Shown: positions 1 to 64,000 of the stretch, piece after piece
Layout of the letters: the number at the start of each line of letters is the position of its first letter
How positions within the stretch are numbered: position 1 is the first letter of the stretch
The notes under the pieces: generated by a model
Told to the model about the DNA's origin: nothing
Seen by the model: the letters and a program-made list of their open reading frames with translations, nothing else
Database searches by the model: none
NCBI RefSeq assembly: GCF_029948125.1
Contig: NZ_JASAMB010000013.1
Coordinates: 1 to 64,000, forward strand
Reading direction: 5' to 3'
From: Catellatospora sp. KI3
GTDB lineage: Bacteria > Actinomycetota > Actinomycetes > Mycobacteriales > Micromonosporaceae
Length of the DNA stretch: 64,000 nt
Position numbers and translations under genes: made by a program

Positions 1-965
1 AGGGCCTGCAGCAGCCGAAGCGGATCGTCGCCCACACGCGGCGGCCCGGGGTTGATCGGCCCGGTCTGCCCGTGCGCAGAAGGCAGGTCCGCCAGCCGCC
101 GACGACGTCCTTCACCCGACACCCGCCACACCGCAGCAGCCGGATCAGCGCCAGCGAGCGGACTGGTCGTGGCGACCCTGACCGTCGAGCCCACCCCGGC
201 ACCCAGACGCTGATGCAGGTGCTGCTCGCGGACAGGGCTCTGCAGGACGAACAGGACCGGGTAGTCGGGGCCGCCGTCATCGCGCAGCCGCTGGTAGGCG
301 GGCAGCTTGTCGACGAGACGGCCGATGGGTTCGGTGCCGGTGTCGTACTCGACGAAGAACCCGACCGACGTGGTGCCGTCGGTCCAGACGCCGTGGCCGT
401 CGGGCCGGATCCGGCGTCCGTAGGCCGCGGTGCTGCTGCGCTCGGACCACCACCGCGCCAGCCGCGTCGACGAGTCGGTGCGGCTATGGGCGGCCAAGGC
501 GACGAAGAAGCCGTTGACGCCGAGCAGGTGGTCGAGCTTCGGGCTGGCCATGATCCGTTCGGCGCGCTGCTGGACGGCTTTGGGTGTAGGCGGAGCCTCA
601 TCGCGGACCAGCGCGACGTACCGGGCGGCCAAGGCACCGACGACCCAGCACATGGGGCGGGGCCTTGTGGGCTGGTTGCGGATGAACCGGTCGACGAAGC
701 GCAGCTTACGCAGGCTGCTGAGCCGGTGTTGGCACGTGACCGGGCTACCGAACAACACTGCGGTCAGCTGCGCGGTGGTCAGCGCGGTGTGCTCGTCGAG
801 CAGGTGGGCGATGGTGAAGTCGCGGGCGTTGAGGCGCCCGGACAGGTCCATAAGGGTCGGCAGTCGTGCCGTCGGCGGGCGCTTACGTGCCTTCATCGTG
901 TTGTCGTTCCCCGGTAGAGAAGAGTCCCCTTCAAGGGACAGTCGCGATCCTGGACCGTCGGTCAT
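1..965 (-). CDS. Replication-relaxation family protein (3' end beyond window)
   Basis: Reading the minus strand from 965 gives an open frame of about 321 codons that runs off the left edge, so the C-terminus is missing. The N-terminal part (DFTIAHLLDEHTALTTAQL, then a CQHRLSSLRKLRFVDR stretch) is a winged-helix-like segment typical of the actinobacterial Replic_Relax family found on conjugative plasmids and ICEs. These proteins are thought to act at the origin or oriT, but the biochemistry is poorly defined. ATG at 965 is chosen because GGAG lies 6-7 nt upstream; a second in-frame ATG at 896 lacks such a site. It is the last visible gene of the minus-strand transfer operon. Family is recognised by eye; role is inferred. 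Confidence 0.75.
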   Translation of the reverse strand, partial: MTDGPGSRLSLEGDSSLPGNDNTMKARKRPPTARLPTLMDLSGRLNARDFTIAHLLDEHTALTTAQLTAVLFGSPVTCQHRLSSLRKLRFVDRFIRNQPTRPRPMCWVVGALAARYVALVRDEAPPTPKAVQQRAERIMASPKLDHLLGVNGFFVALAAHSRTDSSTRLARWWSERSSTAAYGRRIRPDGHGVWTDGTTSVGFFVEYDTGTEPIGRLVDKLPAYQRLRDDGGPDYPVLFVLQSPVREQHLHQRLGAGVGSTVRVATTSPLAGADPAAAVWRVSGEGRRRRLADLPSAHGQTGPINPGPPRVGDDPLRLLQA

Positions 966-1068
966 CGTGTGCTCCTAGCTGGTGTTTCGGCTGGGTCGGG
1001 GGCGGCATCGGGGCGGCAGTACGCGGACCGGACCCAGGTGCACGTGCGGACCAGGGGCAGGACCGGGG

Positions 1069-1263
1069 TCAGGACCGGCGCCGCCGGGCCGTGGCCGGCC
1101 AGTGCCGGGTACGGCCGTGGCGGTGCCAGCGGTCGACCACTGCGCGGATGCCGACACGACGTAGGCGCGGTGTCGGTGACGTCGGCAGCAGCCACCCGGA
1201 GCCAGCCAGGCGCAGGAGGCGGTGTCCGCAGCCGCCGCGAAGGGTGTTGTCGGGTCCGTGCAC
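1069..1263 (-). CDS. Small arginine-rich protein between VirD4-like and replication-relaxation genes
   Basis: A 64-codon frame begins with GTG just after GAGGAGACCTG, a good ribosome binding site. The product is very rich in Arg, Trp and His, and the segment RLRRVGIRAVVDRWHRHG looks like an amphipathic basic helix that could bind nucleic acid. No family is recognised. It lies in the gap between the VirD4-like gene and the replication-relaxation gene, both on the same strand. High-GC DNA makes spurious open frames common, so the ribosome binding site and operon position are the only real support. Confidence 0.35.
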   Translation of the reverse strand: MHGPDNTLRGGCGHRLLRLAGSGWLLPTSPTPRLRRVGIRAVVDRWHRHGRTRHWPATARRRRS

Positions 1264-1288
1264 CAGGTCTCCTCGGGGGTTGTGTTGA

Positions 1289-1319
1289 GCTGCCCGGCCG
1301 CCGCAGGCGGCCGGGCAGC
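1289..1319. terminator. GC-rich hairpin after VirD4-like gene
   Basis: GCTGCCCGGCCGCC and GGCGGCCGGGCAGC form perfect 14-bp arms around a GCA loop, six bases downstream of the VirD4-like stop codon. There is no clear T-tract on the minus strand, as is common in actinomycetes. It may end or weaken transcription of the transfer operon before the last genes. Confidence 0.6.
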
Positions 1320-1324
1320 GAAGG

Positions 1325-3811
1325 TCAGGCGTCATGGTCGTGCGAGGCACGGTCGGTGTCGCCGATGCCGGCCAGGCGTGTGATCGCGGCCGTGCGCCGG
1401 TGTTGAGCGGCGGCGGTGATGACCTGCCGCACGGCGGTGGCCTCATTGGCCACCGGCGGCGCCGGGTTGGTGCGCAGCGTGAATGCCGCGGTCTCGCGGT
1501 TGTTGACGAGCAGCCGCGCGGCCGCCCGGAACGCGTCCAGGTGGGACAGGTCGTGCTCGTCGAGCTCCGGGTTGGTGTGTTTGGCCAGCTGGGTGGCGTC
1601 TTCCGGCGAGCTGGAGAAGAAGATCTTCGTTCGGGCGTTGGCGGACAGGGCCAGCTGCGTCTCGCGGGGCAGCTGGGTGAGGTTCTGGTGAGCCAGGACG
1701 AGGCCGAAGTGGTACCCGCGGGCTTCGGCGAGCATGTCGCCGACCGAGCCGGGCAGGTTGAGGAAGTTATGGCATTCGTCGACGTAGGTGACGCTGTCGC
1801 GGCGGTCGGCTTCGTCGAGCCGGACCCGGGCTGTGGCGGCCTGCCACCCCGACGCCAGCACGAACGACCCCATCAGCCGGGCGGTGTCCTCACCGATGAC
1901 GCCCTTGGGCACCCGCGCCAGCAGCACCCCGCCGTCGAGGATCTCGCCCATGTCGAACGAGTTGAACGGCGTGCCGAGGGTGCGGCGCACGAACGGGCGT
2001 AACAGCACCGACCGAAGCCTCGCCTGGACCGGCCCGATGATCTGCGTACGGACCGCCGGCGGGGTCGCCTCGAACCATTCCCAGAACCCGCGCAGGCCTT
2101 CGGGGTCAGTGAGGTCCTCGGTGAACCGGCGCCGGAACGTGAAGTCGTTGAGCAGCGGCGGAACCAGCGTCAACGTCGCGTTGGCGTGCCGCATCAACGT
2201 CAGGCAGGACACCCTCAGCACGTCGTCGATGCGAGGACCCCAGTGTTTCTGGAAGATCCTGGAGAAGATCGACACGACGTTGTCGACGACCAGGTCGTGG
2301 TCCTCACCCAACAGCGGGTTGAGCGTCGTGCCGGTGTCTACGTCGGGGTCGATCAGCACGACCTTCTTGGCCTTCTTCGCCGACATCCGGTCCAGGACGT
2401 CGCGAACCAGGTCGCCCTTCGGGTCGATGACCACGGCGCCACGACCCGCGCCGATGTCGTCGAGGATCATGTTCAGCATCAGAGTGCTCTTGCCCGAGCC
2501 GGTGCTTCCGACGATGTGAACGTGCTGCCGGGCGTCGGCGACCGGCAACGCGACCGGATGCCCACCCCACTCCGCCCGGCCAAGGATCTTCGTACCGCGG
2601 CCGCCGGAGGGCACGTCGACCGGAGCGGGCATCGTCTTGGCCCGCGCCCGCAGCAGGCCCGGCAGGGCCATGTCCTGCGGCAGCGCCGCCAGGCTGGCCA
2701 GCTCGACGGCGTTGAGGACGAACCCGTGCCGCAGCGACCGCGCCTGCAGCATCTGCGCTGCGTGCGGCATCCGCAGCCGCCGCAGCCGGTTGCGTCCGGT
2801 CCACGGCCCGGCGGCGCCCATCAGCGCCTCGACGGCCGTGACGAGCCTGCCTCTGGCAGTAGCGCCCGGCGGACGGTCGGGTGGACTGTGATGGGCGACG
2901 GCGACGCGGATCGCGGTCTCCCACTGCGGCCCGGTCAGCTTCTCGACCGCGGCACGGGCGTCGCGGTCACGCTGCGGGTCGACGGCCAGCAGCGCCTGCT
3001 GCGACGGCCCGGCACCCGGATGCGGGTGCCGCGACGGGCTGATCAGCCACTCGAACCCGTCCAGGACCGCGCCCAGCCACCGACCCGGATCAAGGACACC
3101 GCCGGCACTCCGGCCGGTCCGCAGCGCTGCCACGCCGCGCCGCAACTGCCGGACCTGACGCGATGACGCCGGTCGGGTCAGAATCTGCACGCACGCCGAC
3201 TCGCTGTCCTTGAGCCCCGACGCGGCAGCCACGACGGCCCGCAGAGGATCGGTCTCATGGTCGGTCAGCAGCGGATACCACGACGGCATCACCGGCACCA
3301 GCGCGGCACCGGCCGACGCGGCCACCGCAACGCCGTCCCGCTGAGCCAGCGCAGGTCCGGCATCGGCCGCTGACACGGTCACGCCCGGCCACGCACCACG
3401 TATCGCAGCGAGCACCGGCGCGGCCTTGATGATGCCGGGCAGCCACAGCACGATCGTCAGCTCGCGGCCAGCCCACCGGTACTCCCAGGTGATGTACGGC
3501 CTGGGCCGCCACACCCGGAACCTGCGGCGGCTCAGCAGCGGTGCCATCGCCGCCCAGAACGCGGTCACGCCGGCGGGGTCGACCTGCGGCGGAGCCACGA
3601 TGACGACCTGCTGGGCACTGGCATGCAGCAGCCGGTCGATGTGCCGCAGCCACCCGACACGAGCCACGCCGACGCCCGACAGCACCGCGAACCCGACCAA
3701 CGCCAGCCACGGCCGGTCCGTGCACCACATCACCGCATCGCTGACGACGCCGGAAAGCTCGGACGCCAGGTCGGGGTCGCCGTCGTACGCTGCCATGTGC
3801 AGGCCGCTCAC
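1325..3811 (-). CDS. VirD4/TraG-like type IV coupling ATPase
   Basis: An 828-aa protein predicted to couple conjugating DNA to the transfer channel at the inner membrane. A hydrophobic segment near residues 35-50 (PWLALVGFAVLSGVGVA) is a likely membrane anchor. The motor domain has Walker A GSTGSGKST near the middle, followed by VVIDPKGDLV, and Walker B TYVDECHNF. The C-terminal section with LVLAHQNLTQLP and LVNNRE resembles the TraM-recognition/TraD part of coupling proteins. GTG at 3811 overlaps the VirB4 stop in a GTGA motif, indicating translational coupling. It lies downstream of VirB4 on the same strand. An alternative label is a HerA-like transfer ATPase; the gene context favours a coupling role. 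Confidence 0.85.
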   Translation of the reverse strand: MSGLHMAAYDGDPDLASELSGVVSDAVMWCTDRPWLALVGFAVLSGVGVARVGWLRHIDRLLHASAQQVVIVAPPQVDPAGVTAFWAAMAPLLSRRRFRVWRPRPYITWEYRWAGRELTIVLWLPGIIKAAPVLAAIRGAWPGVTVSAADAGPALAQRDGVAVAASAGAALVPVMPSWYPLLTDHETDPLRAVVAAASGLKDSESACVQILTRPASSRQVRQLRRGVAALRTGRSAGGVLDPGRWLGAVLDGFEWLISPSRHPHPGAGPSQQALLAVDPQRDRDARAAVEKLTGPQWETAIRVAVAHHSPPDRPPGATARGRLVTAVEALMGAAGPWTGRNRLRRLRMPHAAQMLQARSLRHGFVLNAVELASLAALPQDMALPGLLRARAKTMPAPVDVPSGGRGTKILGRAEWGGHPVALPVADARQHVHIVGSTGSGKSTLMLNMILDDIGAGRGAVVIDPKGDLVRDVLDRMSAKKAKKVVLIDPDVDTGTTLNPLLGEDHDLVVDNVVSIFSRIFQKHWGPRIDDVLRVSCLTLMRHANATLTLVPPLLNDFTFRRRFTEDLTDPEGLRGFWEWFEATPPAVRTQIIGPVQARLRSVLLRPFVRRTLGTPFNSFDMGEILDGGVLLARVPKGVIGEDTARLMGSFVLASGWQAATARVRLDEADRRDSVTYVDECHNFLNLPGSVGDMLAEARGYHFGLVLAHQNLTQLPRETQLALSANARTKIFFSSSPEDATQLAKHTNPELDEHDLSHLDAFRAAARLLVNNRETAAFTLRTNPAPPVANEATAVRQVITAAAQHRRTAAITRLAGIGDTDRASHDHDA

Positions 3812-5631
3812 CGGCGCGGCTCCTCGTCCTCGTCCTCGTCGTCATCGTCGAGGCGGTCGAGGTCTCCGACACACAGCCGGTGCTCGGCCGGGCTGGCCAG
3901 GGCCTGGAACGACACCCGGTGCGCGCCGGCGAGCAAGATCCCCTCTCCGCGTCGGGCAGCGAGGAGGGCGCGGGCCTCGCCGGTGGTCAGCCCGAACGCC
4001 TCCGTGATCTCGTCGATGGCCTGCGGCGCCTGCCGCATCAGGACCTGCGTCGCGGCGTTGGCGATGACGGCCTGCCCGAGCTGCGACCCGAGCAGGTCAG
4101 CGGCGTCCTGCGTCACGACCGACACCCCGGCGCGGCGTTTGCGGGCCTGCTTGGACAGCCGGAACAGGAACCGGGCACCTTCGCCGTCGTGCAGCAGCCG
4201 CCACGCCTCGTCGACGATCACCAGCCGCCGAGGTGCCGCGACGGCACGGGCGGGGGCGGCGTCTACGTCCTGCCAGATCGCATCCAGCGCCAGCAGCATG
4301 CCCGGTGCCCGCAGCTCGTCAGCAAGTTGCCGCGTCGACCAGACCACCAGCTGCCCGGCTGGGACCGTGGTCGTCGGCCCGTCGAACAGCTCTTTGAACG
4401 ACCCGCTCGTCCACGGCGCGAGCCGGGCCGCCAGGCCCGCAGCGGCGTCATCGCTCTGCTCGGCCAGCGCCGCGGCGACGTCGCGCAGCAGCGGCGCCTG
4501 CAGCGCCCACGTGACCGGGTCGTGGGAGATGCCCGCACCGGCGTACGCCGCGGCGATCGCCGTGTCGAGGGCGGCCTGCTCGGCGGCTGAGGGCTGCTCG
4601 GCGAGCAGGACCGCGACCAGCGAGTGGACGAACAGCGCCCGGCGGACGAGGGCGTCGCTGCGGCGGTCGCCGGGCGGGATGTCGAGCGGGTTGACCCGCA
4701 CGCCAGGCCTGCCGAGCTGGATGACGGTCCCGTCGACAGCGCGGGCCAGGCGCACGTACTCGTCTTCGGGGTCGACGACGGCGACGTGAACGCCGTCGGC
4801 GAGGCTGCGCAGCACCTCCAGCTTGACGAAATAGCTCTTGCCCGCACCGGAGCGGGCGACGACGACACTGTTGTGGTTGTGCTGGGCCCAGCGGTCCCAC
4901 CACACCACCCCGGCCGAATCCGGGTTGATCCCGTACAACACCCCACCCGCCGGCGCCGGCTCACCCGGCAGCGGCGCCGGCAGGTCCGCGCTGGCGAGGG
5001 GGAACGCCGCGGCGAGGGCTTCGGTGTCCATGACCCGCCGCATCCGCAGACTGTCGGCGCCCAGCGGCAGAGTCGACGTCCAGCCCTGCAGCTGCCGGAA
5101 CGTCACCGGCTGGGTGTCAAGCATCGTGCTCGCGGCACTGGCCCGGACGTGGGCCACGGCTTCGGCAAGCTCGTCGAGGTCGGTGGCGTGGATCGTCACG
5201 TAGGTCGCGACGTCGTGCAGCTTCGACTGCCCGCGCGCGACCCGGTCGGCCAGATCTGCTGCGTCTTCGGCGGCGGCTTCGGTCGCCGGGTCGGTCAGCC
5301 GACCGTGGTCGGCGTCAACCCGGCGGCTGGACTCCAGCCGGGCCCGCTGACGGCGCAGCATCTGCGCCGACTGCGGCCCGGTGAACGGCGAGATGTGCTG
5401 GATGATGTCGATACGGCCCGGCCACGACGTCAGCGGCGACAGCCACGCCGGACCGACCAGCGTCGGCAGCCCGGTGATCACCAGAGTGGCGGCGTAGCCG
5501 TCACCGACCCGCAGCCAGTTCGGCGTCACCTCCACCGCCGACGGGCCCACAACAGCAGCGAGCCCGGCCGAATCGGCCGGGCTCGCAGCAGCGGAGGGGG
5601 AGAGTCTGCGCAATGCGCGGGGCAGTTTCAC
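3808..5631 (-). CDS. VirB4-like conjugation ATPase
   Basis: A 607-aa ATPase expected to energise pilus assembly and substrate transfer. Walker A is ARSGAGKSYFVK, followed by VAVVDPEDEY; Walker B is RLVIVDEAWRLL with a later SVVTQDAADLLGS segment, all typical of VirB4/TraC/TraE proteins. The long N-terminal half is the usual VirB4 dimerisation region. GTG at 5631 is chosen because CTGGAGG lies upstream and because it overlaps the PrgI stop as GTGA; the frame stays open further upstream but that part is the PrgI gene read in another frame. The C-terminus is very acidic (DDDDEDEDEE). Near the 5' end, 5558-5586, is a 29-bp near-continuous palindrome inside the coding sequence. Confidence 0.88.
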   Translation of the reverse strand: MKLPRALRRLSPSAAASPADSAGLAAVVGPSAVEVTPNWLRVGDGYAATLVITGLPTLVGPAWLSPLTSWPGRIDIIQHISPFTGPQSAQMLRRQRARLESSRRVDADHGRLTDPATEAAAEDAADLADRVARGQSKLHDVATYVTIHATDLDELAEAVAHVRASAASTMLDTQPVTFRQLQGWTSTLPLGADSLRMRRVMDTEALAAAFPLASADLPAPLPGEPAPAGGVLYGINPDSAGVVWWDRWAQHNHNSVVVARSGAGKSYFVKLEVLRSLADGVHVAVVDPEDEYVRLARAVDGTVIQLGRPGVRVNPLDIPPGDRRSDALVRRALFVHSLVAVLLAEQPSAAEQAALDTAIAAAYAGAGISHDPVTWALQAPLLRDVAAALAEQSDDAAAGLAARLAPWTSGSFKELFDGPTTTVPAGQLVVWSTRQLADELRAPGMLLALDAIWQDVDAAPARAVAAPRRLVIVDEAWRLLHDGEGARFLFRLSKQARKRRAGVSVVTQDAADLLGSQLGQAVIANAATQVLMRQAPQAIDEITEAFGLTTGEARALLAARRGEGILLAGAHRVSFQALASPAEHRLCVGDLDRLDDDDEDEDEEPRR

Positions 5632-6563
5632 GGGGTACCTCCAGTGATCACGTCGGTGGACCGCGACCTCGGCCACGTCGCGTCGGTCGGGACGTAGGGG
5701 TCGACCGCGGTTGTCAGGACCGCGGTCGCGCGGGCACCGTCCAGAACCGCCGCGCTGGCACCCAGTGCGGTCAGCGCGATCGCGGTCTGCTCGGCACGGC
5801 GGATGACCTCGCTGGTGCGGGCCGCCTCGCCGGTGGCGGAGACGGCTATGGTGACGGTCCGCCACAGCGGGTCCTGGTGCTCGGCCAGGTCATGGAGGAA
5901 CCCGGCGTATTCCACGGCGATCGCCGCCAGGGCCGGGCTGGTGATCAGGTCGGCGCGTTCGGTGATGCGCTGGGCGTGGCTGGACAGGTCGACGCGCTGC
6001 GTCGACACCACGACCTGAACCGGGCCGGTGAGAGAGTTGAGCCACCGGCCGTACCCGGCCAGCAGCGCGGCCTGTTCATCGCCGGTCCGCAGACCGATGT
6101 TCAGCGTCGTGCACGCCACCAACGCCACGGCGCTGTCGCCGGTGTCCACGATGCCGTGCTCGTCGATGCCACCGGCCGGCAGCCGCAGCACAGCGGGCAG
6201 CCGCAGGTTGTCGACGTGCGGTGCCCACGCCGGCGGCGGATGGTGCTGCCCGTCGGCTGCCGGGGCGAGGATCTTCGGCGCACGGAGGAACCGCAGAGCT
6301 GCCACCATCCACGATTCCAGGGGCAGGCCGTCTCTGCTGCCCATGGCGATGGCGGTGGCCACGCCGCCCAGCGGCAGCATGATCGCCAACATGGTCGCTG
6401 GGCCGACGAGCCCGGCCAGGGCGCGGTAGATGCCGTAGACGGCTACGGCGGCCGTGCTCAGGACCGCGATCTGCCGGGCGGTCATCGCGAAAGCGATCTT
6501 GTCGGGGGTGTTGACATCGGCCGGGATCCGGGTCACCGGCACCACATCGGGATCGTGACGCAT
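5628..6563 (-). CDS. PrgI family conjugation membrane protein
   Basis: A 311-aa protein with the PrgI pattern: a short N-terminal region (VTRIPADVNTPDKIAF), two close hydrophobic helices at about residues 31-73 (QIAVLSTAAVAVYGIYRALAG and PATMLAIMLPLGGVATAIAM), then a soluble domain. PrgI is the VirB3-like partner that in Gram-positive transfer systems is normally encoded next to VirB4, as here. The soluble C-terminal domain with VALVACTTLNIGLRTGDEQ and VQVVVSTQRVDL resembles the N-terminal domain found in some VirB4 proteins. ATG at 6563 follows GGAGCG by a suitable distance. It starts nine bases after the VirB6-like stop. Confidence 0.8.
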   Translation of the reverse strand: MRHDPDVVPVTRIPADVNTPDKIAFAMTARQIAVLSTAAVAVYGIYRALAGLVGPATMLAIMLPLGGVATAIAMGSRDGLPLESWMVAALRFLRAPKILAPAADGQHHPPPAWAPHVDNLRLPAVLRLPAGGIDEHGIVDTGDSAVALVACTTLNIGLRTGDEQAALLAGYGRWLNSLTGPVQVVVSTQRVDLSSHAQRITERADLITSPALAAIAVEYAGFLHDLAEHQDPLWRTVTIAVSATGEAARTSEVIRRAEQTAIALTALGASAAVLDGARATAVLTTAVDPYVPTDATWPRSRSTDVITGGTP

Positions 6564-6572
6564 CGTCGCTCC

Positions 6573-7829
6573 TTAGATGGTTCCTCGTTGCTTCTTCATG
6601 CGGCGGGTGTAGAGATCGACACCGGCAGCCAGCTCGTCCGGTGTGTACGGCCGCGGGTGCGAGCGAGGCTGCGCCGGGGCAACTGAGGCCCGTCGCGGCA
6701 GGCGGCCTGCCGGGCCCGCCAACCCACCAGGACGCGACGAGCCGCTCGGGTCGGCCTGCCAGCTGGGACGGCCACGCCACGGCGCCCTACCGGGGCGCGC
6801 CGGCTCGGACGGCATCTCGACACGGGGCCAACTTCCAGCACCGCCGCCGCCCGAGCGGACGCCGACACCGGCCAGCGGGGCCTTACGGCTGAACTTGGGT
6901 AGGCGCCCGGTGATGACGCGGGTCGCTTGCTGCAAGATGACGAACCCCATGACCCGGCCCCCGCCGGACCCGCCGCGCAGCACCAGACGCTTCATCAAGC
7001 CGGGAATCTTGATGACGCCGATCAACATGCAAGCGGCGACCAGCAGGTTCAGGACCGCGCCCGGGTCGCCCGGCACACCCAGCACAGGCAGCGTGTCGGT
7101 GGGAGTCAGCAGGATCCGCATCGCCAAGTGCATGGTGATGGCCTGCGCGGTCACCGTGCCCAACGTGGCCAGCACCGAACGCCACCACAGCTTCGCGGCA
7201 GCCTCGGTCCACGGTGTGCCGTGCAGGGCAAGCGCGAGCGGCGAGATGCCCGCCAGCAACAGCAGCAGACCCAAACGGGTGATCCACTGGACCAGCAGGA
7301 TGCCGAGCAGCACCGCGATGAGCAGCCCGATCACGATCAGCAGGAATGCGTTCGGGCTCGGCGAGCCGCCGATCGACCCGCTGCCCGAACCCGCCGGCAG
7401 CGCCGAGCTCACCAGCCCTCGCAGGTAGGGCAGCGTCTGCTGGTCGGCGATCGGCTTGTCGGTCAGCGCCGCGGTGAGCGCGTTCGCGAACCGGATGATC
7501 ATCGACGTCAGCGGCAGTGCGGCGTTCGCGCCGATGAACCCAATGATCAGCCGGGGGATCAGCTCACCAGGACCGTAAGGAGACTGCGTCGAGATAGTGT
7601 CCCGCCCCATGATCATCAGGGCCGTCGCCAGGACCGCCAGAATGTACGCGGTGTTGACGACGGTCAGCGACGTGCCGGCGAACTCCTTCACTTGCGGCAG
7701 GGCCGTGACATCCGGGCTGCGCAGCAGCGAATTGGACAGCAGGTCCCACATAGTGTTCAGGGTGTTGTCGACGTTGGCGGCCAGCCACCCGACGAACACC
7801 GCGATCAGCTGGCCGGCGATCGCGCTCAC
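6573..7829 (-). CDS. VirB6/TrbL-like polytopic conjugation protein
   Basis: A 418-aa protein with at least six hydrophobic segments in its first 300 residues (for example GQLIAVFVGWLA, TAYILAVLATALMIM, LIIGFIGANAALPL, LLIVIGLLIAVLLGILLV). A long hydrophilic Pro/Arg/Gly-rich tail follows. This is the layout of VirB6/TrbL proteins, which form part of the inner-membrane channel. GTG at 7829 was chosen because it lies two bases after the pilin-like stop and begins a typical hydrophobic N-terminus; upstream codons in this frame are the pilin-like gene read out of frame. Sequence similarity in this family is low, so the assignment rests on topology and position between pilin-like and PrgI genes. 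Confidence 0.7.
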   Translation of the reverse strand: MSAIAGQLIAVFVGWLAANVDNTLNTMWDLLSNSLLRSPDVTALPQVKEFAGTSLTVVNTAYILAVLATALMIMGRDTISTQSPYGPGELIPRLIIGFIGANAALPLTSMIIRFANALTAALTDKPIADQQTLPYLRGLVSSALPAGSGSGSIGGSPSPNAFLLIVIGLLIAVLLGILLVQWITRLGLLLLLAGISPLALALHGTPWTEAAAKLWWRSVLATLGTVTAQAITMHLAMRILLTPTDTLPVLGVPGDPGAVLNLLVAACMLIGVIKIPGLMKRLVLRGGSGGGRVMGFVILQQATRVITGRLPKFSRKAPLAGVGVRSGGGGAGSWPRVEMPSEPARPGRAPWRGRPSWQADPSGSSRPGGLAGPAGRLPRRASVAPAQPRSHPRPYTPDELAAGVDLYTRRMKKQRGTI

Positions 7830-7831
7830 GG

Positions 7832-8182
7832 CTACTCGACGAGGCTCTTGACCAGCGCGAGCGCCGGCTGAGACACGATCGCCAGCGCGTAGCCGATCAG
7901 CGCGTTGCGGAAGGCGCCCTTGCCCTTCTCGGTCGCGGTCGGGTCGCCGTTGGCCATCATGTAGCGCACGCACCCCAAAGTCAGAAACAGCGTCGCCAGG
8001 CCGATCAGCAGCCCGGTGACCAGACCCTGGACGTTGCCGATGATCCCAGCGAGATTCAGCTGATCGGGCTTGGTGTCGTCACCGGGATCGGGTTCGGCGT
8101 AGGCGGCGGACGCAGCGACAACAACCGCGGTGGCCGCGGGCAGAGTCACTGTAAACGCACGCTGAACGAGTCGAGGGAACAT
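7832..8182 (-). CDS. VirB2/TrbC-like pilin subunit candidate
   Basis: A 116-aa protein with a signal sequence (TVTLPAATAVVVAASAAYAEPD, cleavage likely after AYA) and two hydrophobic helices (IGNVQGLVTGLLIGLATLFL and FRNALIGYALAIVSQPALAL) separated by a short loop with GDPTATEKGKGA. This is the size and topology of VirB2/TrbC-type pilins. The KGKGAF loop before the second helix is commonly seen in actinobacterial transfer pilin candidates. A perfect GGAGG lies seven bases before ATG. It is the first gene of the minus-strand transfer operon, so the promoter should lie in 8183-8424. Confidence 0.72.
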   Translation of the reverse strand: MFPRLVQRAFTVTLPAATAVVVAASAAYAEPDPGDDTKPDQLNLAGIIGNVQGLVTGLLIGLATLFLTLGCVRYMMANGDPTATEKGKGAFRNALIGYALAIVSQPALALVKSLVE

Positions 8183-8386
8183 GGCAGCACCTCCGGCCCC
8201 GGCTGAACCGGGGCGTAGTACGGACTCGAGGTGCGCCAGCGCAGGAGCCAGCCGCGTGCAGCAGCTGGCTCCGGCCGCCTATCCAACAGTCGCGGCCGCA
8301 GCTGGCGCGACGGGCACCGCATCGTCGGCGTGATAGTCCCGTCGCTTACCAAAGGTGCTGCTGGGCTACGGATTCACCTGATCGCA

Positions 8387-8415
8387 GCCCAACACCGCCC
8401 AACATCCACCCAACA
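8387..8415. repeat. Three in-phase CCCAACA repeats upstream of transfer operon
   Basis: GCCCAACA occurs at 8387-8394 and 8397-8404, and ACCCAACA at 8408-8415. Start-to-start spacings are 10 and 11 bases, about one helical turn, so bound proteins would sit on one face. The array lies in the 242-bp gap in front of the pilin-like gene, where an operator would be expected. The same octamer recurs at 9279-9566. Confidence 0.6.
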
Positions 8416-8424
8416 CAGCCGCGC

Positions 8425-9195
8425 TCAGGCAGCAGCTGCCACCGGCGCAGACTGCCGCCGTCGGCGTCGGCGCCTAGGGAAAAACGCCAGTTCACCGGCA
8501 CGGATGGCATCTCTCAACCGCAGCTCCGCCTGTCGCCGCCACCGCCGCGCAGCCGGCCTGGTCAGCCCCAGCGCCGACACAGCCTGCGCCAGCGTCGCGT
8601 CGCCCAGCCGCGTCGCACCGATGACATCGGCCTCCTCGCGGCACAGCACCGCGGCCGCCACCGCCCGCGCCAGCACACAGTCCGGGTGATCCCACGGGAG
8701 CCCCGGAACCGTAGGGCCCGCCGAGAACGACGTCGGCTGCTGCGCCAACCGCCCCGCCGACTGCGCCCGCCGAACCGCCCGCACCGCCGCGTCGATCAGC
8801 CGACCGCAGATCCGCGGCGCCTCGACATCGACCGTCTCCAGCCGTTCCAGGAATCCCGCCAACAGCTCAGACTCCAGGTCCTCGACATCGTCGCTCCACC
8901 GCAGCCGCAAGTCCCGTGCCGCCCGGCGCAGGCCAGGCAGAGCCATCCCCAACGCCGCGATCATCCACGGCCCCGCGTCGCTGCGCGAACGCTGCACGAG
9001 CACCCGCCACAACCGGTCGGCAACACCGTCACCGACGGCCCCCGAGAGCACCAAGTCACGTAGCTGCAGCAGCCCCACAGCCGGCTGGAAGACATCGCCC
9101 ATGTGATCGGCCAGCGGCAGCTGCCCAGCCGCGGCCAACATCTCGAACTGCTCCTGCACCGCAGCCAAACAGGAGCGGCGGACCACCAGCGACAT
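8425..9195 (-). CDS. Unknown helical protein with sigma-like C-terminal HTH
   Basis: A 256-aa soluble, Arg/Ala-rich protein. The C-terminal part (CREEADVIGATRLGDATLAQAVSALGLTRPAARRWRRQAELRLRDAI) reads like a sigma-70 region-4-type helix-turn-helix, and the middle (SDDVEDLESELLAGFLERLETVD) resembles region-2-like helices. A DNA-binding regulator of the transfer genes is therefore possible. It ends with a very basic tail (RRRRRRRRQ). ATG at 9195 is chosen over GTG at 9198 because GGAG sits five bases before it. It is the most upstream minus-strand gene of the element, 242 bp before the pilin-like gene, and is flanked on both sides by GCCCAACA motifs. No family is recognised with certainty. Confidence 0.6.
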   Translation of the reverse strand: MSLVVRRSCLAAVQEQFEMLAAAGQLPLADHMGDVFQPAVGLLQLRDLVLSGAVGDGVADRLWRVLVQRSRSDAGPWMIAALGMALPGLRRAARDLRLRWSDDVEDLESELLAGFLERLETVDVEAPRICGRLIDAAVRAVRRAQSAGRLAQQPTSFSAGPTVPGLPWDHPDCVLARAVAAAVLCREEADVIGATRLGDATLAQAVSALGLTRPAARRWRRQAELRLRDAIRAGELAFFPRRRRRRRQSAPVAAAA

Positions 9196-9605
9196 CACAA
9201 CTCCACCGAGTCAGGCGCCACCAGGTCGCAGCGCACCAACCCATGGCGCCACGGCAAGCCAACAGAAACGGTGCCCCAGCCCAACAGCATGACCGACGCA
9301 GACGGCGACCAGGCCCACCCGCCACCGGCAGCAGCCGCCAAGCAGGTCCCGTACCTGGCACGTTCCGAGCCCATGCACACGTTGCCAGGTGTTGACCTGC
9401 GAAAACGATGCCGACCGTGCGCGACGGCTGTTGGCCACCACAGCCCAACACCGGCGATCCCCACGGCGGCCGCTGCCGACACAACGGACGCACATCGCTC
9501 GCCCACACATGTTGGGCGATGTTGGCTGGCCCAGCCACGGCGACCACGGCCACCACATGCCCAACACACGCCTATAGGAGACAACCCGAGAAACCAGGAG
9601 CACCC
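9196..9605. promoter_or_regulatory. Divergent intergenic region with repeated GCCCAACA motifs
   Basis: This 410-bp gap separates two divergent genes and shows no convincing coding frame. GCCCAACA or its complement occurs at 9279-9286, 9443-9450, 9510-9517 and 9559-9566, with 7-of-8 matches at 9429-9436 and 9520-9527. At 9386-9399, CAGGT and ACCTG arms flank GTTG, a short dyad containing the same core. The last motif lies about 40 bp before the plus-strand start. A repressor operator array or a transfer/replication origin with iterons would both fit; the sequence alone does not decide. Confidence 0.5.
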
Positions 9606-10253
9606 ATGATCACCGCCGACACCGCCACACGCGGCCACACCGACCCCGGCCCAGCGCTCGCCATGTGGTGGCTCAACACCGACCTCACCATGCCCACGGC
9701 CTCAGGCCTAGCCACACGACTCACCCGCCAACTCGTCCTGACCTACACCAACCGCGACGACACCGTCGTCAGCCTCACCGGCGACCTCCACGCCACCGCA
9801 GCCACCCGGCTCGCCGGCCGCAACCTCATCGCCGTCAACGCACCCGGTGACCTGGCCACCATCGACCGCAACATCCCGCCAACACTCATCACCGCCCAAT
9901 GGCCACCAGCCCGACGCCAACCTGACGACACCATCCTGGCCGACCTCCTGCTCTCCTGCAGGCTGATCTCCGGAGCCAGGCCGGCCACGATCGCGGTCAT
10001 CACCCCGGTGGCAGAAAGCGCCGCCGCAACCGACCCTCAGCCGCAGTTGGCCGCTGTCCCCGGCCTCAGCCACCGCCTGGACGCCATCGCGCTCAGCAGA
10101 CCGGGCGAACCCGAACGCTTCCTCTTTCCCCTGACCATGCCCGAAGCCGCCGCACTCGTCGCCACACGCGGCGCACACGCCGACACACCGGCCGCCCGTA
10201 TCCGTGTCTTCAGCGTGGCGGGCCTGGCCGGTGCGGGAGGTCCCCAACGTTGA
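9606..10253 (+). CDS. Unknown 215-aa protein of the conjugative element
   Basis: ATG at 9606 follows CAGGAG by five bases; the frame is open further upstream but lacks another good start. The product is soluble with no signal sequence. The segment LVLTYTNRDDTVVSLTGDLHA...RLAGRNLIAV looks like the first strand and loop of a Rossmann-type SAM-binding fold (motif I region followed by an acidic residue), but catalytic motifs of methyltransferases are not visible, so at most it is a derived relative. It is divergent from the 256-aa gene and shares the GCCCAACA-rich upstream region, suggesting common control. Function unknown. Confidence 0.6.
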   Translation: MITADTATRGHTDPGPALAMWWLNTDLTMPTASGLATRLTRQLVLTYTNRDDTVVSLTGDLHATAATRLAGRNLIAVNAPGDLATIDRNIPPTLITAQWPPARRQPDDTILADLLLSCRLISGARPATIAVITPVAESAAATDPQPQLAAVPGLSHRLDAIALSRPGEPERFLFPLTMPEAAALVATRGAHADTPAARIRVFSVAGLAGAGGPQR

Positions 10254-10289
10254 CGTGCCAACGCCCACTCGCCGGCAGATGTCGAATAC

Positions 10290-10884
10290 CATCGATAGGT
10301 GGTGGCGTCTTGTTCGTCGGCCAGCGACTTAAGAGCCGCGCTGGCGCCGTCGCTGGATGAGGCCCTGGCTGGGCGGATGGGGAAGGTAACGATCCTGGAC
10401 GGCACGATCATCGCGACGTTCCGGGTCCGCTGGACCAGCGCACACAAGTTGTGGTGGGTGCACCGCAAGCGCACCTACGGCGTCAACCTGCAGGCGCTGT
10501 CCGGCGAGGCCGGAGACCTGCTGTGGATCTCCGACGAACTGCCGGGCTCGACCCATGACCTGACCGCCGCACGCCGACACGGGTGTGGTCGACGCCGCCG
10601 TCCGACACGGCTTGCAGTTCTGGGCGACCGCGGCTACCAGGGCGAGGCGCCCACCCTGATCACTCCGGTCCGGGCCGGCAAGGAAAGCCGCTGATCCCCG
10701 CGTCCGCCTACAACCGTCGCCACGCCGCAGTCCGGGCACCTGGCGAACGCGGCTTCGCCACGCTCAAGTGCTGGCAGATCCTCTCCCGCGTACGCTGCAC
10801 GGTCAGCAAGACCGGCACCATCGCGCGGGCCATCCTGGCTCTACAGCACGCGACATCGACGCCAATCAGGATGAAAGGACCTCA
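10290..10884 (+). pseudogene. Decayed IS5-type (DDE_Tnp_4) transposase remnant
   Basis: Three reading frames must be joined to follow the similarity. The first has LDGTIIATFRVRW and DELPGSTHDLTAAR (two acidic catalytic residues), then a shifted VVDAAVRHGLQ piece near 10585, then DRGYQGEAPTLI, and after about 10690 a further frame with NRRHAAVRAPGERGFATLKCWQIL (the E region). The N-terminal HTH is missing or truncated. This is a dead IS5-family transposase. Its 3' end (ATCAGGATGAAAGGACCTCA, 10866-10885) resembles IS5-type terminal sequence and coincides with the stop codon of the convergent ROCO gene. Confidence 0.75.
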
Positions 10885-13686
10885 CTTGGGCAAACCCCAG
10901 TTCGTTCCACTGCTGGTGTGGTCAGAGTGCGACGGGAGGCTGGGCAGCCCCGGATCGTACAGCGGGTAGTGGTCCTGGCAAATCCACAAGTACGATCCGC
11001 TCGGATCCTGGACCCTGCGAAGCCCGCCGAAATATTGATTCTTATCCAGATCGAACAGCAGTGCCCGCAGGCCACGTAAGGCGTGCCCTTCGGCAGGTGT
11101 GAGCTGGCTATCGCTTAAGGGAGCCTCCGATTCTGTAGCCGCGCCCGGATCACTCGGCAAGTAATGGACGACCTCTTCCATCAATTCAACCTTCGCCTTA
11201 ACGGCATCCATGTTCCAGTCCGAGGTGAAGGAAAAGAGTCCAGTGCTGGCCACGGTCGTTGCTATTTTCAATGACTTCGCGATGAATCGCAGGTATGGGG
11301 CGATGCCGATAACCCAGCCCTTCGGCAGCTCTATTTTGTAGAAGGTATCAAGCGGGTGCCAGCAATCACTGTGCTCACACCACAGTGTCAGCTCGTAGCT
11401 CAAGGTTGTCGAATATACGCGATTAAGTCCCGCTGTGGGCGTCAAGGTCATTAGCCGCGGGCAATCGGAAACCTCGGTTCCGATGGCTTTGATCACGCGC
11501 CGCATTGCATGAGCCATGTCGGCCACGTGGCCTTCAATCTTGGCAAGGCGTCTGGTCAACTTGGACAATTCCCTCACGAGGGAAGATTTAGGGGCAAATC
11601 CCGTCAAGAGCCCAGCTATATCGTGTTGCTCGAAACAGTACGGGCAACGTATGGATTGGTCGCCCATGTTGAGAAAGATTCCCAGTGCCTTTAGAGGAAA
11701 ATCGCCTTTGCACGGCCCATCTGTGGGACATGGGACCCTCAGCTCATACCCGAGTCCGGGCCAACGTAAGCAGATGACGTCCTCGATGCTGTCTCGGAGA
11801 ACGTTGAACATCAAGTCCGGCGAGGGCGCACGCACCTCCAGTTCAACTGTCGTTGATGTCGACTGCTCGATCAGAGCTTCCGAAGCGTAATCGGCGATCG
11901 GATGGCGTAAAAAGATTCCGTTGCGCCAATGCATATTGACGGAACTGCGGTGATGCCTCACGGTGAGCCAAGAGATAAGGCCGGGAGCGCTCTCGCTCAT
12001 CTTGCAAGTTATGCGCAATGCTCGGTGTCCGTCATGTGGGGCACCGCCTCGTTCCCACGGCAATAGCGGTTTTTCGTATGGAACGAGCTGCGCCACAAGG
12101 CTTCGATCAGTATCTGGGAGTCGATAGCATACTTCGAACTTCTCCATTAGGCGTAGGAAGTACGGGTGATAGCTCTCGGCGTAGCCGCTCCGGTCCCCCG
12201 TGCTCCAAAGTTCGTATAACCTGGCGTGGTCGAGAACTCCGAGGTTGTCGCGAGTAAGCGTGTCCTCCAGAATTTTGCCGATCGCTTTGGTAAGCCATTC
12301 AGGATTGAGTACCACAACGTCGCGGAGGCCCTCGTCCGACGAGTAATGAACGATCTGCCCAAGGTCGTGAAGCCATTCTGCAACGGTTCGTGCCTCCCCC
12401 GGGTCAAGTACTGAGTTCTGAGTGCAGATACCGACAAAACGCTCGAACGAGATCTGAGGATCTGTGGCAGCAAGCCCTAGGATTTGATCGCGTATGGACC
12501 CCCATCTCGAGCTGACTTTCTGGCCCACCTGAGGTAACGCTGATGCGCTTTCAGCTATAAGGGCTCGAAGGTCACTGATGCCGGTTCCCGTTTTGCTGTC
12601 AATCTCAGCTCGCCTGAGGTTTAGGTCGCTGAAGGCGACTTGGAGGCTTGCAAAATCTATCTCTGCTCGCCTGGTATCGCAGTGAGTAGATACTACGATA
12701 ATTGTGGCCCCTGCGCCGACACGCAGTCGAATGCGCCTAATCCATGACTCGACCGCGTCCTGTTCGACGCCTTCACGGGGATTCCACGCTAGTACGAAAA
12801 GGGAGCGTTGGCCGAAAAAGAACTGGTGAGTGATGCGGTATACTTCTTGTCCGCCGAAATCCCATGTATGCAAGGTCAGTCTATTGCCCGTACCGGCGTG
12901 TTTAACCTCGAAGGTGTCGATCTCTATGCCGTGAGTAGTCTCTCGGTTTTCGACAAATGGTTCCCCTCGTAAAGCGGCCAAAAGAGAGGACTTTCCGACA
13001 TTTCCTTCTCCGACAATCTGGAGCTTCGCCTCGAAGGTCTCAACGGCGTCGTCAAGGGCGGCAACATAATGTGCCAACGCCTTCTGCCCGCGTGCCACGA
13101 GCTGCGGTATGGGGTCAGGCAAAGGGTTACTTTCGAGCCTTACTAGCTTTGAGGACGCTAGTAGAACGGCGGCTCGACTCGGTAGGTGACTAATGAAATT
13201 ATGCCGGAGGTCGATGGTATGTAACTGCCGCATCGATCCAAGTTCGAGCGGGATGTTCCGCAATCGGTTATCCTGAAGATCCAATTCTTGAAGAAAGTCG
13301 AGGCTAAACAGCTCGGAGGGTAAATCAGAAATTAAGTTTTCTGCCAAGATAAGCACTTTGAGGTTCTTTAGCATGCCGATTTCTGTGGGAAGGCTTGTGA
13401 GCCTATTGCCCGATAGATCGAGATATTCGAGATGGGTTAGCCGGCCGATCTCGGAGGAGAGATCGCAGAGCTCGTTGAAGCTCAGGTCCAAGCTTGTGAC
13501 GCGCGAACCGTCGCTCGCTAAGCTCCCGATCCCTAACGGCAGCTGCAACAGCTGGCGTGATTGAAGGCCGAGACTGCCGCCACGGATCATGCTGCGAAGC
13601 GCGTCGACGGTGAGAAGCCCATCGGAATTTTCCGTCACGAGGTCCGATGCTAGTTCAGACTTCGGGCGCTGCTTTCGGCCTGTCAT
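10882..13686 (-). CDS. Bacterial ROCO protein (LRR-Roc-COR GTPase)
   Basis: A 934-aa multidomain GTPase. Residues ~60-195 hold about six leucine-rich repeats (LEYLDLSGNRLTSLP, LQELDLQDNRLRNIP and similar). The Roc GTPase follows: G1 GEGNVGKSS at 226-234, G3 WDFGGQE at 275-281, G4-like STHCD at 333-337 and G5-like SKTGTG at 364-369. Residues ~400-650 fit COR, including FVGICTQNSVLD and VVVLNPEWLTKAI. A Cys cluster follows (C653, C659, CPYC at 681-684), a possible zinc site, then an unrecognised C-terminal region of ~240 aa. Codon and base composition are visibly less GC-rich than the neighbouring genes, indicating horizontal transfer. It lies alone between IS remnants, so it is cargo. Partner and role are unknown; bacterial ROCO proteins dimerise through COR and cycle with GTP. 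Confidence 0.9.
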   Translation of the reverse strand: MTGRKQRPKSELASDLVTENSDGLLTVDALRSMIRGGSLGLQSRQLLQLPLGIGSLASDGSRVTSLDLSFNELCDLSSEIGRLTHLEYLDLSGNRLTSLPTEIGMLKNLKVLILAENLISDLPSELFSLDFLQELDLQDNRLRNIPLELGSMRQLHTIDLRHNFISHLPSRAAVLLASSKLVRLESNPLPDPIPQLVARGQKALAHYVAALDDAVETFEAKLQIVGEGNVGKSSLLAALRGEPFVENRETTHGIEIDTFEVKHAGTGNRLTLHTWDFGGQEVYRITHQFFFGQRSLFVLAWNPREGVEQDAVESWIRRIRLRVGAGATIIVVSTHCDTRRAEIDFASLQVAFSDLNLRRAEIDSKTGTGISDLRALIAESASALPQVGQKVSSRWGSIRDQILGLAATDPQISFERFVGICTQNSVLDPGEARTVAEWLHDLGQIVHYSSDEGLRDVVVLNPEWLTKAIGKILEDTLTRDNLGVLDHARLYELWSTGDRSGYAESYHPYFLRLMEKFEVCYRLPDTDRSLVAQLVPYEKPLLPWERGGAPHDGHRALRITCKMSESAPGLISWLTVRHHRSSVNMHWRNGIFLRHPIADYASEALIEQSTSTTVELEVRAPSPDLMFNVLRDSIEDVICLRWPGLGYELRVPCPTDGPCKGDFPLKALGIFLNMGDQSIRCPYCFEQHDIAGLLTGFAPKSSLVRELSKLTRRLAKIEGHVADMAHAMRRVIKAIGTEVSDCPRLMTLTPTAGLNRVYSTTLSYELTLWCEHSDCWHPLDTFYKIELPKGWVIGIAPYLRFIAKSLKIATTVASTGLFSFTSDWNMDAVKAKVELMEEVVHYLPSDPGAATESEAPLSDSQLTPAEGHALRGLRALLFDLDKNQYFGGLRRVQDPSGSYLWICQDHYPLYDPGLPSLPSHSDHTSSGTNWGLPK

Positions 13687-13784
13687 ATTTCGGCCACGTT
13701 CGGAGGCTAATTAATACGGCACTGCTGGTTCCTCTGAGCTGTGAGGATGCCTGAGGGCGGCCACCGTCTGATCATTGGACGTTG

Positions 13785-14543
13785 CTAATACGGCAGCGGC
13801 ACATGGTGGCCATGCGCAGGTCGAAGGCTCGGAGCGTCGGGTTCCTTGGCGTCGTCCATAAGGAGCTCCAGCCTTTCCAACGCCTGACCGAGCCATGTCG
13901 CGGCCTGCGGGTCGCCACTCGCGAGGAAGGCAGTCTCGAGAATTCGGGCCGGGACCCCGGAGTGCAGCCAAGCCCGGGACTCCCGGCGCAGGGTGTCTTC
14001 CTGCCAATAGGTCCACGCCAGCTCGTCCATGAACTCGGCCAAATGCATGGCCGCCGGCTCACCCGTGTCTTCGGCCCAGATCGCCAGGTAGGGGGCGATG
14101 CTGTGGTCGTTCGCCGCAGCACCCTCAAGAATCTCAGCCGCCCGCAAGATCGGTTCGCGTTCTGACAGGGTCCGCCGCCACAGGGTGATCATGTACTCTT
14201 CGACGGCCTTGACCTCATCCGCCGGCCAGCACGTCCCGTAGTGCCGGACGTTGCTCATGGTCTTGACGAACAAGTACCCGTGGGTCAGCTCGCCGGTGGC
14301 AAACAGCTCAAGGATGCGCGGCAGGAAGTGCCGGAAATCCGCCTCGTCGCCCCAGGTAGACATCGCCTTACGGCTGAACAGTTCAAGGTCGCTCGCGGCT
14401 AGTTCACGCAGACGCTTGCGCTGTAGGACCATCGCCTCGTCTTCGCCTACGCAGTGCGTGCAGTAGTCGATCCGCTGTGCGAGCGGGTGCCGCCCGAAGA
14501 CGGCATAGAGCTCCTCGATCGCGGCTGCCAGGTCGGGTTGCAC
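13785..14543 (-). CDS. Unknown passenger protein of the IS701-type element
   Basis: A 252-aa soluble, mostly helical protein (FRHFLPRILELFATGELTHGYLFVKTM, EEYMITLWRRTL, MHLAEFMDELAWTYWQED). CTHCVG near residue 28 could bind metal. No family is named with confidence. It is transcribed away from the transposase and lies wholly inside the element except for its stop: the final Tyr codon uses one base of the duplicated target and the TAG stop lies in it. Because a YTAR target read from the element end gives TAY then TAR, insertion always supplies this frame with a stop. ATG at 14543 has no strong ribosome binding site. Whether it aids transposition or the host is unknown. Confidence 0.65.
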   Translation of the reverse strand: MQPDLAAAIEELYAVFGRHPLAQRIDYCTHCVGEDEAMVLQRKRLRELAASDLELFSRKAMSTWGDEADFRHFLPRILELFATGELTHGYLFVKTMSNVRHYGTCWPADEVKAVEEYMITLWRRTLSEREPILRAAEILEGAAANDHSIAPYLAIWAEDTGEPAAMHLAEFMDELAWTYWQEDTLRRESRAWLHSGVPARILETAFLASGDPQAATWLGQALERLELLMDDAKEPDAPSLRPAHGHHVPLPY

Positions 14544-16095
14544 GACGGCGATGCTATGCGAGGCAACCCGCCGCCTCTACCCAGTTCCCCGGCGTCAGGC
14601 CTTGCCGAGGCTCGGTAATGAGGGATGAGGTGCTGCGGACTTCGGGTTGATACGGCCGACAAGTAACTGATGCGGTCTGACCTGCGCTGATCTGGGTCGC
14701 AGGGGCTGCAGGGCCGATGAGCGCAGGGCGGCCACCGCGAGATCATCGTCTGTTGTGGACAAACCGAATAACGTCGTGGTGGCCGTTGGCCCAAGCGTAG
14801 ACGCCACCGTATGGTGGCAGGTGTTCGAGGGTGTACTGGCTCGGATCGGCGCCCGGTTCGCCCGCGCCGAGCCCCGGCGCACAGTGCGTGAGCTGCTGCT
14901 GGGGCTGCTGGCTCCGATCGAGCGCAAGAACGGCTGGTGGCTGGCCGAGCAGGCCGGTCACGCCAGCCCCGACCGGATGCAGCGGCTGCTGCGCACTGCG
15001 GTCTGGGACACCGACGCCGTCGCCGGCGACCTGCGCGACTTCGTGTTCGAACACCTCGGCCACCGCGACGGGATCCTCGTGGCCGACGAGACCGGATACC
15101 TTAAGAAAGGCAACCACTCGGTCGGGGTCCAGCGCCAGTACTCCGGCACCGCCGGTCGGGTGGAGAACTCCCAGATCGGGGTGTTCCTGGCCTACGTGTC
15201 CCCGCGCGGGCGGACGCTGATCGACCGCAGGCTGTACCTGCCCAGCGCCTGGTCCGACGACGAACGCCGCTGCGCCGCGGCCGGCGTCCCCGACGAGGTG
15301 CTGTTTTCGACCAAGCCCGAGCTGGCCATGGCCATGATCGACGCCGCTGTCGCTGCCGGGGTCCCCGCCCGGTGGTTCATCGCTGATGAGGCCTACGGCC
15401 GGGACCCGGTCCTACGCGCCGGGCTGCGCGAACGCGGCATCGCCCACGTCCTGGCCGTGGCCTGCAACACCAACGTCAACACCACCCCGGTCCAGCGTGA
15501 ACGCGTCGACCGCGTCGCCGCGCTGCTGCCCGAGCAGGCGTGGCAGACCCGCTCGGCCGGTCCCGGCTCCAAGGGCCACCGCTTCTACGACTGGGCCTGG
15601 GTCACCGTCCTCGACGAGGGCGACGGCTGCCACAGCCTGCTCGTGCGCCGCGGCGGTGACGGACAGCTGGCCTATTACCTCTGCTGGAGCGCGGTCCCCG
15701 TGCCGCTGCTGCGCCTGGTCACCGTCGCCGGGAGCAGGTGGTCTGTCGAGGAGGCGTTCCAGACTGCGAAGGGGCAGGTCGGGCTCGACCAGTACCAGTG
15801 CCGCGGCTGGACCGCCTGGCACCGGTTCACGCTCCTGGCGATGATCGCCCTGGCGGTGCTGACCGTCGTCGCCATCGCCGAAGGGGCAGCTTCCAGCAGC
15901 GACGGACTGATCGATCTGACCCTCGCCGAGACCAGGCGGCTGATCAACACCGCCGTCCACACGACCGCGCCCGCGGACCTGGCGATGGCATGGTCACGGT
16001 GGCGACGACGGCACCAAGCCGTCGCCAAGCGCAGCCACTACAAGCGCCGCCACGAGCCTGCTACCAGCGCATAAGCGCTAAATGCCGCTGCCGTA
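13789..16095 (+). mobile_element. IS701-type element with passenger gene, flanked by CTAA duplications
   Basis: TACGGCAGCGGCA at 13789-13801 and its exact complement at 16083-16095 form 13-bp terminal inverted repeats. CTAA directly flanks both ends (13785-13788 and 16096-16099), the 4-bp YTAR-type target duplication known for IS701 insertions. Inside are an IS701 transposase on plus and a 252-aa gene on minus, divergent. At about 2.3 kb it is longer than a one-gene IS701 element. Intact ends, duplication and transposase suggest a recent insertion. Confidence 0.85.
14755..16074 (+). CDS. IS701 family transposase
   Basis: A 439-aa DDE transposase, full length for the family. The N-terminal region contains RELLLGLLAPIERKNGWWLAEQAG, a hallmark of IS701/DDE_5 transposases. 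Catalytic acids are seen in LVADETGYLKKG, FIADEAYGRDP and the late WSVEEAFQTAKGQVGLDQYQ segment. The C-terminal tail is basic. The reading frame is intact, and the gene ends nine bases before the right terminal repeat. ATG at 14755 is the first start in frame after the divergent spacer. Confidence in family and integrity is high; activity is inferred. Confidence 0.9.
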   Translation: MDKPNNVVVAVGPSVDATVWWQVFEGVLARIGARFARAEPRRTVRELLLGLLAPIERKNGWWLAEQAGHASPDRMQRLLRTAVWDTDAVAGDLRDFVFEHLGHRDGILVADETGYLKKGNHSVGVQRQYSGTAGRVENSQIGVFLAYVSPRGRTLIDRRLYLPSAWSDDERRCAAAGVPDEVLFSTKPELAMAMIDAAVAAGVPARWFIADEAYGRDPVLRAGLRERGIAHVLAVACNTNVNTTPVQRERVDRVAALLPEQAWQTRSAGPGSKGHRFYDWAWVTVLDEGDGCHSLLVRRGGDGQLAYYLCWSAVPVPLLRLVTVAGSRWSVEEAFQTAKGQVGLDQYQCRGWTAWHRFTLLAMIALAVLTVVAIAEGAASSSDGLIDLTLAETRRLINTAVHTTAPADLAMAWSRWRRRHQAVAKRSHYKRRHEPATSA

Positions 16096-16157
16096 CTAAG
16101 AGCGTTATTCAGGAGGCATCCGTCAATGGCATCCGGCTGGGCGGCCTCGTGAAGTGA

Positions 16158-16700
16158 TCAGCGGCGGGTTGGTCCCCACCAGGGCAGGATCGGCGGGAGG
16201 TCGGCCAGCGGCCGGGACGGGCGCTTGGGCTCGGGTGACTCGCCGTCGTCGCCGTCCCAGCCGCGGCCGTACTGGTCGGGCATGTCGCCCCAGCCCCAGT
16301 AGGCCGTGGGCGTATCGGGCTTGAACCCTGCCGTGTCGAGGGGGTCGATCTTCTGCTCGCCGACGGTGCACAGGTGTGCCCAGTCGTCGCCGAAGTCGAA
16401 GACGTAGGCGAACTGCTCGCCCAGCGCCAGCCGGTTCAGCTTCGTGGCTGGGCTGTCGATGCTGCCGTCAGGGGCGTCGCCGTCCCACTGATCCAGGTCG
16501 GTGACGCCGGTGCCGTCGGCCAGAGTGAACATGTGCATGTGGGCCAGGTCCCAGCGCGCGAACGCGGCGTCGATGGCCTGGGCCAGCTGCGCGAACGTGT
16601 GCGACGGCGCGGCGGCGAAGACCCGCCCGGGCCGGGGCCAGAAGTCATCGCCGCGGCCTGACACCAGCTCTACCCGCACCGACAACCACGTGCGCGCCAT
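16158..16700 (-). CDS. pRiA4b ORF-3-like protein (IS1096 passenger TnpR-type)
   Basis: A 180-aa protein of the plasmid pRiA4b ORF-3-like family, which databases also label IS1096 passenger TnpR. The family signature is visible: LSVRVELV at the start, HTFAQLAQAIDAAFARWDLAHMHMFTL, then FAYVFDFGDDWAHLCTV and a Pro/Trp-rich tail. Function is unknown; a role accompanying transposition is only suggested by repeated association with IS elements. ATG at 16700 follows AGGTGGG; an upstream in-frame ATG would add 15 or more residues outside the family. It lies inside the IS5-type element, divergent from the transposase, whose start is 118 bp away. Confidence 0.8.
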   Translation of the reverse strand: MARTWLSVRVELVSGRGDDFWPRPGRVFAAAPSHTFAQLAQAIDAAFARWDLAHMHMFTLADGTGVTDLDQWDGDAPDGSIDSPATKLNRLALGEQFAYVFDFGDDWAHLCTVGEQKIDPLDTAGFKPDTPTAYWGWGDMPDQYGRGWDGDDGESPEPKRPSRPLADLPPILPWWGPTRR

Positions 16701-16818
16701 CAGCCCACCTCTCATGTGGTCCCGATTGTCGTCCGTGGACACGGCGACCTGGCCGCCGGTAGCCACCGGAACTGTGAACACTCCAGCAGCCGGCACCCGG
16801 CCGGAACGGATCGAGACT

Positions 16819-17604
16819 ATGACCGGCCTGACCCGCGATCAAGTCGATGACCTCGTCGAACGCGTCACCGGGCACGGCCTGTGGCCGCTGCGCCGCCGCC
16901 GTGCACTCGACCCGCGCCGGGCGGTGGTCGCGGTGCTGCTGTACCTGCGGCACAACCTGTCCCAGCCGCTGCTGGCCGAGCTGTTCGGCTGTTCCCAGCC
17001 GACCATCTCACGCCTGGTCACCCTGCTCCTGCCGGTCCTGACCGAGGTCCTGGCCGCCGTCACGCAGGCCACCGCCGGACGTGAGCTGCGCTCGACCGTG
17101 CGCGTCGACGGGTTCCTCGTCCCGATCGGCGACCGACGCAAGGACACCTACACCTCGGGCATGTATTCCGGAAAGCGTCACCGCTGCGGGTTCAACGTGC
17201 AGGTAGTCGCGTCCTGGCACGGCCGCCTGGTCATGACCGGCCGACCCCAGCCCGGCGCCATGCACGACGCCCGAGCCTTCCGCGAGTCCGGCCTGGCCGA
17301 CGTCTTCACCGGCCGGATGCACGCCGACGGCGGACCCGGCGGGTTCGCCGACACCGCCTACACCGGCACCGGACTCATGGTCCCCAAACGCCGAACCGGC
17401 CCCGACCAGCCGTTCAGCGAACACCTCCGGGCGTTCAACAAGACGATCGCGTCCCGCCGCGCCTGCGTGGAACGGGTCATCGCCCACCTGCGGAACTGGA
17501 AGATCCTCGCCACCGGCTACCGGCGGCTGCTGACCAACTTCGCGGTCACCCTGGCCTCCGTCACGGCACTGGAGATCTACCGGACATCGACAAGCGCCTC
17601 ATGA
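16819..17604 (+). CDS. IS5 family transposase (DDE_Tnp_4)
   Basis: A 261-aa transposase. An N-terminal HTH_Tnp_4-type helix-turn-helix (LSQPLLAELFGCSQPTISRLV) precedes the DDE domain: VDGFLVPIG (first D), QPGAMHDARAF (second D), FADTAYTGTGLMVPKR and ACVERVIAHLRNWKIL (E). Length and motifs agree with intact IS5-group enzymes. ATG at 16819 gives the HTH a normal N-terminus; a longer open frame upstream would run into the divergent passenger gene. The stop lies 13 bases inside the right terminal repeat end. The frame has no disruption. Confidence 0.88.
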   Translation: MTGLTRDQVDDLVERVTGHGLWPLRRRRALDPRRAVVAVLLYLRHNLSQPLLAELFGCSQPTISRLVTLLLPVLTEVLAAVTQATAGRELRSTVRVDGFLVPIGDRRKDTYTSGMYSGKRHRCGFNVQVVASWHGRLVMTGRPQPGAMHDARAFRESGLADVFTGRMHADGGPGGFADTAYTGTGLMVPKRRTGPDQPFSEHLRAFNKTIASRRACVERVIAHLRNWKILATGYRRLLTNFAVTLASVTALEIYRTSTSAS

Positions 17605-17617
17605 ATAACGCACTTAG

Positions 17618-17739
17618 CTGGTGTTGGGCTTATCGCCGTCTGGGGTGGCCTTCGCGCCCTCGAGCCTGTCGCAGGCGCACGGATGCGCGGCGTTGCCATT
17701 CGCGGTGCTCTTGTAGGCGCGGTACCCAGTGTCGCGGGC
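17618..17739 (-). pseudogene. Short 3' remnant of an unknown gene cut by IS5-type element
   Basis: On the minus strand one frame ends in YKSTANGNAAHPCACDRLEGAKATPDGDKPNTS followed by a TAA made at the IS junction. The composition looks protein-coding, yet no start codon precedes it after an in-frame stop. It is best read as a leftover coding fragment, or as noise. Confidence 0.25.
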
Positions 17740-17748
17740 GGCTTAGGG

Positions 17749-18777
17749 TCATCGCCCGGCCTTCCTCGCTTGTCGGCTTTGGTAGATCCGGTTCATTGCG
17801 AAATAGATCCACAAGAGCGTCAGGGGAAGTGCCGTGATGGCTGCGGTTGCGGTGGCCACGGAATCGCGAGCCGGGTTGGAGGTAAGCACCCCGACCCCGT
17901 ACATGGTCGAATATATGCAGAAGTGTGTACCTATAAAGAAGATTGGCGTGATAGCGAGGCGAAGCCAGCCGCGCATCATGAGCCAGCGGAACGCTGCCCG
18001 TGAGACGTTCAGCATCGCCCCAGCCAGCGTTGACGGTTTGTTGCTGGCGGGCTTGGTGGCCGGTGGCCGCTCGTAGCGCTTGAACACGAAGAGGAACCAC
18101 ACGACGGCGACAAGAAGGCCCCCCGCAACCCCTTCGATCTCCCCGTTGTCCCTTGGATCGGGGTTCAAAGGACTTTCCAAGATCTGTCTGACTATGGAAG
18201 CGACGCCAGCGATCACGAAGCCGCTTGCCACACCAACCGCAGGCGTCAACCAGAACCGAGCCTTAGTCGACAGAGTTCGGCGGTCCGGCATAGGTGGTTC
18301 GCCGCTTTGGGACGAGTTGCCATCGCTAGTCCTTTTTCGGCGTCTGTCCCGCAGTGTCAAGGCCAATCCGATCATGCCCGCGATCCCAGCAAGAATGCTG
18401 ACCACGGCGTCGGTGCCGTCAAGAAGGTCCACTGTGTCTTGATACACAACAGGGTCGAGCCCCGCTATTGACCGATCGTCCTGCCGGGGTGGCGCCCGCG
18501 GGGAACGGGCCTGCGTGAGGCGGGTACGGGCGGTGTTGCCCTCCTGGCTGCTCTTGCGGGCGTGGTGCCAGCCGCACAGCGAGGTCAGGTCGATCTCGTC
18601 GTGGTTGTCGCCGCGGCGTACGTGGTCGACGTCGATTGCCGCGCGGGTGCATCGGGCGCCGTTGTCGCTGGCGGTGCAGCGGTGGCCGTCGCGGGCGAGG
18701 ACGCGGGCGCGTCGGGTTGGCCAGTCGGCGGGGAGTCGTGCGCGCCTAGTGCTACCGCTCCACGTGCTTCCGAGCAC
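17749..18777 (-). CDS. HNH nuclease domain fused to multi-pass membrane region
   Basis: A 342-aa protein. Residues ~22-90 form a phage-type HNH domain: RARVLARDGHRC, then DVDHVRRGDNHDEIDLTSLCGWHHARKSSQEGN, with the zinc/catalytic pattern C...C...DVDH...C..HH. The usual Asn of HNH is Asp here (EIDLTSLC). In place of the normal stop near residue 110 the same frame continues through five hydrophobic segments (about 123-142, 174-194, 211-228, 265-290 and 300-322) with a basic C-terminus. The result is a membrane-anchored nuclease candidate. The membrane part is less GC-rich than the HNH part, hinting at a fusion of two sources. It is divergent from the 253-aa membrane protein, 104 bp away. Confidence 0.75.
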   Translation of the reverse strand: MLGSTWSGSTRRARLPADWPTRRARVLARDGHRCTASDNGARCTRAAIDVDHVRRGDNHDEIDLTSLCGWHHARKSSQEGNTARTRLTQARSPRAPPRQDDRSIAGLDPVVYQDTVDLLDGTDAVVSILAGIAGMIGLALTLRDRRRKRTSDGNSSQSGEPPMPDRRTLSTKARFWLTPAVGVASGFVIAGVASIVRQILESPLNPDPRDNGEIEGVAGGLLVAVVWFLFVFKRYERPPATKPASNKPSTLAGAMLNVSRAAFRWLMMRGWLRLAITPIFFIGTHFCIYSTMYGVGVLTSNPARDSVATATAAITALPLTLLWIYFAMNRIYQSRQARKAGR

Positions 18778-18881
18778 AGCTATGTCCCTCCTCGGCTCGC
18801 CCGAACGAAGCCAACTGACGTTGATGCGTATGAGTAGTGTGAGTTTCCCTGTGGATCAACACACGTCGAAGCGGAGCTGCG

Positions 18882-19643
18882 ATGCCCTTCACTGATTGGC
18901 TTGTGCCGCTGATCACAGGACTGCTCGGAGCTGGCGCCGCCTTGCTCGGTCAAGTCCTTTCTTCGCGCAACGCCGCCTCCCAAGAAGAACGAGTCGCCGC
19001 TCGGCAGGAAGCCAGCGAGATTCGTCGCCGAAGCGAACAAGAGTCGGATCGCCTGAGATCGGAGCGCATAGAGTGCTACATGAGATTCCTCAGCGTGCTC
19101 GACGAAGTTGTTGCCGAAGCGTACAAGGAAAGGAACCCGCAGGACTTTCGCGCATGGGCGGACCAGGCGGAGAGTCGTTTCATGCCGTTGCTAACTAGCA
19201 TCGAGGTCTACGGAAGCAATCGTATGAGGAAAATAGCGAGCGGGATAGGCTTCGACCTTGCGATGAGCGAAGGTCGTACCGTTCAGTCATTGGCCGAGTT
19301 TCAGGACGAGGTAATTCGTGCGGTACGCATCGACCTTGGCACGATCGAGTGGAGCGTCGAGCCTGGAACGAAGCGTGGCCATCGCGTCGGATTTCCGTGT
19401 GGCCTTCACGGCGAGGATGACCAGATAAAATCGTTTTACGAGTCGTTCGTCAAGGTTGAACGAATGCGTCGATTCAGCGAGGTAGGAGAGCTTGCCGATA
19501 AGACGCAAGAGGCCAAATGTGCGAGCTGCAAACGTTGTATTCTCGTCTATAAGTCTTTGCTGCCGGTGCAGCTCAAGGACTTCTGTCATCGCTGCTATCT
19601 ACTGTTCCACTATGGCGAGTCGGCGCTTGACTGGTATAGGTGA
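18882..19643 (+). CDS. Membrane-anchored coiled-coil protein with C-terminal zinc ribbon
   Basis: A 253-aa protein not recognised as a named family. One N-terminal transmembrane helix (WLVPLITGLLGAGAALLGQVL) is followed by a strongly charged helical stretch (EERVAARQEASEIRRRSEQESDRLRSERI), likely a coiled coil. Next come a helical middle domain and a C-terminal CASC...CHRC pair consistent with a zinc ribbon. ATG at 18882 follows GGAG by five bases. Composition is less GC-rich than chromosomal neighbours. The divergent partner is the HNH-membrane protein, so the two could form one module under a shared promoter region. Function unknown. Confidence 0.65.
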   Translation: MPFTDWLVPLITGLLGAGAALLGQVLSSRNAASQEERVAARQEASEIRRRSEQESDRLRSERIECYMRFLSVLDEVVAEAYKERNPQDFRAWADQAESRFMPLLTSIEVYGSNRMRKIASGIGFDLAMSEGRTVQSLAEFQDEVIRAVRIDLGTIEWSVEPGTKRGHRVGFPCGLHGEDDQIKSFYESFVKVERMRRFSEVGELADKTQEAKCASCKRCILVYKSLLPVQLKDFCHRCYLLFHYGESALDWYR

Positions 19644-20135
19644 TCGGTTAATCGTAGGTCAGCGGGGTGTCGACCTATGCCAAAGCCCATCATTGTTACT
19701 TGCAAGTAACAGCCTTAAGACAAGCCAGCCGGAGACGGTCCGTAGGCGGTCGGACACGAACTCCGACAATCTCCGACATTGCCTGATGCCCCACGCGAGC
19801 GCTGCAGTGGTACAGCCGTCACGGTGCTGCATCGCGTCCTCGAGACGCCGGGCACCCATCCCCGTAGCTCGCCGCATCTGCTCGAGGCTGCCGCGAAAGC
19901 GCACGAGGCCTCGACGGGGTCGCGCGATGCCGCCGCTCAACCGGTGGACTTGAGCGACGGTGTTCATTCAAGAGGCCGCTCCGTGGCAGGGGTGGCCATC
20001 GATGGGTGACGCAAGCGATCATTGATATTTGCGTAACAGGCCGCACCGTTTCGTAGCGCCGTGTTTCCGAGGCGACAACTTCATCCGGACTCCGGGGCTC
20101 GATGGACGAGTGCCAGCATGGGAGGGCCGGACAAC
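19644..20135. other. Non-coding gap with one strong palindrome
   Basis: About 490 bp between the zinc-ribbon gene and the helicase gene. No open frame here has a family match or a good ribosome binding site. It contains the palindrome at 19694-19711 and a direct repeat of CTCCGACA near 19760-19780. It may hold the remnant of a lost gene. Confidence 0.4.
19694..19711. promoter_or_regulatory. 18-bp perfect palindrome, likely operator
   Basis: TGTTACTTGCAAGTAACA is a perfect 18-bp inverted repeat in an AT-rich pocket of otherwise GC-rich DNA. Such sequences are typical TetR-family operators. No TetR gene adjoins it; the nearest intact genes are the zinc-ribbon protein (ending 50 bp upstream) and the helicase (starting 425 bp downstream). 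Confidence 0.55.
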
Positions 20136-22850
20136 ATGGAGGCGATCAAGACGACCTGGGGACGGATTGGCCGTCGTGGATCGCGCGACTGGCGCCTGGA
20201 TCTGGTCGGCGGCCAGCTGGTGCTGACCCTGCCCGATCGTACGCTCACTCTTGGGCCCGGAGCCGCTGACGAAGTCCGGGTTGTCCGACGCTGGCTGCGT
20301 TACGTGGTCCAGGTCCAGCTCGGCTCTGATATGAGGACTTTGACCGGCATCGGCCGCCGCCCCGCCGAGCGGCTGCAGACATTTCTCGCTGCCTGGGCTC
20401 AGGTTGCCGCAATCACCGCCTGGGCCAGACAGGTGCTCGCGGTCGCGGGTAGAGCGGAGTCTGACGGTCGTTGGATCACCATCGAGACGATTCGGCAGCT
20501 GGTCGACAGCCGCCCGCGGGGAGACACGGGCCGTGGTCCGGTGGACACGGTATGGGGGCTGCTCGGTGAGGTCGAGCAGGAGGCGGTGAGGTTGTGGCGC
20601 CTTGACCTGGTGCGGTGGTCGGTCGAGGTCAATCAGAGGGTGCTGCGAGCCGAACTCACCGCCCGCGGGGACCTGTTCCAGCGGGTGGAGACCACGCCGT
20701 TGACGTTTGAGCAGGCCTGTGCGGTGGTCTGTATGGACAACCGGGTGAGTGTGGTCGCGGCGGCCGGGTCGGGTAAGACGTCGGTGATGGTAGCCCGGAC
20801 CGCGTATGCGATCGCCCGAGGGTTCGTGGCACCGGAGCGGATACTGCTGCTGGCTTTCAACCAGGACGCGGCCAAGGAGCTGCAGCAGCGGCTACAGCGC
20901 CGGCTGGCCGCCGTCGGCGTGAGCGCTGACGGTGTCACCGCGTCGACGTTCCACGCGTTCGGTCTATCGGTGATCGGGCAGGTCACCGGACGAAAACCGC
21001 GAGTCGCCTCCTGGGTCGACGGCGGTCAGGGCCAGGACAAGATCCTGCGGATCGTGGACCGGTTGCGCGACTCCTCCGAGCGGTTCCGCTACGCCTACGA
21101 CACCTACCGGCTGCTATACGCGCGAACCAGCGACAACCCCAAGGGCACCGACGGAGACATCTGGCACCGCGACACCCGAAGTGCCCGGCACCGAACGTTC
21201 TCCGGCCACCTGGTCCGCAGCCAGGGCGAAAAGATCATCGCCGACTTCCTGTACCTCAACGGGGTCGACTTTGCGTACGAGCGCCCTTTCACGATCGACA
21301 CGGCCACCGCAGAGCATGGCCAGTACCACCCGGACTTCTACTACCCGGCGGTCGATGTATGGCATGAGCACTGGGCGCTGGACGCCCAAGGACGACCACC
21401 GGCGGACTTCCACGGCTACGCCGAGGGCATGGCCTGGAAACGTCAGCTGCACCAGGATGCGGGAACGCAGCTGATCGAAACGACCTGGGCGTCGATCATG
21501 GGCGCCGACGGCCTCGTCGCGTTCGGAGCTCAGCTGACAGCGGCCGGCCTGACCCTGGAATGGAACCCCGACCGGCCCAGCGCCGACCGCGACGCGGTCC
21601 CGGCGTCTCACGAAGACATGGCCAGGCTGCTTCGTACGTTCATGGCGCACGTCAAAGCAGGCGATCTCACCGAGGAAGCCGTCGAGGCCAAGCTGAGAGC
21701 CTCGCCGGGACTGAACACCGCCCGCACCAGGCACTTCCTGTCGGTGTACTGGCCCGTTCACCGGGCATGGCAGCAAGCCCTGACCGACGAAGGCGCCGTC
21801 GACTTCGAAGACATGCTGGTCACCGCCGGGCAGATGCTCGAAACCCGGGCGGCGCAGCTACCCTACGACATGGTGCTGGTCGACGAGTTCCAGGACACCA
21901 GCCAGGCCCGCGCCCGCATCGTCCGAGCCCTGGTCGACCAGCCAGGAAAGTACCTGCTCACCGTCGGCGACGACTGGCAGGCGATCAACCGGTTCGCCGG
22001 CGCCGACATCACGATCATGCGAGAGTACAGGCACTGGTTCGGCCCTGGGCCGATGCTGCGGCTGACGACGACGTTTCGCTGCACCCAGGAGATCTGTGAC
22101 GTGTCCAGCGCGTTCGTCGCCAAGAATGACCGGCAGATCGGCAAGACCGTCACCGCCTCGGCGGGGCCTGGCGGAGACCGAGTCCGGCTTCGCTACTCCG
22201 CCAGCAACACGGTGACCGCCGTCAGGGCCGCAGTCGCAGCAGAACTGGATCGCATCAGCGAGTCCGACCAGAGCCCAGGCAACGGCACCAGGCCGGCATC
22301 GGTGCTGATCCTCGGCCGATACCGGCACGACGACCGGTTCGTGCCGGCGCAGCTGCCCGCAGGGCTGACGGTGACGTTCAAGACGGTCCACGGCGCCAAA
22401 GGCCTGGAAGCCGACTACGTCATCGTGGCGAACATGACCCGGGGACGGCTCGGGTTTCCGTCCGAGGTCGCCGATGATCCAGTGCTCAACCTCGCCATGG
22501 CCGCGCCGGATCCCTATCCGCACGCCGAAGAGCGGCGCCTGTTCTACGTCGCGTTGACCCGGGCCCGCCACCAGGTCGTGCTGATCTCGGTCCGCGAACG
22601 GGAGTCGGTGTTCGTCGCGGAGCTGCTCAACGAAGGCAAACTCGAGCCGGTCGAGGTCGACGCGACATCCGGTGACCTCGTCGCGTCTACGGTCCAGGCC
22701 TGCGCCCGCTGCGGCCTTGGTGTGATGGTGCAGCGTGTCAGCGCCCACGGGCCGTTTCTGACCTGCAGCACGTTCCCTGACTGCCGGGCCACGATCAACA
22801 TTCCGCAGCAGAGGAGCAAGCCGGTAAGGCCGAGCAGCAGACGGCGCTGA
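20136..22850 (+). CDS. Helicase IV-like UvrD/Rep superfamily 1 helicase
   Basis: A 904-aa SF1 helicase. Walker A is AAAGSGKTS (about residues 209-216), followed by LLLAFNQDAAKEL (motif Ia), VLVDEFQDTS (motif II), VGDDWQAINRFAGA (III), TTTFRCTQ (IV), TVHGAKGLEADYV (V) and RLFYVALTRAR (VI). Between motifs Ia and II sits an insert with a PD-(D/E)XK look: E365, HPDFYY at 398-403, EHWALD at 411-416 and K435. A similar insert is a feature of helicase IV relatives. The C-terminus has a topoisomerase-type zinc ribbon (CARCG...CSTFPDC). The N-terminal ~190 residues are family-typical. ATG at 20136 is chosen for the GGGAGGG ten bases upstream. Roles in repair, recombination or anti-phage defence are all possible. 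Confidence 0.82.
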   Translation: MEAIKTTWGRIGRRGSRDWRLDLVGGQLVLTLPDRTLTLGPGAADEVRVVRRWLRYVVQVQLGSDMRTLTGIGRRPAERLQTFLAAWAQVAAITAWARQVLAVAGRAESDGRWITIETIRQLVDSRPRGDTGRGPVDTVWGLLGEVEQEAVRLWRLDLVRWSVEVNQRVLRAELTARGDLFQRVETTPLTFEQACAVVCMDNRVSVVAAAGSGKTSVMVARTAYAIARGFVAPERILLLAFNQDAAKELQQRLQRRLAAVGVSADGVTASTFHAFGLSVIGQVTGRKPRVASWVDGGQGQDKILRIVDRLRDSSERFRYAYDTYRLLYARTSDNPKGTDGDIWHRDTRSARHRTFSGHLVRSQGEKIIADFLYLNGVDFAYERPFTIDTATAEHGQYHPDFYYPAVDVWHEHWALDAQGRPPADFHGYAEGMAWKRQLHQDAGTQLIETTWASIMGADGLVAFGAQLTAAGLTLEWNPDRPSADRDAVPASHEDMARLLRTFMAHVKAGDLTEEAVEAKLRASPGLNTARTRHFLSVYWPVHRAWQQALTDEGAVDFEDMLVTAGQMLETRAAQLPYDMVLVDEFQDTSQARARIVRALVDQPGKYLLTVGDDWQAINRFAGADITIMREYRHWFGPGPMLRLTTTFRCTQEICDVSSAFVAKNDRQIGKTVTASAGPGGDRVRLRYSASNTVTAVRAAVAAELDRISESDQSPGNGTRPASVLILGRYRHDDRFVPAQLPAGLTVTFKTVHGAKGLEADYVIVANMTRGRLGFPSEVADDPVLNLAMAAPDPYPHAEERRLFYVALTRARHQVVLISVRERESVFVAELLNEGKLEPVEVDATSGDLVASTVQACARCGLGVMVQRVSAHGPFLTCSTFPDCRATINIPQQRSKPVRPSSRRR

Positions 22851-23029
22851 CGCTCGTCACTGCCGCGATCGCTGGGATGGTCGTCGTCGGCGGGCAACCT
22901 GGACCGGCTGGCATTCAGATCGGAGCACGCGGCCGATATGAGGTCGGGTCTGCGGACCCGTGCCCGTCCTGCTGGCCGACGAAGCCGCGGTGCTCACACG
23001 GACACTGTGACATGGTAGACGATTCGGGG

Positions 23030-23283
23030 CGAACTGCCGGTGAGGGTGACGGTCGACGGCACATCAAAGATCGCGGTAGTGGGGAGCTTGAGCTGTGGAC
23101 CGCTGACGGGGCCAGTATGCGGCTGCGCGCGGCGATCATGTCCGGGGCGGATGCGCGTCTCTCGACCTCCGCCAGCTACGGTTCATCGACGCTCGTGGAC
23201 TGGCGGTCCTGCTGCAGACGGCGGCCTTAACTAGCGCGCAAGGGCGCCGCCTGGAGGTGGTCAACGCGCTGGTCCAGGGGTGA
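23030..23283 (+). pseudogene. Broken STAS-domain (anti-sigma antagonist) gene
   Basis: A STAS fold can be read only by changing frame. VTVDGTSKIAVVGSL lies in one frame around 23045-23090, MRLRAAIMSGAD in another, and LDLRQLRFIDARGLAVLLQTAA...GRRLEVVNALVQG from 23161 to the TGA at 23281. The conserved DLRxLxFIDxxGL motif, with Ala-Arg in place of the phosphorylatable Ser-Ser, is clear. At least two frameshifts make the gene non-functional. The convergent terpene cyclase stop lies ten bases further on. Confidence 0.6.
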
Positions 23284-23292
23284 CGCCGTCGG

Positions 23293-24309
23293 CTACAGCA
23301 GCGCTTCGAGGAAGCCCGGCTTCGTGGCCGGCACGACCTCGTCGGCGGTGAGGTAGCGCAGGGTCCGAGTCTCCCATTCGTGATAGCCGCGGATCCAGGC
23401 GGCCATGATCTCGGCGTAGACCCGGACGGTGTCCTGCTCGGCGACCGTCAGGCCCAGCACGGTGCACATCTCAGGCACCTCCTCGGCCAGCTGCTGAAAG
23501 CGGGCGCAGCGCTCGGCGACCACCCGACGTGTCCGCTCGACCGCCTCGGCACGAGACAACGCGTTCTCGTGCTCGACGACCAGGACGAAATTGTCCATGT
23601 CGCCGCGGGCGGCTTCCTTCTCCAAGGAGTACACGTCATTGCACATCAACGTGACGTCGACGGTGATCGTGCGCATGATCCGCAGCTGCGGACTGTGGAA
23701 CGCCGCAGGCGGCACGTCGATGCGAGCGGCCCGCTCGCCGAGCGACACAGGCACCCCCGTCCCGGACATGCCACGACGGACCTCGAGGAACCTCTCCAGA
23801 TCGGTGGGCAGCCCGCGGCAGCGGTTGATCGCCTCGTGCGCGTAGGTCGCGAAGTAGTACTCCCACTCGTGGGCCGCTCGCGCCTTCCACCCGGCGGCGG
23901 CACCGTCCAGACTGCGGTCCCACAGCTCACGAAACGCCCGTAGGCAGTGGCTGCCCGGTCCCGACGGACGCGGGTCGTGAACCGCGTCGATGAACAACTG
24001 GCAGGTGCGGGCAACCTCGTCGGGCCGGCGGCCGAGCGGCCCGTCGAACTGGTCGTCGAAGAGGAAGAAGAAGGCCATGGCGTCGGCGCACAGGGTGAGC
24101 TCGTCGGCGTCTCGGGCGTGCGGGTATCCGTAGGCGGCCAGTCCGGCCATGTCCCAGCTGGCATACCAGGCCATCGCCTCCGGCCCGTCCACAAGCTGCC
24201 GCTCGCGCACCCAGTCCAGGTTACGTGCCGAAGCCGTGTCGAGGTGACGGCTGCTCCGGAGGGGAAACGGCAGGTCGAAGGTGACATCTTGCGGCACGGC
24301 TGTCCCCAT
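23293..24309 (-). CDS. Class I terpene cyclase (sesquiterpene-type)
   Basis: A 338-aa bacterial terpene synthase. The Asp-rich metal motif is FDDQFDG and the NSE triad reads NDVYSLEKE, both intact. The sensor Arg/RY region is represented by [13 protein letters not shown] near the C-terminus. Size fits single-domain sesquiterpene cyclases acting on farnesyl diphosphate, but the product cannot be predicted from sequence alone. No prenyltransferase, P450 or methyltransferase adjoins it, so it stands alone. ATG at 24309 has only a weak ribosome binding site. Upstream, 24310-24590 holds no other gene. Confidence 0.88.
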
Positions 24310-24590
24310 TCGGCGAGGCGCACTCAGATCCGATCACGACTGTAGCCGCGGCTGGGCCGATTCGCCGCCGCCGATGTGTAGGAAAGCCCCAGCCAGGCCA
24401 TCACGCCGACACGACGGTCTCATCCGCCACGCAGCGGTGACGCTTACCGAAAGGTAAGGCCGACCTGCCCTCGACGACCGGAAAAGTCACCCGACGGCCA
24501 TGGCCCGGCCATCGACCGGGCGACATATTGGTCTGCGGAGTCGGCATGCGCCGACCCGACGAGACAGCACGAGGCGAAAGGCGATGCGCC

Positions 24591-25505
24591 ATGAGGAAGT
24601 TGCGTTCGGTGGCCGCGTCGGCGGCGGTCGCACTGGCGCTGACCGGCTGCCTGCCGGAGCCCGGCGCCGAGGGGCCGGGGAACCACCCCACCGGGTCGGG
24701 CGCCGCTTCCGCGAGCCCCACGGCTGCGCCATCGACCGAGTTGAAGATCGACAAATCCTACTGGTACGCCGGGTTCAAGGGCACCCTGGGCGCCGCGACG
24801 GTCGTGGCCTCCTCATTCGGCGACGGCCGGACCGTCACGATAGAGGGGGTGTTCCAGAACCTCAGCACCGAGTACCCGGGCACGCCGACATCCGAGGTCC
24901 TGCTGACCGTCGGCGACCGCACCTACACGGAAGTAGACCGCCAGCTGCAGCGGCTGCCCGAGATCCCGGCGCAGCGCAGCCAACCCGTCCTGTACGCCTT
25001 CACCGTCGACGAGCACTTCGTGCTCGCCGACGCGGTGCTGGTGGTCGGCAAGCCCTCCCTCCGGCAGGCCGTGATCCCCTTCGCTGGCCCCGACGGGCTG
25101 GTCTCCCTGGAGCCCAGAGCGGTGCCGATCACGGGCAAGGTGCTGGCGGGCAAGAGCGGCGGGGTGTTCATGACCGTCACCTCGGCGGAGGTACGCGCCG
25201 ACGAGCCGTACCTGCACGGCCAGGCGCCCTCGGGACAGGAGTTCCTACAGCTCAAGTTCTCCGCCACGAACAACACCGCCGCCGGCTTCGCCTGGGTCTT
25301 CGACCGCGACCTGCACCTGAAGGCACCCGACGGCACCTCGCTGGCCACCGCCGACAACTGCAGCCGCGCCCAGATCTACCCCGCCCCGCACGCCACGGCC
25401 ACCGGCGGGCTGGCCTGCTTCCTCGTGCCCGCCCCGGCCGCTGGCACATACCTGCTCAGCTGGAACCGCTACGACAAGGGTGCGCTGCGCGTCGCCGTCG
25501 ATTGA
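24591..25505 (+). CDS. Secreted lipoprotein of unknown function
   Basis: A 304-aa protein with a short signal sequence and lipobox ALTGC, then a Ser/Thr/Pro/Gly-rich linker and a mainly beta-strand domain. ATG at 24591 begins directly with the charged MRKLRS signal start. The body (VVASSFGDGRTVTIEGVFQNLS, FLQLKFSATNNTAAGFAW) resembles DUF4352-like beta-sandwich lipoproteins, though this is tentative. The kinase gene begins ten bases after its stop, so the two are probably co-transcribed and the lipoprotein may be linked to that signalling pathway. Confidence 0.75.
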   Translation: MRKLRSVAASAAVALALTGCLPEPGAEGPGNHPTGSGAASASPTAAPSTELKIDKSYWYAGFKGTLGAATVVASSFGDGRTVTIEGVFQNLSTEYPGTPTSEVLLTVGDRTYTEVDRQLQRLPEIPAQRSQPVLYAFTVDEHFVLADAVLVVGKPSLRQAVIPFAGPDGLVSLEPRAVPITGKVLAGKSGGVFMTVTSAEVRADEPYLHGQAPSGQEFLQLKFSATNNTAAGFAWVFDRDLHLKAPDGTSLATADNCSRAQIYPAPHATATGGLACFLVPAPAAGTYLLSWNRYDKGALRVAVD

Positions 25506-25515
25506 CGGTCGTAGA

Positions 25516-27012
25516 ATGCCGCCGATGACGGTGGACGCCGGACCCGACGGGGTGGCAGACAGGACCGACGCTGCGGCGCCGGTTCTGCATCCCACCGACC
25601 CCCGGCAGGTCGCCGGGCTGCGGCTGCTCGGCCGGCTCGGCGAAGGCGGCATGGGCGTCGTGTTCCTAGGCCAGGCCGACAACGGACACCTGGTCGCCGT
25701 CAAGGTCATCCGCGCGGATTACGCACGCGACCAGCACTTCCGAGCCCGGTTCGCCGCCGAGGCCGCCGCCGCGCGCCGGGTCGCCCGCTTCTGCACCGCA
25801 CCGGTCCTCGACGTGGGCGCCGACGGTGACCTGGCCTACCTCGTCACCGAGTATATCGAGGGACCCACGCTCACCACCGCCGTCGAGCGGCAGGGTCCCA
25901 TGCGCGGATCCACGCTGGACGGTCTGGCCATCGGTGTCTGCGCCGCACTCCACGGCATCCACGCCGCGGGCGTCGTGCACCGCGACCTCAAACCCGGCAA
26001 CGTCCTGCTGTCACGGGTCGGACCGAAAGTCATCGACTTCGGTATCGCCCGCGCGCTCGACGACCCGGACCGGCTCACCGAATCCGGCCACCTAGTCGGC
26101 ACGCCCGGATACATGGCGCCGGAGCAGTTCCGCGGCATCACCACCACGGCCACCGACATCTTCACCTGGGGCGCGGTCGTCACCTTCGCCGCGACCGGCC
26201 GACCCCCGTTCGGCACCGGCTCGCCGTACGAGCTGATGCACCGCATCCTGACCGACCCGCCCGACCTCGGCGGGCTCGAACCACCGCTGCGCAGCCTCGT
26301 CGCGGCGGCACTGGACAAAGAGCCCGACCGGCGCCCGACCGCCCGGACGCTGCTGCTCGCCCTCGTCGACGACACCGACAACCCGGTCGACGCCACCTCG
26401 CGCATCCTGTCCACGCGGTGGGCGCCGCCACCGCCGACCCGGGTCGACCACGCGACCCGGGTCGACGACAGCCACGCCGCCGGGCCGCTGCTCGACCGGC
26501 CGCTGGTCGAGCGGACACCGGCCGGACGTTCCCGGCTGGCGCTGACCGTGGTTGCCGCCACCACACTGGTCGCCGTCATCGCCACCGCCGCGACGCTGCG
26601 CGACGACCCCGGTGTCGGCGACCGTCCCCGTGCCGAGATGTCCGCCTCCGTCGTGGCACGACCGGCGCTCACCGGACCGGGCACGCCGACCACCGCGGAC
26701 ACCACCAGGTCCGCCACGGTGATCACGATCGGCACGCGCGTACCGGCGCAGGGGGAGATCACCCTCGGCGTCGGAGAGCAGCGCATCTACCGGCTACACC
26801 TGACCGGTGACCGCGACGTCTACGTCACCGGCTATGTCTGCGCAAGCCTGGTGCGATGGCGGTTGTCGCGGGCAGGCGGCGACAAGGTCGGCTCCGGCCA
26901 CCTCGGCTGCCTGCAGTCCGGGCCGTACGCGCTGCGCGCCGGCGACTACGAGCTGCTGGTCGGGGAACCGGGCGTCGACGGCGCCTATGCATTGAAACTG
27001 GCCGAACGATGA
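25516..27012 (+). CDS. Membrane serine/threonine protein kinase
   Basis: A ~498-aa Pkn-type kinase. The kinase domain spans about residues 30-290: glycine loop LGEGGMGVVFLG, Lys in VAVKVI, catalytic HRDLKPGNVLL, DFGIARAL and the activation region GTPGYMAPEQF. A proline-rich linker follows, then one transmembrane helix (LALTVVAATTLVAVIATAATL) and an extracellular C-terminal domain (GEITLGVGEQRIYRLHLTGDRDVYV) without PASTA repeats. The start is either ATG 25516 or 25525; neither has a strong Shine-Dalgarno. The FHA gene overlaps the stop in ATGA, a good hint that the FHA protein is a partner or substrate. Confidence 0.88.
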   Translation: MPPMTVDAGPDGVADRTDAAAPVLHPTDPRQVAGLRLLGRLGEGGMGVVFLGQADNGHLVAVKVIRADYARDQHFRARFAAEAAAARRVARFCTAPVLDVGADGDLAYLVTEYIEGPTLTTAVERQGPMRGSTLDGLAIGVCAALHGIHAAGVVHRDLKPGNVLLSRVGPKVIDFGIARALDDPDRLTESGHLVGTPGYMAPEQFRGITTTATDIFTWGAVVTFAATGRPPFGTGSPYELMHRILTDPPDLGGLEPPLRSLVAAALDKEPDRRPTARTLLLALVDDTDNPVDATSRILSTRWAPPPPTRVDHATRVDDSHAAGPLLDRPLVERTPAGRSRLALTVVAATTLVAVIATAATLRDDPGVGDRPRAEMSASVVARPALTGPGTPTTADTTRSATVITIGTRVPAQGEITLGVGEQRIYRLHLTGDRDVYVTGYVCASLVRWRLSRAGGDKVGSGHLGCLQSGPYALRAGDYELLVGEPGVDGAYALKLAER

Positions 27013-27605
27013 GCACCCTCGCGGCCCACCTGGAGATGCGGGGAGCGGGCGGTGCCAGCCTGATCGCCCTCGCAGGTGACCGGATCACCCTGGGCAGCGC
27101 CGACTCCAACGACATCGCCGTGCCCGCCGACCGCCTCCTGTCGCGTCTGCACGCTGTCTTCGAGCACTACCCGGCGGGCTGGTGCGTACGCGACCTCGGG
27201 TCCCGCAACGGGACCTACGTCAACGGCCAGCGCATCTGGCAGGAGCAGGTACTGGCCGACGGCGACGAGATCCGCGCCGGAGCGTCGCGGTTCGTGCTGC
27301 GGTCCGGCCGGGCACCCGCCGGGCAGGTCACCGAGGCGGGCGCGCCGCCGCCGGAGATCACCGCCCGCGAGCGCGACGTGCTGGTCCAGTTGTGCCGCCC
27401 GTTGCTGGCCGGTGAGATGTTCACCGAGCCCGCGTCCAGCCGCGAGATCGCCGCCGCGCTGGTCGTCACCGAGGCTGCGGTCAAGCAGCATCTGCTGCGC
27501 CTGTATGAGAAGTTCGGGATCGACGGTGACGGGGAGAGGCGCCGGGTGCGCCTGGCCAACGAGGCGATGGCCCGCAGCGCGATCACGCGCGCCGACCTGC
27601 GGTAG
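27009..27605 (+). CDS. FHA domain protein with C-terminal HTH
   Basis: A 198-aa protein. An FHA domain occupies residues ~20-100, with the phosphothreonine-binding motifs ITLGS, SRLHAVFEH and DLGSRNGTYVNG. The C-terminal part (ITARERDVLVQLCRPL...SREIAAALVVTEAAVKQHLLRLYEKFGI) is a LuxR-like helix-turn-helix. The architecture suggests a transcription factor that reads Ser/Thr phosphorylation. Its ATG overlaps the kinase TGA, so the two are translationally coupled. Confidence 0.88.
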   Translation: MSTLAAHLEMRGAGGASLIALAGDRITLGSADSNDIAVPADRLLSRLHAVFEHYPAGWCVRDLGSRNGTYVNGQRIWQEQVLADGDEIRAGASRFVLRSGRAPAGQVTEAGAPPPEITARERDVLVQLCRPLLAGEMFTEPASSREIAAALVVTEAAVKQHLLRLYEKFGIDGDGERRRVRLANEAMARSAITRADLR

Positions 27606-28094
27606 CCTGCGGCAGCTCCCAGTGGTAGAGGGCGGCCATCGCCGCCGTCGATGAAACGGCCAGGCTCGGCGGTGAAGGTGTCCGCAGATGCTCGGTCCCT
27701 TGCCGTCCTCGCTCGCGACGCCCTCGATCTGGTATAAGACGGTGCTGGCGCCGAACAGGAAGTTCACACTCGCGGCGGGCGCGGTCGGGATGCACTGGCG
27801 CAGGTCGCCCGCCACCGTGATCATTGTCCTGGCGACCATCGCCTTTTCACTGCATTCGGTCCTGGACCGGTCGTCGATCACTATACGAACCTGCTGTTGT
27901 CAGCCGTGACGCGCATTCACGCCCGTCACGCTAAGCTGCTGTCGTCGACCGATGTGCGACTAGGGTTCCGCCGGGCGGCTACCGGGACTGGTCCGAGCGT
28001 CGCGACTGCCGCAAGGCGGACACCTTGAAGGACAAAATCCTGGGGGGTTACGTCGGCACGCTTCGCCGTGCCCGCGTCTACCCGAGGTGTTGCC
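27606..28094. other. Long non-coding gap
   Basis: About 490 bp between the FHA gene and the MFS gene. A 73-codon frame at 27688-27909 has a hydrophobic stretch but no ribosome binding site or family match. No RNA structure stands out by eye. The promoter of the transporter should lie near its 3' end. Confidence 0.4.
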
Positions 28095-29246
28095 GTGCCT
28101 GCCGTCCTATCCGTCATCTTCACCCGCCGCGCGTTTCCGGTCGCCGCCAGTTCCCTGATCGCCAGACTGCCCAAGGGCATCACACCGTTGGCCGTCGTGA
28201 CACTGATACACCAGACGACCGGCTCCTTCGCCGCCGCGACCGCGTTCGGCGACGCCGTGTCCACGCCCATACAGGGCCGACTGCTCGACCGGTACAAACG
28301 CGGCCAGGTGCTGCTGCCATCCGCCACGCTGTACGCGGCGGCACTCGCCCTTCTGCCGGTCCTGGCGACGCGGCATGCGCCATTCGGTGCGCTGCTCGGC
28401 TGTTCCCTGCTCGCGGGGGTCGGATTCCCGCCCATCTCCGGCAGCATGAAAGTCCTCTGGCCGCGGCTCGTCGCGGCCGGAACCCCGGCCCGCACAGCAT
28501 ATGAGGCGGAGTCCCTCATCCAGCAGGTCCTGCTGCTCTTCGCGCCGCTGTCGGCCACGATGCTGACGGTCTGGGCCGGACCGGCCGCCGCGGTATGGAC
28601 TGCCGCAGCAGCGACGCTGTCCGGCTCGATCGCATTCGTCTACCACGCCGCACAAACCGACGCTGGCGTAGCGGACCCGCCACACCGCACCGGCAGTGCC
28701 TTAAGCGCCCCGCGCCTCAGGGTCCTCATCGCCGCCACCGCGGTTCAGGGCCTCGTGTTCGGGGCCATGCCCGTGGTCCTGCCCGGGCTGGCCGTCTACG
28801 CCGGAGCACCCGACATGGGCGGACTACTGCTGGCCGCCTGGATCTGCGGCGGTGTACTGGGCAGTTTCCGCCGAGCCCAAGCCGACTTCCCGCTCGCCTT
28901 GGCGCGGCTGGCCATCGCTTTGGCTGTGCCGGCGATCGTCGCCGCAGCCACTGACGGATCGCTCGTCGCGACCGCGGCAGCGTTCAGTGTCGCGGGCCTG
29001 TTTCTCACCCCGGTCGCCGCAGCCAGCTATGTCCTCGTCAACGACACGACACCACGGGCGAACCGGACCGAGGCGTTCACCTGGCTGTCCACCGCGCTCG
29101 CCGTGGGCGGGGCGGCCGGGTCCGCGCTCGCCGGAGCCACCGTCGACCGGCTCGGGATCTTGCCAGCAGCGTTCCTGCCTCTCACAGCCGCCGCAACCGC
29201 GACGGCAGTCGCCCACCTCCGCACCCGCACCCGACCTTCGCGATGA
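28095..29246 (+). CDS. MFS transporter
   Basis: A ~383-aa protein with about 12 hydrophobic segments and no large soluble domain, of the major facilitator type. The cytoplasmic loop GRLLDRYKRGQVLLP between helices 2 and 3 fits the MFS GxLaDrxGrrxxl motif. GTG at 28095 has GAGG seven bases upstream; a GTG nine codons earlier is possible but lacks one. It is a single gene without an adjoining regulator, so the substrate is unknown; efflux of small molecules is the commonest role of such actinomycete proteins. Confidence 0.8.
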   Translation: MPAVLSVIFTRRAFPVAASSLIARLPKGITPLAVVTLIHQTTGSFAAATAFGDAVSTPIQGRLLDRYKRGQVLLPSATLYAAALALLPVLATRHAPFGALLGCSLLAGVGFPPISGSMKVLWPRLVAAGTPARTAYEAESLIQQVLLLFAPLSATMLTVWAGPAAAVWTAAAATLSGSIAFVYHAAQTDAGVADPPHRTGSALSAPRLRVLIAATAVQGLVFGAMPVVLPGLAVYAGAPDMGGLLLAAWICGGVLGSFRRAQADFPLALARLAIALAVPAIVAAATDGSLVATAAAFSVAGLFLTPVAAASYVLVNDTTPRANRTEAFTWLSTALAVGGAAGSALAGATVDRLGILPAAFLPLTAAATATAVAHLRTRTRPSR

Positions 29247-29502
29247 TCACACCATCCGTCGCTGATCGCCTCGCCAGACATGCATCCCTCGGCGAAGCCG
29301 GACGGCACGCTCCGAGCCACGGCCGTGCGATTCGGCGCGGGCGGCGCGTAACGCGTGCTGCCGGGTCGGGGCGGCGGCCGGCAGTAGCTCGACTGGCGTC
29401 GGCCGCAAGCCAACCGAGCCGAGGAGCCTCGGATGAGACTCAGCGATCTCGTCCGGGTGCTGGAAGGCCACCACGGACGATCTCAGCCCCCGCTCCAGGT
29501 GG

Positions 29503-29868
29503 TCACGGCAGTGGGTACTCCAGCCAGACGACCTTGCCATCGGCGGTGGGCTGGACGCCCCAGCGTCGCGACAGTCGGTGCACGATCTCGAGGCCGAAGC
29601 CGCCGCCGACGTCGGGACTGCGGGGCACCGGCGCGGCGGGGTTGCGGTCTGCGACCGCTATCCGCAGCGCCTTGCCGGTGCGTTCGAGGGTCAGCGCCAC
29701 GGCGCCGCCACCGTGCAGCACCGCGTTGCTGACCAGCTCGGAAGCCAGCACCAGCACATCGGTGCGGTGTTCGTCCAGCCGCCAGGACCTCACGAGCAGC
29801 CCGACGAACTCGCGTGCCACGACGGCGCTGCCCGAGTCGCCGGGCAGCGCGATTGACACGGTGCTCAC
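29503..29868 (-). CDS. RsbW-like ATP-binding regulatory protein
   Basis: A 121-aa HATPase_c_2 protein. It has the N-box ELVSNAVLHG, the G1-like region VADRNPAAP and the G2-like GGGFGLEIVHRLS. Such small proteins act as anti-sigma factors or Ser kinases of STAS antagonists and are abundant in actinomycetes. GTG at 29868 is the likely start. No STAS or sigma-B-type gene is adjacent; the broken STAS gene lies about 6 kb away. Its partner cannot be named. The region 29247-29502 before it and 29869-30076 after it hold no clear gene. Confidence 0.85.
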   Translation of the reverse strand: MSTVSIALPGDSGSAVVAREFVGLLVRSWRLDEHRTDVLVLASELVSNAVLHGGGAVALTLERTGKALRIAVADRNPAAPVPRSPDVGGGFGLEIVHRLSRRWGVQPTADGKVVWLEYPLP

Positions 29869-30076
29869 CGCGCCCTCCGCCGCAGGGTGCCTGCCGGGCC
29901 GCCTCTGGATGCGCCGCTTGTTCGGCGGTCGTCTGTGTGCGTCAACGCTGCCTCCGCATCGTGTCTGATAGCCACAGATCGGCGAGGGTTGCCCAGCGCG
30001 GGCATGCGGCCGGGGCGGCGACCGGGCCCGGCCACGTCGCCCCGGCGGGAGCGTCGCGACCGGGCCGGTGGGCCCG

Positions 30077-30862
30077 TCAGCCGAGCAGGCCTCGCAGCAG
30101 GCTGTCGCCGGAGTGGGCCGTGTTGTTGTCGAAGTGCTCGGCCGATACGTCGACCAGCCGGTACGTGCCCAGGTCGGCGTTGGCGGGCAGGCTGAACTCG
30201 CCGTCGGAGCCGCCGCCCAGCGTGCCGACGGAGAACATCCGCATGCTGTCGGGGTCGATCAGCCACACCTCGTAGTAGCCGTCGACCGGGGGCAGTCCGT
30301 CGACATGCAGGTGCAGCCGGTGGCCGTCGACGACCTCGGCCCGGCCCAGGGCCGAGGCGGGGGTGTCGCCGTACGCGGTCAGCTGCGCGGCGGCCACTAC
30401 CAGCGGCCGCGGCGACGGCTGCGGCCTTGCCCACCACACACCGCTGGTCACCCCCGCTGCCAGGGCGGCCAGCACGAGGGCCGTGCTCACCGCCAACCGC
30501 GCCCACCTGCGCGAGGTCGGCGGCCGCGACGTTCCTGCGGCCTTCGGCGGGCGCCCGGCGGGCGGACGGGCCCGACCCCCGGCGGCGGGCGCGCTGCCGG
30601 GGCTGGACGGGCCGCGGTCGGGCGGTGCCGTGGGGCCGGACTCGACGCCGGTCTGCGCGGCGATGGCCGCCCAGACCGCGGGCGGCGGAGCGGGCAGCTC
30701 ACGCAGGTGCCTGGTCTCCGCCACGACACCTGACAGGCGCTGCAGCTCGATGACTTCCTGGCGGCACGCGCCGCAGGCGGCCAGGTGCTCCACCAGGTCG
30801 GGCTCCTCAGACAGGTCGTCGAAGGCCAGCAGGACCAGCTGATCGCGATCAAGATGCCGCAC
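30077..30862 (-). CDS. RskA-type anti-sigma factor
   Basis: A 261-aa membrane anti-sigma factor. The cytoplasmic N-terminus carries a zinc-binding anti-sigma motif (VEHLAACGACRQEV). A Pro/Gly-rich linker leads to one transmembrane helix (LAVSTALVLAALAAGVTSGVWWA), and the extracytoplasmic part (VVDGHRLHLHVDGLPPVDGYYEVWLID) is the RskA C-terminal domain. GTG at 30862 follows GGAGG by six bases and overlaps the sigma gene by 14 bp, so the pair is translationally coupled. Regulated proteolysis is the usual way such proteins release sigma. Confidence 0.9.
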   Translation of the reverse strand: MRHLDRDQLVLLAFDDLSEEPDLVEHLAACGACRQEVIELQRLSGVVAETRHLRELPAPPPAVWAAIAAQTGVESGPTAPPDRGPSSPGSAPAAGGRARPPAGRPPKAAGTSRPPTSRRWARLAVSTALVLAALAAGVTSGVWWARPQPSPRPLVVAAAQLTAYGDTPASALGRAEVVDGHRLHLHVDGLPPVDGYYEVWLIDPDSMRMFSVGTLGGGSDGEFSLPANADLGTYRLVDVSAEHFDNNTAHSGDSLLRGLLG

Positions 30863-31469
30863 CGTCCACCTCCCATCGCTGCTTGATGGCCGCCATACCG
30901 CGGCGGATATGGCTTTTGACGGTCCCCAGCGCCAAACCCGTCCGGTCGGAGATCTGCTGGTGCGTCAAATCGTCGTAGAAAGCCAGCTCCAGCACCTTAC
31001 GCTGGTCGGCGGGCAGACGGGCCAGCTCGTCCGCGACGACCAGCTGCTCGACGACGTGCTCGGCCGACGGGGCCGGCTGCGGGTCGGGCTGCCGGCGGAT
31101 CACCTCTTCGACGCGTTCGGCGCGCTCGCGCACCCGCACCAGGTCGACGACCTTCCGGCGGGCGATGGCCAGCAACCAGCCCAGCAGGCTCCCCTTCTCC
31201 GGGTCGAACGTGGCCCGGCTCAGCCACGCCGCGACGAACACCGCCTGGGTGACGTCCTCGGCGTCGCCGCGGTCGCGCAGACACCGCGACGCCAGGTGGA
31301 ACACCGCGCCGCCGTGCCGGTCGTACACCTGCCGCAGCGCCGACTCGTCCCCGGCGGCGAACCGTTCGGCGAGGTCGTCGACGTCGACCACGGCGGTCTT
31401 CTCGCGCTGCTCACTCACCGCAGAGATCGCCTTTCGTGGGGTCGACCAGACTGTAGCCACAGCACTCAC
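30849..31469 (-). CDS. ECF RNA polymerase sigma factor
   Basis: A 206-aa ECF sigma factor. Region 2 contains DAEDVTQAVFVAAW and KGSLLGWLLAIARRKVVD; region 4 contains LPADQRKVLELAFYDDLTHQQISDRTGLALGTVKSHIRRG. It looks like the SigK group by its RskA-type partner. GTG at 31469 is preferred because AAGGAGG precedes it; an in-frame GTG at 31418 would give 189 aa with a weaker site. It is followed by its overlapping anti-sigma gene and is divergent from the DUF4397-sortase pair, a plausible target. Confidence 0.9.
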   Translation of the reverse strand: MSAVATVWSTPRKAISAVSEQREKTAVVDVDDLAERFAAGDESALRQVYDRHGGAVFHLASRCLRDRGDAEDVTQAVFVAAWLSRATFDPEKGSLLGWLLAIARRKVVDLVRVRERAERVEEVIRRQPDPQPAPSAEHVVEQLVVADELARLPADQRKVLELAFYDDLTHQQISDRTGLALGTVKSHIRRGMAAIKQRWEVDGAAS

Positions 31470-31701
31470 ACCGCCTCCTTCCACCCGGCGCAGAAACCCT
31501 TCACCAGTGGGTACGACGAGCCAGGCCGCTCTGGATGCACCTGAGTCGCGGCTGCCGACCGTGTCGGCGGCCACCAGCCGCGGACACGTGTCCCTCCTGC
31601 TCGCAGCGGTCTCGCACGCGCGTGTACGACCGGCGACGGGTGCGCGGACGCGAATGAGACGTACTTCTCTGCTCGCATCCGGCGCCGAGGGCAGGGCCGT
31701 A

Positions 31702-31729
31702 GCAACCTGTGACGGCACCGATGACCGTC
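31702..31729 (+). promoter_or_regulatory. Candidate ECF-type promoter for DUF4397-sortase operon
   Basis: GCAACC at 31702-31707 and CGTC at 31726-31729 are 18 bases apart, about 30-50 bp before the DUF4397 start. AAC at -35 and CGTC at -10 are typical of ECF sigma promoters, though this spacing is slightly long. It would let the adjoining sigma factor control these genes. This is a pattern match only. Confidence 0.35.
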
Positions 31730-31758
31730 GTGATGAGACGATCAGGGAAGAGAACCTC

Positions 31759-32589
31759 ATGCGCCCCTTGATTCTGCGCCGCGCGCTGGCACTGGCCGCG
31801 GTGACGACGGCCGTGACCGCCACCGCCGGCCTGGCCACGGCGATGCCCGCCCACGCCGCAACGTCGAAGGTGTCGGTGGTGCACGGCATCCCGGACACGC
31901 CGGTCGACGTGTACGTCAACGGCAAGGTCACCCTGAAGGGCTTCAAGCCCGGCGACGTCGCCGGGCCGCTGGAGCTGGCCGAAGGAAAGTACGACATCGA
32001 CCTCACCAAGCCCGGTGAGCCCATCGACAAGGCGATCCTGTCCGTCGACGACGCCGCCGTGCCCGGGGGCGCGAACATCAGCATCGTGGCCCACCTCGAC
32101 GCAGCCGGCAAGCCGAAGATCACGCCGTTCGTGAACGACGTCAGCAAGGTCGGAGCGGGCAAGGCGCGGCTGATCGTGCGCCACACCGCGGCCGCACCGG
32201 CGGTCGACGTGCGCGCCGGTGGCACGCCGGTGTTCCAGAACCTGACCAACCCGAACGAGGCCAAGGCCGACCTGGCCGCGGGCACCGTCAGCGCCGACGT
32301 GGTGCTTGCCGGGACCACGACCGTGGCGATCCCCGCCACCGACGTCGACCTCAAGGAGGGTACCGCCACGATCGTCTACGCCACGGGCTCGGCCGACGGC
32401 AAGAACCTCGGCGTCGTCGCGCAGGTGATCACGGGGCTGCACTCCGCGCCGGGTGGCGTTCCCAGCGGTGACGGTGGCCTGGCCGACGAGCCCGGTGCCG
32501 GCGTGTGGTGGCTGGTCGCGGCGGCTGCCGCCATGATGCTGGCGGTCGCCGGCGGCGTCCGGTTCGCGACCCGACGCACCGGCCGATGA
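31759..32589 (+). CDS. Secreted DUF4397 protein with C-terminal membrane anchor
   Basis: A 276-aa exported protein. It has a signal sequence ending in AHA-A, two DUF4397-like beta repeats (VSVVHGIPDTPVDVYVNG and ARLIVRHTAAAPAVDVRAGG), a flexible linker and a C-terminal transmembrane helix with a basic tail (WWLVAAAAAMMLAVAGG...TRRTGR). No LPXTG motif is seen, so the class F sortase next door need not process it. ATG at 31759 follows AGGGAAGAG. The pairing with a class F sortase is common in actinomycetes. Confidence 0.85.
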   Translation: MRPLILRRALALAAVTTAVTATAGLATAMPAHAATSKVSVVHGIPDTPVDVYVNGKVTLKGFKPGDVAGPLELAEGKYDIDLTKPGEPIDKAILSVDDAAVPGGANISIVAHLDAAGKPKITPFVNDVSKVGAGKARLIVRHTAAAPAVDVRAGGTPVFQNLTNPNEAKADLAAGTVSADVVLAGTTTVAIPATDVDLKEGTATIVYATGSADGKNLGVVAQVITGLHSAPGGVPSGDGGLADEPGAGVWWLVAAAAAMMLAVAGGVRFATRRTGR

Positions 32590-33272
32590 GCGACGAACGC
32601 CACGGCGTGCCCCGCGATGTTCGCGGGGCACGCCGCCCGCACCTGTCCCGGCGTGCCATCCTGGCCGCCGTCGGCGCGGCGCTGCTGGCCGGATGCGCCG
32701 ACAGCGACCAGGACAGCGTCTCGGCGAAGGTCGAAGCGCTGTCCAGCCCGCCGCACGGCACAGACCAGCCGACCGTGCAGGTGCCGGTCCAGCGCGGCGG
32801 GCTGCCCGCCGCCCCGGCGACGATCCCGCCCGTCGCGCTGAGCATCCCGGTGATGTCGCTGAACGCGAAGGTCGATGCCGTCGGTATCGACGCCCGGTCC
32901 GGGGACTTCGCCGTCCCGCCCAGCGTCGAGCGGGTGGGCTGGTACAGGTACGGCCCAGGCATGGAAGCCGTCGCGGGCTCGATCGTCATCGCCGGCCACG
33001 TCGACAGCGCCGCACAAGGCAAAGGCGCGTTCTTCACGCTGCGCGACCTGACCGAAGGCGCTGCGGTCCGGCTGACCGACGCCACCGGCCGCGGCTACGG
33101 CTTCCAGGTCGTCGGCGTCGAACAGTTCCGCAAGGCCCGGATCCCGCTCGAACGCTACTTCGCCCGCGACGGCGCGCTACGGCTGACACTGATCACCTGC
33201 GGCGGCCCGTTCGACGAGGCCACCCGCCACTATCGCGACAACGTCGTGGTCACCGCCACGGTCTCCGGCTGA
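32586..33272 (+). CDS. Class F sortase (lipoprotein-type N-terminus)
   Basis: A 228-aa sortase. The catalytic His lies in IAGHVDS, Cys in LITCGGPFD and Arg in TRHYRDN, all conserved. The N-terminus has a twin-Arg start and a lipobox-like LLAGC, so it may be a lipoprotein. ATG at 32586 overlaps the DUF4397 stop (ATGA), and a strong hairpin covers codons 7-17. Class F sortases are transpeptidases or hydrolases of uncertain substrate. Confidence 0.88.
   Translation: MSDERHGVPRDVRGARRPHLSRRAILAAVGAALLAGCADSDQDSVSAKVEALSSPPHGTDQPTVQVPVQRGGLPAAPATIPPVALSIPVMSLNAKVDAVGIDARSGDFAVPPSVERVGWYRYGPGMEAVAGSIVIAGHVDSAAQGKGAFFTLRDLTEGAAVRLTDATGRGYGFQVVGVEQFRKARIPLERYFARDGALRLTLITCGGPFDEATRHYRDNVVVTATVSG
32604..32634 (+). 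promoter_or_regulatory. Strong hairpin inside sortase 5' coding region
   Basis: GGCGTGCCCCGCGA and TCGCGGGGCACGCC are perfect 14-bp arms around a TGT loop, beginning 18 bases after the sortase start codon. It resembles a terminator for the DUF4397 gene, yet lies within the coupled next gene. It may lower sortase output relative to DUF4397. Confidence 0.55.
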
Positions 33273-33373
33273 CGCCCGCAGAGTAGCCGGGCCTTGTGCG
33301 CGGGCGTCCGTCGCATAAGCCCGGCCAGGGCGGCCGCTGGTAACTATGCGGATGGGACCGTCGGGGATTACGT

Positions 33374-33396
33374 GGGACCGCCGTAGCGGCGGTCCC
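33374..33396. terminator. Hairpin between convergent sortase and esterase genes
   Basis: GGGACCGCCG and CGGCGGTCCC are perfect 10-bp arms around TAG in the 243-bp gap between two converging genes. Position and symmetry suggest a terminator usable from both sides. The remainder of 33273-33515 shows nothing else. Confidence 0.6.
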
Positions 33397-33515
33397 GCCT
33401 GTCAGCACCAGCAGCACCACGGTCAGTACCGAGCTGGGCGACCAATCAGCTTGCCGCGCGTCGGCGTCGCGCTGGTCGGCTGCCCGCCGACACGCGCCTC
33501 GGCGCCGTCCAGGAC

Positions 33516-34511
33516 CTACACCTGCCGCAACGGAGTGTCGGCGGCTCGGTCGGCCAACCAACGAAGCTGCTGGATCTGGTGGTGGCCTTCGCCGCCTTCG
33601 TGTTCGTTGAACGGATAGGCACGGATCTGCTTCGGGCCGCGGTAATGGTTGTAGGCGGCGTACACGGTGGAGGGTGGGCAGACCTGGTCCATGAGGGCGA
33701 CGGAGAACAGCGCCGGCGCGGCCGAGTCCGTGACCAGGGCGGCTGCGTCGAAGTAGGCCAGGGTGGAGAAGACCTGGTGTTCACGGTCGCGATGTACGCG
33801 CAGGTAGCGGGCGATCTCGGCATAGGGTTCCCGGTCGGTGATCGACGCGCCGCGCCGGAAATGGCACAGGAACGGCACGTCTGCCATGACGGCCCAGATG
33901 TCGTCGGCCAGCGCCGATACCGCCAGGGCGATGCCGCCGCCTTGGCTGGATCCCGCGACGGCGACGCGTTGGCGGTCGACGGCCGGATGGGCGCGGGCCG
34001 CCTGCACGGCGCGTACGGCGTCGGTGTAGACGCGCCGGTAGTAGTAGGTGTCGCGGTGTTCGATGCCGCGGGTGGCGAAGCCCGGGTAGGCGGGTTGGCC
34101 CCCGTCAGGCGCCGGGTCGGGAGTATGGCCGACGGACCAGGCCGATCCCTGGCCGCGGGTGTCGACCACGAGGTGGGCATACCCGGCCGCGGCCCACAGG
34201 TGGCGTTCGTGCGGCAGGCCGCGGCCGCCGCCGTAGCCGACGTACTCCACGACGGTCGGCAGCGGTGCGGTGCTGCGATTGGCCGGCAGGTGCAGCCACG
34301 CGCGGATCGTCGCACCGCCTGCTCCGGTGAAACGCGTGTCGTAGGTGTCGATGACGGTCAGTCCCGTGTCGACGGCGCTGAAGGCGGCGTGCAGGGGCCA
34401 GGCGGCGGCCTCGTCGAAGGTGCCTTCCCAGAACTGCCGAAGGTCGTCCGGCCGCGGCAGCTGCGGTCGGTAGGCGGCCAGTTCGTCGGCGGACAGATCG
34501 TAGTGCGGCAT
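33516..34511 (-). CDS. CE7-type acetylxylan esterase / cephalosporin-C deacetylase
   Basis: A 331-aa alpha/beta hydrolase of the CE7/AXE1 family. The family signatures are visible: DTRGQG near the middle, nucleophile GSSQGG, the acid in ALMDQVCPP and the His in HEGGEGHH. It has no signal peptide, so it should deacetylate imported oligosaccharides in the cytoplasm. ATG at 34511 follows AAGGA. It is the last gene of the minus-strand trio with the 412-aa secreted protein and the GHL10 protein, next to the sugar uptake operon. Confidence 0.88.
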   Translation of the reverse strand: MPHYDLSADELAAYRPQLPRPDDLRQFWEGTFDEAAAWPLHAAFSAVDTGLTVIDTYDTRFTGAGGATIRAWLHLPANRSTAPLPTVVEYVGYGGGRGLPHERHLWAAAGYAHLVVDTRGQGSAWSVGHTPDPAPDGGQPAYPGFATRGIEHRDTYYYRRVYTDAVRAVQAARAHPAVDRQRVAVAGSSQGGGIALAVSALADDIWAVMADVPFLCHFRRGASITDREPYAEIARYLRVHRDREHQVFSTLAYFDAAALVTDSAAPALFSVALMDQVCPPSTVYAAYNHYRGPKQIRAYPFNEHEGGEGHHQIQQLRWLADRAADTPLRQV

Positions 34512-34606
34512 GGAGGGTTCCTTGCTGTGCTCGGTCGCGGGTGCTCGGCGGTCGCGTAGACCGAGGTGCGGCGGTGACGGCGGGTCGGCTGCCACCGCCG
34601 CTGGGG

Positions 34607-35845
34607 TCAGATCGATTCGAGCAGCAGCTGCGAGCCTGCGGTGATCAGGCCTGGGACGTAGAAGTCGAGGGTGAGGGTGCGGCTGGCGCCCGGGGCGACG
34701 GTGTAGGTGCCGAGCTGGTCAAGCGGCACGGTCGGGCGGGTGTAGACGGTCTGCACGACCGTGGTGCCGTTGTCGGTGACGGCGATCGGGCCGTTCCAGG
34801 TGTTGCCGGGTACGTCGGTGGCGCCGGTGATGTTGGACCCGAACGTGACCCGCGCGGTGCGGCTGGTGGCGGCGGTGTTCTGCAGGACCAGCCGGATGGT
34901 GTAGTGGTGGCCGTAGTTGCCCCAGCTGCGGGTGGAGGAGTCCGCCAGCGCGGCCAGCGCCGGGGTGGTCTGGTCGGGGGCGGGGATCTGGCGGCTGGTG
35001 GTGTTGACGGCCAGGCCGTAGTGGTTTCCGGCCGGGGGCAGCGGGGCGTTCACGGTCTGGGTGTCCCAGCCGGAGGTGCTGTACACGCCGGCTTCGCGGC
35101 CGTAGGTGGTGGCGGTCTCGGACTTGATGTTGCCGGGGGCGTAGGAGGTGTCCTGCTGGCTGAGGTTGACGGCGGTGCCGAGGTTTCCGTCGCTGGTGAC
35201 GGCGGTGTACACGTACACCCCTGCGCTGGCGGTGACTTCGAATCTGCCGTCGGCGATGTTGGAGGCGTTCATCGTGATCCGGGTGATCTGCTTGGCCTGG
35301 CCCGGTGCGACGCTCACCCCGGACAGGTAGCTGCTGGTGGTGCCGCGGCTCCATGCGTCGGCCACGGCGTAGCAGGGTCCGGTGCCGGCCCGCTGGGCGG
35401 GATCGCTGGTCAGCGGTTTCTGGGCGTTGGTGTAGGCGGCGCCGGAAGCGGACACGGTGACGCTGCCGGCGTTGGGGTTGGTGACGAACACGTGCAGGTA
35501 GCGGGTGCTGCCTGCACCGTTCTGGTGGTAGAGGTAGATCGGGAACGTGCCGCTGAGGGCGTGGGCGCTGCCGCCTCGGGTGGAGGTGGTGCGGGAGTGC
35601 AGCATCAGCCAGCCGTTGCCGGTGAAGGTCTCGGGGTTGTTGCTGACGACGATCGGGCTGCCGCTGGTCCCGCCGGGCAGCTGGTGCAGGTCGGCGACGG
35701 GGACGGTGCCGCCCGGGCCGGTGGGGGAGCCCGGGGTCCAGGCGCCGGTGGTCACGGTGGTGTCAGCGGCGGCGGGGGCGGCCAGAGCCAGTGCCGCGAC
35801 CGCGGCGGTCATACCGGCCAGCAGCCGGACGGTTCGGTGGCGCAT
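34607..35845 (-). CDS. Secreted 412-aa protein, DUF3370-like
   Basis: A Sec-type signal peptide (GMTAAVAALALAAPAAA) precedes a long beta-rich domain. The opening LHQLPGGTSGSPIVVSNNPETFTGNGWLMLHS and the later YLHVFVTNPNAGSVTVSASGAAYTNAQKP resemble DUF3370, a family of unknown function best known from cyanobacteria; this link is made from pattern memory. ATG at 35845 follows AAAGG. It lies between the GHL10 and esterase genes on the same strand, 92 and 95 bp from each, so a role in extracellular polysaccharide is suggested but not shown. Confidence 0.6.
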   Translation of the reverse strand: MRHRTVRLLAGMTAAVAALALAAPAAADTTVTTGAWTPGSPTGPGGTVPVADLHQLPGGTSGSPIVVSNNPETFTGNGWLMLHSRTTSTRGGSAHALSGTFPIYLYHQNGAGSTRYLHVFVTNPNAGSVTVSASGAAYTNAQKPLTSDPAQRAGTGPCYAVADAWSRGTTSSYLSGVSVAPGQAKQITRITMNASNIADGRFEVTASAGVYVYTAVTSDGNLGTAVNLSQQDTSYAPGNIKSETATTYGREAGVYSTSGWDTQTVNAPLPPAGNHYGLAVNTTSRQIPAPDQTTPALAALADSSTRSWGNYGHHYTIRLVLQNTAATSRTARVTFGSNITGATDVPGNTWNGPIAVTDNGTTVVQTVYTRPTVPLDQLGTYTVAPGASRTLTLDFYVPGLITAGSQLLLESI

Positions 35846-35937
35846 CGTCGAGCCTTTCGTGAGTGGGGTGAACCGGTGCGGTGAGGTGCCGGGCGGATCC
35901 GGTCGCGGTGGCGTAAGGCCCCGCCCGGCGGCGGTGG

Positions 35938-38334
35938 TCAGCGGGCGTGGTGGGCCAGGCGCAGCCAGCGCTGGTACATCGTCAGATCGCGGCGCAGCCG
36001 CTCGGTGAACCCGGGCTCGGCTCCGGCCGCGGTGAGCCTTTCGACGGCCTGGTCCAGCAGCCGGGCGGCGGCGTCGAGCCGCGCGTCGGCGGGCTGGTCC
36101 AGCAGCAGGCGCGCGGCCGACAGCCGCGTGGTGATCGCGGCGGCGTCGGCCAGGCTGATGCAGGCGCGGGCCGATCCGATGGACGCGGCGGCGTCGGCCA
36201 GTCCCGCTCTGGCGGCGGCGGGATAGTCGGCGTGCGGAACCGGAACGTGGTTGCGCTGCTGGCCTTCCCGCAGCGCCTCGGCTTGCAGGGCGCTGAGCTG
36301 GTTGTATGCGAACAGGGCCGCGCCGTCGGAGTCGGCGTCGACCACCGCGCTCATCTGGTCGAGCATCAGGTCGGGGGTCGAGCCGCGAAGCGGGCCGTAG
36401 GTGGCGGTGTACAGCGGGACGTCGCCGACGCGGTGGCGCATGACGGCGGTGTCGGCGCCGACGGAGTCGGCGGAGGTGCCGAAGGACATGCCGGTGAGGA
36501 AGTCCAGGCGGCCGGCATCGACCCAGGCGCCCCAGTTCTGGAACTTCTTATTCAGTCCGTCCGTGGGGTCGGCGAACACGGCCGCCGACAGTTTCGCCGC
36601 CGGCGCCACCTGCTGCTGCATCTCGCGTACGTCCGCGACGAACGAGGTGATCCGCGCTTCGCGCCACCGGTTCCAGGTCTCCCACAGCGGCGACTGCGGG
36701 TCCAGGGTGTACGGATCGGTGCCGTGTTCGGCGGCGAACCGCTGGCGGCTGTAGTCGCTGTAGGAGAAGTCGGCCCCGAAGGGCTGCGACACCGGGTAGC
36801 GGATGTAGTCCAGGTGCAGGCCGTCGACGGCGTAACCGGTCAGGATCTCGGAGAACACGGCCTTGACGTGGTCGCGGACAGCGGGGATCGCCGGGTCCAT
36901 CCAGTAGTAGCCGGGTTCCATCCGGGAGGGCTGCGGTCCGGTCTTGCCGACGTCCTCGCGTTCGACCGCGGCCCAGTCCGGATGAGCCGACAGCACCGGG
37001 GCCCCGCCGGCGGCGATGCCGACGTAGAAGGTGTGCACCCAGGCGTGCAGTTCGATGCCGCGCTGGTGGGCCTGCTGGACCCAGATCCGCAGCGGGTCGA
37101 AGCCGGCGAACTCCGGCTTCTGCGCCGGCAGGCCGTCGGCGGCGGCCACGGCGCTGGGGTAGATGGTGTAGCCGTTCCAGACGGTTTCGAGGAACACGAT
37201 GTTGACACCGGCGTCGGCGATGCGGTCCAGGGCGGCGCTGATCTGCGCCGGGGTGGTCTCGGTCGGCCGTACCCACAGGCCGCGGCCTTCGGCGGCACGC
37301 GCCGGGCGGGTGCGGTATGCCGCGATGGCGGCCTGGTGGCCGGCCGATCGGGCGAGTTCGGCGGCGTCTTGCGGCTGCTGCGCCGCCGCAGCCTGCGATC
37401 GCAGCTGGCCGGCCCGGTCGAGGGCTTGTTCGACGGCGGCGGCGTCGATGGCGGCGCAGGATTCGCGGGCTTGTGCCAGGGCGGTCCGGGCGGAGGCGAG
37501 CTGGGCGTCGGCCTCGCTGAGGTAGGCCTGGGCGTCGATGGCCACGGTGACGGTGTCGCCGGTCAGGGTGACGGCGGCGCCGATGACGGCGTTGGTCTCC
37601 AGCCACGATCCGCGTGAGCCGTGCCCGGACAGGACCATGCCACCGGCGGGGATGGCGCGGTTGTTGCCGCCGCGGGCGCTGACCCGCCCGTCGGTGACGA
37701 CGACCTCGTAGCCGTAGTCGTTGGTCTGGGTGCTGGGTCGGCCGCTGGCGGTGGTGTAGGCGATCAGCTGTTCGGCGCCGCGGCAGCCGGGGAAGCAGAC
37801 GCCTTTGGTCTGGTCGACGCCTGGCGGGTTGGTGCCAGCGGTGGGGTCGACGGCGTCGACGGCGGAGCTGACGGTGCGGATGAGCAGGTTGTCCAGGCGC
37901 ACCTGCTGACCGGCGCGCAGGTGGTCGCGCAGGAAGCGCCGGTCGTCGCCGCCGCCCGCGGCCGGCGGCGATGCTGACAGCACGGCGCCGTCGGCGGGGA
38001 TGGGGTTGTTGCCCGGGGCCGGGCAGCGGTCGAAGACGGTGCACACCGATACGACCTCGTAGACGCCGCGGTCGGCGGTGGCGCGCAGCACCGCTTCGCC
38101 GCCGAAGGCGTTGGTGCGGGTCTCGGCGCCGAACTCGGGTGTGTACAACGCCAGCACTCCGGCGGCGCGGCTGGATGGATTGATGGCGTCGATCATGGCT
38201 GCAGCCCCGTCTGCGGCGGTCGCCTGAGGCGTGCCCGCCTCAGCCGCCGCAGCGGTGGACTGGACCAGTACGTAGGCGCTGCTGGCGATTACTGCTCCCG
38301 CTATCGCAGCCCACGTGGTCTTGCGTCGTATCAC
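35938..38334 (-). CDS. Secreted GHL10-family glycoside hydrolase-like protein
   Basis: A 798-aa exported protein. After a signal peptide comes a ~300-residue region with HIS-poor, Ala-rich helices, then a GHL10 (DUF187, YngK-like) TIM barrel from about residue 345: GLWVRPTETTPAQISAALDRI, NIVFLETVWNGYTIYPS, GIELHAWVHTFYVG, DGLHLDYIRYP and LSAAVFAD. The conserved HLDYIRYP element fits the likely active site. GTG at 38334 follows GGGAGG by nine bases. It is the first gene of the minus trio and is divergent from the ABC operon. Substrate unknown. Confidence 0.85.
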   Translation of the reverse strand: MIRRKTTWAAIAGAVIASSAYVLVQSTAAAAEAGTPQATAADGAAAMIDAINPSSRAAGVLALYTPEFGAETRTNAFGGEAVLRATADRGVYEVVSVCTVFDRCPAPGNNPIPADGAVLSASPPAAGGGDDRRFLRDHLRAGQQVRLDNLLIRTVSSAVDAVDPTAGTNPPGVDQTKGVCFPGCRGAEQLIAYTTASGRPSTQTNDYGYEVVVTDGRVSARGGNNRAIPAGGMVLSGHGSRGSWLETNAVIGAAVTLTGDTVTVAIDAQAYLSEADAQLASARTALAQARESCAAIDAAAVEQALDRAGQLRSQAAAAQQPQDAAELARSAGHQAAIAAYRTRPARAAEGRGLWVRPTETTPAQISAALDRIADAGVNIVFLETVWNGYTIYPSAVAAADGLPAQKPEFAGFDPLRIWVQQAHQRGIELHAWVHTFYVGIAAGGAPVLSAHPDWAAVEREDVGKTGPQPSRMEPGYYWMDPAIPAVRDHVKAVFSEILTGYAVDGLHLDYIRYPVSQPFGADFSYSDYSRQRFAAEHGTDPYTLDPQSPLWETWNRWREARITSFVADVREMQQQVAPAAKLSAAVFADPTDGLNKKFQNWGAWVDAGRLDFLTGMSFGTSADSVGADTAVMRHRVGDVPLYTATYGPLRGSTPDLMLDQMSAVVDADSDGAALFAYNQLSALQAEALREGQQRNHVPVPHADYPAAARAGLADAAASIGSARACISLADAAAITTRLSAARLLLDQPADARLDAAARLLDQAVERLTAAGAEPGFTERLRRDLTMYQRWLRLAHHAR

Positions 38335-38554
38335 TGGTACGAACCTCCCGTGTGGTTGGCCACATCATTGGAAGGTGGTACGGATAAGTCAACGGCGTTG
38401 ACAGGCGATAGGGGCGGCGTTAGTGGGCATGGCAGGTGCTGTTAGCGGTCTTCACCATAGGTTTTCGCTGATCTAAGGCTTGGTGTGACGGTCGTCACAC
38501 TTGACTGTAACGGCCAAGCCGACTTAGCTCGGCCATACAAATGGACCGTACCAC
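38335..38554. promoter_or_regulatory. Repeated TGGTACG motifs in divergent intergenic region
   Basis: GTGGTACGG occurs at 38375-38383 and inverted as CCGTACCAC at 38546-38554; TGGTACG occurs again at 38335-38341 by the GHL10 start. The copy at 38539-38556 lies within a weak dyad (AAATGG...CCACTT) that loosely resembles GntR/HutC-type operators. The GntR regulator of the operon is the obvious candidate binder, which would tie both divergent units to one signal. Confidence 0.45.
38483..38500. promoter_or_regulatory. CRP/GlxR-type binding site upstream of ABC operon
   Basis: GTGTGACGGTCGTCACAC contains an exact TGTGA-N6-TCACA match, the CRP/GlxR consensus. It is followed directly by TTGACT (38501-38506) and, 17 bases later, a weak -10 TTAGCT (38524-38529). 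Cyclic-AMP-type control of sugar uptake would be expected. Confidence 0.6.
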
Positions 38555-38581
38555 TTGTGTTCTTGACGATGAAGGAGACGC

Positions 38582-39889
38582 ATGATGCGCACCCGGCGCT
38601 GGCTGCTCGCCGCGACCGCCGCACTCGCGCTGGCCACGACCGGCTGCGGGCTCGGCAACGACGAGCCCGCGACTGCGAACGGCGACATCAACTCCGGCGA
38701 GCTCAAGGGTGAGATCACGTTCGCCACCCTCGCGCTCAAGCCGACGTTCGACGAGTACATCAACGGGGTGATCGCCAAGTTCGAGGCCGCCCACCCCGGC
38801 GCGAAGGTCAACTGGGTCGACGTGCCGTTCCAGGGCGCCCAGGAGAAGTTCACCACCGACGCGCAGGCCGGAACCCTCGCCGACGTCGTGAACCTGAACC
38901 CGAACTTCGCCCAGAAGCTGGAGCGCCAGGGCGTCTTCTACGATCTCGCCGCCAACGCCGGCGACGTCAAGCCGACCTTCGTGCCGGGCGCCTGGGACGC
39001 GTTCACCGTGCCGGGCCAGCCCGGTGCCTACGCGCTGCCGTGGTACCTCACCACCGAGGTCACGATGATCAACAAGGATCTTTACGTCAAGGCCGGCCTC
39101 GACCCGGCCAAGCCCCCCGCGACCATCGACGAGGCCCTCGAGCAGGCCAAGAAGATCTCGCAGGCCGGCAAGGGCGCCTTCTACGGCATCCACCCCGCCC
39201 TGGAGAACCGCTTCATCACCGACCTGGCCCGCCTGGGCGTACCGCTGCTCAACGCCGACCAGACCCAGTGGACCTTCAACACCCCCGAGGCCGCCGCGTA
39301 CCTGACCAAGCTGCGCGACATGTACCAGTCCAAGGCCATCGCCCCGGACTGGCTGACCCAGAACCACGCCAAGGCCACCGAGGCGTACTCCGCCGGCCAG
39401 ACCGCGATCTTCCCGTCCGGCGCGAACTTCCTCAAGGTCGTCAAGCAGAACGCCCCGAAGATCGCCGAGAACACCGGCGTCGGTCCGCAGCTGGCCGGGA
39501 CCGCCGGTGCCCCGAACATGTCGGTGATGGGCCTGCTCGTCCCGAAGGCCAGCAAGAACCCGCACCTGGCGCTGGAGTTCGCCAAGTACGTCAGCAACGC
39601 CGAGAACCAGCTCGCCTTCGCCAAGATCGTCACGATCCTGCCGTCGACGACCGCGTCGCTGACCGACCCGTACTTCACCGACACCAGCGACGGCACCCCC
39701 GAGTCGGCCGCCCGCAAGATCATGGCGGAGCAGATCGCGACCGCCAAGAACCTCACCCCGGTGCAGTTCGACGACCGCACCAAGGCTGCCGTCCTCGCCA
39801 AGATCCAGCTCGCCGTCAAGGGCGACCTCGACCCGAAGACGGCCCTGGACCAGGCCGTCGCCGAGGCCAACACCCTGCTGGCCAAGTAA
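38582..39889 (+). CDS. ABC transporter sugar-binding lipoprotein
   Basis: A 435-aa family 1 solute-binding protein. The lipoprotein signal is WLLAATAALALATTGC. The mature part has the usual SBP landmarks: GEITFATLALKPTFDEYINGVIAKFEAAHPGAKVNWVDVPF and, after the hinge, ALPWYLTTEVTMINKDLY. Ligand is probably an oligosaccharide judging from the operon. ATG at 38582 follows GAAGGAGACGC. A hairpin separates it from the permease genes, which is typical where binding protein is needed in excess. Confidence 0.92.
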   Translation: MMRTRRWLLAATAALALATTGCGLGNDEPATANGDINSGELKGEITFATLALKPTFDEYINGVIAKFEAAHPGAKVNWVDVPFQGAQEKFTTDAQAGTLADVVNLNPNFAQKLERQGVFYDLAANAGDVKPTFVPGAWDAFTVPGQPGAYALPWYLTTEVTMINKDLYVKAGLDPAKPPATIDEALEQAKKISQAGKGAFYGIHPALENRFITDLARLGVPLLNADQTQWTFNTPEAAAYLTKLRDMYQSKAIAPDWLTQNHAKATEAYSAGQTAIFPSGANFLKVVKQNAPKIAENTGVGPQLAGTAGAPNMSVMGLLVPKASKNPHLALEFAKYVSNAENQLAFAKIVTILPSTTASLTDPYFTDTSDGTPESAARKIMAEQIATAKNLTPVQFDDRTKAAVLAKIQLAVKGDLDPKTALDQAVAEANTLLAK

Positions 39890-39905
39890 CCCCGCCCCAA
39901 GAACC

Positions 39906-39935
39906 GCCGGCCGGGCACCCCACCGCCCGGCCGGC
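39906..39935 (+). promoter_or_regulatory. Intercistronic hairpin after binding-protein gene
   Basis: GCCGGCCGGGC and GCCCGGCCGGC form perfect 11-bp arms around an 8-base loop, between the binding-protein stop and the first permease start. It probably attenuates transcription or protects the upstream mRNA. Confidence 0.6.
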
Positions 39936-39955
39936 ACCCCTCGCCTGGAGACACG

Positions 39956-40840
39956 ATGCTCGGACGCCGCTGGTACACACCCTGGCTGTTTCTCGCCCCC
40001 GCGCTGGCGGTCGCCGTCACCGTCCTGTGGGCGCCCCTGGCCAACACCACGGTGCTCGCCTTCACCGACGCCCGCGCCCTGGGCGGAGGCGCCTTCAACG
40101 GCCTGGACAACTTCACCCGCATCAGCGCCGACACCGGCTTCTGGCACGCCCTGGGCAACACCGCCCTCTACATGGCCGTCGTCGTGCCGCTGCTGATCGT
40201 CCTGCCGCTGCTGCTGGCCGTCCTGGTCGCCAGGAAGGTGCCGGGAGTCGCCGCGTTCCGCGCCGTCTTCTACACCCCGGTCGTGGCGTCGATGGTCGTC
40301 GTCGGGCTCATCTTCAGCTGGGTCCTGCGCAGCGACGGCCTGGTCAACCAGGTACTGACCGCGCTGCACGTCATCACCGAACCCCTGCCGTTCCTCACCG
40401 ACAGCTCGCTGCTGCTGATCAGCTGCATGGCCGTCACCGTATGGAAGGGCCTGGGCTACTACATGGTCATCTACCTCGCCGCGCTGGCCAACGTACCCGG
40501 CGACGTGCTGGAGGCCGCCACCGTCGACGGCGCCGCACCGGTACGCCGGTTCTGGTCCATCACCGTGCCGCTGGTCAGGCCGACGATGGTGCTGGTCGGG
40601 ACCCTGTCGGCGATCTCGGCCGCCAAGGTGTTCGCCGAGATCTACATCATGAGCGACGGCAGCGCCGGCCCCGGCGGCCAGGCCAAATCCCTGGTCTTCT
40701 ACATCCGCGAGGTCGGCCTGGGCGTCGACGGCGAGATCGGCTACGCGTCGGCCCTGAGCCTGGTCCTGTTCGCCGGCACCATCGTATTCTCGCTGCTCAG
40801 CCTCTGGCTGCGCCGCCGCAACGAGGGGAGCGCGGCATGA
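39956..40840 (+). CDS. ABC sugar transporter permease (MalF/UgpA-type)
   Basis: A 294-aa inner-membrane permease with six hydrophobic segments. The EAA loop is EAATVDGAAPVRRFWSITVPLV, the contact site for the ATPase. Its stop overlaps the next permease start (ATGA). No ATPase gene exists in the operon, so a shared MsiK-like ATPase elsewhere in the genome is presumably used, as in many actinomycete sugar importers. Confidence 0.92.
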   Translation: MLGRRWYTPWLFLAPALAVAVTVLWAPLANTTVLAFTDARALGGGAFNGLDNFTRISADTGFWHALGNTALYMAVVVPLLIVLPLLLAVLVARKVPGVAAFRAVFYTPVVASMVVVGLIFSWVLRSDGLVNQVLTALHVITEPLPFLTDSSLLLISCMAVTVWKGLGYYMVIYLAALANVPGDVLEAATVDGAAPVRRFWSITVPLVRPTMVLVGTLSAISAAKVFAEIYIMSDGSAGPGGQAKSLVFYIREVGLGVDGEIGYASALSLVLFAGTIVFSLLSLWLRRRNEGSAA

Positions 40841-41673
40841 ACCGCCGCACCGCCACCGCCGCCGGTCTCACCGGACGGTACCTGCTGCTGGCCGCGATGA
40901 CCGTCGTCAGCCTCGGCCCGTTCGCGTGGCAGCTGCTGACCTCCCTCAAAGGCGCCCAGGAACCCATCTACGGCGCCGACGCCACCTGGCTGCCGCACCA
41001 CCCGACCCTGGCCAACTACGCCGCGGTCGCCGACACCCTGCCCGTATGGCGCTACATCACCAACTCGCTGATCGTCGCCTGCGCCAGCGTCCTGACCAAC
41101 TGCCTGTTCGGCGCCATGGCCGGATACGCCCTGGCCAGGATGCGCTTCCGCGGCCGCGGTGTGGTGTTCGCCGCCGTCACCGCCGCGCTCATCGTCCCCT
41201 TCGAAGTGATCATGGTGAGCGTGTTCCTGACCGTCCGCGACATCGGCCTGGTCGACAACCTGCTCGGCGTGCTGCTGCCCGGCGCGGTCAGCGGCCTGTC
41301 CATCCTCGTCATGCGCACCGGGTTCCTGGCCCTGCCCAAGGAGACCGAAGAAGCCGCCGTGATGGACGGCGCGGGGGAGTGGGCCAGGTTCCGGCGCATC
41401 GCCCTGCCCAGCGTCCGCGGCTCCCTGGCGGTCGTCGCCGTGTTCAGCTTCCTGTTCGCCTGGGACGACTTCCTCTGGCCGCTCATCGTCCTGAAGAGCC
41501 CCGACAACTACACCCTCACCATCGGCCTGCAGTACCTGTCGGGCACCTTCACCAACGACCAGCGCGTCGTGGCCGCCGGCACGATGATCGCCGTCCTGCC
41601 CCTCATCATCATCTTCTTAGGACTGCAGAGACTGTTCTTCCGCGGAGTCGGAGAAGGGGGCGTCAAGGGATGA
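40837..41673 (+). CDS. ABC sugar transporter permease (MalG/UgpE-type)
   Basis: A 278-aa permease with six hydrophobic segments and EAA loop EEAAVMDGAGEWARFRRIALP. ATG at 40837 overlaps the first permease stop. It pairs with that protein to form the membrane channel. Its TGA overlaps the GntR gene start by four bases, keeping the run of coupled genes. Confidence 0.92.
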   Translation: MNRRTATAAGLTGRYLLLAAMTVVSLGPFAWQLLTSLKGAQEPIYGADATWLPHHPTLANYAAVADTLPVWRYITNSLIVACASVLTNCLFGAMAGYALARMRFRGRGVVFAAVTAALIVPFEVIMVSVFLTVRDIGLVDNLLGVLLPGAVSGLSILVMRTGFLALPKETEEAAVMDGAGEWARFRRIALPSVRGSLAVVAVFSFLFAWDDFLWPLIVLKSPDNYTLTIGLQYLSGTFTNDQRVVAAGTMIAVLPLIIIFLGLQRLFFRGVGEGGVKG

Positions 41674-42392
41674 GCCAGGGACCCGCAGAACGCAAGCACG
41701 AGGTCGTCTACCAGCAGCTGCTGCACGACATCCAGCACGTACACCGCCCCCACGACCCGCTGCCCAGCGAACGTGAGCTGACCAGCCGCTACGAGGTCAG
41801 CCGCGCCACCGTCCGCGAGGCGATGCGACGCCTGGAGGAGGAGGGCTGGGTCTACCGGCAGCAGGGCTCCGGCACCTACGTGTCCGATCCCGCCACCATC
41901 TCCAAGAACCTGGCCCTGACCTCGTTCACCGAGGACATGCGCGCCCGGCGGCTGACACCAGGCTCCAAGCTGCTGTCCTACACCCGCGTCCCGGCCAGCG
42001 CCGACGTCGCCCGCGACCTCAACCTGTCACCCGGCGCACCCGTCATCCACATCGAGCGGCTGCGGCTGGCCGACGGCAGCCCCATGTGCGTGGAGCAGGT
42101 ATGGGTCCGCGCCGACATCCTGCGCGACGCCGACGAGACCGCTGTGACCGGCTCGCTGTACGAGACCCTCGCCGCGCTGGGCGCCGAGCCGCACCACGCC
42201 GACCAGGTCATCGCCGCCACCGTCGTCGAACCCCGCCAGGCCGACCTGCTCGGCGTGGCGGCGTTCTCACCCGCGCTGCGCGTCACCCGGATCACCTTCG
42301 ACGCCGCCGGACGCGCCGTCGAACGCGGCGAATCGGTGTACCGCGCCGACCGCTACTCATACCGCGTCACCGTCACCCGGAGAACCCCATGA
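41670..42392 (+). CDS. GntR/HutC-family transcriptional regulator
   Basis: A 240-aa regulator. The N-terminal winged helix is typical of GntR (PLPSERELTSRYEVSRATVREAMRRLEEEGWVYRQQGSGTYV), followed by a UTRA effector domain (SFTEDMRARRLTPGSKLL ... VIHIERLRLADGSPMCVEQVWV). Effectors of this subfamily are often sugar phosphates such as GlcNAc-6P, which the NanE gene in the operon would produce. It likely controls the operon and possibly the divergent trio, through the TGGTACG repeats. Confidence 0.92.
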   Translation: MSQGPAERKHEVVYQQLLHDIQHVHRPHDPLPSERELTSRYEVSRATVREAMRRLEEEGWVYRQQGSGTYVSDPATISKNLALTSFTEDMRARRLTPGSKLLSYTRVPASADVARDLNLSPGAPVIHIERLRLADGSPMCVEQVWVRADILRDADETAVTGSLYETLAALGAEPHHADQVIAATVVEPRQADLLGVAAFSPALRVTRITFDAAGRAVERGESVYRADRYSYRVTVTRRTP

Positions 42393-43300
42393 ACACCGGC
42401 TGCACCCTGGCCGCCATCGACATCGGCGGCACCAAGACCGCCGTCGGACTCGTCCGCGACGGCGTCGTGGTCGCCCGCACCACAGCCCCGACACCCGCAC
42501 GCGACGGCGGCCGGGCGATCCTGGGCCACGCCGCCGGCCTGCTGGCCGCGTTGTGCACCGACACCGGCCTGCGGCCGGTCGGCCTCGGCGCCGGAGTTCC
42601 CGGCATCGTCGATGCCACCGGCCGGGTCCGGTCGGCCACCGACTCCCTGCACGGGTGGGACGGCACCGACGTCGCCGCCACGCTGACCGACCTGACGGGC
42701 CTGCCCTGCCGGATCGCCAACGACGTACACGCGTTCGTGCTCGGCGAGGCCGCCTACGGCGCCGGTGCCGGTCGCACCGACATCGTCGGCATCACCGTCG
42801 GCACCGGCATCGGCGGCGGCGTCGTCAGCGGCGGTCACCTGGTCACCGGCGTCTCCGGCGCCGCCGGGCACGTCGGCCACCTGCCCGTACCGGAAGCGGC
42901 CGGCCTGGCCTGCCCCTGCGGCGGCACCGGACACGTCGAGGCCGTCGCCGCCGGACCGGCCGTCACCGCCGCGTACCGCCGCCGCACCACGCACCAGGTG
43001 ACCACGATGCAGCAGGTCGTCGCCGCCGCCGACAACGGCGACGTCGACGCCCTCGCCGTACTGTTCGACGCCGGACAGGCCCTGGGCACCGCCATCGGCG
43101 CCCTCATCAACACCCTCGACCCGCAGATAGTCGTCGTCGGCGGCGGAGCCGCCGTCCCGGCGGTCCTGCGCGCCGCGGCCCACGCCGCCGCGGCCGCCGC
43201 CATGCCCGTACTGGCCGACGTACCCGTCGTCGCCGCCACCGCCGCCGACGCGTCCCTGCTGGGCGCGTCCGTGCTGGCAGAACAGGCGCACCGGTCATGA
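42389..43300 (+). CDS. ROK family sugar kinase
   Basis: A 303-aa ROK protein. It has the phosphate-binding DIGGTKTAVGL, catalytic-region NDVHAFVLGEAAYGAG, GITVGTGIGGGVV and the zinc segment HVGHLPV...CPCGGTGHVE, where the last Cys of the CxCGxxGC motif is His. It lacks an N-terminal HTH, so it is a kinase, not a repressor. Next to NanE, a ManNAc kinase role (NanK-like) is reasonable; glucokinase-like specificity cannot be excluded. Starts in ATGA overlap. Confidence 0.88.
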   Translation: MNTGCTLAAIDIGGTKTAVGLVRDGVVVARTTAPTPARDGGRAILGHAAGLLAALCTDTGLRPVGLGAGVPGIVDATGRVRSATDSLHGWDGTDVAATLTDLTGLPCRIANDVHAFVLGEAAYGAGAGRTDIVGITVGTGIGGGVVSGGHLVTGVSGAAGHVGHLPVPEAAGLACPCGGTGHVEAVAAGPAVTAAYRRRTTHQVTTMQQVVAAADNGDVDALAVLFDAGQALGTAIGALINTLDPQIVVVGGGAAVPAVLRAAAHAAAAAAMPVLADVPVVAATAADASLLGASVLAEQAHRS

Positions 43301-44763
43301 TGCGTATCGTCCTGGTCCCGCTCGACGACCGCCCCGCCTGCGCCCGGCTGCCACAGCTGGTCGCCGCCGTGGCCGGCGCGCGGATGTCGCTGCCGCCGCG
43401 GCCGGTCCTGCCCGACTACCGCCAGCCCGGCGACGCCGCCTCCATCGCCCGCTGGCTGGCCAACACCCCCGCCGACGCCACGGTCGTGTCCCTGGAGACG
43501 CTGGGCTTCGGCGGCCTCATCGCCTCCCGCATCGGCCGCGAGCACGCCCGCGACGTGCTCGGCCGCTGGTCGGTGCTGTCCGGGCGGACCGGGCGCACCC
43601 ACGCCGCGACCGTCGTGCAGCGGACCCCCGACGCCGACGACGCCGCGGAGGAACCCGCCTACTGGGCCGAGCACGGGCGGGCCCTGCACGCCTACTCCGC
43701 GCAGCTGCACCGGGCGCTGCGCGACGGCACGCCCCAACCGGACCGCGACGCGGTCCCGGCCGAGGCCCGCCGCGACTTCCTGCGCCGCCGCCACCGCAAC
43801 CACCTGCTCAACCAGCACGCACTGGCGATGGCCGCCGACGGCACCGTCGCCACCCTCGTCATCGGCGCCGACGACACCGCCGCCGACGCGGTCGGCAGCG
43901 CCGAATGGCACTGGCTGCAGACCTGGGCCCGGTGGCTCGAACCCGACGGGCAGGTCCTGTCCCACCCCGGCGCCGACGAGATCGGCACCGCCCTGACAGC
44001 CCGCGCCCTGGCACAGCACGCCCGCATCACCCCCCAGATCGAGGTGACCTGCGCCGACCCCGCCGGACTGGCCCGCACCGCCGCCTACGAACCCGTCCCG
44101 GTCGGCCAGGGAGTCGCCAGCCAGATCACCGCCGCAGGCGGCGTCGTCACGACCGGCGGCACCGGCCCCGTCCTGGTGGTACACGCGCCGCAGCCCGGCG
44201 GACACGACTGGGCGGTGGCGCCCCCGCCCGCCGCCGACCGCAGCGCCGCCGAGGCGACCGCCGCCCTGGTCGGGCGGCTCATCACCGCCGGGCGGACCGT
44301 GGCCCTGGCCGACTGCGCCCACCCCAACGGCGCCGACCCGGCCCTGCTCGAACTGCTGTGCGCCGACGGCACCCTGTCCAGACTGGCCGGGTTCGCCGGC
44401 TGGAACACCGCCGGCAACAGCATCGGCACCGCCGTGGCGCACCTGGTCGCCGTCCTCGCCGGAAAGGCCACCGGGACGTTCGACAGCACCGCCCACCAGC
44501 GGCTGCTCGCCCACCGCGTCGCCGAGGACCACTGCTACATGTCCCACGCCCGCGCACGGGTCCGAGCACAGATCGGCGCCGACCCGACCCGCCACGACCA
44601 CATACCCGCCGGAACAGACGTCCCCGCCCGGATCGAACACGCCGTCACCGAACGCTGGCAGCAGCTCGACCCGGTCCCCGGATGGCGGGTACGCACGGGC
44701 AGCGTGACCCTGCCCTGGCAGCGCACCTTCGAAATCGACCTGGACGTGGAGAAAGACCGATGA
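43297..44763 (+). CDS. DUF4127 family protein
   Basis: A 488-aa protein. The opening RIVLVPLDDRPACARLPQLVAAVAGARM and the central VIGADDTAADAVGSAEWHWLQ, plus GWNTAGNSIGTAVAH, are hallmarks of DUF4127. The family has no proven function known to me but recurs in bacterial carbohydrate loci; conserved Asp and His residues suggest a metal-dependent enzyme. It has no signal peptide and is coupled to both neighbours by ATGA overlaps, so it should act in the cytoplasm in the same pathway. Confidence 0.85.
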   Translation: MMRIVLVPLDDRPACARLPQLVAAVAGARMSLPPRPVLPDYRQPGDAASIARWLANTPADATVVSLETLGFGGLIASRIGREHARDVLGRWSVLSGRTGRTHAATVVQRTPDADDAAEEPAYWAEHGRALHAYSAQLHRALRDGTPQPDRDAVPAEARRDFLRRRHRNHLLNQHALAMAADGTVATLVIGADDTAADAVGSAEWHWLQTWARWLEPDGQVLSHPGADEIGTALTARALAQHARITPQIEVTCADPAGLARTAAYEPVPVGQGVASQITAAGGVVTTGGTGPVLVVHAPQPGGHDWAVAPPPAADRSAAEATAALVGRLITAGRTVALADCAHPNGADPALLELLCADGTLSRLAGFAGWNTAGNSIGTAVAHLVAVLAGKATGTFDSTAHQRLLAHRVAEDHCYMSHARARVRAQIGADPTRHDHIPAGTDVPARIEHAVTERWQQLDPVPGWRVRTGSVTLPWQRTFEIDLDVEKDR

Positions 44764-46436
44764 CCATCACCGCCGACGTCGCCGTCATCGGCGGCGGCAT
44801 GGGCGGCGTCGCCGCCGCGCTGGCCGCCGCCCGCGCCGGAGCCACCGTCGTGCTCACCGAAGAACTCGACCGCATCGGCGGCCAGATCACCACCCAGCTG
44901 GTGTCGGCGCTCGACGAGCACCCCCACGTCGAACACTTCGGCGTCTCCGCCTCCTACCGCCAGCTGCGCGACCGCGTCCGCGCCGCCTGCGGCGCCGACG
45001 ACAACCCCGGCGGCGGCTGGGTGAGCCGCCTCTGCTTCCCGCCCGCAGTGGGCCAGGAGGTGATGGAGCAACTGCTGGCCGAGCACGGGGTACAGGTCAG
45101 GCTCGGTATCGCACCCGTCGCCGCAGCCCGCCACGGCGACACGATCACCTCCGTGGAGTTCGACGACGGCAGCCGACTGACCGCTGCCGTGTTCATCGAC
45201 GCCACCGAACGCGGCGACCTGCTGCCGCTGTCCGGCGAAGAGTGGATCGTCGGGTCGGAGGGCTTCGACGCGTTCGCCGAGCCGTACGCGGTGCCCGGCG
45301 GGCCCGACCCGCAAGCCCAGCAGTCGTTCACCTGGTGCGCGCTGCTGACCTACCACCCCGAGCACGACACCGACGACCCCGGCCCCGCACCGGCCGGATA
45401 CCAGCGGCTGCGCGAGCACTGCGGCCTGGACATCGCCGGCTGGGACGGCGGCGTGCACCGCTACCGCATGTTCACCGAGGGCCCGGACGGCAAACCGCCG
45501 TTCTGGACCTACCGGCGGCTGCGCACCGCGCAGCCCGAACTGATCGTGCTGAACTGGGCCAGCAACGACTGCGCCGGATACGACCCCATCGGCGACCCGC
45601 ACGGCGCCGAGCAGGCCGGACGGGAGCTGACCGCCGCGTTCATCCACTGGCTGCGCACCGAGGCCCCCCGCGAGGACGGCGGCCGCGGCTACCCCGGCCT
45701 GCGTCCCGCCCCGCACGAGGCGGGAACCCCCGACGGCTACGCCGCCGCCGCGTACCTGCGCGAATCGCGGCGCCTGCGCCACGACCAGCCCGTCACCGGC
45801 CATGACCTGCTGCCGGTTCCCGGACGGGCCCGTGCCCGGCACCTGCCCGGCTCCGTCGGCGTGGCCTGGTACCACATCGACCTGCACGAACGCACCGGCC
45901 ACCCGGAGCCGGTCTACCAGCAGACCGCTCCGTTCACGATCCCCGCCCACGCCCTGACCGGATCGGTCACCAACCTGGTCATGGGCGCCAAGAACCTCGC
46001 CGCCACGCAGATCGCCGCCGCCGCATACCGGGTCCACCACGGCGAATGGGCCGTCGGTGAGGCCGCAGGCGCGATCGCCGCCGTCGCCTGCGCCGCCGGA
46101 GTGTCGGCCCGCCACGTCGTCAACTCCCCGGCGCTGCTGGCCACCGTTCAGCACGACCTCGTCCGCCACGGCGCCCCCCTGGCCTGGATCGCCGACATCC
46201 CCGCCGAAGACCCCCTGTTCACCGCCGCGCACCTGCTCGCCGCGTACGGGGGCCTGGAAGCCGACCTCGCCGCCGACCTGAACCTGCGACCCGACGACGA
46301 ACCCGGCACCGCCGACGCGGCGGCCCTGGCCGCGGCGGCGACAGCCCTGCGGCGTGCCCTCGACCTGCCGGCCACGGCCGGGTCAGACGGAACCTGGCGG
46401 GAACGCGCCATGGCGGCGCTGGCGGGCCTGCGGTGA
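44760..46436 (+). CDS. FAD-dependent oxidoreductase (FAD_oxidored type)
   Basis: A 558-aa flavoprotein. The FAD-binding Rossmann motif is VAVIGGGMGGVAAALAAARAG, with the acidic TEE that follows, and GGQITTQLVSALDEHP and FIDATERGDLLPLSG are typical of the PF12831 family. The later NLVMGAKNLAATQIA is the second FAD contact. It lies between DUF4127 and NanE with overlapping ends, so a redox step in glycan breakdown is implied. No electron acceptor partner is seen. Confidence 0.88.
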   Translation: MTITADVAVIGGGMGGVAAALAAARAGATVVLTEELDRIGGQITTQLVSALDEHPHVEHFGVSASYRQLRDRVRAACGADDNPGGGWVSRLCFPPAVGQEVMEQLLAEHGVQVRLGIAPVAAARHGDTITSVEFDDGSRLTAAVFIDATERGDLLPLSGEEWIVGSEGFDAFAEPYAVPGGPDPQAQQSFTWCALLTYHPEHDTDDPGPAPAGYQRLREHCGLDIAGWDGGVHRYRMFTEGPDGKPPFWTYRRLRTAQPELIVLNWASNDCAGYDPIGDPHGAEQAGRELTAAFIHWLRTEAPREDGGRGYPGLRPAPHEAGTPDGYAAAAYLRESRRLRHDQPVTGHDLLPVPGRARARHLPGSVGVAWYHIDLHERTGHPEPVYQQTAPFTIPAHALTGSVTNLVMGAKNLAATQIAAAAYRVHHGEWAVGEAAGAIAAVACAAGVSARHVVNSPALLATVQHDLVRHGAPLAWIADIPAEDPLFTAAHLLAAYGGLEADLAADLNLRPDDEPGTADAAALAAAATALRRALDLPATAGSDGTWRERAMAALAGLR

Positions 46437-47137
46437 CCGAGACGACCATGACCAGCCCACCCCTGCTGACCGCGCTACGCGGCGGACTCGTCGTCTCCTG
46501 CCAGGCCGAACCCGGCGAACCCCTCGACGATCCGGCGCACATGACCGCGATGGCCCTGGCCGCCCGCGCCGGAGGCGCGGTCGGCATCCGCGCCAAGGGT
46601 CTGGCCGACATCGCCGCCATCCGGGCCGCCACCAGCGGCGTACCACTCATCGGCCTGGTCAAACGCGGCCGCCACGGCGTCTACATCACCCCCACCGTCG
46701 CCGACGCGCTCGCCGTCGCCGAGGCCGGGGCCGACATCGTCGCCATCGACGGCACCGACCGGCCCCGCCCCGACGGGCTCACCCTGGCCCAGACCGTCGC
46801 CGAACTGCGCCGACACGGCATCCTGGTCATGGCCGACGTCGCGACCGAAGCCCAGGCCCTGGCCGCCCAGGACGCCGGCGTCGACATCGTCAGCACCACC
46901 CTGTCCGGCTACACCGGGACTCGCCCGCCGCCGACCGACCCAGACCTCGACCTGGTCGCCCGGCTCGGGCAGGTGCTGACCGTCCCGTTCGCCGCCGAAG
47001 GCCGGTTCCACACCCCGCAGCAGTGCGCCCACGCGCTGCGCCTGGGCGCCCACACCGTCGTCGTCGGCACCGCCATCACCCGCCCGTCGCACATCACCGC
47101 CAGGTTCGCCGCCGCACTGCGCCAGGAGCACCAATGA
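46433..47137 (+). CDS. nanE: N-acetylmannosamine-6-phosphate 2-epimerase
   Basis: A 234-aa TIM-barrel enzyme that interconverts ManNAc-6P and GlcNAc-6P. Conserved parts are RGGLVVSCQAEPGEPLDDP, GIRAKGLADIAAIR, PLIGLVKR, ADIVAIDGTDRPRP, MADVATEAQALAAQDAGVDIVSTTLSGYT and VPFAAEGRFHTPQQ. Lys in LIGLVKR and Glu in AAEGR are the expected catalytic residues. GTG at 46433 overlaps the preceding stop. It makes ManNAc-6P, and so a ManNAc-containing substrate, central to this operon. No NanA lyase is present. Confidence 0.9.
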   Translation: MTETTMTSPPLLTALRGGLVVSCQAEPGEPLDDPAHMTAMALAARAGGAVGIRAKGLADIAAIRAATSGVPLIGLVKRGRHGVYITPTVADALAVAEAGADIVAIDGTDRPRPDGLTLAQTVAELRRHGILVMADVATEAQALAAQDAGVDIVSTTLSGYTGTRPPPTDPDLDLVARLGQVLTVPFAAEGRFHTPQQCAHALRLGAHTVVVGTAITRPSHITARFAAALRQEHQ

Positions 47138-49617
47138 CCACCCTGCACGTCGTCAACCACGTCCACTGGGACCGCGAGTGGTACCGGCCCATGGAGGCGT
47201 TCCGCGCCCGCCTGGTCGAACTCGTCGAGCAGGTGTGCGACGCCCTCGACGACGGCCGGCTGCCGTCGTTCCACCTCGACGGCCAGACCATCACCGTCAC
47301 CGACGTCGAAGCGGTCGACCCCGGCCTGGCGCAGCGCGTCCGCCGGCACGCCCGCGACGGCAGACTGTCGATCGGCCCCTGGCACGTACTGGCCGACAAC
47401 CAGCTCGTATCCGGCGAGAACCTGATCCGCAACCTGCTGACCGCACGCAGGATCGCCGACGGAGACGGCCTGGCCACGGTCGGCTACTGCCCGGACTCGT
47501 TCGGCCACCCGGCCGATCTGCCGCGCATCCTCAACGGATTCGGCCTGGACACCGCCCTCGTATGGCGCGGCGCCCCACCCCAGCACGCCCGATTCCGCTG
47601 GCGCTCCCCGGACGGCTCCGAGGTGTACGCCGTCAACCAGTGCTACTACGAACCCGACGTGCTGTGGGAGGAGGACGGCATCGGCCGGCGCGTCGCCGAC
47701 TACACCGCCAAGCAGCGGCAGCGGGCAGGCGACGGCCCGCAGCTGCTGCTCAACGGAGCCGACCACCTCGCGCCCGCACTGAACCGCGCGACCGCGGGCC
47801 TGACCCACAGCACCCTCGCGCAGTTCTTCGCCGACCCCGCCCACGACCGGCAAGGCGCACCCCTGGTCGAAGGAGAGCTGCGCTACCCGGGCGGCTGGTT
47901 GACGTTCCTGCTACCGGGGACCCTGTCCGCACGGATGTACCTCAAACAGGCCAACGCCGCGGCGCAGACGCTGCTCGAGTCATGGGTGGAGCCGTACCTC
48001 GCCCAGACCGCACCGACCGCGGCCACGACCGGACTGCTGCGCCACGCCTGGCAGCTGCTGCTGGCCAACAGCCCGCACGATTCGATCTGCGGCTGCTCGG
48101 TCGACGAGGTCCACCGCGAGAACGAAGTCCGCTTCGAACGCGTCGAACAGGTCGGCGAGCACCTGCTGCAACGGGCGCTGCAGCAGCAGGGGTACGACAC
48201 CCGGCTCTACGGAGAGCCGTCAGCCGACACGCTCAGCCTGATCGTCGCCAACCCGCACGCCCGTCCGGTCAGCGGCCCGGTGGAGCTCGACGTCCACAGC
48301 GCCCCCGGCCGCCACATCGTCGGGCTGCGCACCGACGACGGCTCCGACGTACCCTTCGAAGCCGGCCCGCCGGTTGACACACCGCTGTTCTGCGCGGACC
48401 TGGACCTGCCGCCCGACACCAGACCCGCGGCCAGGCACCGGCTCGCCTTCGTCGCCGAGGTCGGGCCGTCCGGCAGGCGCGGCTACCAGGTGATACTCGG
48501 GGATGCGCCTGCCGCCGGCGCCACCGCACCGGCCGCACACCCGTGGCGGGTAGAGGTCGCCGCCGACGCGTCACTGACCCTCACCGACACCCGCACCGGC
48601 CGGACCCTGCCCGGGCTCGCGCGGCTCGTCGACGAGGGCGACGCCGGCGACACCTACAACTTCGACCCACTGCCCGGCGACCAGGCGACGAGCCCCACCG
48701 TGTCGGCGGTACGCCACACCGCCTCCACGGTACGGCAGGTGTGGCACATCGACGCCGCCCTGGACATCCCCCAAGGGCTCACCGGCGACCGGCAGGCCCG
48801 CAGCCCGCAGCGGGTCAGCATGCCGATCCGCCTGACCGCGACCCTCTGGGCCGGCATCGAACGCCTGGACTGGACAGCCGCCTTCGACAACACCGCAGAC
48901 GATCACCGCCTGCGCGCGCACTTCGCCACCGGCCCGGCCGACCACTGGTCCGCAGACACGCACTTCTCGGTGCTGCACCGGCCCCTGTCGGAACCCATCG
49001 GGGCCCTGCCCACCGAACGGGCCCATGAAGCCGAATGCGCGGTCGCGCCCGTGCACACCTGGGCCGCGGCCGGCGGCGTCGGAGTCGTCGTCGCCGGACT
49101 GCCCGAGGTGCAGGGACTGCTGCCCGCACAGGCGCCGCAGATCGCCGTGACCGTGCTGCGTGCCACCGGCTGGTTGTCGCGCCCGGACCTGCGCTCGCGT
49201 ACCACCGGAGCCGGCCCGCAGCTGCCCACACCGCAGGCCCAGTGCCGCCGGCCGGTTCAGGCTTCCGTCTCGGTGGCGCTCGACACCGGTGAAGGCGCCA
49301 TGGCGGTGACCGCCGCGGAAGTCCGGGCACCGCTGCGGGCGTGGCAGCTGCGTTTCGCAAGCCCCGTGCCTGCCGCCGCGACCGGGCTGGCTGTGGCCGG
49401 GGCGATGGTCACCGCGTACAAGCCGGCCGATGACGGGGACGGAGCAGTGCTGCGGTTGCTGAACCCCACGGCCGAGCCGGTGACCGCCCGGATCGCGGGC
49501 CTGGACGGACAGGCCGTCACCGAATGCACCCTGGCAGAGCAGCCGGTGGTCGGCGAGGTGGACACCGCCGCGCTGCAGCTGGGGCCGTACCAGCTGCGAT
49601 CGCTGCGGCTGCGGTAG
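47134..49617 (+). CDS. GH38 alpha-mannosidase (MngB-like)
   Basis: An 827-aa glycoside hydrolase family 38 enzyme. The zinc-binding start HVHWDREWY, the nucleophile region GYCPDSFGHPADLPRIL and the metal site NSPHDSICGCSVDEVH are all intact. The C-terminal half is the beta-rich GH38C region. There is no signal peptide, so it acts on imported or phosphorylated mannosides; its closest described type by motif is MngB, which hydrolyses mannosylglycerate-type substrates. It closes the operon and is followed by a terminator. Confidence 0.92.
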   Translation: MTTLHVVNHVHWDREWYRPMEAFRARLVELVEQVCDALDDGRLPSFHLDGQTITVTDVEAVDPGLAQRVRRHARDGRLSIGPWHVLADNQLVSGENLIRNLLTARRIADGDGLATVGYCPDSFGHPADLPRILNGFGLDTALVWRGAPPQHARFRWRSPDGSEVYAVNQCYYEPDVLWEEDGIGRRVADYTAKQRQRAGDGPQLLLNGADHLAPALNRATAGLTHSTLAQFFADPAHDRQGAPLVEGELRYPGGWLTFLLPGTLSARMYLKQANAAAQTLLESWVEPYLAQTAPTAATTGLLRHAWQLLLANSPHDSICGCSVDEVHRENEVRFERVEQVGEHLLQRALQQQGYDTRLYGEPSADTLSLIVANPHARPVSGPVELDVHSAPGRHIVGLRTDDGSDVPFEAGPPVDTPLFCADLDLPPDTRPAARHRLAFVAEVGPSGRRGYQVILGDAPAAGATAPAAHPWRVEVAADASLTLTDTRTGRTLPGLARLVDEGDAGDTYNFDPLPGDQATSPTVSAVRHTASTVRQVWHIDAALDIPQGLTGDRQARSPQRVSMPIRLTATLWAGIERLDWTAAFDNTADDHRLRAHFATGPADHWSADTHFSVLHRPLSEPIGALPTERAHEAECAVAPVHTWAAAGGVGVVVAGLPEVQGLLPAQAPQIAVTVLRATGWLSRPDLRSRTTGAGPQLPTPQAQCRRPVQASVSVALDTGEGAMAVTAAEVRAPLRAWQLRFASPVPAAATGLAVAGAMVTAYKPADDGDGAVLRLLNPTAEPVTARIAGLDGQAVTECTLAEQPVVGEVDTAALQLGPYQLRSLRLR

Positions 49618-49672
49618 ACGACGGCAGAGAGCGGTTGTGCACCGAGGACGCTCGGGTCACCGCCGTCGGGAA

Positions 49673-49706
49673 CGCGGTCGGCGGGCAGCCATGCCCGCCG
49701 ACCGCG
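49673..49706. terminator. Strong hairpin between convergent operons
   Basis: CGCGGTCGGCGGGCA and TGCCCGCCGACCGCG form perfect 15-bp arms around GCCA, in the 266-bp gap between the end of the sugar operon and the end of the biosynthetic operon. It should end transcripts from both sides. Confidence 0.75.
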
Positions 49707-49883
49707 GCCGCCAGGCGCCCGGCGATGCCGGTCGGTTCAGGCGGTGGCCACCAACGGCGCCTGCCGCACGCACCTGCCGCGTTCCACGACCGAGGCGAGG
49801 AGCGCGGCCAGGTCGGCGCGGCTGATACCGGGCTGCCTCGCCTGAGCGGCCGCCGATCGGCTCCGGTCCGGACCGCATCGCGG

Positions 49884-50816
49884 TCACCAGTGTGCCGCAC
49901 CCGCGAACGAGGTCGGCGTGGGGCGGTAGCCGAGCTGGTCGCGGGCCGCGGTGATGTCGAGGGTGCGTTCGACGGCCAGGTGGCTGATCGCGTAGCGGGT
50001 CAGCCGGGGCGGGCGCGGGTACCGGACCAGCCGGTACAGCGCCTCGACGACGGTCGCCGGCAGCCACACCGCGCGCAGCGGCAGGTACACCGGGTGGGCG
50101 GTGATACCGCGGGCGGCCAGGATGGCGCGCAGCGAGTCGTCGAGCGGCACCGGTGCGGCGTCGGTGACGTTGAAGACGCCTCGCTCGACCGGCCCGCACG
50201 CGGCGAGCACGCAGGCCTGCGCGAGGTTGCCGACCGAGGTGAGGCTGATCAGCTGCCGCCCGTCGCCGACCGCGGGCAGCCACCGGCCGCGTACCGCGGC
50301 CAGCACCCGGGGCAGCAGCGTGGGGTCGCCGGGTCCGTAGATCGCGTGCGGGCGCAGCACGATCGCGGGCCGGTCCGCGGTGCTCACCACCCGCTCGGCC
50401 GCGGCTTTGGACTCGCCGTAGGCGTTGAGGTACCGGCCGACCGGGGCCAGGTGCTCGGCCGCCATGACCGTGGGCCGCCGGGGGTCGTACACGCTGGCGG
50501 TGCTGACGTGCACGAACCGTACCCCCGGCCAGGTCGCCAGGGCGTTGGCGGTCCCGCCGACGTTGACGGCGAAGAACTCCCGGCGCGGCCCCCAGTCGGA
50601 GACGGTGCCGGCGCAGTGCACCACCGCGTCCACCGGCGGCGGGTCCGCGAGCGGGCCGCCCGTCAGGTCCCACTGCCGGTACCGGGCCGCGCCCAGGTGG
50701 CCCGGCCCCGGCGACGGGCGGCGGCCGAACCCGACGACCTCGTGCCCCGCACCGGTCAGCGCCCGGCACACGGCCCCGCCGACGAAACCGGACGCCCCGG
50801 TCACCGCGATCCTCAC
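49884..50816 (-). CDS. NAD(P)-dependent SDR/3-beta-HSD-type reductase (OleD-like)
   Basis: A 310-aa extended SDR. The nucleotide motif is VTGASGFVGGAVC, the catalytic Ser/Tyr/Lys are in VSTASVY and YLNAYGESKAAAERV, and IVLRPHAIYGPGD is typical of extended SDRs such as 3-beta-HSD and OleD. In OleD-type pathways this class reduces a 2-alkyl-3-keto acid to the beta-hydroxy acid. GTG at 50816 overlaps the AMP ligase stop (GTGA). It is the last gene of the five-gene operon, and its substrate is inferred only from neighbours. Confidence 0.8.
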   Translation of the reverse strand: MRIAVTGASGFVGGAVCRALTGAGHEVVGFGRRPSPGPGHLGAARYRQWDLTGGPLADPPPVDAVVHCAGTVSDWGPRREFFAVNVGGTANALATWPGVRFVHVSTASVYDPRRPTVMAAEHLAPVGRYLNAYGESKAAAERVVSTADRPAIVLRPHAIYGPGDPTLLPRVLAAVRGRWLPAVGDGRQLISLTSVGNLAQACVLAACGPVERGVFNVTDAAPVPLDDSLRAILAARGITAHPVYLPLRAVWLPATVVEALYRLVRYPRPPRLTRYAISHLAVERTLDITAARDQLGYRPTPTSFAGAAHW

Positions 50817-52345
50817 CGGACGACCACCTCCGCGACCAGCTCACGCAGGGCCGCCCGGTCGATCTTCTGGCCACGTCCGCCGCGGGGCAGCCGGGGCAGC
50901 ACGACGATGTCGTCGGGCAGCGCGTCGTGGTCGATGACCCCCGGCAGGTCACGGCGCAGCCGGGCGGGCAGGACGGCGGCCGCGGCGGGCCCGTCGGCGA
51001 CCACGGCGAGTACCACCCGCTCGTCGCCGTGCTCTGCGTCGGGCACCCCGACGTACGCGGCCTCCGCGACGCCGGGCAGCGCGGCGACCGCCGGTTCGTA
51101 CAGTCCGGGATAGAGGTTGAACGAGCCGCGGATCAGCATGTCCTTCTTGCGCCCGAGCAGCACCAGGCGGCCGGCCTCGTCGACGCGGGCCAGGTCGCCG
51201 GTGGGCAGCCAGGGCGTCGGCGGCTCACCGAGGTAGCCGGGGCTGCGGTTCGGCCCGGCCAGCAGCAGCTCCCCGTCGGCCGCGACGCTGACCTGCACCC
51301 CCGGCAGCGGCTCGCCGAGCAGGTCGCCGGTCGCGCCGCCCGCGACGTGGGCGATCTTGTCGGCGGCGGTGGCGATCGCGACGGGCAGCATCTCGGTCAT
51401 CGCGTACACCGACAGCACCTCGGCGGGCCCGGCGGCGGCGACCGCCCGGCGCAGCACCCCGGCGGGGGCGGGCGCGGAGCCCAGCAGGATGTGCCGCAGG
51501 CTCGACGGCAGCGGGCCGGTCGCCGCGTCCAGGACCTCGGCCAGCCGCACCGGCACGCAGTACGTGTGGGTGGCCCGCCGCTGCCGCAACTGCTCCCGGA
51601 ACAGCGCCGCGCCGCCGGTCAGCGGCGGCAGCGACCAGCGCGCCCCGGACGCGAGCGTGGGCAGGCCCAGCATCAGCTGGTCGGTGTGCACGACGTCGCC
51701 GGGGCCCAGCGGCACCCGCTCGCGCAGCAGCCCGAGGGCCGCCGACAGCGATCCGGCCGTGTGCACCACCGCGCGCGGATGCGCGGTGGTGCCGGAGGTG
51801 AAGATGACCGCCGCCGGCGCGTCCGGGTCGGCGACCGAGTCGGGCTCGGCGGGCGGCATCCTGAGCAGCCTGTCCAGCGACAGCGCGCCCCGGGGCACGC
51901 CGGGCAGCCACCGTCCGGTGCGGATGTGACGGGCCACGTCGAGGGTGGACAGGTTCGGCAGCAGCAGGCCCCGGCGGCGGGCGTACGCCCGGACGGGCGC
52001 CAGCCGGCTCGCCGCGTACAGCAGGGACTCGGCGGCCGACCAGCGCGGGCGGGCCAGCCGCATGCGGGCGGTGAACATCTCCGGGCCCGCCCCCGGGTCG
52101 GCGAAGATCACGCAGCCGCCGGCGGCGACCACGGCGATGGCCAGCACCAGCGACTCCGGCGACGGCCGCACCGAGAACAGCACCCCGTCGCCGGGCCGCA
52201 GCCCGTGCTCGCGCAGTCCGTGGCGCACCGCCAGCACCTGCCGGCGCAGCTGCCCGTAGGTCAGCTCCGCGCCGTCGCCGGCGACCAGGGCCACCGCCGA
52301 CGGAGTCCGCGACGCCTGCGCGAGCACCTGCTCCACCAGGCTCAT
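50813..52345 (-). CDS. Acyl-AMP ligase / OleC-like adenylating enzyme
   Basis: A 510-aa ANL superfamily enzyme. The P-loop is IFTSGTTAHPRAVVHT (Arg where Lys is usual), A5-like region YAMTEMLPVAIA, A7 TGDLARVDEAGRLVLLGRKKDMLIRGSFN and the C-terminal catalytic Lys region GGRGQKIDRAAL. OleC-type enzymes use this fold to turn beta-hydroxy acids into beta-lactones; fatty acid activation is the alternative. ATG at 52345 overlaps the P450 stop as ATGA. Distinguishing the two needs structural or phylogenetic comparison. Confidence 0.78.
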   Translation of the reverse strand: MSLVEQVLAQASRTPSAVALVAGDGAELTYGQLRRQVLAVRHGLREHGLRPGDGVLFSVRPSPESLVLAIAVVAAGGCVIFADPGAGPEMFTARMRLARPRWSAAESLLYAASRLAPVRAYARRRGLLLPNLSTLDVARHIRTGRWLPGVPRGALSLDRLLRMPPAEPDSVADPDAPAAVIFTSGTTAHPRAVVHTAGSLSAALGLLRERVPLGPGDVVHTDQLMLGLPTLASGARWSLPPLTGGAALFREQLRQRRATHTYCVPVRLAEVLDAATGPLPSSLRHILLGSAPAPAGVLRRAVAAAGPAEVLSVYAMTEMLPVAIATAADKIAHVAGGATGDLLGEPLPGVQVSVAADGELLLAGPNRSPGYLGEPPTPWLPTGDLARVDEAGRLVLLGRKKDMLIRGSFNLYPGLYEPAVAALPGVAEAAYVGVPDAEHGDERVVLAVVADGPAAAAVLPARLRRDLPGVIDHDALPDDIVVLPRLPRGGRGQKIDRAALRELVAEVVVR

Positions 52346-53493
52346 CGGCACACCACCAGCTCCCGGTAGGTCGGGATCAGCACGCCCCGGGCGGCGCGGC
52401 GGCGCACGATCCGCAGCGGCGCGGCGGCCAGCACAGCTGTGGCCACCGCCCGGATCTCGGCCATCGCGAGCGGGTAGCCGATGCAGAAGTGCGGACCCGC
52501 CCCGAACCACAGCCGCCGCAGCTCCGGCGGGTGCGGCCGGTCCAGGTCGAACGGCCCGTACGCCTGGCAGCAGTTGTGCGTGGCCAGCAGCACCCGGTCC
52601 CCGGGCCGGACGGCCACCGGGCCGATCGCGGCCGGGGCGTGCACGCTGCGCAGCATCACCGGCGTCGGGGTGCTGACCCGCATCGCCTCATCCACGGCCG
52701 GGTCCAGCAGTGTCAGGTCGGCGGCGACCCGGTCCAGGTCACCGGCGTCGTGCAGCAGCGCGATCAGGCGCGGCACTAGCGTGGCGACGGTTTCGGTGCC
52801 GGTGAGGAAGAACGCGCCCGCCGCGCCGCGCGCCTGCTCCTCGGAGATGCCCAGCGCCCGCATCCGGCCCATCACGGTGGCCTCGTCCCCGGCGCGGTAG
52901 GCACGCGCGGCGACGTCGCCGACGGGCTCCAGGACCTCGCGGGCGCGGCGGGCCTGGGCGGGGGACAGGGTCCGGGTGCGCAGGGTCACCATCGACACGA
53001 TCTGCTCGCCGCGGTGGAACATCCGCCGGTGGTCGTCCTCGGAGCGGGAGTCCAGCCCGACGACGGCGCAGATGACCGCCCCCGCCATCACCCGCATCGC
53101 GTCGACCAGATCCACCGGCTCGCCGCGGCCCAGCCGGGCGGACAGCTGCGCCAGCGGCCCGGCCAGCACCCGCTCGCACAGCCGGTCGGCGTAGCCGGGG
53201 GTGAACAGTTCGGCCAGCCGCCCGCGCAGCGCCCGGTGCGCCGGACCCTCCATGTTGAGCAGCACCGACGGGCCCAGGATCGGGGTCCACAGGTCACCCG
53301 ACGAGCCGGGGCCGTCCTTGCGGAACGTCTCGCCGTCCAGCAGCACCTGCCGGGCCAGGCCAGCGTCGTTGACGACGACGCCCAGACCGGGCACCCGCAC
53401 CACCGGACCGCGCCGGGCCAGCAGCCGCAGCAGCGGGTACGCGAACGGGTGCGCGCGCCGGTACAGCCGGCGCTCCCAGGTCCCCGGGTTCAC
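52342..53493 (-). CDS. Cytochrome P450 (biosynthetic operon)
   Basis: A 383-aa bacterial class I P450. The I-helix oxygen site is FFLTGTETVATL, the ExxR pair lies in VDEAMRV, and the heme-binding loop is FGAGPHFCIGYPLA, all intact. GTG at 53493 starts the typical RLYRRAHPFAYPLLRLLARRGPVVRVPG N-terminus and overlaps the glycosyltransferase stop. No ferredoxin or reductase is encoded nearby. It resembles the divergent P450 at 55320 in its N-terminal region (RAHPFAYPLLRLLARRG against RAGNPALWTLLTLGR), possibly paralogues. Confidence 0.9.
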   Translation of the reverse strand: MNPGTWERRLYRRAHPFAYPLLRLLARRGPVVRVPGLGVVVNDAGLARQVLLDGETFRKDGPGSSGDLWTPILGPSVLLNMEGPAHRALRGRLAELFTPGYADRLCERVLAGPLAQLSARLGRGEPVDLVDAMRVMAGAVICAVVGLDSRSEDDHRRMFHRGEQIVSMVTLRTRTLSPAQARRAREVLEPVGDVAARAYRAGDEATVMGRMRALGISEEQARGAAGAFFLTGTETVATLVPRLIALLHDAGDLDRVAADLTLLDPAVDEAMRVSTPTPVMLRSVHAPAAIGPVAVRPGDRVLLATHNCCQAYGPFDLDRPHPPELRRLWFGAGPHFCIGYPLAMAEIRAVATAVLAAAPLRIVRRRAARGVLIPTYRELVVCR

Positions 53494-54239
53494 CGGATGT
53501 CCACCCGGTCGGGGGTGTAGCGGTGGTCGGCGTACCAGGCCAGGGTCCCGACCAGGCCGTACGCGCGCAGCCGCCGGACCGAGCCGTGCACCAGCACGTC
53601 GCGGCGCAGGCCGTAGGCGCCGGTGAGCCGCCGCACCCGGTTGACCAGGGCCCGGTCCTCGTGCACGTCCTCGATCCGGGTACGCGGGAAGCCGCCCGCC
53701 GCCTCGTACAGCTCGGCCGTGATGGCCAGGTTGCAGCCGGGCATCATCACGTACGGGCCGACGTACGCCCGGTCGCGGTTGCCGGGCCGGAACCGGCCGA
53801 ACGCCGCCGCGACCGACACCACGGCGGGCAGCAGCCGCCGCTCCCACCAGCGCAGCGGAAACTCGTCGGCACGGGGCCGCAGCGGGCCGCTCAGCATCCG
53901 CAGCCCGTCGCCGAAGCCGCGGCGCACAGCGGCGACCCAGCCCGGCGCGGGCAGGCAGTCGGCGTCGGTTCGAGCCAGCAGCGTCGCACCGTGGGCGATC
54001 GCGTACCGCATCCCGGTGTCGGCCGCCGCGCCCGTGCCCTTCACCGGCTCGGTGATGACGTGCAGGTCCAGCCGGTCGGCGAACCCGGCGGCGACCGCAG
54101 CGGTGCCGTCGGTGCTGGCGTTGTCGACGACCACCACGGTGAACGCCGAGTCGGTCTGCTCGGTCAGCCGGTGCAGCGTCGCCCCGATCGAACGCTGCTC
54201 GTCGTACGCCGGGATGACGACCCACAGCGGGTGGCCCAT
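53490..54239 (-). CDS. GT2 family glycosyltransferase
   Basis: A 249-aa GT-A fold glycosyltransferase. It has WVVIPAYDEQRSIGATLHRL, VVVDNASTDGTAAVA, the DXD-like TDADCLP and GCNLAITAELYEAAGG, followed by RIEDVHEDRALVNRVRR. There is no membrane anchor. ATG at 54239 overlaps the KAS III stop by one base (TGATG). Its presence among lipid-like biosynthetic genes suggests glycosylation of the product, or of a sugar/lipid carrier; acceptor and donor are unknown. Confidence 0.88.
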   Translation of the reverse strand: MGHPLWVVIPAYDEQRSIGATLHRLTEQTDSAFTVVVVDNASTDGTAAVAAGFADRLDLHVITEPVKGTGAAADTGMRYAIAHGATLLARTDADCLPAPGWVAAVRRGFGDGLRMLSGPLRPRADEFPLRWWERRLLPAVVSVAAAFGRFRPGNRDRAYVGPYVMMPGCNLAITAELYEAAGGFPRTRIEDVHEDRALVNRVRRLTGAYGLRRDVLVHGSVRRLRAYGLVGTLAWYADHRYTPDRVDIR

Positions 54240-55240
54240 CACAGCTCCGCGAACATGACGCCGAGGCTGACCCCGCCGGCCAGGCCGATCAGCGCCACCC
54301 GGTCACCGGGCCCGCACCGCCCGTCCTGGATCGCGGTGGCCAGCTGCAACGGCAGCGTGACGCTGGCCAGGTTCCCGTGCTCGGGCAGCGTCACGACGAG
54401 CCGGTCGGCCGGCACGCCCAGCCCGGCGCGCAGCTGCTCCAGGTACGGCAGCGCCACCTGATGCACCGCCACCACGGCGAAGTCGTCCCAGCTCAGGCCG
54501 GTGTCGCCGAGCGCCTCCAGGAACAGCCGGGCACCGTTGCGGACGAACACATCGCGCAGCCGCCGCCCGTCGCCGCTGAAGAAAGTCGCGTCGAGGTCGC
54601 GCGGGCGCATCGTGCCGCCCGCCGGCAAGGTGCCCACGTCCCAGGCGGTGGAGTCCGCGGCGAAGCGCCGGTGGAAGATCCCTCCCGAAGCGGCCGCCTC
54701 CAGCAGCATCGCCGCCCCGCCGTCGGACAGGGTGTACCCGGCGAACGCGTCGACGAACTGGGCGCGGTCGCGCACCTGCCAGCGGATCGCGCGGGAGGGC
54801 ACCTCCCCCGAGCAGACCAGCACCCGCCGGTGCTGGCCGGTGACGATCAGCGCCTCGGCGAGCTGCACCGCGTTCAGGAAGCTGTTGCAGGCGTTCTTCA
54901 CGTCGAACACCGGGCAGCTCGCGCCGAGCTTCGCGGCCACGATGTGCGCGGTGGCGGGCTCGATCAGGTCCTGCGACGCCGAGCCGAACACGATCAGGTC
55001 CACCTCGGACACGCCCAGGCCCTGCCCGGCCAGCAGCTTCTCGGCCGCGGCCACGGCCAGGTCGGAGGCCTGCACGTCGTCGGCGGCGTAGTGCCGGTGC
55101 CGGATGCCGGTCAGCCGCTCCACGATGGAGGCGTGCGGCACGAACCCCGGGCTGTGCTCGGCGATCCGGCGCTCCACCTGCGCGCTGCTGACAAGCACCG
55201 GCGGCAGGTGCGCCTCCACCCCGACGATCCTGGCTCTCAT
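54239..55240 (-). CDS. 3-oxoacyl-ACP synthase III-type condensing enzyme (OleA/FabH-like)
   Basis: A 333-aa KAS III. The catalytic Cys is in DVKNACNSFLNAVQLAE, His in VVAVHQVALPYLEQL and Asn in EHGNLASVTLPLQL, so the triad is intact. It has features of non-FabH KAS III: VFGSASQDLIEPATAHIV and a long variable loop. OleA uses this fold to join two acyl-CoAs head to head. ATG at 55240 follows GGAGGTGGG. It is the first gene of the operon, 79 bp from the divergent P450 start. Chain length and substrate (CoA or ACP) are not predictable. Confidence 0.85.
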   Translation of the reverse strand: MRARIVGVEAHLPPVLVSSAQVERRIAEHSPGFVPHASIVERLTGIRHRHYAADDVQASDLAVAAAEKLLAGQGLGVSEVDLIVFGSASQDLIEPATAHIVAAKLGASCPVFDVKNACNSFLNAVQLAEALIVTGQHRRVLVCSGEVPSRAIRWQVRDRAQFVDAFAGYTLSDGGAAMLLEAAASGGIFHRRFAADSTAWDVGTLPAGGTMRPRDLDATFFSGDGRRLRDVFVRNGARLFLEALGDTGLSWDDFAVVAVHQVALPYLEQLRAGLGVPADRLVVTLPEHGNLASVTLPLQLATAIQDGRCGPGDRVALIGLAGGVSLGVMFAEL

Positions 55241-55319
55241 CCCACCTCCTGCACGGCCGGGCCGCCCAGCAGCGTCCCGGCATGGCCTACCATTCGTGCA
55301 CGGTAGTCGGAGGGCGAAA

Positions 55320-56507
55320 ATGCTTCACGGTCTGGTGACAGAACACGCACACGCCCGCCGGCACGAGGCCCGGTTGCTGCGAGCGGGCAACCCGGCGCTG
55401 TGGACGCTGCTGACCCTGGGCCGCGTGCTCGGGCCGATAGTGCGGCTGCCCCGGCTCGGCTGGGTGGTGACCGACCCGGTGCTGTCCCGGCGCATCCTCA
55501 ACGATCCCTCGTTCAGCATGGTGGGCGAGGGCGGTGTCGGCGACCTGTGGGGTCAGCTGTTCGGAGCCGAGTTCGCGTCGTTCTTCGCCGGAGCGCGCCA
55601 CGCCGAGCTGCGCTCGCTGGCCCGGGACCTGTTCACCGAGGACAGCGCCCGCCGGCTGGTCGACCGGGTGCAGGGTCCGCACCACGCGCGGCTACGCGCC
55701 CGCCTGGCGGCCGGCGAGGAGGTCGACCTGGCCGCCGTGGTCCGCACCACGTCGGCGTACACGGTCGCCGACCTGCTCGGGGTGGCCGTCTGCGACGACG
55801 AGGCCGCGCTGGCGCTGTTCGCCTCCGCCGAGCGGCTGGCGGCGCTGGCGCTGGGCACGCAGGCTTCCACGGCGCTCGCGCCGGAGGTGATCGCCAAGGC
55901 GGGCGGGCTGGTCGACGCGATCACCGCCGACGTCGAGCGGGCCTACCGCACCGGTGGGCCGGACACCCTCCTGGGCCGCTGCCGAGGTCTGGGCCTCGGG
56001 CTCGACCTGGCGAAGGGGCTGACAACGCTGCTGGTCATCGCGGGGACCGAGACCGGCGCGTCGTCGCTGACCCGGACCGTGGCGCTGCTGCACGACACCG
56101 GCCAACAGCACCGCCTGCTGGCCGACGCCGGGCTCACCGCCAACGCGGTGCGTGAAGGCCTGCGGGTCACCACGCCCGCGCCGGTGATCGGGCGGCACAT
56201 CGCCCGGGACACCGAGACCGCCGGGCGGCGGCTGCGCCGCGACGGCCGGGTGATGATGCTGACCTACGTGGCCGACAACAAGGCGGGCCCGTTCGACATC
56301 ACCCGGCAGTACATGCCGGAGACCCGGCAGCTGTGGTTCGGCGCCGGCCGGCACCTGTGCCTGGGCGCGGCGGTGGCGCGGGTGCAGCTGACCCGGCTGC
56401 TGGAGGCTCTGACCGCCGACGGGCGGCCGTGGCAGGTGGTGTCCCGGGCTCCCGCGCGGCGGGTGCTGGTGCCGACGTACGAGTCACTGCGCATCCGCAC
56501 CGCCTGA
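55320..56507 (+). CDS. Cytochrome P450 (divergent from biosynthetic operon)
   Basis: A 395-aa P450. Motifs are LLVIAGTETGASSL (I-helix), VREGLRV (ExxR) and FGAGRHLCLGAAVA (heme loop). ATG at 55320 follows GGAGGGCGAAA, an excellent site. It is transcribed away from the KAS III operon, sharing a 79-bp promoter region, so it most likely modifies the same product. Similarity to the P450 in that operon is visible at both ends, including the shared RRVLVPTYESL and RGVLIPTYREL tails. Confidence 0.9.
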   Translation: MLHGLVTEHAHARRHEARLLRAGNPALWTLLTLGRVLGPIVRLPRLGWVVTDPVLSRRILNDPSFSMVGEGGVGDLWGQLFGAEFASFFAGARHAELRSLARDLFTEDSARRLVDRVQGPHHARLRARLAAGEEVDLAAVVRTTSAYTVADLLGVAVCDDEAALALFASAERLAALALGTQASTALAPEVIAKAGGLVDAITADVERAYRTGGPDTLLGRCRGLGLGLDLAKGLTTLLVIAGTETGASSLTRTVALLHDTGQQHRLLADAGLTANAVREGLRVTTPAPVIGRHIARDTETAGRRLRRDGRVMMLTYVADNKAGPFDITRQYMPETRQLWFGAGRHLCLGAAVARVQLTRLLEALTADGRPWQVVSRAPARRVLVPTYESLRIRTA

Positions 56508-56747
56508 TCCGCGAAATGTTCTCGCCGGGAACGGCATGCCGGGCTTGTACCGGCGGCGGCCTTCCTCACCGTCCTCGCAGTGCCGGCACGTGTGTGCTCG
56601 GACGACTCAGGCACGCTCCTGCCGAGGTGAGCGCGACGGTTGACCAGTTGACAGAAATCAAGCTGGAGAGTGTCGGATCCGCCGGATGCCGTTCGTAGCG
56701 TATGCAGACACGGACGTCGGGTCCGGGGACGATCAGAGGGAGCGGAC

Positions 56748-57110
56748 ATGGCTGAGTACCTCATCTACTTCAATCAGCAGTGGGTGGGTGACCACACCGA
56801 GGAGTGGTTCCGCGGGCGCGGTCCACTCGCCAGGGCGGTCGTCGATGAGATCAAGACCGCCGGGGCATTCGTCTTCGCCGGGGGCCTGGAGGAAGAGGAC
56901 GGCCCGGTCTTCAACGCGGACGCCACCAGCGGCGCGGTGGTCTTCACCGACGGGCCCTACGTCGAGAGCAAGGAGTTCCTGGGCGGCCTGACCATCGTGA
57001 ACGTGCCGGATGAGGCGACCGCCCGGATGTGGGCCGGCAAGATCGCGCAGGCATGCGGCTGGCCGCAGGAGGTTCGCCGGTTCAAGCCGCAGCGCGTCCT
57101 GCAGGAATGA
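56748..57110 (+). CDS. YCII-related domain protein
   Basis: A 120-aa protein of the YCII-related family: YLIYFNQQWVGDHTEEWF...LARAVVDEIKTAGAFVFAGGL...FTDGPYVESKEFLGGLTIVNVPDEATARMWA. These small proteins are ferredoxin-like folds often found near ECF sigma factors, but none is next to it here. ATG at 56748 follows GAGGGAG. Function unknown. The gap 56508-56747 before it holds no other gene. Confidence 0.85.
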   Translation: MAEYLIYFNQQWVGDHTEEWFRGRGPLARAVVDEIKTAGAFVFAGGLEEEDGPVFNADATSGAVVFTDGPYVESKEFLGGLTIVNVPDEATARMWAGKIAQACGWPQEVRRFKPQRVLQE

Positions 57111-57229
57111 GATCGTCACTCTCAGCTGAGGCTTGAGTCGAGGCGCGGCCGGCATCGGGGCGACGTCGCTGCCACGGTATCGGCCAACAAGCGCTTCCCC
57201 GGGCCGTGACCTCGCCGGCATGGCCCGGG

Positions 57230-57710
57230 CGTGGAGGATCAGAGGCGTGCGCTTGCTCCTCGCCTCCGACCAGCCGACGGTCGCCGGGTCGCGACCGCCC
57301 TGTTGCGCCGGGCGCCATCGCCTGGGTACGCATGCATGCCGCCGAGTACGGCGGCAATCCCGAGGCGCTGTTCATCGCGGGCAGCTCAGCCGGCGCATAC
57401 CTCGCGATACGGGCGGTCGGTGAGAGCACAGACCCCATCGCGGGGCTCATCGGCCGCTACGGATACTACGGCGACCTCACGCTACGCGACGGGCCGCCGC
57501 TGCTGGTCATCCATGGCAGAACGACCTCGTAGTACCGGCGTCGCACGCGCGCGCGTTTGCCGAACGGTCACAAGCAGCGTCGCGCGCTCCAGTCCGGTAC
57601 GCCGAGCTGCCGGCGCACACCACGACTTCGACCTGTTCGAGTCAATCCGCTCAGCCGCGGTCAACCAGGCCGTCGCGGCGTTCATCGCCCAACAGATCCG
57701 GACCGTGTAG
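57230..57710 (+). pseudogene. Frameshifted alpha/beta hydrolase remnant
   Basis: Pieces of one HSL/BD-FAE-type esterase lie in different frames. WVRMHAAEYGGNPEALFIAGSSAGAYLAIRAV carries the GxSxG nucleophile, then LLVIHG in the same frame; NDLVVPASHARAF follows only after a shift near 57520, and HHDFDLFESIRSAAVNQAVAAFIAQ after another near 57615. The N-terminus is missing. It is a dead gene. The region 57711-57971 after it is empty. Confidence 0.7.
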
Positions 57711-57971
57711 CACCGGCAACGATCATCATGCTCACAGCGACGACGACTGCACTGCCCGCCCGGATTCGCGCGAGCGAGAACCGGTCCCACCCAGGCCGGC
57801 AGACATCGCCTGGATGCTGACGCTATGCACGGTCGCGACCGAGGTCTCCGGTCGGCGGTCGTACGCATGGTCGACCCGATCGCGGCACAAGGCTGATCAC
57901 GGCTCAGCTGTGCGACGAGTCGCCCGGCGCTTCGAGGCGCACCGATGCCCGCACGGCCTGATGCCCTTCCG

Positions 57972-58625
57972 TCAAAGTCCATCGGCGCCGACAGCTGGCC
58001 GATCAAGGGACGAGCGTGATGCATCGTCGACGGTAGTCAGGCCGGTCACCATGGCCGCGTACTGCCGCATTAGGCGTAGAGCCTCGCTGCGGCCCAGCGA
58101 CGTTCGGGCGATGATGTGGTACCCGTAGGCGTCTTCGAAGGCGACGAGGTTGCGTGCGGCATCGACAGCGGGTGCGGTCAGCGTCATGAGTTCGCGGCGG
58201 GCGCCGTCGTTGAGGATGGCTTCGTATATCTCGGCCTGGCGGTCGAACAGGCTTCGTCTCAAAGTCGCCTCGCCACGACGAAGTCGTGCCTGGGGCGAGA
58301 ACTCGTAGAGCAGACAGCACAGTTCGTCATCGGGTCCCGTGGGCAATCCTGATTCGATCATCGCGGCGAGGCGGTGCCTTGGGTCGTCGTGCATCGCACT
58401 CGCGCGGGCACGACGCAGGTAGAAGCGTTCGACAGCCTCGTCGTAGACGTCCTGGAACAGGTCTTGCACTTCGCGGAAGTAGTAGGTCACCGTGCCCGGT
58501 GACATCTTGGCGGCGTCGGCGATGTCACGGACACGGACATCGGCCAGCCCGCGCCCGATGATCGCCGCGCGTGCGGCGGCCAACAGGTGAGCGCGGCGCT
58601 CGTCCTGACGTCTTGGGCGTGCCAT
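57972..58625 (-). CDS. TetR family transcriptional regulator
   Basis: A 217-aa TetR protein. The helix-turn-helix is LADVRVRDIADAAKMSPGTVTYYFREVQDLFQDVY; the rest is the helical ligand/dimer domain. ATG at 58625 follows GGGAGCGAGG. It is divergent from the decayed P1 peptidase, which it may once have controlled, and no intact neighbour is an obvious target. The ligand is unknown. Confidence 0.9.
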   Translation of the reverse strand: MARPRRQDERRAHLLAAARAAIIGRGLADVRVRDIADAAKMSPGTVTYYFREVQDLFQDVYDEAVERFYLRRARASAMHDDPRHRLAAMIESGLPTGPDDELCCLLYEFSPQARLRRGEATLRRSLFDRQAEIYEAILNDGARRELMTLTAPAVDAARNLVAFEDAYGYHIIARTSLGRSEALRLMRQYAAMVTGLTTVDDASRSSLDRPAVGADGL

Positions 58626-58729
58626 CCTCGCTCCCGTCCACCGTTGATGAGTACACCGTAACGCCTGGGCTGCCGCCATCCGGACGCGTATTCTTTGCGA
58701 CCATGTACGAAGAATAAGAACACAACGGC

Positions 58730-59102
58730 ATGCGGGCCAGGCGCGCCGGGCTTGTCCTGCCCGGCGATCCCAGCCCTTGCAACGCGATCACCGACTACCC
58801 GGCGTCGAGGTGGGCATGGCGGCCCAGTGGCAACTATCCGGCGACCTGTTCCTGGCCCTGTCGGCCGCACCCCAGCAGACCACCGGGTCGCAGTACCCCG
58901 ACGACGTCACCGAGCGCAGCAGCAGATGACGCTGGTGCCCTGGTCCCACCTCGGCAGGTTCTTCGCCGCATGCGCGCAAGCCGTCGATGAGGCCGTGCTG
59001 AACGCCCTGTTCGTCGACGGCGACATGATCGGCCGCGACGGAAACCGGGTCCCTCGCATGCCGGTCGACCGCGTACTGCGGCTCCTGCGCGACGACCGGT
59101 GA
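58730..59102 (+). pseudogene. Deleted, frameshifted P1-family (DmpA-like) aminopeptidase remnant
   Basis: An N-terminal fragment RRAGLVLPGDPSPCNAITD starts at 58730; VEVGM and SGDLFLALSA follow in a second frame; the C-terminal AACAQAVDEAVLNALF...GRDGNRVPRMPVDRVLRLL lies in a third. These are the ends of DmpA/L-aminopeptidase-like P1 enzymes, but about 200 central residues are missing, so a large internal deletion occurred. It cannot make an active enzyme. The whole 58626-59138 gap holds nothing else. Confidence 0.65.
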
Positions 59103-59138
59103 ACCGCGCGACTTGCAGAAGCCGTAGCACCCCAGCTG

Positions 59139-59660
59139 TCAGTAGCCGTTGGGAGTCAGTACGTCGATGAACAGCGGATCGGGTTCGGTGCCGCCGAGGG
59201 TGACCGTGTCGCGTTTGGCGTAGCCGTAGTAGGCGTTGGCGTCGATGACCTTGTTGTCGCCCACGTAGATGCCGGTATGGTCCAGATCGCCGCCGTAACG
59301 GATGCCGTCATGAGGGTCGGTGTCCCAGAACACCAGGTCCCCGGGCCTCGGCGTGCTGACCCGGCGGCCCTGGTTGATCTGACCCTGCAGCCAGTAGTTC
59401 AACTGCAGACCCCGACCGGTGGCCCGCTCCGTACCGTCCCAGATGGCGTGCCGGTTCAGGCACTCGCAGTCCACCGCCTGCACTCCGCACGTCCAGCCAT
59501 ACGCCAGCCGGTAGGGAGTGCCGAGATAGGCCTCTGCCGCATCGACCACGGCGGCCCGTACGCCGACGGCGTGAGCGGGCGCCGGTGTCACGACCACGGC
59601 CGTTGCCAGGACCGTCACCCCGCACAATGCCCGCGCGAGGACCCGTCGCCACATCTCCAT
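59139..59660 (-). CDS. Secreted NlpC/P60-type cell-wall hydrolase
   Basis: A 173-aa exported protein with signal peptide (LCGVTVLATAVVVTPAPAHA) and a single NlpC/P60-like domain: YLGTPYRLAYGWTCGVQAVDCECLNRHAI with the catalytic Asp-Cys, RPGDLVFWDTDP, DHTGIYVGDNKVIDANA with His. No peptidoglycan-binding domain is present. ATG at 59660 follows GGAGG by six bases; upstream in-frame codons are not a signal sequence. It is followed, on the same strand, by nothing; the amidase gene lies upstream and forms a second wall enzyme. Confidence 0.8.
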   Translation of the reverse strand: MEMWRRVLARALCGVTVLATAVVVTPAPAHAVGVRAAVVDAAEAYLGTPYRLAYGWTCGVQAVDCECLNRHAIWDGTERATGRGLQLNYWLQGQINQGRRVSTPRPGDLVFWDTDPHDGIRYGGDLDHTGIYVGDNKVIDANAYYGYAKRDTVTLGGTEPDPLFIDVLTPNGY

Positions 59661-59796
59661 GTTGAACCTCCAGATTCGTCGTACGACACAGTAAATAATG
59701 GAAGTCGATGGATGGGAAGAGTCGCCGCACTGCGGGGCTTCTGGCCTCGACCGGCTGGCATCCACCGGCCCAGTGGGAAGTGCCCTTGGCATAGGG

Positions 59797-59839
59797 CCGT
59801 CGGTGCTGGAACGAGCGGTGCCCGCTCCAGCACCGACGG
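59797..59839 (-). terminator. Large hairpin after amidase gene
   Basis: CCGTCGGTGCTGGA and TCCAGCACCGACGG are perfect 14-bp arms around a 15-base loop that can itself pair (GAGCGG/CCGCTC). It begins two bases past the amidase stop, so it should end that transcript. Confidence 0.8.
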
Positions 59840-59841
59840 TG

Positions 59842-60846
59842 CTAGACGCGGGTCAGGCGTACCGCGTCGGCTATGACGTAGCCGGTGCCGTTGGTCCAGC
59901 GGCTTACGCCGACGGCGTTGTAGTCGCCGGCGGCGAGGGTGAAGGTGCCCAGGGTGCGCCAGCTACCACCGGTGACCTGTTGGTTCACCACGACGGACTG
60001 GTTGCCGCCGGTGGTCACGACGACGTACGGGGTGGAGTCGTTGTAGCCGGGCAGGGCCGGGTACCAGACCTCGACCTTGTAGCTGGCCGTGGCCGGGATG
60101 TTGAACTTGTACCAGGCGGCATCGGAGATCGCCTGGGGGTTGGCGTACCGGTAGTCGGCGCCGTAGCGCTGGGTCGAATAGGTGGAGGTGCTCCAGTTCG
60201 CCGAGGCGGTGAAGCGGCCTGCGGTCGAGTTGTCCACGGTCTGCGACCACGCGGGCGGGGTGGTCCCGTTGACCAGCTGCATGAAGTAGGTCCAGTTCCA
60301 CTTCGAGCCGGGATCGGTGTGGGTGGCGCCGGGGACCTCGTTGTGGCCGATGATGTGCGCCCGGTCGCGGGGGATGCCGTACTTGCTGGTCACGCTTCGG
60401 ACGATTGCCGCTGAGGCCTGGTACATCTGCTCGGTGTACCAGCCGTCCTGCTCGACGTAGCCCTCGTGCTCGATGCCGATGGACTGGGTGTTGTAGGTCC
60501 AGTTGCCGGCGTGCCAGGCGATGTCGGACTCGCGCACCATCTGCGTGACCGCACCGGTCTTGGAGACGACGTAGTGTGCGCTGACCTGGGCGGACGGGTT
60601 CTGGAACCAGTTGATGGCGCTGGAGTAGGAGCCCTGGACGGTGTGGATGACCACGTAGTTGATGTTGTAGTCGGACTCGCGGTTGGCGTCGGTGTAGTTG
60701 CTGGTGCTGGCGGGCACCCAGGCGGCCGGGCCGTAGTCAGGGCTGGCGTGGGCGGCGGTAGGCACCGCCAGGGCGGCGCCGAGGGCCAGTGCGACTCCAC
60801 CGGTGATGGCTGCCAGTCGGCGACGTAGGGGGGATTGGACGGACAC
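59842..60846 (-). CDS. N-acetylmuramoyl-L-alanine amidase with C-terminal golvesin-like domain
   Basis: A 334-aa exported amidase_2 enzyme that cleaves the peptide from muramic acid. Zinc ligands are VVIHTVQGS, and in HNEVPGATHTDPGS; GIEHEGYVEQDGW is also typical. The C-terminal domain (YANPQAISDAAWYKFNIPATASYKVEVWYPALPGYND) resembles golvesin/XLY-type carbohydrate-binding modules. GTG at 60846 has GGGAGG four bases before it; an ATG at 60858 is the alternative but lacks a site. A twin-Arg-like RRR precedes the hydrophobic signal core. It shares its upstream DNA with the small secreted protein gene. Confidence 0.88.
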   Translation of the reverse strand: MSVQSPLRRRLAAITGGVALALGAALAVPTAAHASPDYGPAAWVPASTSNYTDANRESDYNINYVVIHTVQGSYSSAINWFQNPSAQVSAHYVVSKTGAVTQMVRESDIAWHAGNWTYNTQSIGIEHEGYVEQDGWYTEQMYQASAAIVRSVTSKYGIPRDRAHIIGHNEVPGATHTDPGSKWNWTYFMQLVNGTTPPAWSQTVDNSTAGRFTASANWSTSTYSTQRYGADYRYANPQAISDAAWYKFNIPATASYKVEVWYPALPGYNDSTPYVVVTTGGNQSVVVNQQVTGGSWRTLGTFTLAAGDYNAVGVSRWTNGTGYVIADAVRLTRV

Positions 60847-60961
60847 GGGACCTCCCATGCAGGGACTAAAGAGAAGCAGCCAGACATTAATCGAGCTCAA
60901 TGTCGTATGTCGACGAGTTTCATGTAACAACTCGGAGTCGAAAGATGTCTTCACTGCCCGG

Positions 60962-61291
60962 TTGTCCCGGCAAGCCCCTCGTGCCGTCACCGTGATCGCG
61001 GCAGCCGCCGTGGCCCGGGTGCCGGCGTTCGCCAGCTCTGCACACGCCGCCACGTTCCTCAAATCCGCCAGCGGCTGCGCCGTCAACATCACCGCCGGCA
61101 CCGAGACCGGCCACGCCGGCGGCACCTGCAGCCACCGGAACGGCTGCAAGGTCGACCTCAGCATGTACACCTGCGTCGGCAACTACATCGAAAACACGTT
61201 CACCGACGTCGGCTGCATCTCCGGCTGGGGCTATCAGCGGAAGTCCGGCGCCGGCAACCTTCACACCGACGAAGGCGTCCCTCTCGGGTGA
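60962..61291 (+). CDS. Small secreted Cys-containing protein (start uncertain)
   Basis: From TTG at 60962 the frame gives ~109 aa: a signal-like stretch (AVTVIAAAAVARVPAFASSAHAA) and a Cys-rich mature part (SASGCAVNIT, GTCSHRNGCKV, MYTCVGNYIEN, VGCISGWGY) with five Cys. An ATG at 60945 lies in another frame, so an N-terminal frameshift is possible. It looks like an extracellular disulphide protein but no family is named. Divergent from the amidase gene. Confidence 0.45.
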   Translation: MSRQAPRAVTVIAAAAVARVPAFASSAHAATFLKSASGCAVNITAGTETGHAGGTCSHRNGCKVDLSMYTCVGNYIENTFTDVGCISGWGYQRKSGAGNLHTDEGVPLG

Positions 61292-61294
61292 TGA

Positions 61295-62581
61295 TCACCC
61301 CGTGACGGCGGGCAGTCGTGACACGAGGGTGCGGGCGGCGTCGATGATGAGGTCGCGGTCGTAGCTCACTATGACGTCGAATTCGCGGCTGTTCTCGCTG
61401 GTCGAAGGCGCGCGGCGGTCGCAGGCGAACAAGGCGCAGGCGAAGTAGGTGCCGATCACGATGACATTCCACTCGGCTACCAGCGGGTCGTCGGCACGCA
61501 GAGCTGAGCCGCGTACGCCGGGGCACGGCTCGCCGGGCATGTCGGTGCCGAAGACGGCGACGACGAAGGCGCGGGTGGCCAGGTTCCGGTAGCGCCGCGC
61601 GGTCGGTAGGAAGTACCGGTGGTGCTGGAACGTCGACAGCAGCACCGAGGATTCGCTGGACAGACCCTGACTCTCGATGTGTCGGCTGAGTGGGATCAGC
61701 AGTTCCTTGGTGGTCGACCGGGCGGTGCGGAAGCGGCGGGCGTGTTCGAACGGAGTCCTCGCGGCCAGATCACCCGTCGGCATCCGCGGCAGCTCCGGGC
61801 CGGCTGGCGGGTGGTGGTGCGGCAACGCGCCCGGGTAGCCGAAGAACCAGCCCTGTCCGAGGGTCGCACCCATCGAGGCGGCGACGGTCAGGTCCCGGTC
61901 TGTTTCGATCCCCTCGGCCAGGATCACAGCGCCGGTGCGTTCGGACTCGGCCAGGACGGCGTTGACCACACGGGAGGCCAGGCGGCTGCCGCGGCTGTGC
62001 ACGATGCCGCGGTCGAGTTTGATGACCTCGGGAGCGATCAGCGGCAGCGTGGCCAAAGTCGAGGGGTTGGCGCCGACGTCATCCAGGGCGATGCGGGCTG
62101 ACCGCTCTCGCAGTCTGGTGATCGAGGCGACCAGCGCGGCCGGGTCGTGGTCGAGCTGCCGCTCGGTGATCTCGACGACGACCTGCAGCTCGCGGTAGGC
62201 GCGTTCGTTGACCGCGATCAGGTCGGGTGGGCAGGCGGCGCGCAGCGACGCCGGTTCGACGTTGACGAACAGCGGCAGGTGTTCAGGAAGGCGGGCGTCC
62301 AGCGCGTGCTGGAACGTCGCGGAGCGTGCGATCCAGTCGAGCTCCGCGGTGCGCCCGGCAGGTCTGGCTGCTTCGAACAGCTGGGCGGGGGAGTGCAGGA
62401 CGCTGTCAGCCGGGCCGCGGATGAGGGCCTCGTAGCCCGCGACGCGGCCGTCGGAGATCGCCACGATCGGCTGGAACACGGGGCGAAGCAACCGCCTGCC
62501 GATGATGTCGTCAAGGCTCGGGTCGCGGGCCCGGTCAGACGCCTGCGGCTGTCTCCTTGGTGCCTGATGCACGTGCCACAT
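61295..62581 (-). CDS. EAL domain protein with C-terminal DICT sensor domain
   Basis: A 428-aa protein. The EAL domain (residues ~25-250) keeps the metal and catalytic motifs: YEALIRG, FVNVEP, VVEITERQ, ALDDVGANPS (DDFG-like with Val), VIKLDRG, ILAEGIET and GQGWFFGYP, so c-di-GMP hydrolysis is likely. The C-terminal region (FRTARSTTKELLIPLSRHIESQGL ... VVAVFGTDMP ... GSALRADDPLVAEWNVIVIG) matches DICT, a domain tied to light/nucleotide sensing. Soluble. It stands alone. Confidence 0.87.
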   Translation of the reverse strand: MWHVHQAPRRQPQASDRARDPSLDDIIGRRLLRPVFQPIVAISDGRVAGYEALIRGPADSVLHSPAQLFEAARPAGRTAELDWIARSATFQHALDARLPEHLPLFVNVEPASLRAACPPDLIAVNERAYRELQVVVEITERQLDHDPAALVASITRLRERSARIALDDVGANPSTLATLPLIAPEVIKLDRGIVHSRGSRLASRVVNAVLAESERTGAVILAEGIETDRDLTVAASMGATLGQGWFFGYPGALPHHHPPAGPELPRMPTGDLAARTPFEHARRFRTARSTTKELLIPLSRHIESQGLSSESSVLLSTFQHHRYFLPTARRYRNLATRAFVVAVFGTDMPGEPCPGVRGSALRADDPLVAEWNVIVIGTYFACALFACDRRAPSTSENSREFDVIVSYDRDLIIDAARTLVSRLPAVTG

Positions 62582-62975
62582 CCCATGGTGACGTGCGGCG
62601 CTGTGGGCCCCGCTCGCTGGGCAGTGCCGAGTGCCGGGCCCGTCCCGGCCGCACAGCCGATCTGCGCCGACATCCAGCAGCGGCGAACGCCAACACCGAC
62701 TCTAGCCGTTCAGGCGCGATGGCGCGGCAGAACAGCTGCTCACTGAGCGGATACGAGGCCAGTCTCCCGGCCGGCCACAGGATCGGCGACGTCAGCCGGT
62801 GTGGCGGGCTCAGGCTCCGGCAGCCGGGCGCGGTGGCCACGGGCGCGGTGCCGTCCAGCGCCGAGGCTTGCACCCACGAACGGTGATCGTCGCGACCGCC
62901 CGTCGAGACGACGTCCAGACGTTTGACGCCTTCCCGGCCGGTCCGGGTGCGAACCGGCCGGGTGTCGCGGCGGAG
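62582..62975. other. Non-coding gap
   Basis: About 390 bp between EAL-DICT and mtnP. Short frames exist on both strands, none with a ribosome binding site or recognisable product. No repeat or hairpin stands out. Confidence 0.4.
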
Positions 62976-63779
62976 TCAGGGCCGCAGGTAGTGCGGCAGC
63001 ATGCCGTCGAGGGACGCGGCGCACGGGCAGTCACATTCGGCGGGCAGCCCGACGATCGTGGCCAGCAGCAGGTTGCGCATGCGTTCGGTGTTGTCCTTGA
63101 AGACGCGGAAGACCTCGTCCTGCGTCACGCCGTGGTCGCCGTCGACCCCGGCATCGTGGTCGGTGACCAGCGCGACGGCGGTGTAGCACAGCGCCAGCTC
63201 GCGGGCCAGTGCGGCTTCGGGTGCGCCGGTCATGTTGATGACCGTGCCTCCGCCTGCGGCGTACCAGCGGGATTCGGCGCGGGTGGAGAACCGCGGACCG
63301 TCGATGACGACCATGGTGCCCGTCGGCGTGATCGGCAGGCCGCTCTTCCCCGCGGTGGCGGTGACAACGGCCCGACCGGTGGGGCAGTAGGGGTCGGCGA
63401 AGTTGACGTGGACCGCACCGGACTCGACGAAGCTGTGCTCGCGCCCGCTGGTGCGGTCGATCAGCTGGTCGGGCAGGACGAAGGCGCCGGGGCCGAGGTC
63501 AGGCCGCAGGCCGCCGACGGCGCACGGGGCGAGGATCTGGCGTACGCCCAGCGAGCGCAGTGCCCACAGGTTGGCGCGGTAGGGAATGCGGTGCGGCGGG
63601 TGGCGGTGGTCGCGGCCGTGCCTGGGCAGGAACGCCACGGTCCGCCCGGCGACCTGGGCGACGGTGACGACGTCCGACGGCGGGCCGTACGGGGTGTCGA
63701 CCTGGATGTCGTCGGCGCCGTCGAGCAGGCTGTAGAGGCCCGACCCGCCGATGACGCCGATGGTGGCGGTAACGGTCAT
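62976..63779 (-). CDS. mtnP: S-methyl-5'-thioadenosine phosphorylase
   Basis: A 267-aa purine nucleoside phosphorylase family enzyme that cleaves methylthioadenosine with phosphate for methionine salvage. Conserved segments are IGVIGGSGLYSL, FLPRHGRDHRHPPHRIPYRANLWALRSLGV, GRAVVTATAG, TGTMVVIDGPRFSTRAESRWY and VINMTGAPEAALARELALCY. CDCPC near the C-terminus is a disulphide-type feature seen in some members. ATG at 63779 follows GGAGAGAAG. It overlaps the upstream membrane protein gene by four bases (ATGA), so the two are one transcript. Confidence 0.9.
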   Translation of the reverse strand: MTVTATIGVIGGSGLYSLLDGADDIQVDTPYGPPSDVVTVAQVAGRTVAFLPRHGRDHRHPPHRIPYRANLWALRSLGVRQILAPCAVGGLRPDLGPGAFVLPDQLIDRTSGREHSFVESGAVHVNFADPYCPTGRAVVTATAGKSGLPITPTGTMVVIDGPRFSTRAESRWYAAGGGTVINMTGAPEAALARELALCYTAVALVTDHDAGVDGDHGVTQDEVFRVFKDNTERMRNLLLATIVGLPAECDCPCAASLDGMLPHYLRP

Positions 63780-64000
63780 CTCTTCTCTCCATCGTGATCG
63801 GTTGCGGTGGTGCGGCGCCGGGCCCGCAGGCCCAGGACGACTGCGGTGACGAGCCAGATCCCGGCCACACAGATCAGGTAGCCGCGGTGGTAGTCGCGGG
63901 GCAGCGCGGAAGGGTCGTCAGATCGGCGGCCGTGGCCGAGCAGCAGCGGTACCGCCACGACGGTCAGGGTGGCCGTGACCAGCAGCGCGCCCTGCACCAC
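63776..64000 (-). CDS. Small membrane protein, cut by the window edge
   Basis: A 74-codon frame reaching the right edge has two hydrophobic segments (LLVTATLTVVAVPLLLG and GYLICVAGIWLVTAVVLGL) and a basic tail. It begins at the edge with GTG GTG; the true start may lie further on. It overlaps mtnP in ATGA. Its function is unknown. Confidence 0.55.
   Translation of the reverse strand: MVQGALLVTATLTVVAVPLLLGHGRRSDDPSALPRDYHRGYLICVAGIWLVTAVVLGLRARRRTTATDHDGEKR

Follow-up and report, generated by a model that had tools for sequence, protein, structure and literature searches.

An OleA-type gene cluster of Catellatospora sp. KI3 and its relatives as a candidate source of oxidised, glycosylated beta-lactones

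What would a bacterium assemble with an OleA-type ketosynthase, a glycosyltransferase, an AMP-dependent ligase, an OleD-like reductase and two cytochromes P450 encoded side by side? This question is raised by a locus of Catellatospora sp. KI3 found in the first 64,000 nucleotides of contig NZ_JASAMB010000013.1, the whole stretch being called the window here. Its six genes lie within positions 49884-56507, where an earlier note on the same DNA had placed them, and the overlapping five-gene operon described there was confirmed by the coordinates. The five genes are transcribed from the minus strand in the order KAS III, GT2, P450 a, AMP ligase and SDR, with a 4-bp overlap at each of the four junctions, and P450 b is divergent from them, with 79 bp between it and the start of the KAS gene. 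All six proteins scored above the Pfam cut-off in the families by which they are named.

The earlier note took this combination to be undescribed, which does not hold. In Smith et al. 2020 (PMC7064751), Actinoplanes atraurantiacus is described as encoding OleA, glycosyltransferase, OleC, P450 and OleD domains; its genome yielded no oleB candidate, and the authors propose that the product is a glycosylated beta-lactone. The same enzyme set and the proposal of such a product were already in print. It is also stated there that the OleA of A. atraurantiacus was active on p-nitrophenyl hexanoate and that, with little protein recovered, no reaction occurred with C8-C16 acyl-CoAs (PMC7064751). By gene content and order, as described, both regions share these five enzymes and lack oleB; however, A. 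atraurantiacus has the order OleA-GT-OleC-P450-OleD with one P450, compared to KAS-GT2-P450-ligase-SDR and a second P450 in the window. The cluster is a variant of a described gene set, with a different order and a second P450. Micromonosporaceae loci of the A. atraurantiacus order (L019, L280-L285 and L289-L291) were used as stand-ins for it, being presumably of the same kind.

Regarding other known systems, the lipstatin and nocardiolactone clusters resemble the window in employing OleACD-type enzymes without OleB, leading to beta-lactones (PMC7064751, PMC7413640). The lipstatin pathway is unlike the window in its LstA/LstB heterodimer. The actinobacterial oleABCD olefin operons possess an OleA, a ligase and an SDR related to those of the window, but OleB is part of them, either as a separate protein or as an oleBC fusion, whereas none was found in the genome of the window. 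To our knowledge, neither the lipstatin nor the nocardiolactone cluster has a GT2-P450 operon of the window's form. In addition, among open-licence papers, searched by titles and abstracts, no further paper was recognised that names a product of this cluster or treats it more fully.

The association of these genes is not due to chance. When named genomes were scanned with a KAS alignment, 361 of 432 candidate stretches were confirmed, and the best 80 of the 361 loci were retained, the sample being therefore biased to close relatives; the closest named KAS proteins belong to six Catellatospora species, with 84-96% identity. The five genes occur together as a complete operon in 75 of these 80 best named loci, having identical order and strand in 74 and an inverted ligase in L061. 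In two of the five incomplete loci (L044 and L083), the contig is short and stops inside the operon, and in the other three (L029, L079 and L099), the rest of the operon is missing though the sequence continues. L029 retains the KAS with P450 b adjoining, and L079 and L099 are reduced natural forms, with KAS and ligase only in the former and KAS, P450 and SDR only in the latter, which is without ligase and GT2. Of the 80 loci, 43 have P450 b at an identity of at least 45%, and in 41 it is located upstream of the operon and divergent from it. The flanking families in a crude gene call vary with the genus and give no extension of the cluster beyond six genes; therefore, the unit was taken as the five operon genes and P450 b.

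When the ligase was searched across the order, matches at an E-value of 1e-60 were found in 6 of 150 genomes, the own genome included. The KAS of L019, searched in the same way, gave matches at 1e-60 in 108 of 354 Micromonosporaceae genomes: 97 at 64-100% identity and 11 at 45-47%, the latter being of the window's kind, and nine of them belonging to its genus (11 genomes of that genus). The gene surroundings were taken for 12 of the 108 genomes, where ten loci have the order KAS-GT2-ligase-P450-SDR and two (L287 and L288) that of the window, L288 and L041 being probably one genome. Six of these ten possess a second GT2 after the ligase and three have one GT2; the tenth, L286, has this same order with no GT2 and is a further reduced natural form. 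The gene order seen in the window, accompanied by a second P450, is new together with its spread across the sampled named genomes, as are the zero to two GT2 copies among clusters with the other gene order. In the cluster of a relative, L018, a FabF-like ketosynthase is encoded immediately upstream of the KAS (11434-13086, minus strand).

The first enzyme of the operon, KAS III (54239..55240, minus strand, 333 aa), had been proposed to be an OleA, and the proposal withstood a tree with FabH. Its Glu94 aligns with the catalytic glutamate of OleA; in the X. campestris enzyme, Glu117 is described as a base provided by the other subunit and essential to condensation (PMC7064751). All 33 tree rows of the cluster and of OleA have the glutamate, compared to 0 of 22 FabH rows, and in the 57-row tree the 22 FabH rows are split at 100/100 from those 33. 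A FabH identity is rejected on the basis of this tree, and the grouping with FabH that the earlier note had considered did not occur. The tree has some very long branches; in it, the cluster clade is sister to the sampled canonical OleA, not inside it, and joins the OleA copies of L137-L142. It was built with L023-L102 sampled at approximately every seventh plus a few chosen, omitting L014 and L016, which are duplicates, and also L009 and L015, which repeat the window itself. A separate FabH is encoded elsewhere in the genome (C7, 329 bits, above the cut-off). The window KAS is under every NCBIfam cut-off (PRK09352, 175; PRK09258, 165; FabH, 146 bits), and on PRK09258 a canonical OleA reached 406 bits and the OleA of L139 just 148; in sequence searches with the window KAS, FabH structures rank above OleA structures. 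As judged from sequence, the catalytic glutamate and the tree support its identity as an OleA.

It could be argued that such an OleA uses substrates other than two fatty acyl-CoAs, for example, a starter and an ACP-bound or short acyl unit, leading to a different small lipid. We regard this as improbable. The enzyme of A. atraurantiacus, hydrolysing p-nitrophenyl hexanoate and inert with C8-C16 acyl-CoAs, would agree with it, although the protein was scarce in that assay (PMC7064751). The KAS kin of L137-L142 also point this way, as they are located in clusters of which two were inspected, and both contain polyketide synthase domains; however, the catalytic glutamate of OleA is retained. Those of L137-L140, from other actinomycetes, are 42-43% identical to the window KAS and accompanied by OleC and OleD, and in L137 and L139 a large ORF beside OleA has DH, MT, ER-like, KR and carrier domains, so that this type can be called a polyketide-OleACD cluster.

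Whether a lactone formed by these enzymes would be converted further depends on OleB, whose absence the earlier note had claimed. Ten genomes were searched with the OleB region taken from an oleBC fusion, resulting in 119-626 bits in five genomes with ole genes, where 626 is the query itself. No OleB was found in the own genome (8.2 Mb in 96 contigs, estimated to be 100% complete), where the best match has 33.6 bits and is a hydrolase with an internal stop, and two relatives of the genus gave no match at an E-value of 1e-6. The absence is thus borne out genome-wide, with the five genomes as positive controls, and because of it an olefin is unlikely as the product. An olefin hydrocarbon pathway would need an OleB encoded elsewhere, for which that single weak match could be invoked, but true OleBs reached at least 119 bits in the same search, and P450 and GT2 genes would be ill-suited to a membrane hydrocarbon, making this reading exceedingly improbable.

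The AMP-dependent ligase (50813..52345, minus strand, 510 aa, with PF00501 and PF13193) was assigned to OleC in the earlier note, and here the trees agree and the other features do not. In a first tree, from which L009-L014, L103-L132 and L183 were left out because they are duplicated or short, the cluster ligases form their own clade on the OleC side at 99/94, and L178, a dihydroxybenzoate-AMP ligase, adjoined the cluster and OleC at 96/80. A second, wider and quick tree, comprising 24 of 30 fetched acyl-CoA ligases, 13 of 29 own-genome AMP enzymes, 13 of 22 cluster-type rows and 14 of 16 OleC rows, placed the ligase with OleC at SH-aLRT 90, and with this set, a single clade of the cluster ligase and the fatty acyl-CoA ligases was rejected (p-AU 0.013). 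In the third (L178, L159, L175, L182 and ten acyl-CoA ligases removed, five rows added) and the fourth (eleven rows removed, six FAAL-like proteins added), the cluster ligases are a sister clade of OleC, not inside it, at 100/98, a value reached after the row removals in unrooted trees with narrow sampling. The trees thus place the cluster ligase with OleC and apart from the fatty acyl-CoA ligases, the FAAL-like proteins and the NRPS domains that were sampled, with MenE, 4-coumarate-type, NltC, LstC and proteobacterial OleC proteins lying outside the sampling. The six FAAL-like proteins, bearing the PF23024 C-domain that we take to be the mark of FAALs, form a separate 100/100 clade beside the NRPS domains and without the cluster ligase, so the grouping with FAALs raised in the earlier note did not occur. 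Membership in either the fatty acyl-CoA ligases or the FAALs is unsupported by these trees.

Ligases of the window's clade were also seen in L020 (6694-8385), L021 (6982-8622) and L022 without KAS, GT2 or SDR nearby; of the five partner proteins, a single weak match to a P450, in L020, was all that these surroundings gave, and the crude gene call revealed no nameable partner.

Alongside the same OleA and OleD-like core, the ligase could instead act as a CoA ligase, either providing acyl or hydroxyacyl-CoA or recycling it, the product being then an open, glycosylated and hydroxylated branched hydroxy acid, that is, a glycolipid with no lactone. The motifs GRKKD and YPGLYEP, present in 18 of 19 cluster rows, give a CoA-ligase-type hinge that agrees with this reading, unlike the GRxxH and GRxSE hinges of the OleCs compared. 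Likewise, the PF13193 C-domain is matched by the ligases of the window and L018, as by a fatty acyl-CoA ligase, with no match in the three OleCs examined; however, the L019 ligase has no match either. All 11 solved structures matched by the ligase profile at an E-value of 1e-30 or better are CoA synthetases by name, including two entries of a malonyl/benzoate-CoA ligase chimera. Moreover, PRK06187 ranks above the OleC-type NCBIfam model PRK09274 for this ligase (153 and 132 bits), which fails the cut-off of 478 of the latter. Five OleCs scored 323-625 bits on PRK09274, three of them passing (528-625) and two oleBC fusions reaching 323-330, and six own-genome AMP enzymes, of which four are plain fatty acyl-CoA ligases, obtained 226-446 on PRK06187; by these scores, the ligase is equally far from OleC and from fatty acyl-CoA ligases. 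Nevertheless, PRK06187 outranks many models in the OleCs too, and at 139-159 bits they are matched, not exceeded, by the ligase, which the trees place on the OleC side and not among the fatty acyl-CoA ligases. A CoA ligase without ring closure is, in our estimation, rather unlikely. Since the trees stand against the models, hinge and C-domain, beta-lactone closure by this enzyme is considered plausible. A ligase clade beside OleC bearing CoA-ligase features is new in itself.

The SDR (49884..50816, minus strand, 310 aa) was likewise considered an OleD, and two OleD models are by far its best in NCBIfam (147 and 139 bits, the next being 62). Nonetheless, it is below the cut-off of 580, which none of 394 actinomycete genomes reaches, and in a 40-row tree with very long outgroup rows it is outside the clade of 15 sampled OleDs (96/97), two long own-genome SDRs being placed among the cluster rows. 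The sequence supports it as OleD-like and no further.

P450 a (52342..53493, minus strand, 383 aa) and P450 b (55320..56507, plus strand, 395 aa) have weak and partial matches to PF00067 (37.7 and 29.0 bits, cut-off 22.8), and the haem-cysteine, ExxR and I-helix motifs were read by eye in both; among the relatives of P450 a, the haem motif is found in 79 of 80 and ExxR in 77 of 80. The GT2 (53490..54242, minus strand, 250 aa; PF00535, 71.7 bits) has relatives with a D-x-D string, a loose pattern, in 79 of 79 cases. Compared with solved structures, the P450s and GT2 gave distant relatives alone and no hint of a substrate.

Considering these enzymes, KAS III would catalyze, as expected for a member of OleA, the non-decarboxylative Claisen condensation of two acyl-CoAs into a 2-alkyl-3-oxo acid, whose 3-oxo group would be reduced by the OleD-like SDR. 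Then, one or both P450s may hydroxylate the alkyl chain and the GT2 would attach a sugar, the order of these four steps being a prediction too. The AMP ligase would adenylate the 3-hydroxy acid and most likely close the beta-lactone like OleC, this being the least certain step. As OleB is absent, the lactone would not become an olefin, and the predicted product is an oxidised, glycosylated beta-lactone.

For this OleA-initiated beta-lactone route, we find the balance to be even. The identity of OleA, the lack of a detected OleB and the conserved motifs are supported by sequence, and the route is favoured by the KAS glutamate and FabH split, the ligase position with OleC, the missing OleB and the conservation in 75 of 80 loci, as well as by the same proposal for A. 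atraurantiacus. Against it stand the PRK09274 score, CoA-ligase-like hinge and PF13193 of the ligase, the SDR outside the OleD clade, the FabH structures outranking OleA, and the reported inertness on acyl-CoAs of the A. atraurantiacus OleA, of which little protein was available. In addition, neither a ligase nor a GT2 accompanies the KAS, P450 and SDR of L099.

Should ring closure be the role of the ligase, glycosylated beta-lactones would be products of many actinomycete genomes; this class is reactive, and inhibitors of lipases and of the proteasome belong to it. Beta-lactone synthetases would then also be broader than current models allow. Should the ring stay open, the beta-lactone predicted in the literature for such clusters needs correcting. 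Tentatively, the ligase clade might constitute a separate, second family of beta-lactone synthetases, keeping a CoA-ligase-type hinge and C-domain, by which rare actinomycetes could make an unreported class of beta-lactones that are glycosylated and oxidised by P450s, the number of GT2 genes being 0, 1 or 2 depending on the lineage. Next to the cluster, the window carries genes for an FAD oxidoreductase domain, a NanE-type epimerase and a family 38 glycosidase domain (43905-49617, plus strand), a set that resembles sugar catabolism and is separate from the lipid cluster.
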